Source: Orientallactaga sibirica (lineage: Eukaryota > Chordata > Mammalia > Rodentia > Dipodidae). Taken from it: 64,000 nt of DNA. The notes beneath the pieces are model-generated. The model saw only the letters and a program-made list of their open reading frames with translations. It had not been told where the DNA came from and made no database searches. Positions 1-64,000 of the stretch are shown here, piece after piece; position 1 is the stretch's first letter, and each line of letters begins with the position of its first letter. The stretch is taken from assembly GCA_036365145.1 (NCBI GenBank), contig JAEOAD010000982.1:4986001-5050000 (forward strand). Direction: 5' to 3'. The translations under genes were made by a program, and so were the position numbers.

Positions 1-310
1 ATTTATTGTTATTATGTGTATGATTATGCTATAGTGGCCCATATGTCCACATTTTGCTGATCACAAAATCTCAGAACATGCTGAGATGGAATTGACTGTT
101 TAATTGCTATATTTGTTCTCGATTATATTCAAGGTCTTTCCTGGGAAGGAGGATCTCTAGGGGTGTTGTGTTCACTTTTATGAGGAAGCATTCTTTCAGC
201 AGCCAGGGCTTTCTGTGGAATGGAATGATTCAGTTGCCCCAGAGTACAATGTCATAAAAGCCCAATCACCACAATTCATTTAAGGTAAGGTAGATGTGCA
301 CAGTTCCCAT
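1..310. other. unannotated non-coding stretch
   Basis: AT-rich sequence with no recognisable gene or repeat and no frame with coding character. Confidence 0.4.
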
Positions 311-418
311 TTAGAGTGGAGGTGGTGGGCTGCTGTAGTACATTATGCAGAGCTCAGCTGTGAGCATGAGTATCCCTGTCTCCATATCTAAGTAAGGGCA
401 CCCTGCTAATTGCAATAT

Positions 419-422
<4 letters not shown>

Positions 423-474
<52 letters not shown>
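423..474. repeat. (CT)n microsatellite
   Basis: About 26 uninterrupted CT dinucleotides. It sits at the tail end of the antisense SINE that follows, so it probably grew from that element's tail. The Arg-Glu frame across it on the minus strand is a by-product of the repeat. Confidence 0.95.
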
Positions 475-478
<4 letters not shown>

Positions 479-666
479 AGAGTTTCTCATTAAACCTGGA
501 GTGATTGACCAGTGAGCACCAGCAAGTCTGTTGTCAGTTCCTTCAGCACCAGGGTTATAAGAATTCACAAACCTGTACAGCTTTTTGCATGTTTGCTGGG
601 GATTGAACTCAGGTCCTCATGCTTATGTGTCTAGTGCTTTTACCCACTGAGCTATCTTCCCAGCCC
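424..666 (-). mobile_element. long tRNA-headed SINE, antisense
   Basis: Read on the minus strand it begins with a tRNA-like head (GGGCTGGGGAAGATAGCTCA), followed by the GGTTCAATCCCCAGC-type B box, a B1-like middle and a simple-sequence tail. This is the order seen in the other long SINEs of the window. Confidence 0.7.
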
Positions 667-920
667 AATATCTCTTCTTATTACTACTGAAAGTTTTCAA
701 TAGTTTTATGTGATTCTACCTCAATGTCTCAACCATTATATTTTTCTTATCTGAGGCTGAATACTAGACATTTAAAAACATGATTGCAAATTTTTCATAT
801 AAATCAAAAACTTTCTCTTTGTTTATCCCTAAAATAAAGCTTTGTCCAAAAGCTAATCACTTTCAATTAAGTAGCATTTCTGCTATTCCTGGTGCAGTGA
901 GTATTCTGAGAAGCTAAGAA

Positions 921-1275
921 GGGCTGGGGAGATGGCTTAGTGAGTAAAGTACTTGCTTTGCAAGTGTGAGTACTTGAGTTTGGATCTCCAGAACCCATAT
1001 AAAGCTGGACACTGTAGTAGTACCATCTGCTACCCCATCATGCAAAGGTAATAAGGAGAGCACAGAAAAGAATTATCCAGAAATGTATGGGCCAGATAGT
1101 GTGGTAAATGCATTGATTAATAACTGGCCCTACCTTAAGCAGGGCAGAAGGTGGGGACCAACACCAAAGTGGTTTTCGGACCTATACACACATGCTGTAT
1201 TATGGGTGTGCCTACACTTCCACATGAGCCTGTGCACACACATACATATACCACTTACACACACACAAAGAAGAC
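921..1275 (+). mobile_element. long tRNA-headed SINE
   Basis: Starts GGGCTGGGGAGATGGCTTAG (tRNA-like A box), has a diverged B-box area, and ends in a CA-rich tail near 1,270. It is diverged and probably old. The 87-codon frame inside it is a chance frame. Confidence 0.65.
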
Positions 1276-1367
1276 TTCACAAAAAGGTCCAAATTGCTCT
1301 TTTTTATGTTAGACTAGAGAACAATCATCAGAGAGAAAAGTCCTAAAAAAAAATAAAAAATAAAGAA

Positions 1368-1512
1368 GCCGGGCGTGGTGGTGCACATGCCTTTAATCCC
1401 AGCACTTGGGAAGCAGAGTTAGGAGGAGCACTGTGAATTCAAGGCCACCCTGAGACTACATAATGAATTCCAGGTCAGCCTGGGCTAGAGTAAGACCCTA
1501 CCTTGAAAAAAA
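1368..1512 (+). mobile_element. B1 SINE
   Basis: 7SL-derived B1: GCCGGGCGTGGTGGTG head, CCTTTAATCCCAGCACTTGG, then AGACCCTACCTTG and an A-rich tail. This is the dipodid-type tail seen in most B1 copies here. Confidence 0.92.
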
Positions 1513-2349
1513 ATCACATAAAGAATTATGTAACAATAATTTAGGACATAGAAAATCATTACTTAAAATCTATATTTTGTGGCATTATACCCTGGTATAC
1601 TTGAGGAGATGGGTATATTAACTACCTTATAGCTAAATCACAAACTTGTAGGCAACATAAGCTGCAAATATGATATATTGGATTTTTCTTCTCCTTAATT
1701 ATATTTGCTTTTAGCCTCCTCTAAACATTATTAGTGTGAAGTGTTACACTAGGATAATTATTTCTTATAGGAAGTGCCATTCAAAAATTTAAATACTGTG
1801 TAATATTCACAGAGCTTAACTGTTCCTTCTGCAAACATAATGAAATGGTTATCAGTTAGGCACTTGACATGCCAGTCACTCTTAGAAATCATACATAAAA
1901 CTTCCCTTTGAGAGTTACAAGTGCATTCCAAAAGACTGCCTTCCCACGTACCCACCATCCTAAGAGATGCTTTTTTGAAAGGAGGAATTCCACAGATGGG
2001 CCTTGACCCCAGTTAAAGGTAATGAGATCTGAGTCACGGAGTGATCATTGACCAAGGTCATAATGTGCTTGTCCACATTTCCCTGCTTTCTATCCATTAC
2101 ATGGATTCCCAACTTAGCCTGACACCTAATAACAGGCAGTCAGACTTACTGGTTTTGTGGCATGCACTGCAGATTTGTCTGCAATGGTTCTCCTGAACCC
2201 AGACATGGCACCATCAACTAGAACTTCTTAGGAAGGTGTTTGGTCTACCTGCAATGATAATGATACTATAAATTCAAGCCTGAGCCAAACAAGGTCATGG
2301 GATGGATCAGGCTAGCTAACAGTCCGTAATGAAATACTGGAAAGGAGGT
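1513..2349. other. unannotated non-coding stretch
   Basis: No repeat or gene recognised. The short minus-strand frame near 1,758-1,958 has no recognisable motif. Confidence 0.35.
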
Positions 2350-2758
2350 AGATAAAAGACAACTCCTGTACACTATTGGTGTGAATATATAAAAAACAGG
2401 TTTATCAGAAAACTAGAAAAAAATCACCATATGATCCTACAGCAACTCCTTCTCTAAATATCCATCCAAAAGGATCAAATCAGTTTGTTGAAGAGGCTTC
2501 TGCATTCCCTTGTTCATTGTTAGCACCACAATAGCCAAGTAATGAAAATAACCTAAGCCTCCATCAACACATGAGCAGACAAAGAAAATGTGGGACATAA
2601 CCAAAATGGAATCAACTTACAAGATTCTGTCATTTGCACCACATGGATAGAACTGGTGCATTCTGTAACAGAACATTCTGTTACAGGGGACATTCTGTTA
2701 AATGAGACAAGTCATATTTAGATAGAGAAATACCACTTATTTTCATGTGAATGTGGAA
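2350..2758 (+). mobile_element. old L1 fragment (3' region)
   Basis: Diverged but recognisable L1 3' landmarks occur in order: a CACTATTGGTG-like segment, ATATGATCCTACAGCAA, then ATAGCCAAGTAATG and CATGGATAGAACTGG-like segments. Many stops are present, so it has no coding capacity. Confidence 0.7.
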
Positions 2759-2778
2759 GTTTAAAAGTTGATGTTGGT

Positions 2779-3106
2779 CTGGGGAGATGGTTCAGTCGGT
2801 AAGAGCTCTTGCTGCATAAGCAAGGACCTGAATTCAATCCCCAGCACCCATGTAAAAAGCTGCGCATGGCTACACATGTGTGTAACACCATAACTGAGGG
2901 GGCAGAGACATAAGATTTGCCATGGCTCCTTGGTCAGCCTGCCTAACCTAAAAGCAGTTAGTTTTCCCCAGGTCCAGTGAGAGACTCTGTTGTGGAAAAG
3001 AATGAAGATGAGTGATAGAGGACACCCAGCATCTTCCTTTGGCCTCCACACATGTACGGGCAAGCTGGTGCATCTGCACACATGCATATTCCACAAGTAT
3101 ACCACA

Positions 3107-3148
<42 letters not shown>
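2779..3148 (+). mobile_element. long tRNA-headed SINE with (CA)n tail
   Basis: Head TCTGGGGAGATGGTTCAG, B box GAATTCAATCCCCAGCACCC, B1-like middle (GGTCAGCCTGCC, GAGAGACTCTGT), then GGCCTCCACACATG and a (CA)n tail at 3,112-3,147. The full order of the family is visible. Confidence 0.75.
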
Positions 3149-3150
<2 letters not shown>

Positions 3151-3178
3151 AATATCAAAGAAGGAAAAATAGAAAAGT

Positions 3179-3330
3179 GGGGCTGGAAGGATGGCTTAGC
3201 AGTTAAGGCGTTTTCCTGCAAAGCCAAAGGACCCAGGTTCGATTCCCCAGGACCCACGTTAGCCAGATGCACAAGGTGGCACATGCGTCTGGAGTTTGTT
3301 TGCAGTGGCTGGAGGCCCTGGTGCACCCAT

Positions 3331-3362
<32 letters not shown>

Positions 3363-3398
3363 TCTATCAAATAAATAAAAATAAAATATTAAAAAAAT
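3179..3398 (+). mobile_element. Dip-like SINE (B2 superfamily)
   Basis: tRNA-like head GGGGCTGGAAGGATGGCTTAG, B box GGTTCGATTCCCCAGGACCC, then CACAAGGTGGCACATGCGTC, a (CT)n block and an AAATAAATAAAA tail. The flanking direct repeat GAAAAGT (3,172-3,178 and 3,400-3,406) supports retroposition. Confidence 0.85.
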
Positions 3399-3409
3399 CG
3401 AAAAGTAGT

Positions 3410-4318
3410 TAGTAGCACCCAGGAAGCATGGGGGTTGAAGGAGCAATTGGATAGGAAGAATAACTTCTAACATTCTATACCAATGCAGGGTAATTAATAT
3501 TTGAAATCACCTATTATAGGACTTGCATGGTCCAACACAAAGAAAATGATATGTGTCTTCAGAGATGGACATAGTGATCATCCTGACATGATCATTAAAC
3601 ATTGTACACCCATGTGGAAATGCCACACTGTACTCATAAATACATTCTGCTGTGTATCAATTTAAAAAATGCACTTTAAAAGGAAAAAAAATGAGTGACA
3701 AATTCTTACTGGTAGAACACTTTTTCCTGAAAATATTTCATTTTCAAAATAATTTGATATCTTGATTTAATTGATACCAAACAGCTGGCAAAGTGATTTT
3801 TATTTTAAATGACCTCAGGCAATGTGGCAAAGAGTGACTATTAACTGAGGAATAAAACCACAGTTATTTAGTTAGTTATAAATTTCAGTACATGTTTCTG
3901 TTTGCTGTAGTGGAGAAGTGTAAATGTACTTGTGAAGGGAATTAGAATTGTGGTACCTACTGAATGATGCTTATAGGAAAAAAAGCAAAGGACCTTGTCC
4001 CTTGCACTCTTTGGATTGCACTGGCCTGTCAGATATTTTACTCTGTTTAATTCTTTACTTGCTTGATTGGTTGTTTGAGACAGTGGAATCTTTCCTTAAG
4101 GAAAAGCAACTTTCACAAACTATGCTATATTTATATTATCTGGAATCAAGAAGGCAGATTGTCAGTTATGTGTTATATGGAATTCTGGAAATTATGCTGT
4201 TAACGTGGAAAAAGAGATGAAGGGATAGAAAGATCAATAAGTTGATTGATAGAAACATAGATATTAACTAGCTAAATGTATAGATAAATGATAGGTACAT
4301 AGATTGATAATATATGCA
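3410..4318. other. unannotated non-coding stretch
   Basis: Contains a 90-codon plus-strand frame at 3,948-4,220 with no recognised domain. The composition matches the surrounding non-coding DNA, so I do not call a gene. Confidence 0.35.
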
Positions 4319-4338
4319 TAAGTAGAAATACACATGTA

Positions 4339-4376
4339 TAGATGGATGAGAGATAGATGATAGATAGAAGATAGAT

Positions 4377-4420
<44 letters not shown>
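4339..4420. repeat. (GATA)n microsatellite
   Basis: Imperfect GATA/GATG repeats become about 11 perfect GATA units immediately next to the antisense LTR that begins at 4,429. Confidence 0.95.
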
Positions 4421-4428
4421 TAAATGAT

Positions 4429-4798
4429 TGTAGCAGAGAGCTTCAGGTTCTCTGAGATGAACTTCCAGACCAGGCACAGTTATGGAGGAAGGGATTTATT
4501 GAAGCTTATAGATCCTGGTGAAGTTCTATAATGGCAGAAGAAACTAGCGTGCTTTCACAGGTCCAAGCAGTGAAAGAGAAGCCACAAGCCAAAAGCCACA
4601 CAGCACACTTCAGGAACTCCAGGAGGAACTAAGCATTCTACATGTCTTTAGATTGGAATTGTAAACACACTACCACACCTTAGGGCTGGATCCTAAGATC
4701 CACCCAGTGACACTTCCTCCATCCAGGTGGCTGCAGATGCAAACTACAAACTAATAAAATATTGAATATATTGGGGGTCATCTATTCAAACTACCATA
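4429..4798 (-). mobile_element. MaLR-type LTR (3' LTR, antisense)
   Basis: It is clearly related to the LTRs of the 11.9-16.0 kb composite. Shared segments include AGATGAACTTCCAGACCAGG, the reversed AATAAA region near GGGATTTATTGAAGC, and a terminus ending CTACCATA. It is more diverged than the composite's LTRs, so older or a different subfamily. Confidence 0.8.
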
Positions 4799-5370
4799 TT
4801 CTGCCCCTAGCCCCCAATAGATTTAAAACCATCATACATTGTAAATTGTATTCAGCCCAATTTCAAAGATCCCCACAATCTTGACCAACTTAATATTGTT
4901 CCAAAGTCCCAAGTCTTCTCTAAGATTTAAGATTTTCTCTTAACTGTGAGTCCTTTAAAATTTAACAAGTTAAATACTTTCATCATATAAAGGTACAGAG
5001 TAAGTAAACATTTTCAACAGGTATAAGGCAAGGAGAGACTAGAACAATGCAAACGCAACAACCATCAAATTTCTGCAGTTCATGCCCAATATAACCAGAG
5101 ACTGACAGTCTCTAGATTTTCCAATTCCACCCCTCCAGCTGGGCAGAGTAGCTAGGGAAAACTTCCATCCCAGGCCAACAGTGCGCTCCATGGTAGTCCT
5201 TGCATAGACCTGGTATATCCAAAACGTCTTCAGGTTTCCATGCAAACCATAGTCCATCTTCCAAAGGCTCTTCAGCCTATCAGGGCATCACGCCCTGACT
5301 CATGCCACATCTCAGTAGTGGGTTCTGGAACCGTGTGCATTTTATGACCACTCCACACATTCTTCCTCAA
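4799..5370 (-). mobile_element. MaLR-type internal region, antisense, truncated
   Basis: Continues from the LTR with a reversed polypurine tract (TTCTGCCCCTAGCCCCCAAT). It is colinear with the internal region of the composite at 14.3-14.9 kb up to about 5,370, where similarity stops. The 5' half and the second LTR are absent. The polypurine tract is present once here but duplicated in the composite. Confidence 0.75.
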
Positions 5371-5429
5371 GTCTGCTTCCCACATTATGAAGACAAGCAT
5401 GCAATACTTGTTTTTTTCCTTTTATTCAT

Positions 5430-5870
5430 AGCCTCATTTCACTAGCATATTGCTTTCCACTTTTATTTTAAGAAAAGTGACATATGTGTATTGCTCTTTA
5501 TAGCTGAATAATACTCCATTTTATAGATTACTACATTTTTTTTTAACCTACTCATTTGTTGTTGGGCACCTAGGCCAACTGGATATCTTGGTTAGTATAA
5601 ATAATGGTAGTTCCTTTTCTTTTTATTTTTTTATTTTTTTTGAAAAACTTCCATACTGATAATTTTCATAGTGCCTATACTAGTTTATACTCTCACCAAC
5701 AATGTGTAAGGATTCTTTTTTTCAGACTCCTAATAGCATTTGTTGTTGATTTCATTGATGATAGCCATTATGACTGGGGTGAGATGTAATCTCAATAGAG
5801 TTTTGACTTGTGCTTCCTCATTGACTAAAATGTGTAAAATTTTTCCATATAATTATTTGGTCATTTTAAA
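5430..5870 (-). mobile_element. old L1 3' region, antisense
   Basis: GCTGAATAATACTCCATTTT, GGGCACCTAGGCCAACTGGA, ACTCTCACCAACAATGTGTA and GGGGTGAGATGTAATCTCA are diverged forms of the well-known antisense L1 3' segments. No coding capacity. Confidence 0.75.
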
Positions 5871-5899
5871 CAAGAGTTTTTTTGCATAGATTATCTACA

Positions 5900-6366
5900 A
5901 AATAGGTGTATGAACTGATGTGTCTCATCTTCACAATGCTTCCAAGGAACCTTGGCTCCTGGTCTTCACACTTTTGTGAAGTTCTACTTCATGGTGTACA
6001 GTGATTTGTTCCACATCTACAAAACTGTGTCAGTAGGTCTCCTGTCTCCAGTTTCTTTATCAATCTCTTTCCTGACAATAGGAACAATCAGATGTTTGCA
6101 GGTAAATTGTCAAAGTTCTTATTTTGTCTTGTAGAAATTGGAGGTCCAGTCTAGACAAAGTAAGGCAAGAGAAGCCATTTTTTATGAGAAATACTATATT
6201 GGTTGGAGAAGCTTGTCTTTGGGTAGACTCAGCACATGCAGTTTCAATACTTCAAATTTTCAATGCACCTGTAACTTTTTCCTTCTATTTTATCATCATT
6301 ATTAAATGCTGGCTTTCAAAATACATATTCCATTGTGTAGCTTTTTGTTAGTCTTGGAAAGATGTA
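5900..6366. other. unannotated non-coding stretch
   Basis: No recognised element. It may include more of the diverged L1, but I cannot support that. Confidence 0.3.
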
Positions 6367-6374
6367 AAATAACT

Positions 6375-6592
6375 GTTTATTTATTTGTTATTTAAGACAG
6401 AGAGAAAGAGGTGGGAGCCAAGAGGGAGAGAGAGAGAGAAACTGGGCATGCCAGGGTCTTCAGTCACTGCAAATGGACTCCAGATGCATGCACCACTCTG
6501 TGCATCTGGCTTACGTGGGTCTTAGGATATCGAACCTGGGTACTTTCACTTTGCAGGCAACTGCCCTAACTGTTAAGCCATATCTCCAGTCC
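6375..6592 (-). mobile_element. Dip-like SINE, antisense
   Basis: Reverse of the Dip consensus: TTATTTATTT tail, GAGA block, CAGATGCATGCACCACTCTG and a terminus TGTTAAGCCATATCTCCAG. Flanked by AAATAAC direct repeats (6,367-6,373 and 6,593-6,599). Confidence 0.85.
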
Positions 6593-6636
6593 AAATAACA
6601 CTTCTAAATGGGGTCTCATAAAGAGAAATGGTTAAT

Positions 6637-6907
6637 GGGGCTGAGGAAATGGCTCAGTAGTCAAAGTGCTGGCTGTCTAGCAACCCATGCAAATGCCAGC
6701 TGGGTGTGGGGGCCTGCCTGTAATCCCAGAGCTCATAAAGCAGGGAGAGGGATCCCCAGGGCAAGCTGGATAGCTAGACTAGCCAAGTCAGTGAGCTCTG
6801 GGCTCAATGAGATACACTCTAAATAAATCAAGGAATGCACTTGATGGCAACCACCACTGGCATCCCCATTTGTGCATGCACATGCACATGTACATGCAGA
6901 TGCACAC

Positions 6908-6960
<53 letters not shown>
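6637..6960 (+). mobile_element. long tRNA-headed SINE with (CA)n(GA)n tail
   Basis: Head GGGGCTGAGGAAATGGCTCA, B1-like core (GTGTGGGGGCCTGCCTGTAA), CCAAGTCAGTGAGCTC segment, then a CA and GA microsatellite tail at about 6,905-6,960. The B-box region appears deleted. Confidence 0.7.
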
Positions 6961-6961
<1 letters not shown>

Positions 6962-9900
6962 TCAAGAGAAAAATATTTAGTTTTGGCCTATAAAATTTTG
7001 CCAAATAGATCAGTTGCCCGGTTTCAAACACTCTTACAAAAAAAAATGGTTTGTTTATCAGACCTTGTATACACAGCACAAAAATTTTAATGTGTACCTA
7101 TCTCACAAGCATTGTATTTTTGCTAGCCAGTTGAGCATTTTCATATTTGTGGATGACAGAAAGAAGAAGTAGCATTTTTACTGAAATGACTATTTTGTAG
7201 TGATGAATACAGCTATTGTCTTTTCACTTCAAACACATGACATGCGTCTCTTGTACCTTTGAAGTCAAAACTAATCTTTGGGACCATTGACTGCATAGTC
7301 ACTGAGAAAATTCCCATGGTCACATGGACACAACTCTGATATTTGAAGTCCTGGTTCATACCAGATGTAGTTTTCTGGGAAATGTGCTTGCATCAGCCAC
7401 TTGAAGGAAGATCTGTGAACACCTGCATTTCTTTAACTTCACATCTAATGTTCCCTCTGTTTTCTGGACTTGCTCTTAGCTCTTTGGCAAGGGTGTACCA
7501 TTATTTTTTTTTTTTACTTCCACCCTAGATAGGGCATTTTGTGATGAAGCACATTAATGAAGCCTGTGTTTTTCATTTTTATTGGGTGAAATTGCATTCA
7601 TCCAACTTGCTCATCATAAAAGAAACATTAAAGGAAATCTCATTAAAGAAAATAAAAGGTTATGTACATTTTAGAAGAGAAGGCATAATTAAACACAGAA
7701 CTATATATCAGTATTGGAAAGATACTAAATTTCAAGTGCCTGCCTTATTTGCTTATTAGGTGAATAACTGAAATTCTTATCTACTCAGTGTTATTGCCTG
7801 TTAGGATAGGAGAAAACTTTCTGATTCCACATGCTACCAAATTTTCAACACTAATAATATCATTCCCAGCAGGTGAAAGGTACTCAAACTTGTATCTTCA
7901 CATTATTTTAATCAAATGAATAGCTTATATTTCACCAATATAAAATGCACAATGTACTTCATCTAATATGTGATGACATTCATTTTACATAGAAGGCATG
8001 TTGCAGGTTTTAAAATCTTCCCTGCTGAAAAGGATTGCCACCAAGGCAACAAAGATGGAAACAAATTATGAATATCTTCAGATGACATCATCCAACATTG
8101 CCAATTTATGACCAAATAAATACAAAGTTTAAAATGCCACTATTCTTAACATCTGTTGAATTAAAGCAGAGGAATTAGACCTGAAAACACTGCAAGTGTC
8201 TGGCACAGTGGGTGTAGAAATTCTTTTCAATGACTATGTCCCATATGGCATAGTGGAGAAATAGTTTGGGGCCTTTTGTTTCCTTTTTAGTTTTCATCTT
8301 CATTCATGCCAATGCACATTGAAAGATGTATTCTCACCCATGGTCGGTCTTTTGTTCCATCATTGTAAATATTTTTCAGCTGCATCATTGACATCTGGCT
8401 AATAGAGTGCAAGGAACTTCAGTGTGTTTGTTGATTTAGAGAGAAACAAAATATGGTATCTGCTTCAACCATTGAAATTCATATGAGTCTAGATAAAAGT
8501 GTTTTGGAACTTATTTAAGAGCCTTATGATGGTCTCAGGGGTCACCCCAATTTGTTAGGATATTTTAATCATGCATATACTAATACTATATATGCATTTT
8601 AATCAAAACATCTTGCAGAATAGTCACAATTCATTTTTTACATTGGTTAGTGACTTCCAACAGGCAGAATAATACCTTGATCTATGTTCTATACTATACA
8701 GTCCAACTCATTCCATTTTTCCATATTCTTTTTTATACCAATGATATATTTCTTCCCTGACATAAAATTTTACGTATTTTAGATTAATTTTTGTGTTTTA
8801 TATTATTAAACTATACAACATGATGTTGTAGGATATGTATGGGTTGAAAAAGTACTGCAAATTAATATACCCATCATATGATATAGTTTTTTTTGTTTTT
8901 GTAACAAAATAAACTCTAGCATAAATCACAGGTATAAATGAACGACATGAGGATTTTAGGTAAAAAATAGATCTGTAGACTTGATTCCTACATATCTTCA
9001 ACTTTATACTCCTGGTCAATGTCTAATTCCAATTTAAACAGCATATATTTTTGTCAGTTGATTGTTTCATATTCAATTTTATTTGTCGATGTTTTTCATA
9101 ACTAAATGTTGTCAAGAAGTTTGAAGGAACTTTACAGTTCTGTTAACTTTAAGTTACCAGCAAATTAGTCTTAGAGAGTGAGGGAGACAAAAGACAATGT
9201 ATGATTGATGAGCATATTATAGACAGACAGAGAAACAGATGATAGAAGTGTCTGTCTACACAACAAAATGGGTGATAGCCTTATGATCGAGAAAAAAGAT
9301 CCTGATAAAAGAAGAATGGATGGATATATAGGTAGATAGATAATGGATGGATGGCTACATCAACAAACACACTGAGAACTTTTCAAGTCACTATTTGTGG
9401 TGTGTACATAGATCTTAAAGTGTATTTCAATACAACCAATTTTTAAGAAACAAGTTTTCCTTCTGTGGTCAGTGAAATGGCAAGTTCAAAACAGTAAGCA
9501 AATATCACTGAATGAAAAACATGTTTCTTTAAACTATTCACCTAAAGAAAGAGTGATTCTTGTTTAAGTAAAAAAAAAAAAAGTGAAATATTTTCAAGGT
9601 TTTCAATCCCTGATTCTTTCATGTCAGTATTTTTATACTATCAGTCAAAACAAATAAGACAAAAAGTTACATTTAAAGGAGACAGAATGATAAAACAGCA
9701 TTCTTATAACTTTCCCAAATGCCCTGACATTAAAACATTGTGTAGTTAAAACAAGTAATTCTAAACATAATGTTTTCTCCTTCGGATCTGATACTTCAAA
9801 TCTGTTACTATCTGCCTTCCTCATCAGTGTACGTTTATGGTCCTTCCCCTCACATGCTGTAGAAGCTGGACCCTACTTGTAAGCTTTAACCTTGAAATAG

Positions 9901-10069
9901 CTCCCATGACAGTGTTGATTAAAATGTATATTTTAAGGTGAAAAATATTGGTCATTTTCTTGAAATTAGTAAAACATGCAAGATATTTATAATTCTCCTT
10001 TGGGAAAAGGATGTCATATTTGATTAAGTATTTGAAAATATGTGTACATTTGTTCCTTTACTTTTTCTT
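6961..10069. other. 3.1-kb AT-rich unannotated stretch
   Basis: The longest stretch where I identify almost nothing. About 8,790-8,900 resembles an old L1 3'-UTR (CTATACAACATGATGTTGTA, TTAATATACCCATCATATGA). A short GATA/GGAT-rich patch lies at 9,310-9,350. No frame looks coding. Confidence 0.4.
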
Positions 10070-10235
10070 TTTTGTGAGACGAGTATTGCTATATAGCTTG
10101 GACTGGCTTTGAACTCATTATGTAGCCCTAACTAGCTTACTTGTGGTGTATACTAGAGTGGCTTTATACTTGTGATTCTCCTGCCTCTGCCTCCAAAGTG
10201 TTGGATTACAAACATACACCACCATACACTAATTC
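10070..10235 (-). mobile_element. old B1-related SINE, antisense
   Basis: TGGCTTTGAACTCATTATGT, TTCTCCTGCCTCTGCCTCCA and AAGTGTTGGATTACA are diverged antisense B1 landmarks. Confidence 0.65.
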
Positions 10236-10522
10236 TACGTTTGTTCCTGCAGGAATTGCTTTTAAATGTAGATACCTTGATTACAAGACTATGTCAGTTA
10301 GTAAATAAAATTTGCAGACCACAGTGGGTATGTCACAATCATTCAAGTAGCATTTTTGGCCCCAAAGTAGCAAAGACAATATAGAATTTTAGGGAGCTGG
10401 CTGTGATTTACTAATTCTTTATTTGCAAAGGCAGAAATGTGCTGACCATAGACAGCAACTGACCATTATAGGATCTAAATTGCATATATTTACATTTCAT
10501 TGTCCTCTCCAGTAGGGTTGAG

Positions 10523-10525
<3 letters not shown>

Positions 10526-10570
<45 letters not shown>

Positions 10571-10884
10571 CAGAGAGAGAGAGAGAGATGTCCATGAATG
10601 TATATATGTGTTCTAATGTGTGTGGGCATATCTGTGTGTATAGGTGGGCATGTGTATGTGTGCATGTACCTGTGAAACCTGAAGTCAAAATCAAATGTCT
10701 TCCTCAATTGCTCTCCACCATTGAACCTAGCCCTCACAGATTCAGCTAGACTAGCTAGCCAGTGAGACTCATAGATTCCATGTCTCCTCCTCTCCAGCTC
10801 CTGGCATTTATATAGGTTATGGTGATCTGAACTCAGGTTCTCATGCTTGTATGGCAAGAACTTTACCTACAGAGCCATCTCCCA
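10526..10884 (-). mobile_element. long tRNA-headed SINE, antisense, (GT)n tail
   Basis: (GT)n at about 10,526-10,569 followed by GAGA. It then runs backwards through the B1-like middle (CTAGCTAGCCAGTGAGACTC) to the tRNA head (GAACTCAGGTTCTCATGCTT, AGAGCCATCTCCC). Confidence 0.75.
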
Positions 10885-10914
10885 AGGTACGTAGTCATTG
10901 GCCACTTTCCCCCA

Positions 10915-11470
10915 GTAGCTTATGTAGCACTTTCCAGCACTAGGCAGACTAACTACCTGGGGTCTGGCTCTCTTCTGGATCCCAGTCACTTCTCAACTGT
11001 GTTCCACATCTGCAGTGTATGGTGTCTTCAGCAGTGGGGTCAGCTGGAGTTGCTGACATACCTGATAGGCAACTCAAGGACTGGAAAATAGGGATGGAAG
11101 GGCTTAGGGGAGGGGAAGGGTGTGTGGGGAGGAAAAAAGTGAACCTAGAATGAACTGGTAGGCCATAGAAACCTTTATCCTTGAAGATAGACTAAAAGGT
11201 TGAAGTCTCAACAAGACCATGGGGAAAGCACCTGAAAATAAGGGCCGTGGAGAGGGTGGGATGAAGCCTAACCTTATTTTTTTTCTTTTCTTTCTTGGCT
11301 CTGGCCTGTAACTGTGAGTACCAGAATGTGGTTACCACCCACAATGAGCTGTTGATGAGAGAGACCTACAAGGTCCTCAAAACAAGACAGGCTTCTGTCA
11401 AAGCATTTGTTTACTCACTTGAAGTAAATGGTAAAACCCCACAATTATAAGTTATTTTAACACTTTAATT
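10915..11470 (+). mobile_element. L1-like 3' UTR fragment
   Basis: Contains a G-rich polypurine tract (GGGGAGGGGAAGGG at about 11,107) typical of rodent L1 3' UTRs. A segment with GAGCTGTTGATGAGAGAGAC and CAAGACAGGCTTCTGTCAAA recurs near 22,370-22,430, showing it is repetitive. The family name is an inference. Confidence 0.45.
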
Positions 11471-11597
11471 TACTAATTTCTTGTAATACAATGCTAAAAT
11501 ATTGCTCCTTTTCTTTTATAAATATCTCTGAGAATCTGGCACATATTTCATGAATATCTGTTACTGGGTCAATTCATCTCTCAAAAATTCATGGTGA

Positions 11598-11752
11598 GCT
11601 GAGCATGGTGGTGCACACCTTTATTCCCAGCACTCGGGAGCCAGAGGTAGGAGGATCAGCATGAGTTCGAGGCCACCCTGAGACTACAGAGTGAATTCCA
11701 GGTCAGCCTGAGCTAGAGTGAGACCCTATCTCAAAAAAACAAAAGAAAAAAA
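11598..11752 (+). mobile_element. B1 SINE
   Basis: GAGCATGGTGGTGCACACCT head, intact B1 body, tail GACCCTATCTC followed by A-rich sequence. Flanks share an AAAATTCATG/AAAATTCGTG direct repeat. Confidence 0.9.
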
Positions 11753-11789
11753 TTCGTGCTGAAAGAAAATTAATAAATTTAAATATTAA

Positions 11790-11945
11790 GTACCAACACC
11801 TCAGAGCATACCTTTATCAAAGACAGAGCCATTACAGATGTGATTAAGGTTTAATGAAATCGTTAGGTTGGCCTTTATCCAGCAGGACTCAGGTCCTTAG
11901 AAGAAGGGGAGATGAGGATGCAGACATACCTAGTGGATGACCCTG
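11790..11945 (+). mobile_element. old MLT1-like LTR, left part
   Basis: CAACACCTCAGAGCATACCT, CAGATGTGATTAAGGTTTAA and GTTAGGTTGGCCTTTATCCA match the general plan of an ancient mammalian MaLR (MLT1-like) LTR. It stops at 11,945 where the younger composite begins and resumes at 15,952, so it is the insertion target. Confidence 0.6.
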
Positions 11946-12330
11946 TGTACAGAGCAGACAGCTTCAGGTTCGCTGAGATGAACTTCCAGACCAGGCACAG
12001 TTATGGAGGAAGGGATATTATTTATTGAAGCTTACAGATCCAGGGGAAGTTCCATAAAGGCAGGAGAAGCAGCTTGCTTTCACAGGGCCAAGCAGAGAGA
12101 GAGAGAAACCAACCAGGCACACAGCACACTGAGCAAAACTATAGCCAAAAGCCCAGCACACTTCAGGAACTCCTGCTAGGCACACTTTGCATATCTTTAC
12201 AATGGAATCTCAAATCCACCACCACACCTTAATGCCCACTGACATTGCCTCTAGCAAGGTGGCTGAGGATGCAAACTATAAACTAATAAAACACTGAATA
12301 TATTGGGGGCCATATATTCAAACTACCGCA
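11946..12330 (-). mobile_element. outer LTR 1 (antisense)
   Basis: Reversed LTR from TGTACAGAGCAGACAGC to CTACCGCA. It shares diagnostic segments with the LTR at 15,574-15,951 (GGGCCAAGCAGAGAGAG, CCACTGACATTGCCTCTAGC) and differs from the inner pair there. The terminal C is mutated (GCA instead of ACA). Confidence 0.85.
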
Positions 12331-12532
12331 TTCTGCCCCTGGCCCCCAATAGATTTAGTTCCTGGCCCCCAATAGATTTATAACTATCACACATTGTAAA
12401 TTGTACTCAGTCCAATTTCAAAGGTTCTCACAGTCTTGACCAACTTAAGATAGTGAGTCCTGTAAAATCAAACAAGGTAAATACTTTCAACATGTAAAGG
12501 CACAGAGTAAACATTTTTAACTGGTATAAGGC
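12331..12532 (-). mobile_element. 3' internal segment (antisense) ending AAGGC
   Basis: Reversed polypurine tract next to the LTR, present twice as a 23-bp tandem (12,338 and 12,361). It then runs to CTGGTATAAGGC, where the sense LTR begins abruptly. The end carries the inner element's variant (TATAAGGC), whereas the outer element has TAAAAAGCAAAG at 14,538-14,549. Confidence 0.8.
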
Positions 12533-12923
12533 TGTGGTAGTTTGAATATATGTCCCCCAATATATTCAGTGTTTTATTGTTTTATAGTTTGCATCTGTAA
12601 TCACCTTGCTAGAGGCAAGGTCACTGGGGGCTGGTCTTAAGGTGTGGTGATGGTTTGAGAGTCCATTGTAAAGATATGCAAATGTGTCTAGCAGGAGTTC
12701 CTGAAGTCTGCTGTGTGACCTTTGGCTGTAGTTAGTTTTGCCCTGTGTGCTGTGGTGGCTGGTTGGCTTTGCTCTCTCTGCCTGGCCTTGTGAGAGCAGG
12801 CCGCTTCTTCTGCCATTATGGAACTTCCCCTGGATCTGTAAGCTTCAATAAATAATATCCCTTCCTCCATAACTGTGCCTGGTCTGGAAGTTCATCTCAG
12901 CGAACCTGAAGCTGTCTGCAACA
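12533..12923 (+). mobile_element. inner LTR 1 (sense)
   Basis: Complete 391-bp LTR from TGTGGTAGTTTG to CTGTCTGCAACA, with AATAAA at about 12,847. It is almost identical, reversed, to the LTR at 13,950-14,343, with only a handful of single-base differences. The two therefore look like the paired LTRs of one DNA copy. Confidence 0.88.
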
Positions 12924-13949
12924 GTAAAGTGGTACCGAGGAGTGTGGGGTGAGATGAACCTGACCGTGTGGATATTCGTCTTTTGGAACCTTTGTTTTGG
13001 AGGAATGGGCATGGACTTGGTGCTTGCAACTGAAGATGCCTTCTGGAGTGGTAAGCCAAGTTTTATGGACTATTCTTATGAGAGTTTGAGAATGCTAAGT
13101 GCAGACAGTATTGAACTTCGAGGCTTGGCTTATGAGCTTTCTAAGGGGAAGGAAAGACTGCAGAGGACTTTGTTGGAACTGGGCTACTGGCATAAAGGAT
13201 GGCTACGTTCCGCTATCCAGGCCCAGAAAGTTTGATCAAGGTTAAATTTGTAATGGACTGATGTGCTTGGCTAAAGATATCGGACTGAAATTTTAAGATT
13301 TTTGAGTTGGAAAACCTGAAGCAAGCTAAAAGTAGAGGCACTGAGACTGGTTAAGCTGCTATTGTCTACACATTAGCAATCTTAAGGAAGGTGGAAGGAA
13401 GGTGGCCTGACTTGATTTACATTAAAACAATGGAGAGGATGCCTGAGGAAAGACTGTTAGAAATGCAAACTTTTGGAAAGAGTGTTTACTGGAGAAGGAA
13501 CCTGCTTTTCAAGGCTCTGATTTATTTTGTCCCTGGATTAAGAATATGGCTGTGTCCTGCACACCTGGTATTAGTTTTGGAAATATGAAAAATGCATAGA
13601 ATGGTCATGAGTTGCACACGGTTCCAGGAGCCGCTGCTGAGATGCGGCATGAAGCAGGGCATGAAGACCCTCAGGAATAGGCTGGAAAAGCCTTTGGAAG
13701 ATGGACTGTGGGTTGCATGGAGACCTGAAGATGTTTTGGATATACCAGGACTGTGCAAAAGGGCTACCATGGAGTGCAGTGTTGGCATGGGATGAAAGTT
13801 TTCCCTGGCGACTCTGCCCAGCTGGAGGGGCGGAATTGGAAAACTGGAGACTGTCAGTCTCTGGTTATATTGAACTTGAACTGCAGAAGTTTGATGACTG
13901 TTGATGGTGGTTGAGTTTGCATTATTCTAGTCTCTCCTTGCTATGCCTT
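12924..13949 (+). mobile_element. inner element 5' internal region (sense)
   Basis: Begins GTAAAG then TGGTACCGAGGAGTG, a primer-binding-site-like match to the 3' end of tRNA-Leu, as expected for ERVL/MaLR. It has a 93-codon ATG frame (12,954-13,235) also open in the outer copy. The region ends at CTATGCCTT, the reverse of the AAGGC bordering the left junction. No known protein domain. Confidence 0.8.
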
Positions 13950-14343
13950 TGTAGCAGACAGCTTCAGGTTCGCTGAGATGAACTTCCAGACCAGGCACAG
14001 TTATGGAGGAAGGGATATTATTTATTGAAGCTTACAGATCCAGGGGAAGTTCCATAATGGCAGAAGTAGCGGCCTGCTCTCACAAGGCCAGGCAGAGAGA
14101 GCAAAAGCCAACCAGCCACCACAGCACACAGGGCAAAAACTAACTACAGCCAAAAGGTCACACAGCAGACTTCAGGAACTCCTGCTAGACACATTTGCAT
14201 ATCTTTACAATGGACTCTCAAACCATCACCACACCTTAAGACCAGCCCCCAGTGACCTTGCCTCTAGCAAGGTGATTACAGATGCAAACTATAAAACAAT
14301 AAAACACTGAATATATTGGGGGACATATATTCAAACTACCACA
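13950..14343 (-). mobile_element. inner LTR 2 (antisense)
   Basis: Starts TGTAGCAGACAGC and ends CTACCACA. Partner of the sense LTR at 12,533. Both have the CTCACAAGGCCAGGCAGAG and AGACCAGCCCCCAGTGACC variants that the outer LTRs lack. Confidence 0.88.
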
Positions 14344-15573
14344 TTCCGCCCCTGGCCCCCAATATATTTAGCTCCTGGCCCCCAATAGATTTATAACTAT
14401 CACACATTGTAAATTGTACTCAGTCCAATTTCAAAGGTTCTCACAGTCTTGACCAACTTAAGATAGTGAGTCCTGTAAAATCAAACAAGTTAAATACTTT
14501 CAACATGTAAAGGCACAGAGTAAACATTTTTAACTGGTAAAAAGCAAAGAGAGACTAGAATAATGCAAATTCAACTATCATCAGCCGTCATCAAACTTCT
14601 GCAGTTCAAGTTCAATATAACCAGAGACTGACAATCTCCAGGTTTTCCAATTCTGCCCCTCCAGGTGGGCAGAGTAGCCAGGGAAAACTTCCATCCCAGG
14701 CCAACACTGCACACTACATGGGAGCCCTTGCATAGTCCTGGTATATCCAAAACATCTTCAGGTCTCCATGCAAACCACAGTCCATCTTCCAGAGGCTCTT
14801 CCAGCCTATTTCTGAGGGTTTTTCTGCCCTGCCTCATGCCGCATCTCAGCAGCGGCTCCTGGAACCATGTGCAATTCATGACCACTCCATGCATTTTTCA
14901 TGCTTCCAAAACTAATGCCAGGTGTGCAAGACACAGACATATTCTTAATCCAGGGACGAAATTAATCATAGCCTTGAAAAGCAGGTTCCTTCTCCAGTCA
15001 ACTCTTTACAAGAGTTTGCATTTCTAATAAGTCTTTCCTCAGGCATCCTCTCCATTGTTTTAATGTAAAGCAGTCAGGCCACCTTCCTTCCACCTTCCTT
15101 AAGATTGCTAATGTGTTTGACAATAGCAGCTCCAGTAACCTAAAACCAGTCTCAGTGCCTCTATAATTTTAACTTGCTTGAGGTTTTCCAACTTAAAATC
15201 TTAAAATCTCAGTCCATTATCTTTAGCCAAGCACATCAGTCCATTACAAATTTAACTGTGATCAAACTTTCTGGGCCTGGATAGTGGAACATAGCCATCC
15301 CTTATGCCAGTAGCCCAGTTCCAACAAAGTCCTCTGCAGTCTTTCCTTCCCCTTAGAAAGCTCATAAGCCAAGCCTCCAAGATCAATACTGTCTGCACTT
15401 AGCATTCTCAAACTCTCATCAGAATAGTCCATAAAACTTGGCTTACCACTCCAGAAGGCACCTTCAGTTGCAAGCACCAAGTCCATGCCCATTCCTCCAA
15501 AACAAAGGTTCCAAAAGACAAATATCCACACGATCTGGTTCATCTCGCCCCACACTCCTAGGTACCACTTTAC
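14344..15573 (-). mobile_element. complete internal region (antisense)
   Basis: 1,230 bp from the reversed polypurine tract to the reversed primer-binding site (CTAGGTACCACTTTAC). The inner copy's two separated pieces sum to 1,228 bp, so they are the same region split. The 93-codon frame (15,262-15,543, minus) is about 96% identical to the sense copy, and most differences change the amino acid, so no selection for coding is apparent. Confidence 0.85.
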
Positions 15574-15951
15574 TGTAGCAGACAGCTTCAGGTTTGCTGA
15601 GATGAACTTCCAGACCAGGCACAGTTATGGAGGAAGGGATATTATTTATTGAAGCTTACAGATCCAGGGGAAGTTCCATAATGGCAGGAGAAGCAGCCTG
15701 CTTTCACAGGGCCAAGCAGAGAGAGAGAAACCAACCAGGCACACAGCACACTGAGCAAAACTACAGCCAAAAGCCTAGCACACTTCAGAAACTCCAGCTA
15801 GGCACACTTTGCATATCTTTACAATGGAATCTCAAACCATCACCACACCTTAATGCCCACTGACATTGCCTCTAGCAAGGTGGCTGAGGATGCAAACTAT
15901 AAACTAATAAAACACTGAATATATTGGGGACCATATATTCAAACTACCACA
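15574..15951 (-). mobile_element. outer LTR 2 (antisense)
   Basis: Reversed LTR from TGTAGCAGACAGC to CTACCACA, of the same variant group as the LTR at 11,946. Followed directly by the CCCTG target duplication. Confidence 0.88.
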
Positions 15952-16132
15952 CCCTGTGAGGACACTTGGAGGAGATAGGACCAGCAAGTCAAGGAAAAGC
16001 CTTGGGAGAATCCAGCCATTCCCACACCTTGAACTCAGACCGCCGTCTCCGGGAATGGAGAATGGGAATGGGAGAGAATATCTGCTATTTAAGCAACACA
16101 GTCTGTGGAACTTAGTTGTGGCAGGCCTGCAT
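15952..16132 (+). mobile_element. old MLT1-like LTR, right part
   Basis: Continues the LTR interrupted at 11,945. It carries GCTATTTAAGCAACACAGTC and TGTGGAACTTAGTTGTGGCA, the usual 3' part of such LTRs. Confidence 0.6.
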
Positions 16133-17500
16133 TAATATATATCTAAAAGCATATGAAGAGATGTCCTCGCAAAATATATAAATAGGTCTGTTTGTGCAAT
16201 TTAAAAATTGTATGTGATGCAACAAAAATAAGGTAGCTGAGGTATAGGAGCAGAACCTTTCTCAGAAATGTTGTTTGTATAATTTTTAAAAATAACAGGT
16301 AGTGAATCATTTCATTTTCTCTATTTGAGTTTCCTGTCAAAGGAGGATACCAAAGGAACACCACTGTTTTGTGAATATTTTTCTACACAAAACGTGTGTT
16401 CTTTTATATCACAGCAACATAGCTGAGTAAATGTAAACCTACTTTCCTGATCCACCACAACCATGTACATCTTGAGTTTCAGGGAGTGGGAGCCACAGTG
16501 ATTGGAATATATATCTTTGGCTAAATTGTGCTTTGCCTCCATGTGGGATCAGTGGAATCATGTCATAAATAAGATTCTGCAATACTGTGGCATCTTTTAA
16601 CAAGCTCTGATTGTGTTGTTCAAAGTGCTCCTTTGACACAAAACATTGTCGATATATTTAACCACATTAAGCTGACATTTGATATCACCTCTTATAAGGC
16701 GTTGGGTGACATGTGTTGCAGGGGTGTATGTGACTATTGAAAGAGTATTTTGAATATCACCCATACACAATTTCACTTTTTTCCAGGATTCCCCACCCAA
16801 CACAGTGGTATTATGGGCTACTTGTCAGAACCAAACCACTGTCAGGGAGATAAAAGGACACTTAATAAGCAGAAGCGATTTAACAAAAAAAAGCATGGCA
16901 TTATCTGTGATTTAAGAGACCTCCTTGCAGCATTCAGCCTCTGAAGAATTTACCTCTTGCCTAAAACATGACTCCTATCCAAATGAGGGTGTTGACATTT
17001 ATACACATGAGTTAGACTTTGAAATTTTTATTTCTTTTCCATCCTTTTTGTGGCAGAACCAGAAAGGGAAAGCAAGAATGGGAATGCCAAAATACACACA
17101 CTGTTTGGCCTGTCATGGTGAGGATAATTGGAGACACTGTGACGAGGCAGTTGGTGGTGAGAGTCACAGCAGGGTTTTATGGGTACAAATGAGCAATGTC
17201 TCCACACTTGCTCGGGCGTTCCAAAATTGACTGTATTTTAGAACTGTCACTCTCCCTGATGAAAGTGAGAAAGAAGGTTGAAGTCAAACAGCACACTTGA
17301 TATTTAAAAACTAGTGAACACAAAGAATGGGCCAACAAATAATATGGCACTAATAATATTTCTTAAATTTGAGTAAATACAAGTTATATTTTTCTTTTCT
17401 CCTCTTTTTTATAATTTTAAAATGTTATTAATTTTATAATAAAGAAAAATATGAGAATCCCATTCAGAAAGCAAGTCAATATTTTATAAACTCATGGAGT
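16133..17500. other. unannotated non-coding stretch
   Basis: No repeat recognised. A 101-codon plus-strand frame at 16,925-17,230 has no recognisable motif and no exon-like flanks that I can defend. Confidence 0.35.
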
Positions 17501-17524
17501 TTAAGTTGTTGTTTTAATATTGTA

Positions 17525-17735
17525 TTTTTAATTTATTTGAGAGAGAGTCAAATGGAGAGAGAAAGAGAGAGAGAAAGAGGAGAATGGGTGCACCAGGGCC
17601 TCTAGCCACTGCAAAAAAAATTCCAGATGTATGAGCCACCTTGTGCATCTGGCTTACTTGGGTATTGGGGAATCAAACCTGGGTTCTTTGGCTTTGCAGG
17701 CAAGCACCTTAACCATTAAGCCATCTCTCCAGCCC
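17525..17735 (-). mobile_element. Dip-like SINE, antisense
   Basis: AATTTATTTGAGAGAGAGTC tail side, CTTGTGCATCTGGCTTACTT, CAAACCTGGGTTCTTTGGC, terminus AAGCCATCTCTCCAGCCC. A TAAGTTG repeat lies near both ends. Confidence 0.85.
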
Positions 17736-17760
17736 TAAGTTGCTTTAAAAGAAGGATTTT

Positions 17761-17905
17761 AGCCAGGCTTGGTGGTGCATACCTTTAATCCCAGCACTCG
17801 GGAGGCAGAGGTAGGAGGATCGCCTGAGACTACATTAGTGAATTCCAGGTGAGCCTGGACTAGAGTGAAACCCTACTTTGAAAAAGCCAAAAAAAAAAAA
17901 AAAAT
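17761..17905 (+). mobile_element. B1 SINE
   Basis: GCCAGGCTTGGTGGTGCATA head and dipodid-type tail, with a small internal deletion after GGAGGATCGC. Confidence 0.9.
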
Positions 17906-17934
17906 TAAAAAGAAGGTTTTGAAAGGGGAGTAAA

Positions 17935-18270
17935 GGGCTGGGGAGATAGCTTAGTGGGTAAAGTGCTTATAGCACAATCATAAGGAGCGAGTTTGATTCC
18001 TCAGCACCTATGTATAAACCAGGTGTGGTGGCATTGCCTGTAACCCAAGTACTAGAGAGGTAAAAACATAAGAATCCCTGGGGTTCACTGGCCAGCCTAT
18101 CTAGCCTAATTGGTGAGTTCCAGGACAATAAGAGACCCTGTCTCAAAACGAAGTAAGGTGAAGAATGACTAAGACAGACAATGTTGACTTCTGACCTTCG
18201 CAGGCATGCATACACAAGCGTGTGCATACAGAGAAATTAACATACATGCACGCACACAATACATACATAC
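17935..18270 (+). mobile_element. long tRNA-headed SINE
   Basis: GGGCTGGGGAGATAGCTTAG head, GGTGTGGTGGCATTGCCTGT, GGCCAGCCTATCTAGCC, GAGACCCTGTCTCAAAA, then a CA-rich degenerate tail. Confidence 0.78.
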
Positions 18271-18767
18271 TACATACCTACACAATATAGTTGAACTATA
18301 CTATGTATGTTGCAAAATATGTCAAGGAGCTTTGTATTACTATAATAAGTATATGAAAGTAGTAGTAGTTTTCCTTTACTATAACAAGCATCAGACATAC
18401 TCAACTTAAAAGGAGAAAATAAACATTTTCACTTAAAGTTTTGGAAGTTTTATAAGAGTCCTGGCAGAAGAGCTATTTTAAAGAGGGACAGTTGTTCCCT
18501 TCCCTTGGCTACCAGACTACAGAAAAATTTATGCAGTGGTGAGAATAAATATTTCATCATCAATTTTGAAAGGCAACTTCTTTTTAGATCATAGGGAGGT
18601 GAATATTCAGTATGACTGTTATTTACATTCATTACCATTCTCCCCCAGAATCTCACTATTTCCTTAATGAGCAAAAGAATGCATAAGCAGTCAAGGAACA
18701 AAAGTGCTTGCTATCAGTGTCTGACTGAAAGAAAGACTGTTAGGCTTACTCTTTTCTTAGGTCATTG

Positions 18768-19115
18768 TATTAGCTACTTTCTTGTTGCTCTGGCCAAATA
18801 ACTGACCAGAAACAATTTATGGATAAAAAGGGTTTTTAAGCTTACAAGTCAAGGTTGTAATCCCTCATTGCAAGGAAGACAGACATAATGGCGGGATCTT
18901 GAGGCCACTGGTCCATATAGCCCCCAGAGAGGAAGCAAAGAGTCATGAAGGCTGCCACTCAGCAAGCTCTCTCTTGTTTATTCAGTCCAGGATACTGGCC
19001 CATAGAATAACATCACCCACACTGAGGGTGGGTGTTACCGCCTCAATTAGCCTAAGCTAGAAAATCCAAGAAAATCCATATATGCCAAGATATTCATTTT
19101 TATGGTATTCAAATT
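18768..19115. mobile_element. possible URR1-like DNA transposon copy
   Basis: TAGCTACTTTCTTGTTGCTC, CTGACCAGAAACAATTTATG and ATAACATCACCCACACTGAG follow the layout of the rodent non-autonomous hAT-Charlie element URR1. I identify it from memory of its general pattern, and the termini are not clear. Confidence 0.45.
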
Positions 19116-19402
19116 TTGTCAAATAGTGAGTGGGTCTTTGATAAAGTAGCAAAGACAATTGAAAGAAGGAAATAGCTCTCACTTAACTTCAGATGAACTA
19201 CTGCAAACCCCATTGAGCACCTGAAACCATTAATAGCACCAACTCTAAGTATACTCTGTTTTCTTCCTTCCTACACTTCCATACTTACACTGATATTTAA
19301 TTAAAGTGAGTGTTCATCATTTCACTTCAGCATTCTATAAAGTCATAAAAAGTGGCTTTGGCATATCTGGTTTGCTGTCTAACAGAGCAGAGTAGAGTAG
19401 TG

Positions 19403-19460
19403 AACCCAGGGCCTTGTGCATTCTAGATGAGCACTCTACCACTGAGCTGTGCTTCCAGCA
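19403..19460 (-). mobile_element. ID-like SINE fragment, antisense
   Basis: GAACCCAGGGCCTTGTGCAT and CTCTACCACTGAGCTGTG are the reversed tRNA-like ID core. Confidence 0.7.
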
Positions 19461-19619
19461 CTGATGTGAATTGCTAACATCATTTGTCTTGTGCTTGGAA
19501 CCATTATTAAGAAACCATTATTAAGATGATAGTCAATCTAATGACTGAGATTGTTTAAAGCAAGGGACAGGTGGGCAGTGCATACAGCCTGGAGGAAAGT
19601 GGGAGACTGAGCAGAAGAA

Positions 19620-19815
19620 CGTATTTACAAAATTCATATTGTTTAAGGGACTTGTATACAAAATATACTAAGAACTCTTAAATCCCAAGAAAAGAAAATA
19701 ATTAAATTTACAAACAGAACAGACACATTACCAGAGGACATCTAAAAATGATTTTAAAAAGTAACAATAAAGGATTATTCCACATCACTTGTTATTAAGA
19801 AATTCAATTACAGTC
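19620..19815 (+). mobile_element. old L1 ORF2 fragment
   Basis: AAATATACTAAGAACTCTTA, CCAAGAAAAGAAAATAATTA and ACCAGAGGACATCTAAAAAT are diverged L1 ORF2 3' landmarks in the usual order. A short antisense tRNA-SINE piece follows (about 19,816-19,905). Confidence 0.6.
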
Positions 19816-20068
19816 CTGTGTAGCCATGCCCAGTTTCTTAGGTGGTTGCTAATTGTTCAAACTCAGGTCCTCATGCATCAATAGCATACACTCCTCAGCC
19901 CCCAAAGTATATAATTCTTAACAGATCTTACATCGCAGATTCATTACCCTCTTCCTACTGGTGAGGAGGCAAAGATTGAGCCCAGTGACTCTCTTATCTC
20001 CTCAGTGACTGAACTCATCTTAATATGATGCTTCCTTATATATTTGTAATTTTAAGAAATATTTTCCT

Positions 20069-20283
20069 AGCTGAGGAGATGGCTCAGCAGTTAAAGCTGC
20101 TTGCTTGCAAAGCCTACTGATTCACGTTCAAGTCTCCAGTGCCCACATAAAGCCAAATGTACAAAAGTGGAGCATGCATCTGGAATTCATCTGCAGTGAC
20201 AAGTGGTCTTGGTGTGTCCATTCTCTCTCTTTCTCTCTGTCTTCCTCCCTTTTTCTCTCTTAAATAAATAAATACTTATTTTT
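20069..20283 (+). mobile_element. Dip-like SINE
   Basis: AGCTGAGGAGATGGCTCAGC head, CTTGCAAAGCC, GCATCTGGAATTCATCTGCA, (CT)-rich block, AAATAAATAAATA tail. Confidence 0.85.
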
Positions 20284-20389
20284 TTCAAAAGACATGTTTT
20301 CCTTTACTATATGCTTTTAAAATTAAACTTTAGTGCACCCATGACAAACATAAACAGAAAATTTCAATCTTTCAGTTCTCTGGTAATCT

Positions 20390-20700
20390 TTAAGGACCGT
20401 GTTTGCTTCTAATAGTATGCTTGAGCTACACTGTGTGTTCTTTGACATATTTTCATTAGCAACTAGTGAGTTGGAAATCCAAACACAATTGTTTGCTTCC
20501 ATTGTTCTTACAATGGCATATCCATTGAAATTCTCCCTGATTTATGCAGATTATAGAGAGTTTATTATGGAATTGGCTGCATTCGAACAATGAGTTTTGC
20601 AACTGGCAACTGTAACAATAAATGCAGAGAATGTAATTTCTTTCAACTTGCATCCTTTCCAAATGTCAATATACTGCAACTTCAATATTAGACTATACAC
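20390..20700. promoter_or_regulatory. possible regulatory patch with paired SOX-like sites
   Basis: Repeat-free sequence holding the perfect inverted pair CCATTGT-TCTT-ACAATGG (20,499-20,516) and the palindrome ACAATTGT (20,485-20,492), both SOX-core-like. Short motifs occur by chance, so this is only a candidate. Confidence 0.2.
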
Positions 20701-21303
20701 AAATGTTTCTGCTCTATGAGTTTTTCTCTCACTTTAGTTTATAACTTGAAGAGTTGAAAATGAAGGTTCACATTCACAAAACGAAGTGCTAACTTTTAAA
20801 AACCTTTCTACATTTCATGCAAAAAGTTTTCAGAAATAGGTCATAGCACTAAGGCCAGAGAGAATGTAGTAGGTATATTTCACATTTGAAAGACATACTC
20901 AAACATCTGGAATAGATGAGTGGTGTGATGAATTCAATAAATGACAAGCTCATACAGAGATGAAAATGTGTACATTCTTAAAATCTGAGGATGGAAATTA
21001 GTGATGGTACTATTGAATGTAGAGGGAGCAATACAAATGCTATGCAGGGTGTGGATTTTGAGAAACTCTTTTCTTTTTTACTAATAATTTAGCCCTGCAT
21101 TGACAATCATTCCATTCACCAAAGAACATTTTCTTGTCAAATACGCTTGTATGGAGGTTTTTTTAAGTATCTGATGTTCAGAATTTAATATTCTCCCACA
21201 TAGCCAGGCATTGTGGTCTCTGCAGAAAAAGTTTTGAGTTAATTATTTTTTAGTGAAAGGAGTTTTTCTGGTCACTCATCTTCCTTCAAAAAATGCAGAA
21301 AGT

Positions 21304-21446
21304 GGCCGGGTGTGGTGGCGCACGCCTTTAATCCCAGCACTTGGGAGGCAGAGGTAGGAGGATCACCGAGAGTTCGAAGCCACCCTGAGACTACATAGTT
21401 AATTCCAGGTCAGCCTGGACCAGAGTGAGACCCTACCTCGAAAAAC

Positions 21447-21488
<42 letters not shown>
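21304..21488 (+). mobile_element. young B1 SINE with long poly(A)
   Basis: Near-consensus B1 (GGCCGGGTGTGGTGGCGCAC) with a poly(A) run of about 40. The direct repeat GCAGAAAG lies just before the head and just after the tail. The long pure tail suggests a recent insertion. Confidence 0.93.
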
Positions 21489-21492
<4 letters not shown>

Positions 21493-21954
21493 GAAAGAAA
21501 TCCTAAGCATTTTTTCCCCAAAATGCCATATACCCCTTGCTTCTGTTCTAGAACAAATATAAAATTAATGTCCCAAAAAAACTGGCTTCTGGTTATTCTT
21601 CCTCTTCTGTAGCTGTCAAGTCTGTATCCTAATTCTCATCATGTGAGCATAGAAATGCCAGTTATGAGTTCACAAAATTGTCTAGATAGACCAGCTAGTA
21701 GGTTTTAAAATATATGAAGGACTGTATAAGCACTTGATAAGAAAAGATAAAGCAGATCATTCTGGAGATATTTTAAAACTGTTTCCTTGTATCAGCAGAT
21801 CCTACCCATTCTAATTTAGACTATCTTTCAAATCTTCTCCTATGCAATTTCATCTCTACCATGCACCCTACAAGAAAACTACAGTAGATACCTGGAAATT
21901 TCCATGATACTGTTTTAGTCAACCAATGCCATTATTATTTATTTATTTTTATTT

Positions 21955-22030
21955 GACAATGCTGGAGATCAAACCCAGGGCTCCACAAATGCTAGGCCAG
22001 TGCTTTACTGATTAGCTATATCAACAGGTG
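21955..22030 (-). mobile_element. ID-like SINE fragment, antisense
   Basis: AATGCTGGAGATCAAACCCA and GTGCTTTACTGATTAGCTAT are the reversed ID core, diverged. Confidence 0.6.
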
Positions 22031-22329
22031 CTAGTGATCTCTTAAAACATATATCGGAAGACTTCACTTCCCCATTTAAAGTAATTGATTGCCTCTCAAT
22101 GAGAGCTCCTTCTTGTGTCTTCAAATTTGTGGTACATTGATAGCCTGAAACCCAGCAATGACAATTAAAGAGCTCATTGTATGAAAAACCTTTCATAATA
22201 AGGAAATATACCAGATTGTAAATTCATGTATATACTATGCAATTCTATTCATATTACATTACACTTGGCAAGACTAATTCAGTCTCAAATCAGACTGGTT
22301 TTATTTGGTTTTGTGATTTATTAAGGGTT

Positions 22330-23340
22330 CTGGCTTGCAACTCCTAGAATCAGACATTGGTTACAATCCACATTGAGCTGTTGACCGGAAAGACCTACAA
22401 GGACCCCAAAACAAAGCAGGCTTCTATCACAGCACTTGACTACTTGCCTGAGAGGAAAGGTAAGACCCTATTGCTGAAGACACCACATGTTGCCAAAGTA
22501 GAACAGCGAGAGATCCAGCTGAATCTGAAAGGAAGTCAGTATCCAGATGGTTACCCTGTATAGTGCTGTAAAGTACTACATGAGCTGCTGGGGGAAAATG
22601 CCAACAATGTCATGAGCAAGCAGGGGACACTGCTATATGAAACCATGCAACTTGACAAAATGTAATAGTGGCACACAGCCTAGGTGGGTAACCAATTGGT
22701 CTTCACTAGGCTATGGGATCTGTGCAGTGGAAAGGAACTCAGAACAGGAACTAGGGACCAAGTCAGAACTTTATGGAGACAAAGATAATGGACTCCAAGG
22801 AGAAGCTCCTACCAGCCTTCATCCAAAAGTGAGTGTACACCTATCAAGCAGTGAGAACCAGGACAACCATAATCTACCAAGAAGACAAGAATAGATAGCT
22901 GACTCCTCATACAACAGCCAGGGCCCAGGGGAAACCGCAGAGGAACTGGTGAGATGAGCTTCCACCGAGAGCCTGACAATCTGGACCAGGGTGATGCAGA
23001 CAGACACTGAGGATGCTCAAAATGCACCAAAGCAGAAATTAAGAAGTTGCTGAGAGCTCAACACTAAAGTAGAATGAAGCACACCCACCAAGGCTCAGGG
23101 AAGTTTGCAAAAGAAGGGGTAGAAAGAATGTAAGAGCCACAGTGTGGGAAGGGATATCCAGAGACCTGGCTCTCCCCACAATGACTGACTGACACTCTCA
23201 CAACTCATAGCCTACAACTCCACGGTGAATACCAGCAATCCCACCAAGGATAGCCCTCAATGGAGTGGGTGCAGGGAAGAGGTAAATGATGGTACGTACC
23301 ATCATATGAACGGTCCATACAAAGTTTCTAGTTAATAAAA
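22330..23340 (+). mobile_element. L1-like 3' region
   Basis: Shares a segment with 11,300-11,440 and later segments (GCTCAGGGAAGTTTGCAAAA, AGAATGTAAGAGCCACAG, GATGGTACGTACCATCAT) with 60,745-61,055. It ends in TTAATAAAAAG. Three colinear dispersed copies show a repeat family, and an L1 3' UTR is the best guess. The 68-codon frame at 22,357 is part of it. Confidence 0.5.
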
Positions 23341-23348
23341 AGAAGCTT

Positions 23349-23622
23349 GGCCTGGAGAGATAGCTTAGCAGTTACAGCACTTGCCTGCAAAGCCTAAGGA
23401 CCCATGTTCAACTCTCTAGGTCACATGTAAGCCAGATGTGAAAGGTGATGCAAGCACGCATGGTAACACATGCTCACAAGGTGACACAAGCATCTGGAGT
23501 TCGATTATAGTAGCTGGAGGCCCTGGTGCACCAATTCTCTCTCTTTCTTGTTCCCACTCTGTTTCATAAAAAAGTCAGTCTGTTGGGCTTGCCTCAAAAC
23601 ATAAAACAAAATAAAATAAAAT
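23349..23622 (+). mobile_element. Dip-like SINE, extended variant
   Basis: Normal head and tail, but about 35 extra bases precede GCATCTGGAGTTC (an expansion of the GGTG-GCA-CAAG area). The copy at 61,931 has a similar expansion. Confidence 0.8.
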
Positions 23623-23629
23623 AGCTTAT

Positions 23630-25827
23630 TTTTGGCAAACATATTTATTGATTTCAGGTTTTTCTTTACCATTGATTTTTAAAACATGTTGATGTAGCTC
23701 ACTGTATTTCATTTATTTTAATTTTGGTCTAATATTTCACAGAGTAAACTGTCAAGATTTACTTGACTGAACGAATTTGGACACGATCTGCAGATTGAAA
23801 ACCTCTGTTTTAAGCTATTACCCCCTTCTTGTTGTGCAGGCTCTACACATCTAGGTGAAATCAGTTTCTACAACAGAGGTCAGTAGGCTGCAGTTATGAG
23901 GTCAATAATGGATTTTACTGGTTTTACAAAGTTTGTGGGAACAGAGCCATATTCATTCATAATGACTCTGATTGTTTTCAGCCTAGAAAAGTATAACTGA
24001 GACCCTTGTACAAGCACACAGAACCTAAATTATTTAGTATATAGAACCTTACAAAATATTTATTCCAAGCCCTACTTCAGAGTCTTAATAAAGCACCTAA
24101 CCTCAAAACTAAGATTAATAAACATAAGCAAAGATGGTTTCATGATGCTAGGTGGGGAAAATAAGTGGCTTACAAAAATTCCAAGTAGTAGTCATCAGTG
24201 AAAAGGTTCAAAATGGAGATTACTGACCTCACTCAAGAGCATTCCACAATAGATCCTTTTCACCTTCACAGACAAGGCATCAATGGCTTTACTATTTTTA
24301 TATGATTCATTGGCCCAGCAACCTTATTGCCATTATTGGAAGCTTGTGATGGGTTTTCCTGTCAACTCAGACTAGCTCAAGGCTAGTGAGAGAACCCCAA
24401 GTACCCCTAAGATTGGTATCCAGTAAGCACTTTTGGAATGAAAGTTTCCCTTCATCATGACAATGCTTAGTTTCAAGGATCAATTTTATTTGTAGGAAAG
24501 TCACCTGCCCACAACTTGATTTTCACCCCATCACACTCAGTTTTAATTTTACACAGACAAACTTTCATTTACATCAATCAATGTTCCTGTCTTCTGACAC
24601 CAGGAGAGCACCTACAGTTGTCAGAGTGGGATTTATTTTCAACTCACCCATCAGACTTCCTTTATTTCCTTAATTTTAAGGATGCTTTTAACAGTTATCC
24701 TTGAAATACCCCCTTTTTTCTGGCTTCAAGAAAAACCACCTTCTACTCCCTCTCTTTCTATGGCCAGAAGAGAGGCATTCTCTAAGCAAGTAGGCCTTGG
24801 TATTTGCCAGAAAAGTCTCAAGGGAATATGAAACACATCCACACATTTCTCTCAAGATCAGAAACATGTACTCAAGTCTCTCCAGGGAAATATTGATAAG
24901 GAACTTCTTTTTATTCAAAAATATTTTTCTTTAAATATGATGAATGTTACTTGGTGAAACCCACACAACATGAAAAGACACAGGCTGTTGTTTTAAGGTT
25001 CTCTCTGTGTAATACCAGCCTGAAGTGTTAAAAATGTGTATCTTGATTCAACTTAATCTCCAGCTGGCAATTCGTTTCAGGCCCATGTCACCTGCAAAGC
25101 CATAGACCTGGGCAAGGCTCATTGAAGCAGCTGGCTGTTTGAGGATGCAGAAGGAATCCGGAGTACAAGGCAAAAGTATTTCAGGTTCCCTGCCAAGAAA
25201 TCACCAAAGAATGTGTTCAAGGTTCTCAAGTCTCCTGATAACACAGGGTCAGGACTGGCACTGTTGAGCCCGGAAACTGAGAATATGAGACACAGAGAGA
25301 GGGGGAAATGTGTTTATGGTGGCTGCCTGCTGTTTGGATCACAAACACAAAATGTTGCTGATTGTTGAAAAACTCAAATTACAGGCCTCAGCTTTACATA
25401 TTTTTATTAATCACCTTCTATAAGTTGTAAGGGCCACACACTAAGGCAAATAAGAATCATGCCATTTAGAATCATGCTTGGTTTTCTAGCTGGAAATTCA
25501 CAATGGACTTATGAGGTCAATAGGAAAGATATCTCTGAGTCCTAAGGGGGTATATACAGAGACAAGGAGAGCTGTGTCCTGTATTGAAGACTTCTGAACA
25601 AAGGTCATCTGCCTCCTATTCCTTCTGAACACACACAGCCAGCAAATCCAGGCTTTTCATTTGGCAGGAAGTTTTCTACCTCTTGAGGGTGATAAGCAAA
25701 GGTTATGATATGCTACTTTGGATGCTCAAAGAAAGCAAACTCCAGAAATAATCTTTGCCTCTGTTAAAGATGACAATGATATGGCTGAACTATTCGTTCT
25801 CTAGACAGCCCCCCAAAAGAAGCTGTA
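23630..25827. other. unannotated non-coding stretch
   Basis: Includes a less AT-rich patch at about 25,070-25,330. No repeat, exon structure or conserved protein frame recognised. Confidence 0.35.
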
Positions 25828-25878
25828 AGCCTCCCAAGTGCTGGGATTAAAGGCTTGCTCCACCATACCCGCTGTAAC
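25828..25878 (-). mobile_element. B1 fragment, antisense
   Basis: CCTCCCAAGTGCTGGGATTA followed by AAGGCTTGCTCCACCA is the reversed 5' third of B1. The rest is missing. Confidence 0.75.
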
Positions 25879-25963
25879 CATGTTTTAATAATGACATTTG
25901 ACCTGTATTAAGGGACATAAGTGACAGGCAGGAGCTTGGATACGTATAATTAAAACGTTATTG

Positions 25964-26325
25964 GGGTGTTGGGGAGGTGGATTAGTTGTTAAAGTGCTTG
26001 CTTCAACACCATGAGGAATTGAGTTTGATGCCCAGTACCCATGTAAAAAGAATGTGAGGTGTGGTGGCATGTGCCTATAATCCTAACACTGGAGAACTAA
26101 AGGCAGGAGGATCGGCTTGCTGGCTGGACAGCCAATAGCACAATGGGCAAGTTCCAACCCAATGATAGACACTGTCTCAAAAAATAAAATTAAATTTAAA
26201 CAGATGGATGGCATTCTTAAGAGATGTTATCCAAGGTTGTCTTTTGGTCTCCACATGCATGTGCATCCACATGCATGCACACCCTCTCTCTCACCCATCC
26301 AGCCACATACATGCACACACAGATG
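25964..26325 (+). mobile_element. long tRNA-headed SINE
   Basis: TGTTGGGGAGGTGGATTAG head, GTGTGGTGGCATGTGCCTAT, GACACTGTCTCAAAAAATAA, CTCCACATGCATGTGCATCC, CA-rich tail. All family blocks are in order. Confidence 0.78.
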
Positions 26326-26330
26326 CTTTA

Positions 26331-27284
26331 AAAATTACTGAGAGAGAATCCAGTATGTGTTTCATTCCTGCCTAAACATTTATTATTGATTCTGTCCTAT
26401 TAATATTTTTTCTCCACTGGCAGAATTTTTTTCTAGAAGGTTTTCATTTATTTCAGCAGTGTAGTTCCAATTAAATCATTAACATGTCACTCTGCCTTAC
26501 ACAATGTCTGTTCTAATTTGAATAGTTATATTAAGTACATAGAAAACTCCTATAAACACAGAATTTATTTACTCATCCACTTTCTTGTTCACTTGGCAAC
26601 ATATGAAGCCTAATTCTTAGCCTGTTCTAATTTCTATCTGTCCCCCACACATCAGCGCAGACACAGAGATAGACATTTCTATCTTTCCCTGCACCTTTGT
26701 GCACCTCACTGATGTGGGAGTGCACCACCAAGGAAGAGTATAGCAGAAGGTCAAACTATCTTGGCTTTTTAGCTATGCAATTCACACTGTTTCTCTAGGA
26801 AGCAGTTAAGGTGACTTGTCTTGAACACAAAACAGCCAGAAAAGTGTCATTAATAGCCTGCATTCTGTATGAGTTCCTCTGGGCACTGTATCCCTGGTGG
26901 TATGTAGTTTTCTTTGGGAGTTCCAACGTTTGCAATTGGGATTTTCCCTCTCATCTCTCTTTAGAAAAGAAAATCCTTGTGAAGACACTTTCATCTGCAA
27001 GTTAAACTAGCAATTGAGAAGAAATTCATCTCATCCTGGAGTCCTTACAAATGACTCTGCAACTTATTACAAGTTAAACCACCTTGATAGGATGATGGGA
27101 AGAGCAGGGGATATTTCCTATGCATTTGTTTTATCACTCTATTATTTTTAGAAAATTTCCTACTAGGTAGGCAAATAAAACCCAACATATGTGTTACTTT
27201 TGGCTGACAGAATTGATCCCACATTGTGGATTAAACCTGATAATATCTCTTTTTAAAATGTTTTCATTATAAGGTGCTAAACTT
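26331..27284. other. unannotated non-coding stretch
   Basis: No recognised element. Overlapping 64-codon frames on both strands near 26,806-27,005 are chance frames. Confidence 0.35.
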
Positions 27285-27600
27285 CATCTTATGGTAGATT
27301 TTGAAAGTCCTCCAAAGACACATACATTGGCTTGATACCAAGAGTGGCACCATTTAAAGGTAGCAGAAACTATAGGAAGTGAGGTTGTGGGGAGATCATT
27401 ACATTACTGGGTGTGTACCCTTGAAGGAGGTTATAAGATTCCAGTATGTTCTTTATCCATTCTCTTTTCACTTGTTCTTGATGTAAGCAGTTTTATTCTG
27501 CCACACACTCTCACCATGATGCCTAAGCAGAGATCCAAAGCCATGAAGTTGCTCATAGACTAGAAAATCCACAAACTTGAGGCAAAATAAAACGTTTCTG
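27285..27600 (+). mobile_element. possible old MaLR/MLT1-like solo LTR
   Basis: TACCAAGAGTGGCACCATTT, a long GGAGGTTATAAGATTCC-type middle, TCACCATGATGCC and an AATAAAACG end resemble an old mammalian MaLR LTR. Confidence 0.4.
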
Positions 27601-27631
27601 TTTACAAGAGAATTATATCAGATATTTTTAT

Positions 27632-27797
27632 TTTTTAATTATTTTATTTTATCGTTTTTTTCAGGTAGGGTCTCACTCTAGCTCAGGCTGATCTGGAATT
27701 CACTATGTAGTCTCAGAGTGGCCTCGAACTCATGGTGATCCTCCTACCTCTGCCTTCCGAGTGCTGGGATTAAAGGCGTGCGCCACCACCCTGGCTA
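27632..27797 (-). mobile_element. B1 copy A (left boundary of duplication)
   Basis: Antisense B1 with a T-rich start and end CCACCACCCTGGCT. Flanked by matching 17-bp target repeats (27,615-27,631 and 27,798-27,814, ATATnnGATATTTTTAT). Diagnostic bases: CTGATCTGG, ACTATGTAGTCTCAGAG, GGTGATCC, GCGTGCGCC. Confidence 0.92.
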
Positions 27798-28361
27798 ATA
27801 TTGGATATTTTTATAGTGACAGAAAGTTGACTAATATTCATGAATTGTTCTTGTTTTAATTTGGTGCTTTGAAATAAAATAAAATTAGATGGTTGAGGAA
27901 TTTCTTGTACTACCTTCTGAATATTTGCCTTGATTTATCAACTTATGTATTTATATTTACAGTTTTGCTATTTCAAGGCCCAACATTGTCCCAGGGCATA
28001 ATTTGAAAGTAAGGAAATGAAGATTAAAGTGGAAGAAACTTTAAAAATGTATGTCTGTGGGGCTGGGAATATATCATAGTAGTTGAGTTTTTTCTTTTTT
28101 TACTGTTTTAGACCAAATACATTTTGATTCATAACAACCTCATAGCACTTTGCCAAAAATAATTTACTGATATTTATGGATTAGAAAATGATAGACATAG
28201 AAAAGTTGTAACAAAATAATGCAACAGAAGAAAATATAAAAGATGAATGGGCGACTGAAATAAAGGTCCTATCCCTAGGTCAACAGGCATTTCTAGGGTT
28301 AAGTTTTTGCCTAGCATACAGAAGGGGGTGGACACATTACCCAGTAGTAAATAAAATGAAA

Positions 28362-28648
28362 TGAAAAAAAAAAGAAAGAAAAAGAATATAAAAAAGGGGA
28401 AAGGAGGTATGAAGGAGAAGGGAAAGAAGGTAAAAGGGAAAGTAAACAGGAAAGGGGAAAAGAACAGAAGAGGGAAAGGGAAAGGAAAGGAAAGAAGAAA
28501 GGGAAAGGAAAAGAAGAGGAGGGGAGAGAAAAGGAAAGTAAGGAAAAGGGAGAGGGAAGAAAGGGAAGGAAAGGGAAGGGAAGGGAAGGAAAGATTAGGG
28601 AAGGGAAGATTAGGGAAGGAAAAGAAAAGGTCAGGGAAGGAAAAGGCA
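28362..28648. repeat. polypurine tract, copy 1
   Basis: About 287 bases with only about a dozen pyrimidines on the plus strand, built from GGGAA/GGAAA pentamers with two GATTAGGG interruptions. The long Lys/Glu/Arg frame on plus and Phe/Ser/Pro frames on minus come from this composition and are not genes. Confidence 0.9.
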
Positions 28649-29296
28649 TTACTTTGGGAGTTTTGTCTTCTGATTTCAGATTCCAACAACTGTGTGCCTT
28701 CTCAGAGTTCTCAACAAGATACAGTTGACTGGTTAATTAGAAGGAATTTCAGAATCTGAACATATTTACTCCCATTCCAAAAGGGTTACATGCTGAGTGC
28801 CAAAAGCAATTATATTTTCTGACAATTTGGACAAAATCTTGACACATGGAATTTTTCGAGATTTAAATCAAAGTGGTGAGTTTCAGAAACTTAAAAGTGA
28901 TGAATTTTTAGAGACATCAAAGTGAGTTCAAATTAAAATTCTATGGAGTAAGGATCATGCATGTGATGAGTTCATCAAACTATAGCCTAAATTATATATG
29001 AACACATAAACAAGGGCATGTAAAACTGAGACTTAGGAAGAAGGAGAGTGTGGGGTGTCAGTTGCCTGGGTGTGGCATGTAACTATAATTCTCTCTGCAA
29101 GACATTAGTTTGGGAGGACATGAAATGCCTTTGGAATTACAATGACCTTAAGAAAAGGAAAATTCGTTAAACAAATTCTAAGGAGGAAGGCAGAATGAGA
29201 TTAGGGCATTGCAGAGTCTAAAACATATTTGTAATTTTCTCCAAAGGCAGGCAGGCAGGCAGAGAATGTGGGGTTCACTTAAAGAAGATTGAAAAT

Positions 29297-29304
29297 TTCT
29301 TTGT

Positions 29305-29341
<37 letters not shown>

Positions 29342-29900
29342 GTTCACATGTGTGCATGGGTATGTGGAGGTGCATGTGGAGGACAGAGGAAAACCTTGGG
29401 TATCATTCCTCAGGTATGCTCTTCCCTTAATTTTTGCATGTGTTTACGTGTGTGTGTGGTGTCATGTATTTCTTTCCTTGAGACATGGTCTCTTGCTCAA
29501 CCTGGAGCTGAGTCTGTCAGGGAGCCCCAACCATTCTCTGGTCTCCACGTCCCATGACACAAGTGGGCATATCTAGTGTTTTACTGGGGTATTAGGAGTT
29601 ACCCTTCATGGTCTCTGGACTCAGATACCTTCGTGCTTAAGCTACAAGTGCTATTAATTAACCTCTGGTTCATCTCCCCAGAGCACTGTCCGCTTTTAAA
29701 AGACAAGTTCTCTGACTTATGTGGAAGGTGCCATGTGGACTGGACTGGTGGGCCAGCAAGCCTTGAGGAACTGCCTGCCAGATCTGGGATTACAAGCATG
29801 CAGCACCATGCCTGGCTTTGTAATGCAGATTCTAGGGATCTAACTCAGGTCCTCATACATGCACAGCAAGCACTTTAATGACTAAAACATCTCACCAGAC
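29297..29900 (-). mobile_element. long tRNA-headed SINE(s), antisense, copy 1
   Basis: (GT)n tail, CTTGAGACATGGTCTCTTGC, GGGATTACAAGCATGCAGCA, GATCTAACTCAGGTCCTCAT and CATCTCACCAG head. At about 600 bp it is too long for one element and probably two nested or adjacent copies. Confidence 0.65.
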
Positions 29901-30028
29901 GAAGGCTGTGTTACTGCAGGATGAGTTCAAAACCACTACATGATTAGGACCATGAAAAGGGATATTTCCAGAATTTTGCACCTTTGATGCACACAGAGTA
30001 TTGGTGCTGTATCCAATAAGAAGTGGGC

Positions 30029-30210
30029 TGGAGAGATGGCTTAGCGGTTAAGGTGCTGGCCTGCAAAGCCTAAGGACCTAAGTTTGATTTCTCAGTATCC
30101 ACATAAGCCAGATGCACAACTTGGTGTATGTGTCTGGAGTTCATTTGCAGTGGATGGAGGCCCTAGCTCACCCATTCTCTCTCTCTCTATCTCTCTCTGT
30201 TTCTCTCCCA

Positions 30211-30261
<51 letters not shown>

Positions 30262-30268
30262 AAAATGT
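30029..30268 (+). mobile_element. Dip-like SINE, copy 1
   Basis: GGGCTGGAGAGATGGCTTAG head, CTGCAAAGCCTAAGGACC, CT block, and a long AAAT-repeat tail (about 30,211-30,262). Confidence 0.88.
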
Positions 30269-30900
30269 AAACAAATAAGAAGCAGTAGTTGTCCTAGCTT
30301 GCATGGCCACCATTAAAGTAGACTTGTGAGGCCCCATGGGGTTTCTTTTATTTGCATCTTTTAATATTGACCTGTGGCTTCTGAACTGATCATAACTAAA
30401 TTTAAAGGTTGTACTTAAAGTCCTCTTTGGGAATCAAGCCTTAGGGTTAGATGCTAATCAGACTTGACTTTACACCATGAAGAGACAGTCACCCTAGACA
30501 AACAAACTAAGTTCTATCCTATGATGTTTCATAGCCTAGAGTCATTATTTCACCTCCCCCCTTGGAGAATCTGGCATTTTCCCCTCAACATTATATCTTT
30601 GAGATTCATATTATCACTTTTCACCATTGTCGATGTTCATTGTTGCCAATATTTTAATAGGCACCATCTTATGCCATATATAATTTACCTATTTTCCTTT
30701 GAAGTAATACTTCCATTTTGATTAAACTTCTGCCATATTCCTAGGAGAAATGAGTGTAAATGAACAAAAAAGTCTTATGCAAAAATGTTAATGTCATTAT
30801 TAGTCACATATATACATATTCATGCATATAGATGTGTACATATAGATGATAAAGTAAATATAAGAACTCATAAAGGCAAGAAAAAATAGAAAACATTCTT

Positions 30901-31052
30901 TTTTTTTTTTTTTTTTTGAGGTAGGGTCTCACTCTAGCTCAGGCTGACCTGGAATTCACTGTGTAATCTCAGAGTGGCCTCGAACTCATGGTGATCCTCC
31001 TACCTCTGCCTTCCAGTGCTGGGATTAAAGGCGTGCGCCACCACCCTGGCTA
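30901..31052 (-). mobile_element. hybrid B1 at the duplication junction
   Basis: Left flank TAGAAAACATTCTT (30,887-30,900) belongs to B1 copy B; right flank ATATTGGATATTTTTAT (31,053-31,069) belongs to copy A. Bases at 30,948, 30,961 and 30,966 match copy B. Bases at 30,973, 30,992, 31,012 and 31,036 match copy A. The switch lies in 30,967-30,972. This copy has no matched target repeats of its own. Confidence 0.93.
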
Positions 31053-31612
31053 ATATTGGATATTTTTATAGTGACAGAAAGTTGACTAATATTCATGAAT
31101 TGTTCTTGTTTTAATTTGGTGCTTTGAAATAAAATAAAATTAGATGGTTGAGAATTTCTTGTACTACCTTCTGAATATTTGCCTTGATTTATCAACTTAT
31201 GTATTTATATTTACAGTTTTGCTATTTCAAGGCCCAACATTGTCCCAGGGCATAATTTGAAAGTAAGGAAATGAAGATTAAAGTGGAAGAAACTTTAAAA
31301 ATGTATGTCTGTGGGGCTGGGAATATATCATAGTAGTTGAGTTTTTTCTTTTTACTGTTTTAGACCAAATACATTTTGATTCATAACAACCTCATAGCAC
31401 TTTGCCAAAAATAATTTACTGATATTTATGGATTAGAAAATGATAGACATATAAAAGTTGTAACAAAATAATGCAACAGAAGAAAATATAAAAGATGAAT
31501 GGGCGACTGAAATAAAGGTCCTATCCCTAGGTCAACAGGCATTTCTAGGGTTAAGTTTTTGCCTAGCATACAGAAGGGGTGGACACATTACCCAGTAGTA
31601 AATAAAATGAAA

Positions 31613-31888
31613 TGAAAAAAAAAGAAAGAAAAAGAATATAAAAAAGGGGAAAGGAGGTATGAAGGAGAAGGGAAAGAAGGTAAAAGGGAAAGTAAACAGG
31701 AAAGGGGAAAAGAACAGAAGAGGGAAAGGGAAAGGAAAGGAAAGAAGAAAGGGAAAGGAAAAGAAGAGGAGGGGAGAGAAAAGGAAAGTAAGGAAAAGGG
31801 AGAGGGAAGAAAGGGAAGGAAAGGGAAGGGAAGGGAAGGAAAGATTAGGGAAGGGAAGATTAGGGAAGGAAAAGAAAAGGTCAGGGAA
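31613..31888. repeat. polypurine tract, copy 2
   Basis: Same purine run as at 28,362-28,648, with the A-run at its start one base shorter. Confidence 0.9.
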
Positions 31889-32550
31889 GGAAAAGGCATT
31901 ACTTTGGGAGTTTTGTCTTCTGATTTCAGATTCCAACAACTGTGTGCCTTCTCAGAGTTCTCAACAAGATACAGTTGACTGGTTAATTAGAAGGAATTTC
32001 AGAATCTGAACATATTTACTCCCATTCCAAAAGGGTTACATGCTGAGTGCCAAAAGCAATTATATTTTCTGACAATTTGGACAAAATCTTGACACATGGA
32101 ATTTTTCGAGATTTAAATCAAAGTGGTGAGTTTCAGAAACTTAAAAGTGATGAATTTTTAGAGACATCAAAGTGAGTTCAAATTAAAATTCTATGGAGTA
32201 AGGATCATGCATGTGATGAGTTCATCAAACTATAGCCTAAATTATATATGAACACATAAACAAGGGCATGTAAAACTGAGACTTAGGAAGAAGGAGAGTG
32301 TGGGGTGTCAGTTGCCTGGGTGTGGCATGTAACTATAATTCTCTCTGCAAGACATTAGTTTGGGAGGACATGAAATGCCTTTGGAATTACAATGACCTTA
32401 AGAAAAGGAAAATTCGTTAAACAAATTCTAAGGAGGAAGGCAGAATGAGATTAGGGCATTGCAGAGTCTAAAACATATTTGTAATTTTCTCCAAAGGCAG
32501 GCAGGCAGGCAGAGAATGTGGGGTTCACTTAAAGAAGATTGAAAATTTCT

Positions 32551-32554
32551 TTGT

Positions 32555-32591
<37 letters not shown>

Positions 32592-33155
32592 GTTCACATG
32601 TGTGCATGGGTATGTGGAGGTGCATGTGGAGGACAGAGGAAAACCTTGGGTATCATTCCTCAGGTATGCTCTTCCCCCTTAATTTTTGCATGTGTTTACG
32701 TGTGTGTGTGGTGTCATGTATTTCTTTCCTTGAGACATGGTCTCTTGCTCAACCTGGAGCTGAGTCTGTCAGGGAGCCCCAACCATTCTCTGGTCTCCAC
32801 GTCCCATGACACAAGTGGGCATATCTAGTGTTTTACTGGGGTATTAGGAGTTACCCTTCATGGTCTCTGGACTCAGATACCTTCGTGCTTAAGCTACAAG
32901 TGCTATTAATTAACCTCTGGTTCATCTCCCCAGAGCACTGTCCGCTTTTTAAAAGACAAGTTCTCTGACTTATGTGGAAGGTGCCATGTGGACTGGACTG
33001 GTGGGCCAGCAAGCCTTGAGGAACTGCCTGCCAGATCTGGGATTACAAGCATGCAGCACCATGCCTGGCTTTGTAATGCAGATTCTAGGGATCTAACTCA
33101 GGTCCTCATACATGCACAGCAAGCACTTTAATGACTAAAACATCTCACCAGACGA
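32551..33155 (-). mobile_element. long tRNA-headed SINE(s), antisense, copy 2
   Basis: Duplicate of 29,297-29,900. It differs by a CC gain near 32,675 and one extra T near 32,950. Confidence 0.65.
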
Positions 33156-33283
33156 AGGCTGTGTTACTGCAGGATGAGTTCAAAACCACTACATGATTAG
33201 GACCATGAAAAGGGATATTTCCAGAATTTTGCACCTTTGATGCACACAGAGTATTGGTGCTGTATCCAATAAGAAGTGGGCTG

Positions 33284-33465
33284 GAGAGATGGCTTAGCGG
33301 TTAAGGTGCTGGCCTGCAAAGCCTAAGGACCTAAGTTTGATTTCTCAGTATCCACATAAGCCAGATGCACAACTTGGTGTATGTGTCTGGAGTTCATTTG
33401 CAGTGGATGGAGGCCCTAGCTCACCCATTCTCTCTCTCTCTATCTCTCTCTCTGTTTCTCTCCCA

Positions 33466-33516
<51 letters not shown>

Positions 33517-33521
33517 AAAAT
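33284..33521 (+). mobile_element. Dip-like SINE, copy 2
   Basis: Duplicate of 30,029-30,268. One extra CT unit, and the AAAT tail length may also differ. Confidence 0.88.
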
Positions 33522-34156
33522 GTAAACAAATAAGAAGCAGTAGTTGTCCTAGCTTGCATGGCCACCATTAAAGTAGACTTGTGAGGCCCCATGGGGTTTC
33601 TTTTATTTGCATCTTTTAATATTGACCTGTGGCTTCTGAACTGATCATAACTAAATTTAAAGGTTGTACTTAAAGTCCTCTTTGGGAATCAAGCCTTAGG
33701 GTTAGATGCTAATCAGACTTGACTTTACACCATGAAGAGACAGTCACCCTAGACAAACAAACTAAGTTCTATCCTATGATGTTTCATAGCCTAGAGTCAT
33801 TATTTCACCTCCCCCCTTGGAGAATCTGGCATTTTCCCCTCAACATTATATCTTTGAGATTCATATTATCACTTTTCACCATTGTCGATGTTCATTGTTG
33901 CCAATATTTTAATAGGCACCATCTTATGCCATATATAATTTACCTATTTTCCTTTGAAGTAATACTTCCATTTTGATTAAACTTCTGCCATATTCCTAGG
34001 AGAAATGAGTGTAAATGAACAAAAAAGTCTTATGCAAAAATGTTAATGTCATTATTAGTCACATATATACATATTCATGCATATAGATGTGTACATATAG
34101 ATGATAAAGTAAATATAAGAACTCATAAAGGCAAGAAAAAAATAGAAAACATTCTT

Positions 34157-34307
34157 TTTTTTTTTTTTTTGAGGTAGGGTCTCACTCTAGCTCAGGCTGA
34201 CCTGGAATTCACTGTGTAATCTCAGGGTGGCCTCGAACTCATGGCGATCCTCCTACCTCTGCCTCCCAAGTGCTGGGATTAAAGGCGTGTGCCACCATGC
34301 CTGGCTT
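34157..34307 (-). mobile_element. B1 copy B (right boundary of duplication)
   Basis: Antisense B1 flanked by perfect 14-bp target repeats TAGAAAACATTCTT (34,143-34,156 and 34,308-34,321). Diagnostic bases: CTGACCTGG, ACTGTGTAATCTCAGGG, GGCGATCC, GCGTGTGCC. Confidence 0.93.
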
Positions 34308-34321
34308 TAGAAAACATTCTT

Positions 34322-35104
34322 TAGGAAGAGAAACAAATGGGAATTGATGGGACATGAGGTGGACATTTTGGAGTGCATATCTGAAAAGTAACATTGACAT
34401 TAGGAAACATTGTATGGGCTAATCTTAAAACAGAATGACTCTACATGTCTAGTTTAACTAAAGCCTGGTCTTAATTGCTGAATCTTAAAAAAAAAAACAC
34501 TGATATACGGGCAGCAAATAGATAAATTACCAGAAGCTCTGCAGCTTAGTAGGTATGCTATTGAAACGAATACTGTAACCCTAGATTTTTACTGTGCTAT
34601 TTCTATTAATAAGCTGACTCAATGGGATTAAATTCCTCTGCTTTTAATAGTGTTTTGACCTTGGCAAAATGGCTTTAGGAACTGCTCAGCTCCAAAAATG
34701 TGCGAGGTCTCTGAAGTTCTCTCATTTCACAAATTAGTAATTTTATGTCATTATTTTACTCAGCAGGCCATCTCTAGGACTAGGTTGTTTTTATTTCAAT
34801 GACTATACACTTCATGTGGCTTCCAAATGTTGTGTTTTATGTGTTTTTTTCTACATGTGTTGTAAGAAAAGAACCCAAGGAGACAACCATATTCTCTCTT
34901 CATGAATCAAATTTAAGGGGACTGCCAAAATGTGCTCTTGGAGGGTGAACGCAAATCATTTCTTCCTTAATGCAGTAGTTGCCCCACTCCATTTACAGCT
35001 TTTTTTTTTTCCAGAAGGATCCATTGGAGATAATTCTTAATGTGCAAAATTTAGGGTCCTCTCATCAGCTATTCAGCTTTATTAGTTCTGTCTTGAGAGG
35101 ACTG
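34322..35104. other. unannotated non-coding stretch
   Basis: No recognised repeat or gene. Confidence 0.35.
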
Positions 35105-35190
35105 AACATTGCCTGGGTTATAGCTTAGCTGTAGAGTGCCTGTTTAGGACAGCCCTGGATTGCACCCCAGTACCAATACCAAAATAAACA
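35105..35190 (+). mobile_element. ID-like SINE
   Basis: GGGTTATAGCTTAGCTGTAG with a CCCTGGATTGCACCCCAGTA B-box-like end and an A-rich tail. Confidence 0.7.
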
Positions 35191-35451
35191 GGAGGAAACC
35201 ATCATTTATATCAGCATTAAGATAAACCTGAACTGAAAGAATTGGACAACAGTCTGAGAAAACACTTTAGAGGGAAGCAAAAGAAACCCATTGCTTATTA
35301 TTTTTATAAAGGGTTTCAAATCCATTCCCAACACTTTTTTGCTTGTCTTTCCACTATTTCAAAGAAAATCACCAGTTGACTTACTGAGAAGTCATAATCT
35401 ACAAAAGGAAACTTCATGTCCATTGAAATAAGTGCTTAGAAATAATTATAG

Positions 35452-35755
35452 GGGTTAGGAAAATGACTCAGGTAACAGTGCTTGCTAGGTAACAATGAGG
35501 ACCTGAGCTAGATTCCTAGCACACTTATGAAAAGCCAAGCACGGCCCTGCATGCCTGTAACCCAGTGATGATGTGGGGGCAGGGCAAGAAGACCTGGGCT
35601 TACCTGTCAGCCAGTGTAACCAAAAATGGCAGTTCCAGGTTGAGTGAGAGACTGTTTCAAGGGAGAAATGAAATAGAGAGGACATCCAATTTTCTCTAGC
35701 CTTCACACACTTGCATATGGGTATGTACATCTTTACACACACACACACACACATG
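35452..35755 (+). mobile_element. long tRNA-headed SINE with (CA)n tail
   Basis: GGGGTTAGGAAAATGACTCA head, ACCTGAGCTAGATTCCTAGC, CCTGTCAGCCAGTGTAACC, GAGAGACTGTTTCAAG, CCTTCACACACTTGCATATG, CA tail. Confidence 0.72.
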
Positions 35756-35842
35756 TCTCATGCATGTACAACAAACAAAAACAAAATAATTATAACCGAA
35801 TATGATACACACATCGAGGGTTACCACAAGAATCTCCATTCT

Positions 35843-36030
35843 AGGTCTGCAAAAATTGCCCAGTGGTTAAGGCACTTGTCTGCAAATCGTAAAGACCCAT
35901 TTTTAATTCCCTAGTACCCAAATAAAGTCAGATGCATAAGGTGGTGCATACATCTGGCATTCATTTGCAGTAGCTAGGGGTCCTGGCACACCTATTCTTT
36001 CTCTCTCCCTCTCTCTCTCAAATAAATATA
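35843..36030 (+). mobile_element. Dip-like SINE
   Basis: Diverged head (GGTCTGCAAAAATTGCCCAG), CAGATGCATAAGGTGGTGCA, CT-rich block and AAATAAAT tail. Confidence 0.78.
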
Positions 36031-36032
36031 AT

Positions 36033-36165
36033 ATTTTTAGGCAGGCGTGGTGGCTCATGCCTTTAATCCCAGCACTTGAGAGGCAGAGGTAGGAAGATTA
36101 CTGTGAGTTCAAGGCCACCCTGAGACTACAGAGTGAATTCCAGGTCAGCCTGGGCTAGAAAAAAC
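36033..36165 (+). mobile_element. B1 SINE
   Basis: GGCAGGCGTGGTGGCTCATG head through CAGCCTGGGCTAGAAAAAAC. The last B1 block is missing. Confidence 0.9.
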
Positions 36166-36292
36166 ATTATATATATATCTCCATTCTAAAGATAATTGCT
36201 TCCATCAATGTTTAAAATGAGTATAATGCATTTTCAAATAAGCAATTCCTAAATATTCTTAAATACATTTGTAAAGTTTAATAAATGTAACA

Positions 36293-36500
36293 TTAGCCAA
36301 CAGTGTAAGCTCAGCTACTGAGGAGGCTTGTCTGAGCTATAGAGTGAGTTCAAGGCAAGCTTGGGGAAGTAGGTGAGACCTAGCCACAAAATCAAAAGTA
36401 AACCTAGAAGTCTGAGGATGTAGCTTAGTGGTAGAGGATTTGTCTAACATGTGTGAGTCCCCATTTCAATCTCAAGTGCCAATAGACAAATAAAGTGAAT
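36293..36500 (+). mobile_element. B4-like SINE (B1 part plus ID part)
   Basis: A B1-like section (GAGTTCAAGGCAAGCTTGGG) is followed by an ID-like section (GATGTAGCTTAGTGGTAGAG) and an A-rich tail, the usual B4 order. Confidence 0.65.
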
Positions 36501-37445
36501 AAATGAAACATTCATTTGTGAAGCCACAGCTCACCGATAATGATATATACATGGTAGGTTTAGTAAAAACAAACAAATATTAGAAATGGTCAGTTCTTTC
36601 AAACGTTTAACATCTGAAACATTTCACTACTTGTGCTTATTAGGAAGGTACAGTGGCAACAGTGGAAAATAGTGCAAGTGGTTGGAGCAGCAAGTGTCAG
36701 AATAAATTTTAGCAGTCCTTGGTCCTCAAGAAATAAATAATTGTACTAGTAGTAATTGCCGACTCTACCCCAAAAGCCCCAGCCAGCAATCGTGAGAAGT
36801 ACTCTTCTAAGAGGAGTTTGTGTTTAGAAAGTCTGCTTTGCAATTCCTGAATTTGAATCATGAAATCACTGGAATAGTTCTTCTTCCACCTGGATGATTC
36901 TTGAAGACAAAAATGAAAGGCCTCCAGTGCACTCATGTTTCATACAGTCCTCAACTTTCTCTTGGCTAAGTACTGACATTTCTTTGCATCCTTGGGAAAG
37001 AGCCAAACTTGATACACAAACATCTGCTAAAACAATGAGCAAACATGTTCTAAAATCTATCTCACCTCTACTTAACCAAAGCTCCACCTTGGACTTGTGC
37101 TGAGATCAAAATTTGCAGTCAATATATATTTTGAAATTGTGTATGTTGAAAAAAAGAATAGGCAACTCGTATTTCTTCAGTCTTCTGGGAGTCTGAGTAA
37201 TGCATTTGTCAAAAGACTGATTTTCTGTCTCCCTTGTCTTGTCTTGATTTTCAGTCACATTCAGTCTGCAGTGAGCAAACAAAGAGTAATGAATGACAAT
37301 GCTCAGCTAACTTTCTCCAGAGAATAAAAATAATAATTTTGAAATTGAAAGGCTAATTTAGAAAAGGAATCTAAGAATTGAGTATTTAGGGGGCTGTGTT
37401 GTTGTTGTTTTAAATTACCACACTAGATATACATAAAGGTTAAAA
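36501..37445. other. unannotated non-coding stretch
   Basis: Overlapping frames of 60-76 codons on both strands at 36,709-37,327, none recognisable. No splice-flanked exon can be defended. Confidence 0.35.
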
Positions 37446-37449
37446 GACC

Positions 37450-37640
37450 AAAGTTCTACCCTATCTAAGGTGGAATGAGCTTTGCCTACCAGGGTAACAT
37501 GATGAATTTGAAGCCAGCCTGATTGAAGCCTTACTGGGATTGTGCCTCAATAAGTGAGATGAGTGCTCAGTGATGGATGCTTGCCTAGCATATGCAAGGT
37601 CCTGTGTTTACTCCCTAACCCTACAAATATGCAAAAGAGG
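37450..37640 (+). mobile_element. B4-like SINE
   Basis: Diverged B1-like (GAAGCCAGCCTGATTG, GGGATTGTGCCTCAA) then ID-like (GCTCAGTGATGGATGCTTGC, CAAGGTCCTGTGTTTACTCC). Confidence 0.6.
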
Positions 37641-39745
37641 AAGACACACTCTCAATCCTTTTGAGTGTCAGTTGTTTTATTTTTTTTTCCAAAAGGCTTG
37701 TTTAAGTGCTGTATATTGCTGAGTATAGAAAGAATCAAATAAGGGCAGGTAGCTAATATGTTAACACATTTGAAAAATGTTGCTTTTATTCTCTTGCTCC
37801 ATTGTTGTTTAATGGAAAAGACAATGAAAACATAAGATGAGCCACTTCATTCAAAGAAGTATCTCGTCCTTATAGAGAATTCTGAAAAACACCTGTGATC
37901 TAACTGAATACTTAATGAGAAGCAAAGAAAGCTAGATGGAAGCTAAGAAATAATGTACCCAAACTTATTTATATTGGATTAACTATTTACTCTGTATTTA
38001 GGTGGATAAATCTTTGTGTGATTTTTCATCTCTTTCCTCATACCCATCACATACTGTATCTATGTAAATTTTATCCTGGAAACTTTGGAGCGACAATTTT
38101 TATTGAAAGTATATGATTAGCCACCTAGCTGGTGTCAGGGATCAGGAAGAACAAAAAGACTTTAGAAGAGTCTTGGCCAGTGCAGGTGCCACCCACCCAG
38201 TATCTGATTTCAGATTACTGAAAAGGAGGTCAGGGAAATATTCATTTCCTTAAAGAATAGCCTCTAGAATCCTGAACCTATGAGTGCTAAGTTAGTTTCT
38301 CAGAATATATTTTATTAAAAGTTGACTCAGATATTCCTCCACGAGTGACAGACACATACATGGCCTTCTACCATCTATGTAAATAACATGTTATTGCAAT
38401 CCTGTGAGGAGAAATCAGAGACAACGTTTGAATGTTTCTCTTATTATCTATGATTCTGACACCTAGACTTTTCCAGTCTGTATCAAAACACACAGCTCTT
38501 ATAATCAGCTGAATCAAAGTAGTGCTGCATTTGTTCTTCAGTCTGCAATGCAAGAAGAAAATTTGCACTACAGGAAACATTTTACCAACAATAAAACACA
38601 GATTTTCCATAAGTCTGTAAAATGTGGTTGGGGTTGCTAATGGGTTACGTCAGCAAGAACAGAGAAACTATAATGAGCACTTCTTTTTTTTTATCAAAAA
38701 GAGGTCTATAGAAAAATCTTATAGGAGAATTGGTTTATGCTAGACAAATTTTTGGTGATGTCTGTGCTGAACCTTGGTTTATTGTCTTTTCTCTAAGATC
38801 TAATTCTTATTTCTTGAAACAATTTAGCCTAAGCCTGGTGATATTGAGGTGTTTCTTGCAAATACAATTTATTCATTTTAGTGACATGTTCCCATCTTAG
38901 CTACTATAGGAGAAAGGAAACACCAAATTTCAGTTAACCCCTCACTAAGCATTATGGTGCACACTGTTGGTTCAAGGAAAAGTTGCTTGGAGGATGACAC
39001 TCATGAAATTTCTAAGAACACCCACTTACCATTCAGTCTCTCTACACATTACCAAGCACCATTGTATGACCTGGTTATTGAGCTATTGGTTGTCATGCCA
39101 ATTATTGGTAAACATTACATATATCCAATATATTGCCTGCCCTAACTGTATGATTTCTTATGCACCTAGGATGTGTGTTGGAAAATATGGTGGGCTAAGA
39201 CAGAAGATAGAAGATATCAATTGTTATAGTGATTTTATAAGATAATATATGTAAAGTGCTTGGGAAGTTATTACCATGTAATCGAAGACCAAATTTTTCT
39301 TACACAGAATCAGTAAACATAACCAGCATTTTTCTCAATAACTAATAAACTATTAAGACAATTTGTATATGGAAAACGTATCTCCTTGGGTCTCATATAG
39401 TTTTCCTTGTTATTCAGAATGGAAACATAACTTGTAACATGATCAATAGTATCAATAGTTAAGCACCGTCCTCATTATGTGATTAGTGCCCTTATGAAAG
39501 ACTTGAAGCTCTAGTCACATCTGGCCTTCCTTCCTTCTAACATGTGAGGACAGAGCAAGGGGCTGCATCTTTGAAGTAGAGAGCAAACTTCCCCAGACCT
39601 GAGAATAGCAGATCCCTTATTCTTAGAATTCTTTGCCCTCGTAGCCACAAGAAAGCAATTTCTGCATATAAATTATGTATAAATATGTCTATATGTATAA
39701 ATCATTGTATAACTTACAGTTTGTTTTAGCACTGTTTAACAATCT
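37641..39745. other. 2.1-kb unannotated AT-rich stretch
   Basis: No transposable element or coding signature recognised. Short unrelated frames only. Confidence 0.35.
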
Positions 39746-39749
39746 TTGT

Positions 39750-40073
39750 GTGTGTGCGCACACAGTTGTGTGTGCGAGTATGGGTACACATGTGCTAAAG
39801 CATGCATGTGGAGGTCAAAGGGCTAACTTGGTTGTCAGTCTTCAGTTTCCACCTTATTTGAGGCAGTCGTATGTTTACTGCTGTGAGTGCCAAGTCAGGT
39901 GGCCTACAAGCTTCGAGGGATTCTCCAGTCTCCACCTCCCATCTCACAATAGGAACATTGGGATAATAGATATAAGTGCTACCATATCTGGCTTTAAATA
40001 GATTCTAGAGATCTGAATTCAGGTCCTCACACCTGTACTGAAATCACTTTACCTACTGAGCCATCTCCACATT
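39750..40073 (-). mobile_element. long tRNA-headed SINE, antisense
   Basis: GT-rich start, CATGCATGTGGAGGTCAAAG, TCTCCAGTCTCCACCTCCCA, AATTCAGGTCCTCACACCTG, ACTGAGCCATCTCCAC. Diverged. Confidence 0.65.
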
Positions 40074-40094
40074 AACTTTGGCTCTTTTTCTGAA

Positions 40095-40165
40095 ATACTA
40101 GTGACAGAATTCAGAGCCTCATGCATGCTAGACAACCACTTTACCACTGAGCAGTATCTCTACTT
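40095..40165 (-). mobile_element. ID-like SINE fragment, antisense
   Basis: GAATTCAGAGCCTCATGCAT and ACTTTACCACTGAGCAGTAT are the reversed ID core. Confidence 0.62.
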
Positions 40166-40689
40166 CTCCTCAGTTTCTTAAGTACTAGGGATACACTGAA
40201 GCTCTTACTAGCTGCAAAGCATGGTACCACAGACTTGTCATCATACATGCCACAGGGTTCTCCAGATCCCTCAGTGAGGTTGGCATGACTACAGGTTCTT
40301 TTTATATGAGAAACTAAGTGTGTATCACCTCATGTATAGAACACGAGTGGCAGACATGAGAAAAAGATACCCAAGTCCCTTTGATTCTTTAGCCTGGGTT
40401 TTTTTTTTATTAGATATGGACATATTTAGTATGCAAGCAACGCATGTTGGTACCATCCTTTCCCTCCTCCCTGCCCCTTTTTTGAAGAGTCCTTCCTTAT
40501 TGAGGATATAAGTCAACCCCATTGGGATTGTGGGTTATGTATTAAAGGGGCAGCAGTCAGTTATAGGGGAGGGGCAATGTCTATGTGCAAAATGTCCCAA
40601 CTTGTCAGCCTGGGATTTTGGCTCCCATGACATACTGTGTCTTGAAATAGTTGTGAAACAGACAAAAATTATCAGTTTTATTTTTGCAT

Positions 40690-41033
40690 GTGTATGTGGT
40701 ATGTGTGTGGGCACGCACCTGTGTGTGCAGGCATGTTCATGTGTGTGTAGGCACATGTGTATGGGTGTACATGTGGAGGACAAAGATCAATGCTATGTGT
40801 CTGTCTCAATCACTCTTTACCTTATTTATTGAGACAGGGTTTCTCAGTGAACCCAGAGCTCACTAATTTGGCTGGTCTAGCTAGTTAGCTTGCCCTGGCA
40901 ATATACCTGTTTCTACCTTCCAAACATTGTGATTATAGGCACACACCACCACATCCAGTATTGAGGATTCTGAGGATCAAAAGTCAGCTCATAGCATTTG
41001 CACAGTAAGAACTGTGTCACCACCCTAGCCCAG
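40690..41033 (-). mobile_element. long tRNA-headed SINE, antisense
   Basis: GT-rich tail, TACATGTGGAGGACAAAGAT, GAGACAGGGTTTCTCAGTGA, GTGATTATAGGCACACACCA, AAAGTCAGCTCATAGC, ending ACCACCCTAGCCC. Confidence 0.7.
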
Positions 41034-41101
41034 ATCATAGATTTTATAACCATAAAGTCATGTATTCAAATCCTGGCTCTCCATCATATGAAAAATGGCC
41101 C

Positions 41102-41266
41102 AGCTGGGCATAGTCATGCGCACCTTTAATCCCAGAACTCAAGAGGCAGAGGTAGGAGGATTAATGTGAGTTTAAGGCCACCCTGAGACTACATAGTGAG
41201 TTCCAGGATAGCCTCAACTAGAGTGAGACCCTACCTCGAAAAACAAAACAAAACAAAACAAAAGGC
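41102..41266 (+). mobile_element. B1 SINE with (AAAAC)n tail
   Basis: AGCTGGGCATAGTCATGCGC head, full B1 body, GAGACCCTACCTCGAAAAAC followed by an AAAAC repeat tail. Confidence 0.9.
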
Positions 41267-42304
41267 CCAAACCCACCTCATCTAAAGTGTCAACACTCAG
41301 AAGAAGTTGGTTATAACACACCTCTTTTAATATCAAATTATATTTGTTTAGATAGTACAAGATGGATTTCCCCATATGGCAAGATGTTTATAGAATATAC
41401 TCATTCAAAGTCATTTTTAACCAAAAAATAATAACCCACAGAAATTTCATACTGATGTGGTTACATGTCACATCATTACTGATATATTTTAAATAAATTG
41501 AACTTGAGTGACTTTAGAATTATGAACATTTTTGATGAGCCATTGAAACTTTCCATAAATGTAATAATGAAGAAAAGGCATAGACATTAACATAAGTATT
41601 GGCCTATCTACTTGAAACTTATTACTGTTATTATAAATTTATTCTCATCAAAATTATCTATCTTTGCAAATTTAACATACCATTTCTTGCATATAAAAAA
41701 ACCATTTTCATTCCAGGTATATAACTATAAGAAACATTAAAATGAAATAAGAGCTGTGAATAGTCAGGTACAATATAATTCTAATGGGTAACATTTCTTT
41801 TGAAATTTCAATATATAATATGATCAAGGTGATCATTTTTATAAATGAAGATCATTTCATTTTATGCTTTCAATCATTGCTTTGCATCTTAATGCCTTTA
41901 GGACATTTTTTTTCTTATTAAAGTGGATAAAATTTATTTCTTCTCCCTTGTTTTGACGAAATACAATATGTAAAATGTCACATGTGAATGGGATTCTGCA
42001 AAACACCATAAGAATTAGCTTCCCCCTCTTCATATAGAATGTCTAGTTTTGTGAAAATGGAATATTTTGTAGCACTGTAGATAAGGGAAAATAATAGTTT
42101 TTAAAAATTTAATTAGTATTTTTAGGCATAATATACACAAAGTTTACCAAATTTTAAGTATGAATTTGAATTGAAATAATACAGATGTCATATGTCACTA
42201 CCAGTCAGAACTTGTGGGCACAAACTTGTTGACACTGTGGGCACAAAAATTTTCAAGTCCCTTACATAAAAAGTATAGTATTTACATATAACTTGCCTAC
42301 CTCC
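41267..42304. other. unannotated AT-rich stretch
   Basis: Very AT-rich. No repeat, gene or RNA recognised. Confidence 0.35.
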
Positions 42305-42317
42305 TTTCCTATATTTT

Positions 42318-42460
42318 TTTTTTTTCAGGTAGGGTCTCAGGATCCCAGGCTGATCTGTAATTCACTATGTAGTCTCAGGGTGTCCTTGAACTCATGGCAA
42401 TCCTCCTACTTCTGCCTCCCATGTGCTGGGATTAAAGGCATGCGCCACCACACCTGGCTC
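42318..42460 (-). mobile_element. B1 SINE, antisense
   Basis: TTCAGGTAGGGTCTCAGGAT through ACCACACCTGGCTC. Perfect 13-bp target repeats TTTCCTATATTTT (42,305-42,317 and 42,461-42,473). Confidence 0.93.
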
Positions 42461-42884
42461 TTTCCTATATTTTAAATCATATCTAGATGAATTTGAATAC
42501 CTAATGCAATAAAATACTAAGTAAATAGTTACTCTGCTATATTGTTTGTGCACATTTACCAAGGAAAATGTTTAAAAGTTCAATATAGGCACCCGTTTCT
42601 CAAATATGTTTGAGTGTATAGCTCTGTAGCCCACAGATAGAAAAGGCCAGCTGTATCTTCAATTCAGTCCTTCCACTGCAGACTAAACATCTGATTGTAG
42701 TGTACATACCTGTGTTGGCATTGCTATCTCTCCAATGAAAACAAAACAAAACAAAACAAAACATTTCCAGGACTCAGAAAGATCACTTACGAACCTTTAG
42801 TTTTCTTTCCCTTACCCAAGAGCTGCCATCATTATCACTCACTATGGCTGTTGTTGGTATTTTCCTGGTGAGAAATGATGTTGA

Positions 42885-43254
42885 GGGGCTGGGGAGATGG
42901 TTCAGTTGGTCAAGTGTTTAGTGCACAAGCATCATGCTGAGTTTGGATCAGGTTTGGCGATGCGCATCTATGAGTGTGGACCTGGCGAGGCATCTATGAT
43001 TGTGGGCCTGGCAAGCTGACTATCTAGATTAGCTAAATTTATTGGTATCTCAAGGAATAAAGGAGAGTGATGGAGGAAGGTACAGAAGTCAACTTCTGAC
43101 CTCAACACACATGCCACAAACATATGCACAGATACCCAAATACACACATGTACCCATATACAATAATATGTACACACACAATTTTCCCCAAAAAACACAC
43201 ACACACACACACACAGAGAGAGAGAGAAAGAGAGAGAGAGAGAAAGAGAGAAAA
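42885..43254 (+). mobile_element. long tRNA-headed SINE with (CA)n(GA)n tail
   Basis: GGGGCTGGGGAGATGGTTCA head, AAGTCAACTTCTGACCTCAA, CA then GA tail. Flanked by AATGATGTTGA (42,874-42,884) and AATAATGTTGA (43,255 on), a target repeat with one mismatch. Confidence 0.82.
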
Positions 43255-43329
43255 ATAATGTTGAATAATGCTTACTGACCACACTGAAGCCCTCAGTTGA
43301 AAAGTGTCCATTCAAGTCCTTTGAAAATG

Positions 43330-44560
43330 TTTGATTGTGCTGTGACCTTTTTGCATTGATTCATATACTTTTCATATATTCTGAATTCCAATATTTTTGA
43401 GATTATTATAATTATATTCCATTATATCCTTTCACTCATTTGATGGTGTCTGTGGCTGAACAAAACTTTATTTTAATAAAATCTAATTTATAAATGTTTT
43501 CCTTTTAGGTTTAGTGACTTTTTTCTGTCCTGTTCATAAATTCTGCTAAGTATATTTACAGATGGTTAATGATATATTTTATATTAATTTATTCAAGGTA
43601 GAGAGAGAGTTTTATTTTAAATATTGATTTCCAATAGAGCCAATATCATTTATCTGAATTGATTTGGCAATTTTTTTGTAGAGTCACTGTTCCATATCCC
43701 CATATTTCACACTGATGGATTTTACAAATTGTGGCTCAAAAATGTTTGAAAAATAATTGTGCCTATCCTAAAGACATTCAGAGGTTTTCCTTGTCAATAC
43801 TCCCAGAACAAAGCAATTAAACCTCATTTTACTTAACATTTGCATCTTCTTAGATAGTATACCCATGTAGACATTATTTAAAGTCTGCATAATGATGAGC
43901 ATGGGTTTATGCAAAGACTACCCCAGCTGATGAACGAGAGTTGAGCATTTACAAGTTTGGGTGTCCCTGGAAGATTGAAGAGCCACTCCTCAATGGATAC
44001 CTTGGACAACTAAGTTGTCTGTATATATGGGTGATATTTTTTAGGTTTCAGAGTCTGTGCTCCACTTAGCAATTTGCCTCTTTTCTGCTTCTGTTTGGCC
44101 CCATTGTAGGTCTTGATATCTGAGCAATGAAGTCTTTGGCCATTGATCTTCATCAAGATTGCTTTGTCTAATCTAGGACCTTTGACTTCCTAGCTACATT
44201 TTACAAGTCAATTTCTTCATTTCCACAGAGACCTTAATGAAATATTGATAGGGATGGCATTGGGCCTATAAATCAAACTGAGGAGGATGGTGATTTTACA
44301 ACTAGTGAGTCCTTCAAACTATAAATATGATATATTTCTCTATTTACATCTTTAATGTCTCTCAGCACATTTTGTTGTTTCATGTGCAAAAGTTTTAATA
44401 TAATTCATTAGATCTATTTATTTGACTCTATTTATTTGTTCCTGTTCAGTTTAGTTTTTAATTCATTCTTCCTCATAATATGTCCAAGTTTTCATGAATT
44501 ATGAAGAAACTATTTGAATTTAATGGAAGTAATTTTTTTAAATATATTCCTCACTTGCAC
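43330..44560 (-). mobile_element. old L1 ORF2 region, antisense
   Basis: Diverged reversed ORF2 landmarks: TTGATAGGGATGGCATTGGG, CTATAAATCAAACTGAGGAG, TTAATGTCTCTCAGCACATT and TTTGGCCATTGATCTTCATC. Many stops, and pieces may be rearranged. Confidence 0.6.
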
Positions 44561-46030
44561 ATTTATCAAGATATATAGGCAGCAGTCTACATCCATCTTA
44601 TTTCCATTTTTCCCTAGCTTTGCATTGGTATATCAGACATAGATGTTTTTTTAGCAAGTTTTTAGTCACATCTTCCAGTAGTCCAACCACTCCAAACCAT
44701 AACACTTCACATTTCTCAGGCATGTGTCTTTCTTTTCTTCCATGTATATTTCAGACAACAAAGCATACCAGCCACCTTAACACACTGTAAATATCACCCT
44801 GGCTTTCAAAGGTAAATTTCTTATGTGTTTCCCTTTCCTCCCTGACAATTACCTTCTTTATGGATTTATCACTGGAGAAACATGTAGATCAATGTTTGGT
44901 TTTAGTATCTAGGCCATATCTTACAGGTAGAGCACATATACTGAATATGGTTGCAATACTGAGTTTCAAACCCCAGCACCAAAAATAAATTGGCTTTCAA
45001 CAAGATATGTTATGAGCATTCAGCCAGATAAAAACAAACACTTTTCTGCAATTGTGTAGCACTTTTAAGGCATATTTTCCATTGTACACAGTAAACTACT
45101 AATTTAAGGATCTGTTTCCCTTTTGCTACCCTCTGACATTTAGCAGAGTTTTTGGTTCATGTGTGATACTTAGAAAACACATGTTGACTCAAATCTAATT
45201 TTAATCAATGCAAATAGAAAACCATAATGCACTATGTTTTCTTTTCCATTTGGGTTTTGTCAGCCATTGGATCCCAAGAAAACCTTTGAAGTGCTAAACT
45301 GAAAAATAGGCCAGCCTCCAGTCTGCTCTGTTGAGAGTATCATTAAAGAATTCTGAACTTCTCTTGTTTTAAAGCATATAATTTATGTACATTATAAAAC
45401 AACCCTTTGTTTTCACAAGTCAGCATTCTTAATGCAATCTGTCAGAGTGCATTCTCAGTAAATTGCTTTGATAAGCTTGCCAGCCCAGTCCCTTTCTTTT
45501 TAGGTGAGGAGAGAAAGGAAAGAAAAAGAAAAAAAACCAAAAACTTTTGCAGAAGCAAACATATAAATGTCAATAAAACAGGCCTACACTTTGCTACAGA
45601 TCTTTACATTGAAGTTTGCAAATATGTTTACTAAACACACTTATGAACCAGAAGTATACATTTAAATTTATAATTGAAAAGTTCAGTTTTATAATAGATA
45701 TAGAGTGTCAATTTCAGTTTCTACCCAAATAGTCACCCAGGACAGGTCCCAAGCATGCACAGGCTTGACGGAATTTTTAATGTACAGCTTGGGAAGTAAT
45801 CCCTAGCTCAACACACCTGGCTTCTAGTAATTCAAGGTACATGAGAAATCTTTCTTTTTGGGAGACCCCTTATACATGATCTTAACCTTCAAGACTTCAA
45901 AAACAAGGTCTGTTTTGAGATGGTTTTTCTCCTTGCAGGAATTGATATGGCTATTAAGAGTTAATAAGTATCCTTTAATTAATATCCTTTCTTTGAATAC
46001 TTACATTCTATAGAACAGAGATAGACAGTC
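44561..46030. other. mostly unannotated stretch with one ID-like piece
   Basis: An ID-like fragment is visible at about 44,918-44,990 (AGGTAGAGCACATATACTGA, TTTCAAACCCCAGCACC). Nothing else recognised. Confidence 0.4.
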
Positions 46031-46032
46031 CA

Positions 46033-46291
46033 GTCAGTAACATGCTTGCACAGCAAGCATGAGAGGCTCAGATCAATCTCCAGAATCACATAAAAATGCT
46101 GGGTATGGTGGCACACTTATAATGCCAGCACCAGGGAGGAGAAAGATGTAACCCTTGAGCTCACTGGTCAGCCAGTCTCACCTAATTAAGCGAGTTCCAC
46201 CCATGCCACTGAGAGACCCTGTCTCAAAAAAAAGGTGGACAGAACCTGAAGATCAACACTTGTGTTTGTCCTATGAACTTCACCTGTACAT

Positions 46292-46340
<49 letters not shown>
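46033..46340 (+). mobile_element. long tRNA-headed SINE with (CA)n tail
   Basis: Head truncated or diverged, CAGATCAATCTCCAGAATCA, GGGTATGGTGGCACACTTAT, GAGAGACCCTGTCTCAAAAA, about 23 CA units at 46,291-46,337. Confidence 0.75.
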
Positions 46341-46342
<2 letters not shown>

Positions 46343-46447
46343 CTACAGAACATTTCCATCTTAATGAGGTCCAATCTAGGCACAAAATTTACACAGATTT
46401 CCAGAGATGGCCTCAGTTTTGGATGTCTCCATATTCTATTTAGTTAT

Positions 46448-46532
46448 AACTTGTTTGTGACTATAACTCAATGGTAGAGTGACTGCATAGCATATGCAAG
46501 GATGTGGCTTCAATCCCAAGCACCATAAACAA
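46448..46532 (+). mobile_element. ID-like SINE
   Basis: ACTATAACTCAATGGTAGAG, CATATGCAAGGATGTGGCTT, CAATCCCAAGCACCAT. tRNA-like ID core, diverged. Confidence 0.65.
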
Positions 46533-47540
46533 TAAGTTTCTAAAAAAGTCAAAAACAATTACCCAAGCTTTAAAAAAGAAAACTATAGATCTTTTCTGCC
46601 ACATAATATCAAATAAGTAATAAAGAAAATATATCATGTATATTGTTTTTATTCGGTGTACATAATATCTATATAGCTGGATAGCAACATAAAATCTGTA
46701 TTCTTTTATTGTTTTCCTCCAAGAATCATGTTGTTTTCTTTCTTAATGCAGTTATACTAATTAAGTAAATAAACTCTGAGAAAGTCTTTAGTCCAAATGA
46801 AGTTGCTCAGAATTTCTTTCAGAAGCCTAAGAAATGGCAGCAGGTGGATATATCTAATTTTCTTCAGGTCAGTAAGAAAGATGGCAAGGAAAGAAAATAG
46901 GTTGTGACCCAATCCAGTAGAAGAACTAAGACAACAAGGTATATAAACTGCCGTGTGGGAATCTCACAGAGAACAAACCAGGCAGGCACATCTTCCAAGC
47001 AAGGTCATACTCCACCACTTCTTTTGTTTGTTGTCTTGATTTATGTTTTATGAATAATATTTTTCATTGACAAATCATAATTGTATGAATTTATGGAAGA
47101 GACGTGACATTTTAATATATGTATAGTATATAAAATGATAGTGTCTCAGCATATCCACAAGAATTCCACATACCTGAGTTTGTTGTTCAAGGGATTTCAG
47201 AATGGTGAGGAAGAGAGAAGCAGATAATACTTTAACTTTCACCACTTGCATAGGTTGACCACACATACCCATTCTCATCTCTCCCTTGAAATAATTCTCA
47301 CACCAACCTGGTTGACTCATTCAATCTATCTTGGTTCCAAGGCTGTGACTTTCCCATGCTACCAATTCACCACATCACTCTTGTACATCATTCCACACTG
47401 AAAGCCCATAGATTCCTCACATACATTATTAGGCTCTGACTTTCAGTTCAGCTCATAGGTTCCCCCTGTAATCTGAGGCTATAAGAACATTTGCCAGCTA
47501 TATCTTCATTTGACAACTCTGCCTTTTCTAACAAACTGAT
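46533..47540. other. unannotated stretch with possible L1 3' remnant
   Basis: About 47,055-47,130 (TGTATGAATTTATGGAAGAG, ATTTTAATATATGTATAG) resembles an old L1 3' UTR. Otherwise nothing recognised. Confidence 0.35.
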
Positions 47541-47554
47541 ATAAAAGTATTCCT

Positions 47555-47783
47555 GGGGCTGGAGAAATGGCTTAGTGGTTAAGGCGTTTGTCTGCGAAGC
47601 CAAAGGATCCCGGTTCGATTCTCCAGGACCCACATAAGCTAGATGCACAAGGGGCACATGCATCTGGAGTTTGTTTGCAGTGGCTGCAGGCCCTGGTGTG
47701 CCCATTCTCTGTCTGCCTCTCTTCTATCTCTCTCTCTCTCTCTCTCTCTGCATGCAAATAAATAAAATTTAAAAAAAAAGTAA
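47555..47783 (+). mobile_element. Dip-like SINE
   Basis: Complete copy: GGGGCTGGAGAAATGGCTTA head, GGTTCGATTCTCCAGGACCC, CT block, AAATAAATAAAA tail. Direct repeat AAAAGTATTCCTGG at 47,543-47,556 and 47,784-47,797. Confidence 0.9.
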
Positions 47784-47797
47784 AAAAGTATTCCTGG

Positions 47798-49050
47798 ACT
47801 AATGCATAGTCTTGGACAAGCCTGAGAAAATAGGATGTGGTCCTGCATAGTAAATTTCTGTGACTAGTTGACTCCTAGATGAAAGTATCTGGGATGTAGA
47901 CATTTTTAGGAGGAAGTAACAAATCTTACTCTGAATAAAAGGTGACTAAATATATTTGGTTATTTTCATTCCATTATAAACGTCCCTGTGCAAACAATTG
48001 TTCCCAGGGATCAGGATCCAAGAATGATGGACAGGACCATAATGTTTGGGCTCAGTGCATATGCACTTCTTTAAGAGTAAAAAAAACCCACATTTTCACA
48101 TCATAGAAAGCTTACTGATATCCCAAATCCTTCAAGTAAGGAATCAAACCTGCTTTTCAGCACTTTTCCCCAATAGAATACAGTACTGAAACTGCTTTCA
48201 TTCAAATATTTAGTAAATATTCAAATGGATAAACAAATGGAAAAGTATATTTGGTCTTGTGTTAAGATTATTCTGTGGGGAACAAAAGCAAAAAGGTTCC
48301 ACTGCTATGAAAAGAAGTTATGTAACATAACACAAGGGTCTCTCATTAGTGAACAAAAGACCCAAAACTTATAAGTACATCCAAGACATATGAGAATAAA
48401 GAAAGGTTTATTACTTGCAGGCAAATTGCAGGAGCATTGAAGATAACACACAAAGCAGTGTCTCTCCAAGGAAAGAAACAAGGGGATTTTATTAGGGACA
48501 TTCATGAATATTCTTTCTGAAAAGATTTTCAAAATGTGGTGAGGTAGTATATTCTTGAGCATGCTTAGTTCAACACTATGCTTCTTTGTTCATTGCATGT
48601 TATAAAATGAAAGATGGGAATGCCCCTGGGATGAAAATTTAGCATTATAATTGGATTATAATATGTGAATTTCTCTGTGGGTCACATAGAATGACTCAAC
48701 AAATTTGGCTGGTTTCAACTGGCTCCTTGTGTTCTTCCTGGAGGCAAACAAACAGAAAAATATTTTAATGGAATGTTAGCAGTAATTTAAAGGGGTATAA
48801 ACTTTTTTTTCTAGCATGAGTATTTCCTCCCCAAAGTACCTGGCTATCAGCTAATAAAGAAAAATCTATCTAAGTGGAAAGGTGATTTCCTATTCCCAAC
48901 TGACCTTTGGAAGTACAAGTTCAGGGACAGAAATTGAGAATCTGAAGAGGACCCACTCCTTAGAAGATTCCCACTCCCTTTTTTTATTGATACAATCAAG
49001 TTCCAGGAATGGAAAACATTAGGAACATATCCCTAGTGGTAACATCCAAC
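47798..49050. other. unannotated non-coding stretch
   Basis: No recognised repeat or gene. Confidence 0.35.
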
Positions 49051-49054
49051 ATAA

Positions 49055-49253
49055 AAAAAAATTTATTTGTGTGTGAGAAAGAGGCAGGTAGAGAGAGAAA
49101 ATGGGCCCACCAGGACCTCTAGCCACTGAAAAAAGAACTCTAGACATATGTGCCATCTAGTATATTTGGCTTTATGTGGGTACAAGGTAATGGAACCAGG
49201 ATCCTTGGGCTTTTCAGGCTAGTGCCTTAACCTCTAAGCCATCTCTCCAACCC
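49055..49253 (-). mobile_element. Dip-like SINE, antisense
   Basis: ATTTATTTGTGTGTGAGAAA, ACCAGGACCTCTAGCCACTG, AAGCCATCTCTCCAACCC. Diverged reversed Dip order. Confidence 0.8.
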
Positions 49254-49566
49254 TGACATCCAACTTCTTTTGATATGGGCCTGCATCAACTTGCTAATTT
49301 GAAAATAAATATCAGCTATACTAGCTCCTTTACCCATTATAAATGATTGACCATTCAGGAAAGTTAGGGTTTGCATGTTGTACATTCCCCAGCTCAGACC
49401 TCAAACGCTGTCTAAATTAGACTAAAGTCTGTGTGTTGTTCTTATGATTGCACAGTTTGTTAATTAAAACCTATTTGGTCATTTGAGGCCCACTCTTCCT
49501 ACTTAGATGAGAGGGGTTATGGTGTTTTCTTTATGATATATAGCTTTTACGTTCAGATATTTTCAT

Positions 49567-49584
49567 TGTGTGTGTGTGAGAGAG

Positions 49585-49634
<50 letters not shown>

Positions 49635-50003
49635 CGCGTGCTGTGGTGTGTGATGTTATGTGTAGTGAATGCAAACATGCATACACATGATACACCCTAC
49701 GGGCATGTATGCAGAGGCCCTAGAAGAACATCAAGTGTCCTCTCCTTTGTGCTCATGCACCTGTTCCCTTAAACCAGTCTCTCACTCAACTCAGAGCTCT
49801 CATCTTCACTAGTCTTTGATCAAAAAACCCAAGTGAATCTCTGGTCTCTGTTCTCCCCACAGGAAAGATGTTTCAAACATATGTAGCCATGCCCAGCTAT
49901 TTACATGGATGTTGAGGAACCAAGTTCAGGCAGTCTTAGGCCTTCCCAGGCCTTAATGCTTATATAGCAAGTACTCTTAACCAATGAGCCATCTCCCCAA
50001 CCC
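49567..50003 (-). mobile_element. long tRNA-headed SINE, antisense, (GT)n tail
   Basis: GT microsatellite (about 49,590-49,628), GGCATGTATGCAGAGGCCCT, TCTCTCACTCAACTCAGAGC, ATGAGCCATCTCCCCAACCC. Confidence 0.72.
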
Positions 50004-51505
50004 TAACCTGTAATCTTAATATTTATTCATATCTCAATTCCAAGTAACATATTTATGGTTATCTAGTACTTTGCCAGTAAAAAATGGAGTGTGCATTCAC
50101 TTTTTATGAGAGGAACTAGAAATTATGTGGTTCTAGTTAATGCAGGCACCTGTGAACACCCTTCCCCTCTGGTGCCAGAGACCTCTGGGGCTATGGGTAG
50201 CCTATATACCTTATTTGACACAATGGTCAAGAGCAGCTACTATCTAATATTTGCCTTCCTCAAGCTTTCCTCTCCTACATGCTCCACATACTCACGTATA
50301 CTTAATATTTGCAGCATGCTTTAAGTTCCTGGCATTCCTGAACAAGGCAGAGTGGGGAAAGAATGGTTAGAGTACAGTGAGGTTGAAGGGCTTTGAAAAC
50401 TTATAGCCCACAAACTCTCTAAAAGAATACTTAATAATAGCACATATCTAATGTGATTTGAAAACTTAGAAGTCTACGGTTTTACATCTTTTTTGCTGTG
50501 GATTAGGTTTAAGTAATGTAACTCAAATAAATCGAAGACATTGAAAGATCGATATTTCTCTAAGTTTATGGATTCACGATTTATTGGCAAAATTCAAATC
50601 TATATCTGTTTTGGAATATAAAACATTCATTTTATCAAGTAATGCAATATTTATCCTAAACCCCATGGTTTCAGGAAATAAGCTGATTTTTCTCTTTTCT
50701 TAGAATATTTGAAAACTAGATATAATGTCAGCAATATTTGACTCTGATATCACACTAAAATCTGAAAATGTGGTATTTTGCTTTTTCCATTTAAAGTAAT
50801 AATTTTCTGGCATTCAGAAATAAGAAGTGATATATAAATTAGCACACATTCATAAATATTGTTTGATCTTGGAATTTTTGCATTCTCACAAGGTGACTCA
50901 TACAAGATTAACTAAAGACTTTGACAAATGTTCACATTAAACAAATTTATTATCTTGTAGATTTGTATTGAGAGGCCAAAATAAACATTAAACACTCACA
51001 TAGTTTTGCTATGAAAAGCAAATCTCTCTCCTTGAGTCTGGAAAGTAAATTGTTGGGAAGTTTCACAATATTCTGGGGTCCTACATGGTTTGATTTGAAT
51101 GTGGTTTTGTTTCTCAAAATTATTTCAATCAAGAGCCAAGTGTATAGAAAAACAAGATTTGGACATTGATTTCATGTTTAGCATGAATAGTGTTGGGCAT
51201 CAAAGATAGATATGTATTACAGTATATATGTATATGTGCAATATAACAGTATCAGTTGATATAATATCAGAGCAAGTTAATGTTACCATGTAAATTTATT
51301 TCTTCTTTCTAGAAAACAGCCTAAAGGAAAGATTTTATTATTATAAAGTAACTATAGTTTGAACTCCAATATACTGATGAAAGATCAATAAGATCAATAT
51401 TGGTTCCTCCATAGGACATATAGAAGGGTTTTTCATTTTCCCTGCCAATGATTTCACTCGCAAATTCTAAGTATTGTGGATTTTTTTTCTGCATGTGAAT
51501 CTATT
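50004..51505. other. unannotated AT-rich stretch
   Basis: No recognised repeat, RNA or coding feature. Confidence 0.35.
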
Positions 51506-51509
51506 GTGG

Positions 51510-51893
51510 TATGGTCTTTGTGTGTGGGGGCTCGCGTGTGGACGCAAATACATGCATGTGTATGTCCCCATGCAGTGCCTTGAATGCTCACTTACAGCAG
51601 GCTGTGCTTGCCTGTGGTGACCAAAAGGGAGTGTTGGGTGCCTCACTCTATCACTCTTTCACCCATTATTACTTAAGCTGAAGCTTCTTACTGATCTTGG
51701 AGCTTGCCATTTTGTTCACAAGCCCTGGTGATTTTCTAGTCTCTGCACTCCACAGGATTGGGGTTAAAGCATGCATTGCTATGCCCAGTTGTTTATGTGT
51801 GTCCTGGAGATGGAACTCTTGAGGTCTTTCAGGCCTCTTCAGGAAGTAGAGTAGGAAGTGCTCTCAACAGCTGAGTGGTCATTTCTCCAGCCC
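51510..51893 (-). mobile_element. long tRNA-headed SINE, antisense
   Basis: GT-rich start, GTGATTTTCTAGTCTCTGCA, GATTGGGGTTAAAGCATGCA, GTGGTCATTTCTCCAGCCCC. Diverged. Confidence 0.68.
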
Positions 51894-53138
51894 CACGTGG
51901 AATTACTGACAATGTGTAACTTGGTCTGTGCTATAATTGGGCTGTTGAATGTTAAAGGCTTTTCTCTCAGGTTAGCTGTTGGGATGTAGTGAAGACTTTA
52001 AAGTGCACTTGTTAGCGAGAGGTCTTTATGTCATTGGGGGCATAAACTTGAAAGGAGCCACTTCCTTCTTTCCCTTTCCTTCTGCCTGTGAAGTGAGCAG
52101 CTTTGCTTCACCACACTCTCCTCCCTTGAACTGTTGCCTCCTAAGAGGTCCAGAAAAATTAGCCCACCAGATTACAAACTGGAAGCTCCCAAACTGTGGA
52201 CAATATAGGTGTTTTGTTATAGCCATAAAAGTTGAAGAATGCAATCTATCATTATCTCCAGCTTTTGATAACAGCTAGAATGGAATAAGAGGAAGAAGAA
52301 ACAGTAATAGAAAGCAGGTTGTCAAGATTACAAACCAATATCAGAACTTTCTATAAAGCTAGAGAACAAAACTTTGTAATAGGAATGGTTAAAATAAAGC
52401 TTATATAATACAAGCATCCAAAACCAGATGATGAATACTGTAGAAATTTCAATATAGTCTGTCATTTGAAAGCCTGACAGAACCACTGACCATTTGTGAA
52501 TGGATTATCACAGTTCTTTTGAAGAACAAAGCTATATTAGCATTTGCAATTTTAAATTGTTATTATGGAACAGAGTTACATAGATTTCACTAATGCTTTG
52601 CTTTGTTGTTACTGTTTTAATTTTTCTTCAAACTGACATATCAAAATTAAGGAATAATTTCAAGACACATTTTTCAGATTACCAAGATAAAAATAAATGA
52701 TCTTCTATCAATATCTTCTTTTTATCATTAAGCCCCATATTTTTCTACATTTCAGGACATTTTGAAATCAAGTACTTGGCATCTTTACAAGAATTTATTC
52801 AGAGGCTACTCTGAATGTGAATGTCAGGTTATACACAATATTTGAAAAACAAACCTCTTATATGCTATCATTCTGACAGGCATTACCCTCGTGAAAATAT
52901 GGACAGCTGGAACAGCAAATGGAAATGCATGCATTACCCAATAAGACAGGACAAGTTATGTTAATCATTCAACCAAGGACAGTCCAGTAATGATTCAGAG
53001 TTAGAAAAAAAAATCAAACATCTGAGTCAAAAAGATTTGCTACCCTGTCTGGCATTTCAAATTATAAATGACAATTTAATGATATCTTGTCATAATGACA
53101 GGATGTTCCTAAAACAACTCTATGAATGTGTACCACTT
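51894..53138. other. unannotated non-coding stretch
   Basis: Includes overlapping chance frames on both strands at 51,979-52,278. No recognised family. Confidence 0.35.
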
Positions 53139-53153
53139 AAGAAGCTACATACT

Positions 53154-53473
53154 GGGGCTTGGAAAATAGCTCAGTGCATAAAGTGCTGGCCTTGAAAGCA
53201 TGGGAATCTGAGTTCCATCCCCAAAACCCATGTAAGAATTCTGGTCATGGTGGTCTACATCTCTAAACCATGCACTGGGAAAGTAGAGGCAAATGGACCC
53301 CACAGGTTCTCTGGCCACAAAATCTAGCCTAGTTGGTGACCTCTGGGCTGACAAAAGACCAGGTTCAAAAAGAGGCGGACAGTATACATGAGGATGACAT
53401 ACAAGCTGTCTTCTGGCCTCTACACTCATGAACACAGACACATAAGCACATAACCCTATATGCATGCATTAAA
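53154..53473 (+). mobile_element. complete long tRNA-headed SINE with target repeats
   Basis: GGGGCTTGGAAAATAGCTCA head, GAGTTCCATCCCCAAAACCC, ATGGTGGTCTACATCTCTAA, GGCCACAAAATCTAGCCTAG, CTTCTGGCCTCTACACTCAT. A 15-bp direct repeat with one mismatch (53,139-53,153; 53,474-53,488) brackets it, so the 320-bp composite moved as one unit. Confidence 0.88.
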
Positions 53474-53488
53474 AAGAAGCCACATACT

Positions 53489-55760
53489 AAAATTTGTTCA
53501 CTCCTCAAAATAACAGATTTATAAGTATTCATATAGAAAGGACTAAATATATAATACTGAATATTTCCACAATATGGGGTGAAAAGGTCAATTTCATATG
53601 ATTGGTACTGATTAATTCACTAGTGGACTTTACAATGCCTATTTGTTATGAATCTAATATGGACTCAAGATGGAGTTATGATTCCGAGGAAAAGAAAGAG
53701 TCATCATGACAGAAAATGTAAAAAAACTACCATTTTTCCTGGCTCATGAAATCTTTTTAAAATATGTTAGGCAAGTGACAAAAAATGTTTTTTCCCACAT
53801 GACATGAAAAAGTAATTTACATGATATAAGCGTGGAAGTTAGTGAATGCATTCTTCAGGAGTTGCCTTTGAATTGACATCTGAATGTGAGTGAAGATGTC
53901 TCCATGAACATAAAGAAATCTAGATCAGTTACTTAGCCACAATGATGAAAGTGAAGAAATCAAAGTGTGGTATAGCTGAGCTATAACCTGAACCTCAGGT
54001 TAAGATCTCAATCTCCAATGCCAAGTCGAGCTATATTTTTTTCTATGACATCACATTTTCTAGTTCAATCTGATTAAGAAAACAATTAGGAAAGCTTTAT
54101 TAAATTGAAACTTTGAAACTGAAGGCATGGAATTGTCATTTGATTTTTGTTCTATGAAGATTAAGTGTATGTAAGTGCATATATCACTTGGTTGAAGCAA
54201 ATTATTATTTAATTAGCTCAGTAAACTAAATCCTTTAAATAACCATCTGCATAATTCAATAATGAAGTCTATTTTGCTAAAATAGTAAAAGAAAACATGG
54301 AGCATCCAAGAAAAATGACAGGTCAGGCAGAATTTGACCTCTAGGAACACATTTTAGCATACTTAAATTTGTGGGCTAACTGAATTTTCCCCTGACAAGA
54401 ACAAAGGTAGATTTATCCAGAAATTTATCAGCACAATATGGTTTTGATGCAAAAGTAGTATGAATCTAATCTTTTAGATTTGCAAAGAAAACAAACAAAT
54501 AGAGACTAAACATCAAAGAAAGATTATTTCTTTACTTTTCTAGAATTTTACTGCAAGAAAGAAGAAAAAACTCTTTCAAGCTAATTTATCATTAGCAAGA
54601 TAAAGCACTAAAATTCTGGGCATTTATTTAGATGTTGAGTGACTTAAGGTTCAATTAAAGCATGCTTAGTCCTTGTCTTAAATTTTAAACTCTGCCCTGG
54701 ATCATCTGGAAAATAAATGGTTAAGTTTTGTTAAATTTTAAACTTAAGTTTTGTGTGCCTCATTCAGGCATAATGATACAAGACTGGAGAGAGAAGTAAA
54801 AGTACACAATGTCCCAATTTTCCTGTTTGTGGGCTGACATTTTAGTACATATTCTGATTGTTCTGTTGTTCTGTTGCAACGATCATGCACCCAGAGTGGG
54901 TGAAACCAGGCAGACAACAGTTCAAAAAGTAGTTATTCTTAGCAAGACTGTACTAATGTGCTATCATGATTCAAAAAATAAGATAGTCTTCCATTAGTGT
55001 ATGCAGGGCAGGAGGAATGATCTAGGATAATCGTCCTGAAATCCAAGACATATCCACAGAAATGAAAATAAAGAAAACCAGAGTCCTTGTGATGACAGAG
55101 GATGACTGTCCAACCTGCTTGATTTCTGAGTTCTCTGAAGTGACCAGTCCCCAATGCTCTATAGGTTAATAAGAGGATGCCCCTTCTCAAATGATACTCA
55201 ACCCAATTATGATTATGTCTGCTGGCCATTTTGAAGTCTGGTGCTACCTGTAGCTGCAATTTGCCATTGATCTTGTCTATGGTACATGAATGATTACAGT
55301 AATCCATCACACTAGTTCCTCTCTTGGTACAAGAAGCCTACCAGGATTCCATCTTTAAACAAATGGAATTCCACTCTCTCTCTCCTCAGGCATTGGGACA
55401 TCAGACTCTCCTTTTCTTTCTCCATTACTATACTTGGTCTTCCTTGCTTCTTAACAATCGCATTTGGACCATATCACTAATGTCCAGAGATTCCTAGGAA
55501 ACAGCAGATGTTAAGCTCCATTAGAACAAGTTGGATACATGATTTCTTCTTCCCATTTGGTGACAAGATCAGAATTTCTTCCACCCACACAGAGACCAGT
55601 TTCTACTCTTATTGAATCATTTTTGAAGCCCTTTCTGACTTTGTTTATTTTGTTGAAATTACTTAGGTTACAACCAAAAGAAACTCGGTGAATGAGAAAT
55701 GCTGACAATGGCCTCAATACAACAAGTTGCAACCTCATTGGTAATTTTCTAAAACTAAGG
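53489..55760. other. 2.3-kb repeat-poor AT-rich stretch
   Basis: No SINE, LINE or LTR recognised; the longest clean stretch in the right half. A 123-codon minus-strand frame at 54,939-55,310 has no recognisable motif. Confidence 0.4.
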
Positions 55761-55761
55761 T

Positions 55762-56485
55762 TCGGGGATGGATCAATGTGTAAAGCACTTGCCACACAAC
55801 TGTTGGGCCCTGGGTGCAGATCCCCAGCATTCATGTAAAAACCGGGCATGACAGCGTGCACCTGTAATCTCAGTGCAATGGAGGTGGAGACAGGAAGATC
55901 TCTGGGGCTTCCTGGACAGCCAGTCTAGCCAAATCAGTGAGGCTCATATTCAGCAAGAGACACTGTCTCAAAAATAAGGGGCTGAGAGATGGCTTAGTGG
56001 ATAAAGTGCTTGCAACTTAGTCAGATATGCAGAACTCACATAAAGCCTCATCACTGTAGCACTAGCATCTGTTTTGCCAGAGTGTCTATGGTGAGAAGGG
56101 AAGAGGAGACAGAGGAAACACCTGGAAGTTTTCAGGCCAGTTGGCCTAGAAAAGACAACACAGCATGAATCAGCAAAAAGAAGATCCTGCCTCTAGCATG
56201 ATGGAAGGGGACGTACATGTCTGGAGTTGGTTCACAGTGGCTGAAAGGCCCTGGTGTACCCATTCACTCTCTGCCTCTTTCTCTCTTTGTGTGTGTGTGT
56301 CTCTCTCTCTCTCAAAAAAAAAAAAAAACACCAAGGTGGAAAGTGATAGAGGAAGACATCCCACATCAAACTCTTGCTTCCTAATGCATGCATACACACA
56401 TGCATGTGCACCTGGACATACTATATGTACCCACAAACATATGAATACACATACATGCCCAGCACACACATTTACAAATGCAAAA
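55762..56485 (+). mobile_element. long SINE interrupted by another SINE
   Basis: The left part (55,762-55,977) runs to GAGACACTGTCTCAAAAATA. The right part (56,332-56,485) resumes with AAGGTGGAAAGTGATAGAGG, the block that normally follows. Between them lies a second tRNA-headed SINE (55,978-56,331) with a Dip-like 3' end (GGCCCTGGTGTACCCATTC, CT block, poly-A). Confidence 0.75.
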
Positions 56486-56824
56486 TAAGAAAAAAAAGTC
56501 TGAATAGAATAGAAGGTGATAGTTGGGAAGCTAAGAAAAGAAAAAGTATCCAATAGAGGGCTCTGTAGGCAAATGTGGAGGAAAGAGATTTGTAATGGTA
56601 ACCAATGAGAAGAGTCATGTGTGAGGAAAGTACATTTTAGCACTACACATTCAACACATGCCTGTTGAAGGCATAAAAAATCACATGTGAAATATAATTA
56701 TCACTTTTTGAACATGTTAGACATGTGTAACTCTTTTGTATCTTTATAATTTATGTGTGGTATGCATACTGCATTATTCTATCAGAAGCAAAGACTATAG
56801 AGCTAAAATTTACTGAGCACTTAC

Positions 56825-56860
56825 TACACTTGATCTTAATCAAAAGGCCAAGAGGTGATA
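56825..56860 (-). pseudogene. U2 snRNA 5'-end retropseudogene
   Basis: The minus strand reads ATCACCTCTTGGCCTTTTGA and continues TTAAGATCAAGTGTA. This matches the first ~36 nt of mammalian U2 snRNA, including the CTTGGCCTTTTG-like stem and the AAGATCAAGTGTAGTA branch-site-recognition region, with only a few substitutions. An 8-bp direct repeat GCACTTAC flanks it (56,817-56,824 and 56,861-56,868). Without the Sm site and 3' stem-loops it cannot be functional. I recalled the U2 sequence and could not align it by tool. Confidence 0.82.
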
Positions 56861-57128
56861 GCACTTACCAAATGTATTATTTATCCTAACCCACACAAGA
56901 CCATATATTATCATTAATTTTTTTCACAAATCAAAAAGTAGGTTTGCATTTATTAAAATGTTGGCATGGGACACACTTAATACCTAGATCAATTTTGGTT
57001 TTAGTTGCACAAATTCAAGAACCTTCTGCTTTAGCCAGCTTTTAAGAACCATTGTCACTGATCCTAAACACTGGATATTCACATTCTGGTGGAATTCTTT
57101 ATCTTAGTTGAGACCTGGACCTATGGAT

Positions 57129-57350
57129 TTGCTTTTATTTATCTATTTTTATTTATTTATTAGAGACAGAGAGAGGGAGAGAAAGAGGGAGATTGGGCAC
57201 ACCAAGGCCTCTAGCCACTGCAAACGAACTCCAGAACTCCAGATGCATACACAACCTTGTGCAGCTGGTGTATGTGGGACCTGGAGAATTGAACCTGGAT
57301 TCTTAGGCTTTGCAGACAAGTGCGTTAACTGCTAAGCCATCTCTCCAGCC
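57129..57350 (-). mobile_element. Dip-like SINE, antisense
   Basis: TTTATTTATCTATTTTTATT, GAGA block, CCAAGGCCTCTAGCCACTGC, GTTAACTGCTAAGCCATCTC, CCAGCCC terminus. Confidence 0.87.
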
Positions 57351-58220
57351 CAGGGATTTCTTTTTTTAACTAATAGGAATAAGGCCAAAAGTGATGACAT
57401 AATATTTCCAATATTAGGTTATAAAAAGACTGAGTACTGTCTTTAATTCTTTGTTTCTCATCACTCAGTCTGAGGGAAACCAGCCACCCAGGGAATGCAC
57501 AGACTTGGGTAACTTATGATAATGGAATTTATGTAACAGAGGTCTGAAACTTCCTACCAATTGTCACATAAGTAAGCTGAGAAACAGACCCACCATGTCT
57601 TTCAGATGACTAATGCCTCAAACCACAATTTGATTCATGAGAAACCTGAGACACAACCATCCAGCTAAGTAGCACCCAGATCCTCAGTGATCAATATCTC
57701 TTGCTTTCTAATGTTTAGTTCTGGAGTAATTTGTAATTTGCCAAATAGGACAAAGTGAGAAAGTCATCACATCATGTAGCCATATCAGCAATATCTGTGT
57801 GGTGATTCAGCATACATAGAGAATTTGCTGCTCCTCATTCCTTACTTCAGTTCTCTGAACTGGAGCTGTTAAAGCAACTTGTCTCAATATGTCCTAAAAC
57901 ACAAACAAGAAGTTATATTGACAAAACAAGCCAAGGCCTCTTGGCTCAAAACTACATGGTTTCCAATGTTTCACACCACACTTATTTATGAATTCTAGTA
58001 AAATATTAGTTATCAAATACTAATCAGAAAGTGGACACAAGGTACTAGGTGGAGTCCTTATCCAGCATCAGAATTTAATTGATCAAAACATTACAAAGCT
58101 ACTATACACAGTGTGCTCAGAACACAATAGTCTTCATACCACAAAAAGGCCATCTTCTGAAACCACAAATATTCCTGATAGGGTTTATGTTGAGTGAGAT
58201 ATGATATGGTTTTCATAATA
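57351..58220. other. unannotated non-coding stretch
   Basis: No recognised element. Confidence 0.35.
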
Positions 58221-58562
58221 GGGCTGGAGAGATGATTCAGTGGATCAAGTGCTTGCCACATAGCTAAGTTTATATACCCAGAACCCACATAAAGCCAGAT
58301 GTTGTAATGTGTCTGTAATCTTGGCATGCCTAGAGTGAGAATGGAGGAAGACAGGATAATCTCCCAGAAGATTATGGTCCAGCTAGTCTGTTGAGCACAC
58401 TGGTGAATGAGAGTCCCTGCCTCAAACAAGATGAAAAGTGAGGACTTACACCCAAAGTTGTCCTCTGACCTCCACATATGTGCCATGACATGTATGTGCC
58501 AGCACTCACACATATGAACACAGACACAGGCATGTGCACATGCACATGCATGCACACACACC
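58221..58562 (+). mobile_element. long tRNA-headed SINE
   Basis: GGGCTGGAGAGATGATTCAG head, CACATAAAGCCAGATGTTGT, GGTCCAGCTAGTCTGTTGAG, CCTCTGACCTCCACATATGT, CA-rich tail. Minus-strand frames of 93-170 codons are antisense to it and not genes. Confidence 0.75.
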
Positions 58563-59985
58563 AGAAAAAAGAAAATATTATCATAAGATGCTGTATTAGA
58601 CATACGTTTAACTTTCTAAATTCCCTTCTGTTGCTTTGTAAAGTGAAGTTCATTGCCCAGAACTGTTGAACTTAAATGTAACATAAGCCACTTAGTTCTA
58701 CTGTTTGTCAAAAAAGGGCAGCATTACTAGATAAGTGCAAACATTTCTACTCAAAAGATGGCCCAAGGTAACAAGTCTTCAGATAATTCTCCAAGTATCA
58801 GCATGTACTTTTTCTAAAATTCATGTTCACCCAGGGAATGGGAGCCATGGAGAGTCTGACCACCTTGAATAATGTTGGATATAAGGCAGGAAGCACATTC
58901 TGTCTCCTTGACGTTTCCAATAAATGTGAGAACATTCCTGAAGCTTTGCATAGAATGCTTCCCCATGTGGATTTATATACACAAGGAGGATGAAGCAGAA
59001 TAATGTGGTCATCTTTCATGGAATCATATTGTTAGTGTCAGCATTTCTCCCAGGATGCTGGATTTGTGGGGAAGGACATTACATGCACCCTCCCCGCCTC
59101 AGGCATTTTCAAAGGCTGTAGAATCCATGGGAATGCATTCTAACATAGCTCTTAATAGGCCAAGAAAGACAGAGCTGGCAGACATATGTAAACTCTTGGC
59201 TCTATCACCCTTATTCTCTGCCAGAACCAGGGACTTAGGATGTTGAAAACTTCATTTAGTTGGTGTTGACAAAGATTAAGGTCTAATTTTGTTTCATTTT
59301 ACATTATCAAACCTCAAGCATTTAAGCACTAGAAGTCCATACTGGGGTAAGTTATGAGACAAAAATGTGTTGAAAGTGCTCCAAAAGACCTCCTACATTG
59401 ATGAGTATATTCATGGCAGACTTTGGTGTGGGTCCCTTTAAATTATGCTTCTCAACTGATGGATAGGGAGGAGGTTTCACTCCTCCAAACCATGGTTTCA
59501 TATATAGTAGAGATTAATTACATCCATGGGGCAATTTTTCCAAATGACCCCCTGATGGGAAAAGGGACATTTGAAATGCCGACTGAACAATTTACAATCT
59601 GTGGTGAAATAGTTATTTCAAGAGCAGCTGTTATACATTAAGCATGTTCACACTGCAAACAGCTCAGGAATGAGGCGAACTAAGACTTCCATGTGGGGTA
59701 GTCTGCCAGAGGTAATATCATCATCTCAGATTGTATCAGCACCTGGGTTAAGCAAAAAGCACCAAACTTTTGTTAAAGACCCTAAAGGCATGATTTCCAG
59801 ATTTGAGGCACTTATTTACAAGCTAGTCTTGTGCAATTAAAGGAAAACATCAAGCAGAGAAAAATCAATGTTTATCAAATTTTTCTATTTTACCCAAATT
59901 CCAAGATTTAAAATATAAAGAACTCTATAGCTAAGAAAAGTTTGAAGATGGTTTGCACTTACTAAACCTGGGCATCTCTGTTGCT
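58563..59985. other. unannotated non-coding stretch
   Basis: No recognised repeat or gene. Short frames on both strands are chance. Confidence 0.35.
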
Positions 59986-59989
59986 TTCC

Positions 59990-60235
59990 TATAATCCTGT
60001 TGCTATGGAAAATGAAACAGAAGGATCCTTGGCACTCACTGGCTAGTTAGTCTACACAAATCATGAGCTCTATGTTCAGTGAGAGGCCCTATCTCAAAGA
60101 ATCAGGTGGCCACTGATTGAGAAAGATACGCAGTGTCAATCTCTGGCCTCCATAGACACATGCACACATGTGCACTTGTACCCACACATATGTGCATACA
60201 AACATGCACGCACACCACATACACATAAACATGCA
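59990..60235 (+). mobile_element. partial long tRNA-type SINE (3' part)
   Basis: CACTGGCTAGTTAGTCTACA, GTTCAGTGAGAGGCCCTATC, TCTCTGGCCTCCATAGACAC and a CA-rich tail. The tRNA head is missing. Confidence 0.68.
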
Positions 60236-60744
60236 AAGACATCAAAAGCAATTCAGTCTATGCAATACTTTGTTTAGGGCAGAATAAAATTCCCATTCAA
60301 AAATGAAGCTTATTTGCGTCTTCATCCCAGAAAACTCAAGGTCTCTTGCAGAAGATACACATGGTCCATTCTCATTATTTGTATAGTTCAAATTTACAAA
60401 TTTGCTTATATCTCCCATCTCATCACCCACTTAAAAGTCAATGAGCATGCTAACATATCACTCACTTCATTCAATCATTGTATAACCTGGAGTCCTAGCA
60501 TTATATCATAGTATATTTTGGTTATTATGTTATATTACATCAGATTACATTATGCTGTTTCATATATGAGGAAACACAGACAAGTATAGGTGATATAATT
60601 TTAGCCATGAGAATTATGATATTGGTCATGGTGGCAATGTATAACAACTAGATTCCTATACTGCTCTATAAAAAATGATGACTGAGAAAAATAACATTCA
60701 TTTTAATAAAGGTCTCCAGTATTGAGAAGGAACTATTATTTTTG

Positions 60745-61055
60745 TAATCAAAAGATTGCCTGGTCTACCAAGTCAGATATCCAGAGACACAGAGACTCAC
60801 AAAACCTCATCACTGAAATAGACCTAAAATGAACCCAACGTGACTCAGGGAAATTCACGGAAGAGGGGGCGGAAAGATTGTTAGAGCCATGAGTTGGGTC
60901 ATTATACACAGAGTCATTGCCTCTCCTGCATAACTTATGGCTACTCACATAAGGCAAGACACACATTACCCATGGGGGGAGGACAGGGAGAAGGCTAATG
61001 ATGGTACCATCATGGCTGTATATATACTATATACATAACTAATAAAAAATATAAA
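60745..61055 (+). mobile_element. L1-like 3' end
   Basis: AGATATCCAGAGACACAGAG, GACTCAGGGAAATTCACGGA, AGATTGTTAGAGCCATGAGT, GATGGTACCATCATGGCTGT and an A-rich end after AATAAAAAAT. Similar to part of 22,330-23,340. Confidence 0.6.
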
Positions 61056-61369
61056 AAAGATTGCCAGAGACAAATTCCAATCTTATACTAAGCAGTGAAA
61101 ATATAGAATGTTTAAAACATAACTGCAATCAGTGAAAATAGTGACCTAGCATCTAAATGGTTGAACAGCCTCATAAAATTGCTAGTCACCTTTGGTGTTA
61201 AGCTCTCTGAATCCTCTAAATTTCTGCTGTGAAGAGTTTCCAGTCTCCTTAGTGTCTGCCATCTTGGAGGAGGTTATCATGGTAGCAAAAAAACAACATG
61301 CCTGTTTAAATCACCACTTCCTGTGTCATGAGAACTCAGAAAGATAAAGACAAAAAAAGTTTCACTATC

Positions 61370-61713
61370 TGTTGTGGTTTGAGTATAAAGTGCTTCCATA
61401 GGCTCACTCATGTGTCTTAACATCTTGTCCCTTGTCTTTGACATTTTTTGGAAGGGTAGTGGAGCCTTGCTGGAGGAAATGGGTCACTGGGGGCAGGCCC
61501 TGGGTATTTATGCTCAGGCCCTACTTCCTGTTTTCCCTTTGTTTTTTGACTGTGGATGCCATGTGATCAGCTGGCCTCCTGCTCCTGTCACCATGTCTTC
61601 CCTATCCTAATGGACTACTGTATCTCCTGGAACTGGGAGCTAGAATACACCTTTTCATTCCTTAAGCTGCTTCCTGTATTTGTTCACAGCAATGAGAATG
61701 TAACTGATATACA
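61370..61713 (+). mobile_element. MaLR-type solo LTR (ORR1-like)
   Basis: TGTTGTGGTTTGAGTATAAA start, CATAGGCTCACTCATGTGTC, TTGCTGGAGGAAATGGGTCA, CACTGGGGGCAGG and a TTCACAGCAATGAGAATGTA end follow the rodent MaLR LTR plan. No internal region adjoins it. Confidence 0.7.
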
Positions 61714-61930
61714 TCCCAAATAATATTCACAAAATATGTAAGAAAAAATACAATCACAGTAACAAAACCATTGCTTTCTGAAGAATAAATTTAGAAAGTT
61801 TTTTAAGTGAAAAATGTGAAAGAAAACACAAAGCTTCAGAATGATTCAGAAAATGGAGGTATAAAATGTCACTAAGAGACACAATATTATAGGAATATTG
61901 AACCTGTTTAATTAATTTATAAAATTCAAG

Positions 61931-62169
61931 GGCTGGAGAGATGGCTTAGCATTTAAGGCATTTGCCTGTGAAGCCTAAGGACCTATGTTCCACTCTCCAG
62001 ATGCCACATAAGCCACCACAAAGGTGAGGCAAGTGCAAGGTTGCACATGCCCACTAGGTGGCACAAGCATCTGGAGTTTGATTGCAGTGGCTGAGACCAT
62101 GGCATACCAATTCTCTCTCTCTCTTACTCGCTCTCTCTAAAATAAAAAATAAATATTTAAAAAAATTAA
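61931..62169 (+). mobile_element. Dip-like SINE, extended variant
   Basis: Complete copy with direct repeats AAAATTCAAG (61,921-61,930 and 62,170-62,179). It has the same kind of extra bases before GCATCTGGAG as the copy at 23,349. Confidence 0.88.
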
Positions 62170-62367
62170 AAAATTCAAGACATTCTCAGCCAGATTCTCT
62201 TTGTTGATGTTTAAAATTCAACTGACGTGAAAGGTCAGGAAAATAATAAAAATAGAAATTACTGGCAGGGCAGGGATTAGAAATGATAAAATTGAGAAGA
62301 GATAATTCTCAAGCCAGAATAGTATCAAGTGGGTAGATAAACAATCTCATGAAATACATTTGCCAAG

Positions 62368-62716
62368 TGTGGTGGTTGGATTCAGGTGTCCCCCATAAAC
62401 TTAGGTATTCTGAATGCTAGTCTTCCCAGCTGATGACAATTGGAAATTAAAGCCTCCTGGAGGCAGTGTATTGCTGGGGGCGGGCTTATGGGTGTTACAG
62501 CCAGTGTCCCCATGCCAGTGTTTTGCACACTCTGCTCTGGCTATGGTCCACCTTATGTTGGTCAGGAGGTGATGTCCACCCTCTGCTCATGCCATCATTT
62601 TCCCTGTCATCATGGAGCTTCCCCTCGAGTCTGTAAGCCAAAATAAACCTCTTTTTTTCCCACAAGCTGCTCTTGGTTGGGTGATTTCTACCAGCAATGC
62701 GAACCCGACTGCAACA
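62368..62716 (+). mobile_element. MaLR-type solo LTR with 5-bp target repeat
   Basis: TGTGGTGGTTGGATTCAGGT start, GGGGGCGGGCTTATGGGTGT, AATAAA at about 62,642, ACCCGACTGCAACA end. CCAAG repeats flank it (62,363-62,367 and 62,717-62,721). A complete solo LTR left by LTR-LTR recombination. Confidence 0.85.
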
Positions 62717-63057
62717 CCAAGTCATCCATGAATTATCAAAATGAACAGTGGGTAGAAACCTCAATTTATACAACAAACTGAATTCTTGATATATTTAAAA
62801 AGTGATGTTGACTTGGGGAGATGGCCTGGTGACCCAAGTTCTTTAGTTTCTACATGACTAAGTTCTGTAAGTCACTACTTATAGGCTTATTGTATGCCAA
62901 AACCAAAAGCAAAATAAATATAACCAGAATTGCTCCGAGTAATATTTTATATTTATGTTTTTAAAAGAACATGTGCAGCAGAAGGCAATAAAGCCTTGTA
63001 CTGCAAGGCCTTTAAAAGCAGCACATTGTGATAAATCTCTTTAGAGTGGTACCATTT

Positions 63058-63115
63058 TTTTTTTCTTTTCTTTTTTTTTTTTTTTTTTTTTGAGGTAGGG
63101 TCTCACTTCTAGCCT
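63058..63115 (-). mobile_element. extremely 5'-truncated B1 insertion
   Basis: Poly(T) of about 35 with two C interruptions, then only GAGGTAGGGTCTCACTTCTA and GCC of the B1 3' end. The perfect 13-bp direct repeat AGTGGTACCATTT (63,045-63,057 and 63,116-63,128) proves a real insertion. Confidence 0.85.
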
Positions 63116-63128
63116 AGTGGTACCATTT

Positions 63129-64000
63129 CTGTTGCTGATAAGGCTCTAAATTTAGTATGCTGGATATTTTCTTATAGTGACATAAAGCTAAGTTTACATA
63201 GTTACTTAACCCCCAATAGGTTTTCCAGTAATCAAAACAATAATGGATCAATGCCTGAATAGACAATTTCCAGCAAAAACAAAAATAAAATAACCAATAA
63301 AAATGTTTCAACCTCACTACTCACATCATAGACCCACACACCACTCTAATGCTGCCCCCTACTATTTTAGTATATATTTGACAACGTTGTAATTCATTTT
63401 TAAGTGGGCTGAACCAAAGACCTATGTACAAGATTAATAGTGCTATACATTTTAAATAGATACAAATTTTATACTATACATATTAACTTTCAGTAATTTA
63501 AACTTTATATACTTCTTACAAATGTAATTTAGTTGAAACATGATAATCTAAGCAAATATATGCATACATCCCTTAAGACATAGAGTAATTATCAATAAAT
63601 TAGATGCACAATTTTCACATAGCAAAAAAACCAGAATCATAATTGTGCATAAATAGAACATGATTACCATCTCACAGTTGGCCAATGGGAGAGTCGCAAT
63701 CTTTCCTTTGAAGTATTACTGTGGAAATGAAAATTGCTATGGAAGAATATGAAACATATATTGGCAGGTGATTGTAGAATAAGATTTAAACTATATAGAT
63801 ATGTATCTCCAATGTGCTCCACCTGGGAGGTAGGTTGATGTGAAACCTTTGAGTATATTCAGTTTAGTAGCTTTAAAGCTTACCTCTGTATATAATTCTA
63901 TCACATTAAGAATATGTACAGTTCAAGCCAAAGTAACATAATAACAAGAAAATCATGTATTTGGTGGTGGAAGAAGGCATTAGGCCCACAGACCTCCCTG
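63129..64000. other. unannotated AT-rich stretch
   Basis: No recognised repeat, RNA or coding feature to the end of the window. Confidence 0.35.

Follow-up and report, generated by a model that had tools for sequence, protein, structure and literature searches.

A composite of four long terminal repeats (LTRs), lying at positions 11,946-15,951 of the window (the whole 64,000-nucleotide stretch of Orientallactaga sibirica DNA analysed here), most likely records two events. A younger LTR retroelement probably inserted into an older relative of its own family, and recombination between inverted arms then probably flipped part of the nested pair. The preference for an inversion is mainly one of economy and does not derive from a decisive sequence test. 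A sequence-only reading had interpreted the same layout as the remains of an element that attacked its own interior and was captured, as a circle, by a resident element; the locus is probably not such a fossil of retroelement suicide.

The four LTRs belong to a single family and follow one another in the order A antisense, B sense, C antisense and D antisense, as found by direct reading, a repeat search and BLAST. The coordinates first proposed for the LTRs and internal pieces all hold when the sequence is read directly (Table 1), and a copy of CCCTG stands on either side of the whole composite.

Table 1. Features of the composite, in window coordinates; older and younger refer to the relative ages suggested by LTR divergence.
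Feature	Position	Strand	Remark
Outer target-site duplication CCCTG, left copy	11,941-11,945	.	read from sequence
LTR A, 3' LTR of older A/D element	11,946-12,330	-	96.6% to D
3' internal piece, 202 bp, running on from LTR A	12,331-12,532	-	AAGGC (12,528-12,532) at shared-site end
LTR B, 5' LTR of younger B/C element	12,533-12,923	+	98.7% to C
5' internal piece, 1,026 bp	12,924-13,949	+	GCCTT (13,945-13,949) at shared-site end
LTR C, 3' LTR of younger B/C element, inverted relative to B	13,950-14,343	-	98.7% to B
Full-length internal region, 1,230 bp	14,344-15,573	-	
LTR D, 5' LTR of older A/D element	15,574-15,951	-	96.6% to A
Outer target-site duplication CCCTG, right copy	15,952-15,956	.	read from sequence
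Left inverted arm, LTR B plus 5' internal sequence	12,533-13,942	+	inverted match to 14,543-15,951
Right inverted arm, 5' internal sequence plus LTR D	14,543-15,951	-	inverted match to left arm

The LTRs have TG...CA ends and are associated with 5-bp target duplications, as in MaLR-type non-autonomous LTR retrotransposons, and the family may be of this type, as named in the sequence-only reading. The internal region measures 1,230 bp; the longest of the eight listed open reading frames of at least 60 amino acids encodes 120 amino acids, on the strand opposite to that of the element. An older antisense relative of the same LTR family lies at 4,429-5,365; its LTR is 72-75% identical to A-D, its internal region is partial, and it served as the outgroup for the comparisons described below. 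Short-pattern scans for further family copies gave no matches in viral and prokaryotic contig collections, a result which, given the nature of those collections, says little.

The LTRs fall into two pairs. BLAST identities are 96.6% between A and D and 98.7% between B and C, with cross pairs at 86.8-87.5%. This bears out the original observation that the LTRs beginning at 12,533 and 13,950 are nearly identical and that the outer LTRs form another variant group. Over 390 aligned bp there are 2 substitutions between B and C, as against 10 over 375 bp between A and D; ungapped columns hold eight singleton substitutions in A, five in D and one each in B and C. Since substitutions are more numerous between A and D than between B and C, and A and D also carry more singletons, the outer pair is, judged from these counts, the older and B/C the younger. 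At the diagnostic sites which separate the pairs, A is of A/D type and C of B/C type throughout, whilst B stays C-like and D stays A-like.

The inner junctions meet at one place in the family's internal sequence. AAGGC directly precedes B and GCCTT directly precedes C, and the 202-bp and 1,026-bp pieces both end at this site. AAGGC stands on both outer sides of B and C, each read in its own sense, which is the pattern left by a single insertion that duplicates 5 bp. Either this 5-mer or its complement is present at 128 of the 127,992 strand-sites of the window, so that an in-register match would arise by chance about once in 1,000 cases. The inverted 5-bp duplication at a single internal site, as reported in the sequence-only reading, is real, both copies being read directly in the sequence. 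The accompanying claim that the split pieces add up to an intact internal region also stands, the total being 1,223 bp once one 5-bp copy is removed, against 1,230 bp in the intact region. The site itself varies between copies. GCCTTATACC stands here both in the older copy (4,429-5,365) and in the 202-bp piece, so that GCCTT is present at the corresponding place in one other family member; the full region has GCTTTTTACC. An excess of five bases (CTATG in the register first used; 13,940-13,949, just before GCCTT) is confined to the end of the 1,026-bp piece when this is compared with the older copy and the full region, which justifies the caution originally attached to these extra bases. The excess could serve as a marker that ties the target to one LTR type.

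The arrangement can be accounted for by nesting and one inversion. In the proposed sequence of events, a young sense element (B/C) would have landed inside an older antisense member of its own family (A/D), giving the order A'-3'int'-AAGGC-[B-internal-C]-AAGGC-5'int'-D', in which a prime denotes antisense. Homologous recombination would then have joined B and the adjoining 5' internal sequence with D and its 5' internal sequence, the two forming inverted arms, and everything between the crossover points would have been flipped. The outer element's 5' internal piece would thereby come to lie in sense behind B, followed by GCCTT and by C in antisense; beyond C would come the inner element's internal region, in antisense, and then D. 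The duplication that had stood beyond C would end up reverse-complemented beside C'. At the diagnostic sites B has remained C-like and D A-like, which would confine the crossover to a stretch that starts in the final part of the LTR and runs to the end of the 5' internal piece (about 12,810 to 13,942); to this the LTR would contribute its last 114 bp and the internal region some 1,000 bp. The 1,026-bp piece is accordingly predicted to be a mosaic, derived from the inner element at its start and from the outer element near the shared site, and the 1,230-bp region would belong mostly to the younger element, with a stretch of the outer element beside D.

Symbolic enumeration showed that a sense element nested in an antisense one, followed by a single inversion between inverted arms, reproduces the observed block order exactly. 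For this nested pair the enumeration comprised six inversions and two deletions, duplications being left out, and the observed order resulted from two of the eight single exchanges, namely between LTRs B and D and between the two 5' internal sequences. By the block lengths used, these account for 1,416 bp of the 3,568 bp of exchangeable homology. Nesting in the same orientation gave the observed order in none of the eight deletions listed, duplications again being left out. Insertion of an element into a member of its own family is held to be frequent, and so is exchange between inverted repeats that lie close together. The sequence-only reading had argued that a simple nested insertion cannot give this layout; that argument concerns nesting alone, and nesting followed by inversion, which had not been considered, yields an identical order.

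The inverted arms align over 1,433 bp at 90.6% identity and lie 600 bp apart, and their longest exact runs are 92 bp from 12,810, 76 bp from 13,120 and 58 bp from 12,978. Inverted arms of this kind, 1.4 kb long and so similar, are able to mislead scaffolding, and a mis-oriented join between them, whether an assembly or a haplotype artefact, could make plain nesting look flipped. Such an artefact is nevertheless very improbable here, the arms differing by 95 mismatches and 39 gap positions and the window containing no N.

The layout also resembles known inversions caused by mobile elements. Inverted homologous copies (12,533-13,942 and 14,543-15,951) flank the inverted segment, as in transposon-mediated ectopic inversion, and the target-site duplication is reverse-complemented (AAGGC before B, GCCTT before C), as both an ectopic inversion and a self-integration circle predict. 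Target-site duplications that are reverse-complemented next to two chimeric copies of opposite orientation have been published as the mark of an inversion by ectopic recombination (PMC2775673; PMC12368964). The Galileo inversion 2z3 of Drosophila buzzatii (PMC2775673) shares with the present locus opposite homologous copies, an inverted segment between them and reverse-complemented target-site duplications. There, however, the copies occupy the two separate breakpoints of a chromosomal inversion, whereas here one copy would lie within the other, and the position of the crossover would set the length of the flipped segment at some 0.6 to 2.9 kb. Bacterial insertion sequences offer a similar case, in which recombination between the terminal inverted repeats turns the interior round (PMC3004938). 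There the elements are DNA transposons and both arms belong to a single element, in place of a pair of LTR retroelements.

A complex element might alternatively have been assembled by template switching during reverse transcription, between co-packaged RNAs, and have entered the chromosome in a single integration flanked by CCCTG. Three-LTR complex elements of the Triticeae, with flanking duplications, have been explained in this way (PMC1950507). The model set out there places LTRs interspersed between two internal regions in line, and an inverted block with a second, internal 5-bp duplication is foreign to it. Since inverted blocks with an internal 5-bp duplication are not among its products, we reject template switching as the main cause, and as an origin of this locus it is barely credible.

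The alternative put forward in the sequence-only reading deserves closer comparison. B/C cDNA would have attacked its own interior to form an inversion circle, which homologous recombination within the 3' internal segment would have captured into a resident A/D element. An inverted short duplication is expected at the junction of an autointegration inversion circle, and here LTRs B and C do both abut a single internal site by their outer ends, next to an inverted 5-bp duplication; an inversion of a nested pair predicts this equally. Retroviral autointegration is reported to yield nonproductive deletion or inversion circles (PMC2644782); the inversion circle resembles the present locus in having both LTR outer ends at one internal site, but it is extrachromosomal and nonproductive, and here capture into a resident element would be needed as well. 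Symbolic enumeration gave the observed block order by this route in two of six cases, with the crossover in the 3' internal segment or in LTRs A and C. These cases draw on 592 bp of the 2,788 bp of possible crossover homology, and the crossover must further fall within roughly 220 bp because A is wholly of A/D type and C wholly of B/C type at the diagnostic sites. A suicidal circle and its capture by homology in the germline are judged to be two rarer steps than nesting and inversion, the circle being a dead-end product. Since the circle leads to the same order, it is only the less economical of the two histories, and we consider it unlikely. The pairing of the LTRs, the shared site and the inverted 5-bp duplication on which it was founded all stand; the circle itself is not needed, as nesting plus inversion gives the same order and the same duplications. 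The outer CCCTG pair, which is intact, is compatible with either model.

The two histories differ in whose internal sequence was attacked, that of the older element (inversion) or the younger element's own (circle). Differences were polarised with the older copy at 4,429-5,365. At LTR sites splitting A/D from B/C, this copy matches A/D at 16, B/C at 8 and neither at 1, after removal of 18 gapped columns. For the 3' part of the 1,026-bp piece the matches are 17 to the piece, 12 to the full region and 1 to neither (16 gapped sites dropped), but seven of the 17 fall within a nine-base stretch (182-190) and probably reflect an indel offset. Repeating this comparison with four gap costs left the counts at 17 and 12 in three cases and changed them to 12 and 10 with the lowest cost. 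For the 202-bp piece the older copy matches the piece at two sites and the full region at three, two gapped sites being dropped. Judged from these counts, outgroup polarity appears to carry no real signal for either history.

Retention of CpG dinucleotides provided a second comparison. Of the CpG sites in the two long internal copies, eight survive in just one copy, six of them in the 1,026-bp piece and two in the full region, and three more survive in both; within the 202-bp segment the full region alone keeps one and the piece none. The larger number in the 1,026-bp piece, as though it were young throughout, would agree with the circle along the entire piece, and with the inversion only in the first part of it. 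Two of the six sites (positions 695 and 907 of the piece) sit where the inversion model would make the piece older. CpG retention thus seems to lean slightly to the circle, on too few sites. Along the internal halves, neither outgroup polarity, with a single older copy as outgroup, nor CpG displays a clear switch point.

The 202-bp pieces are closer to one another than the 1,026-bp pieces, with 5 substitutions in 199 bp (2.5%) against 72 in 1,013 bp (7.1%), and the two 3' internal segments share an identical run of 117 bp (12,360-12,476 and 14,373-14,489), a point in favour of the circle. Such closeness could reflect past recombination, as expected under the circle, or a stretch of sequence common to the two subfamilies. 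Apart from it and the slight CpG lean, no result favours the circle. A comparison of two close copies shows no type switch inside the 202-bp piece, although one may be present.

Because nesting and inversion mimic the circle block for block, two LTRs with an inverted duplication cannot by themselves be read as autointegration. Genome scans for autointegration fossils would need a separating test, namely which element owns the attacked internal sequence. Among the matches listed, considered by titles and the starts of abstracts, none described a chromosomal fossil of an autointegration circle or a nested-plus-inverted form in MaLR elements, which is not to claim that none exists. Were the circle nonetheless true, the locus would be direct evidence of suicidal retroelement circles re-entering the germline, with both integrase junctions preserved.

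Elsewhere in the window, 27,638-31,051 and 30,895-34,306 are direct tandem copies that repeat at an interval of about 3.25 kb. Their identity is 99.1% across an alignment of 3,422 bp, and they represent either a recent duplication or an assembly duplication.
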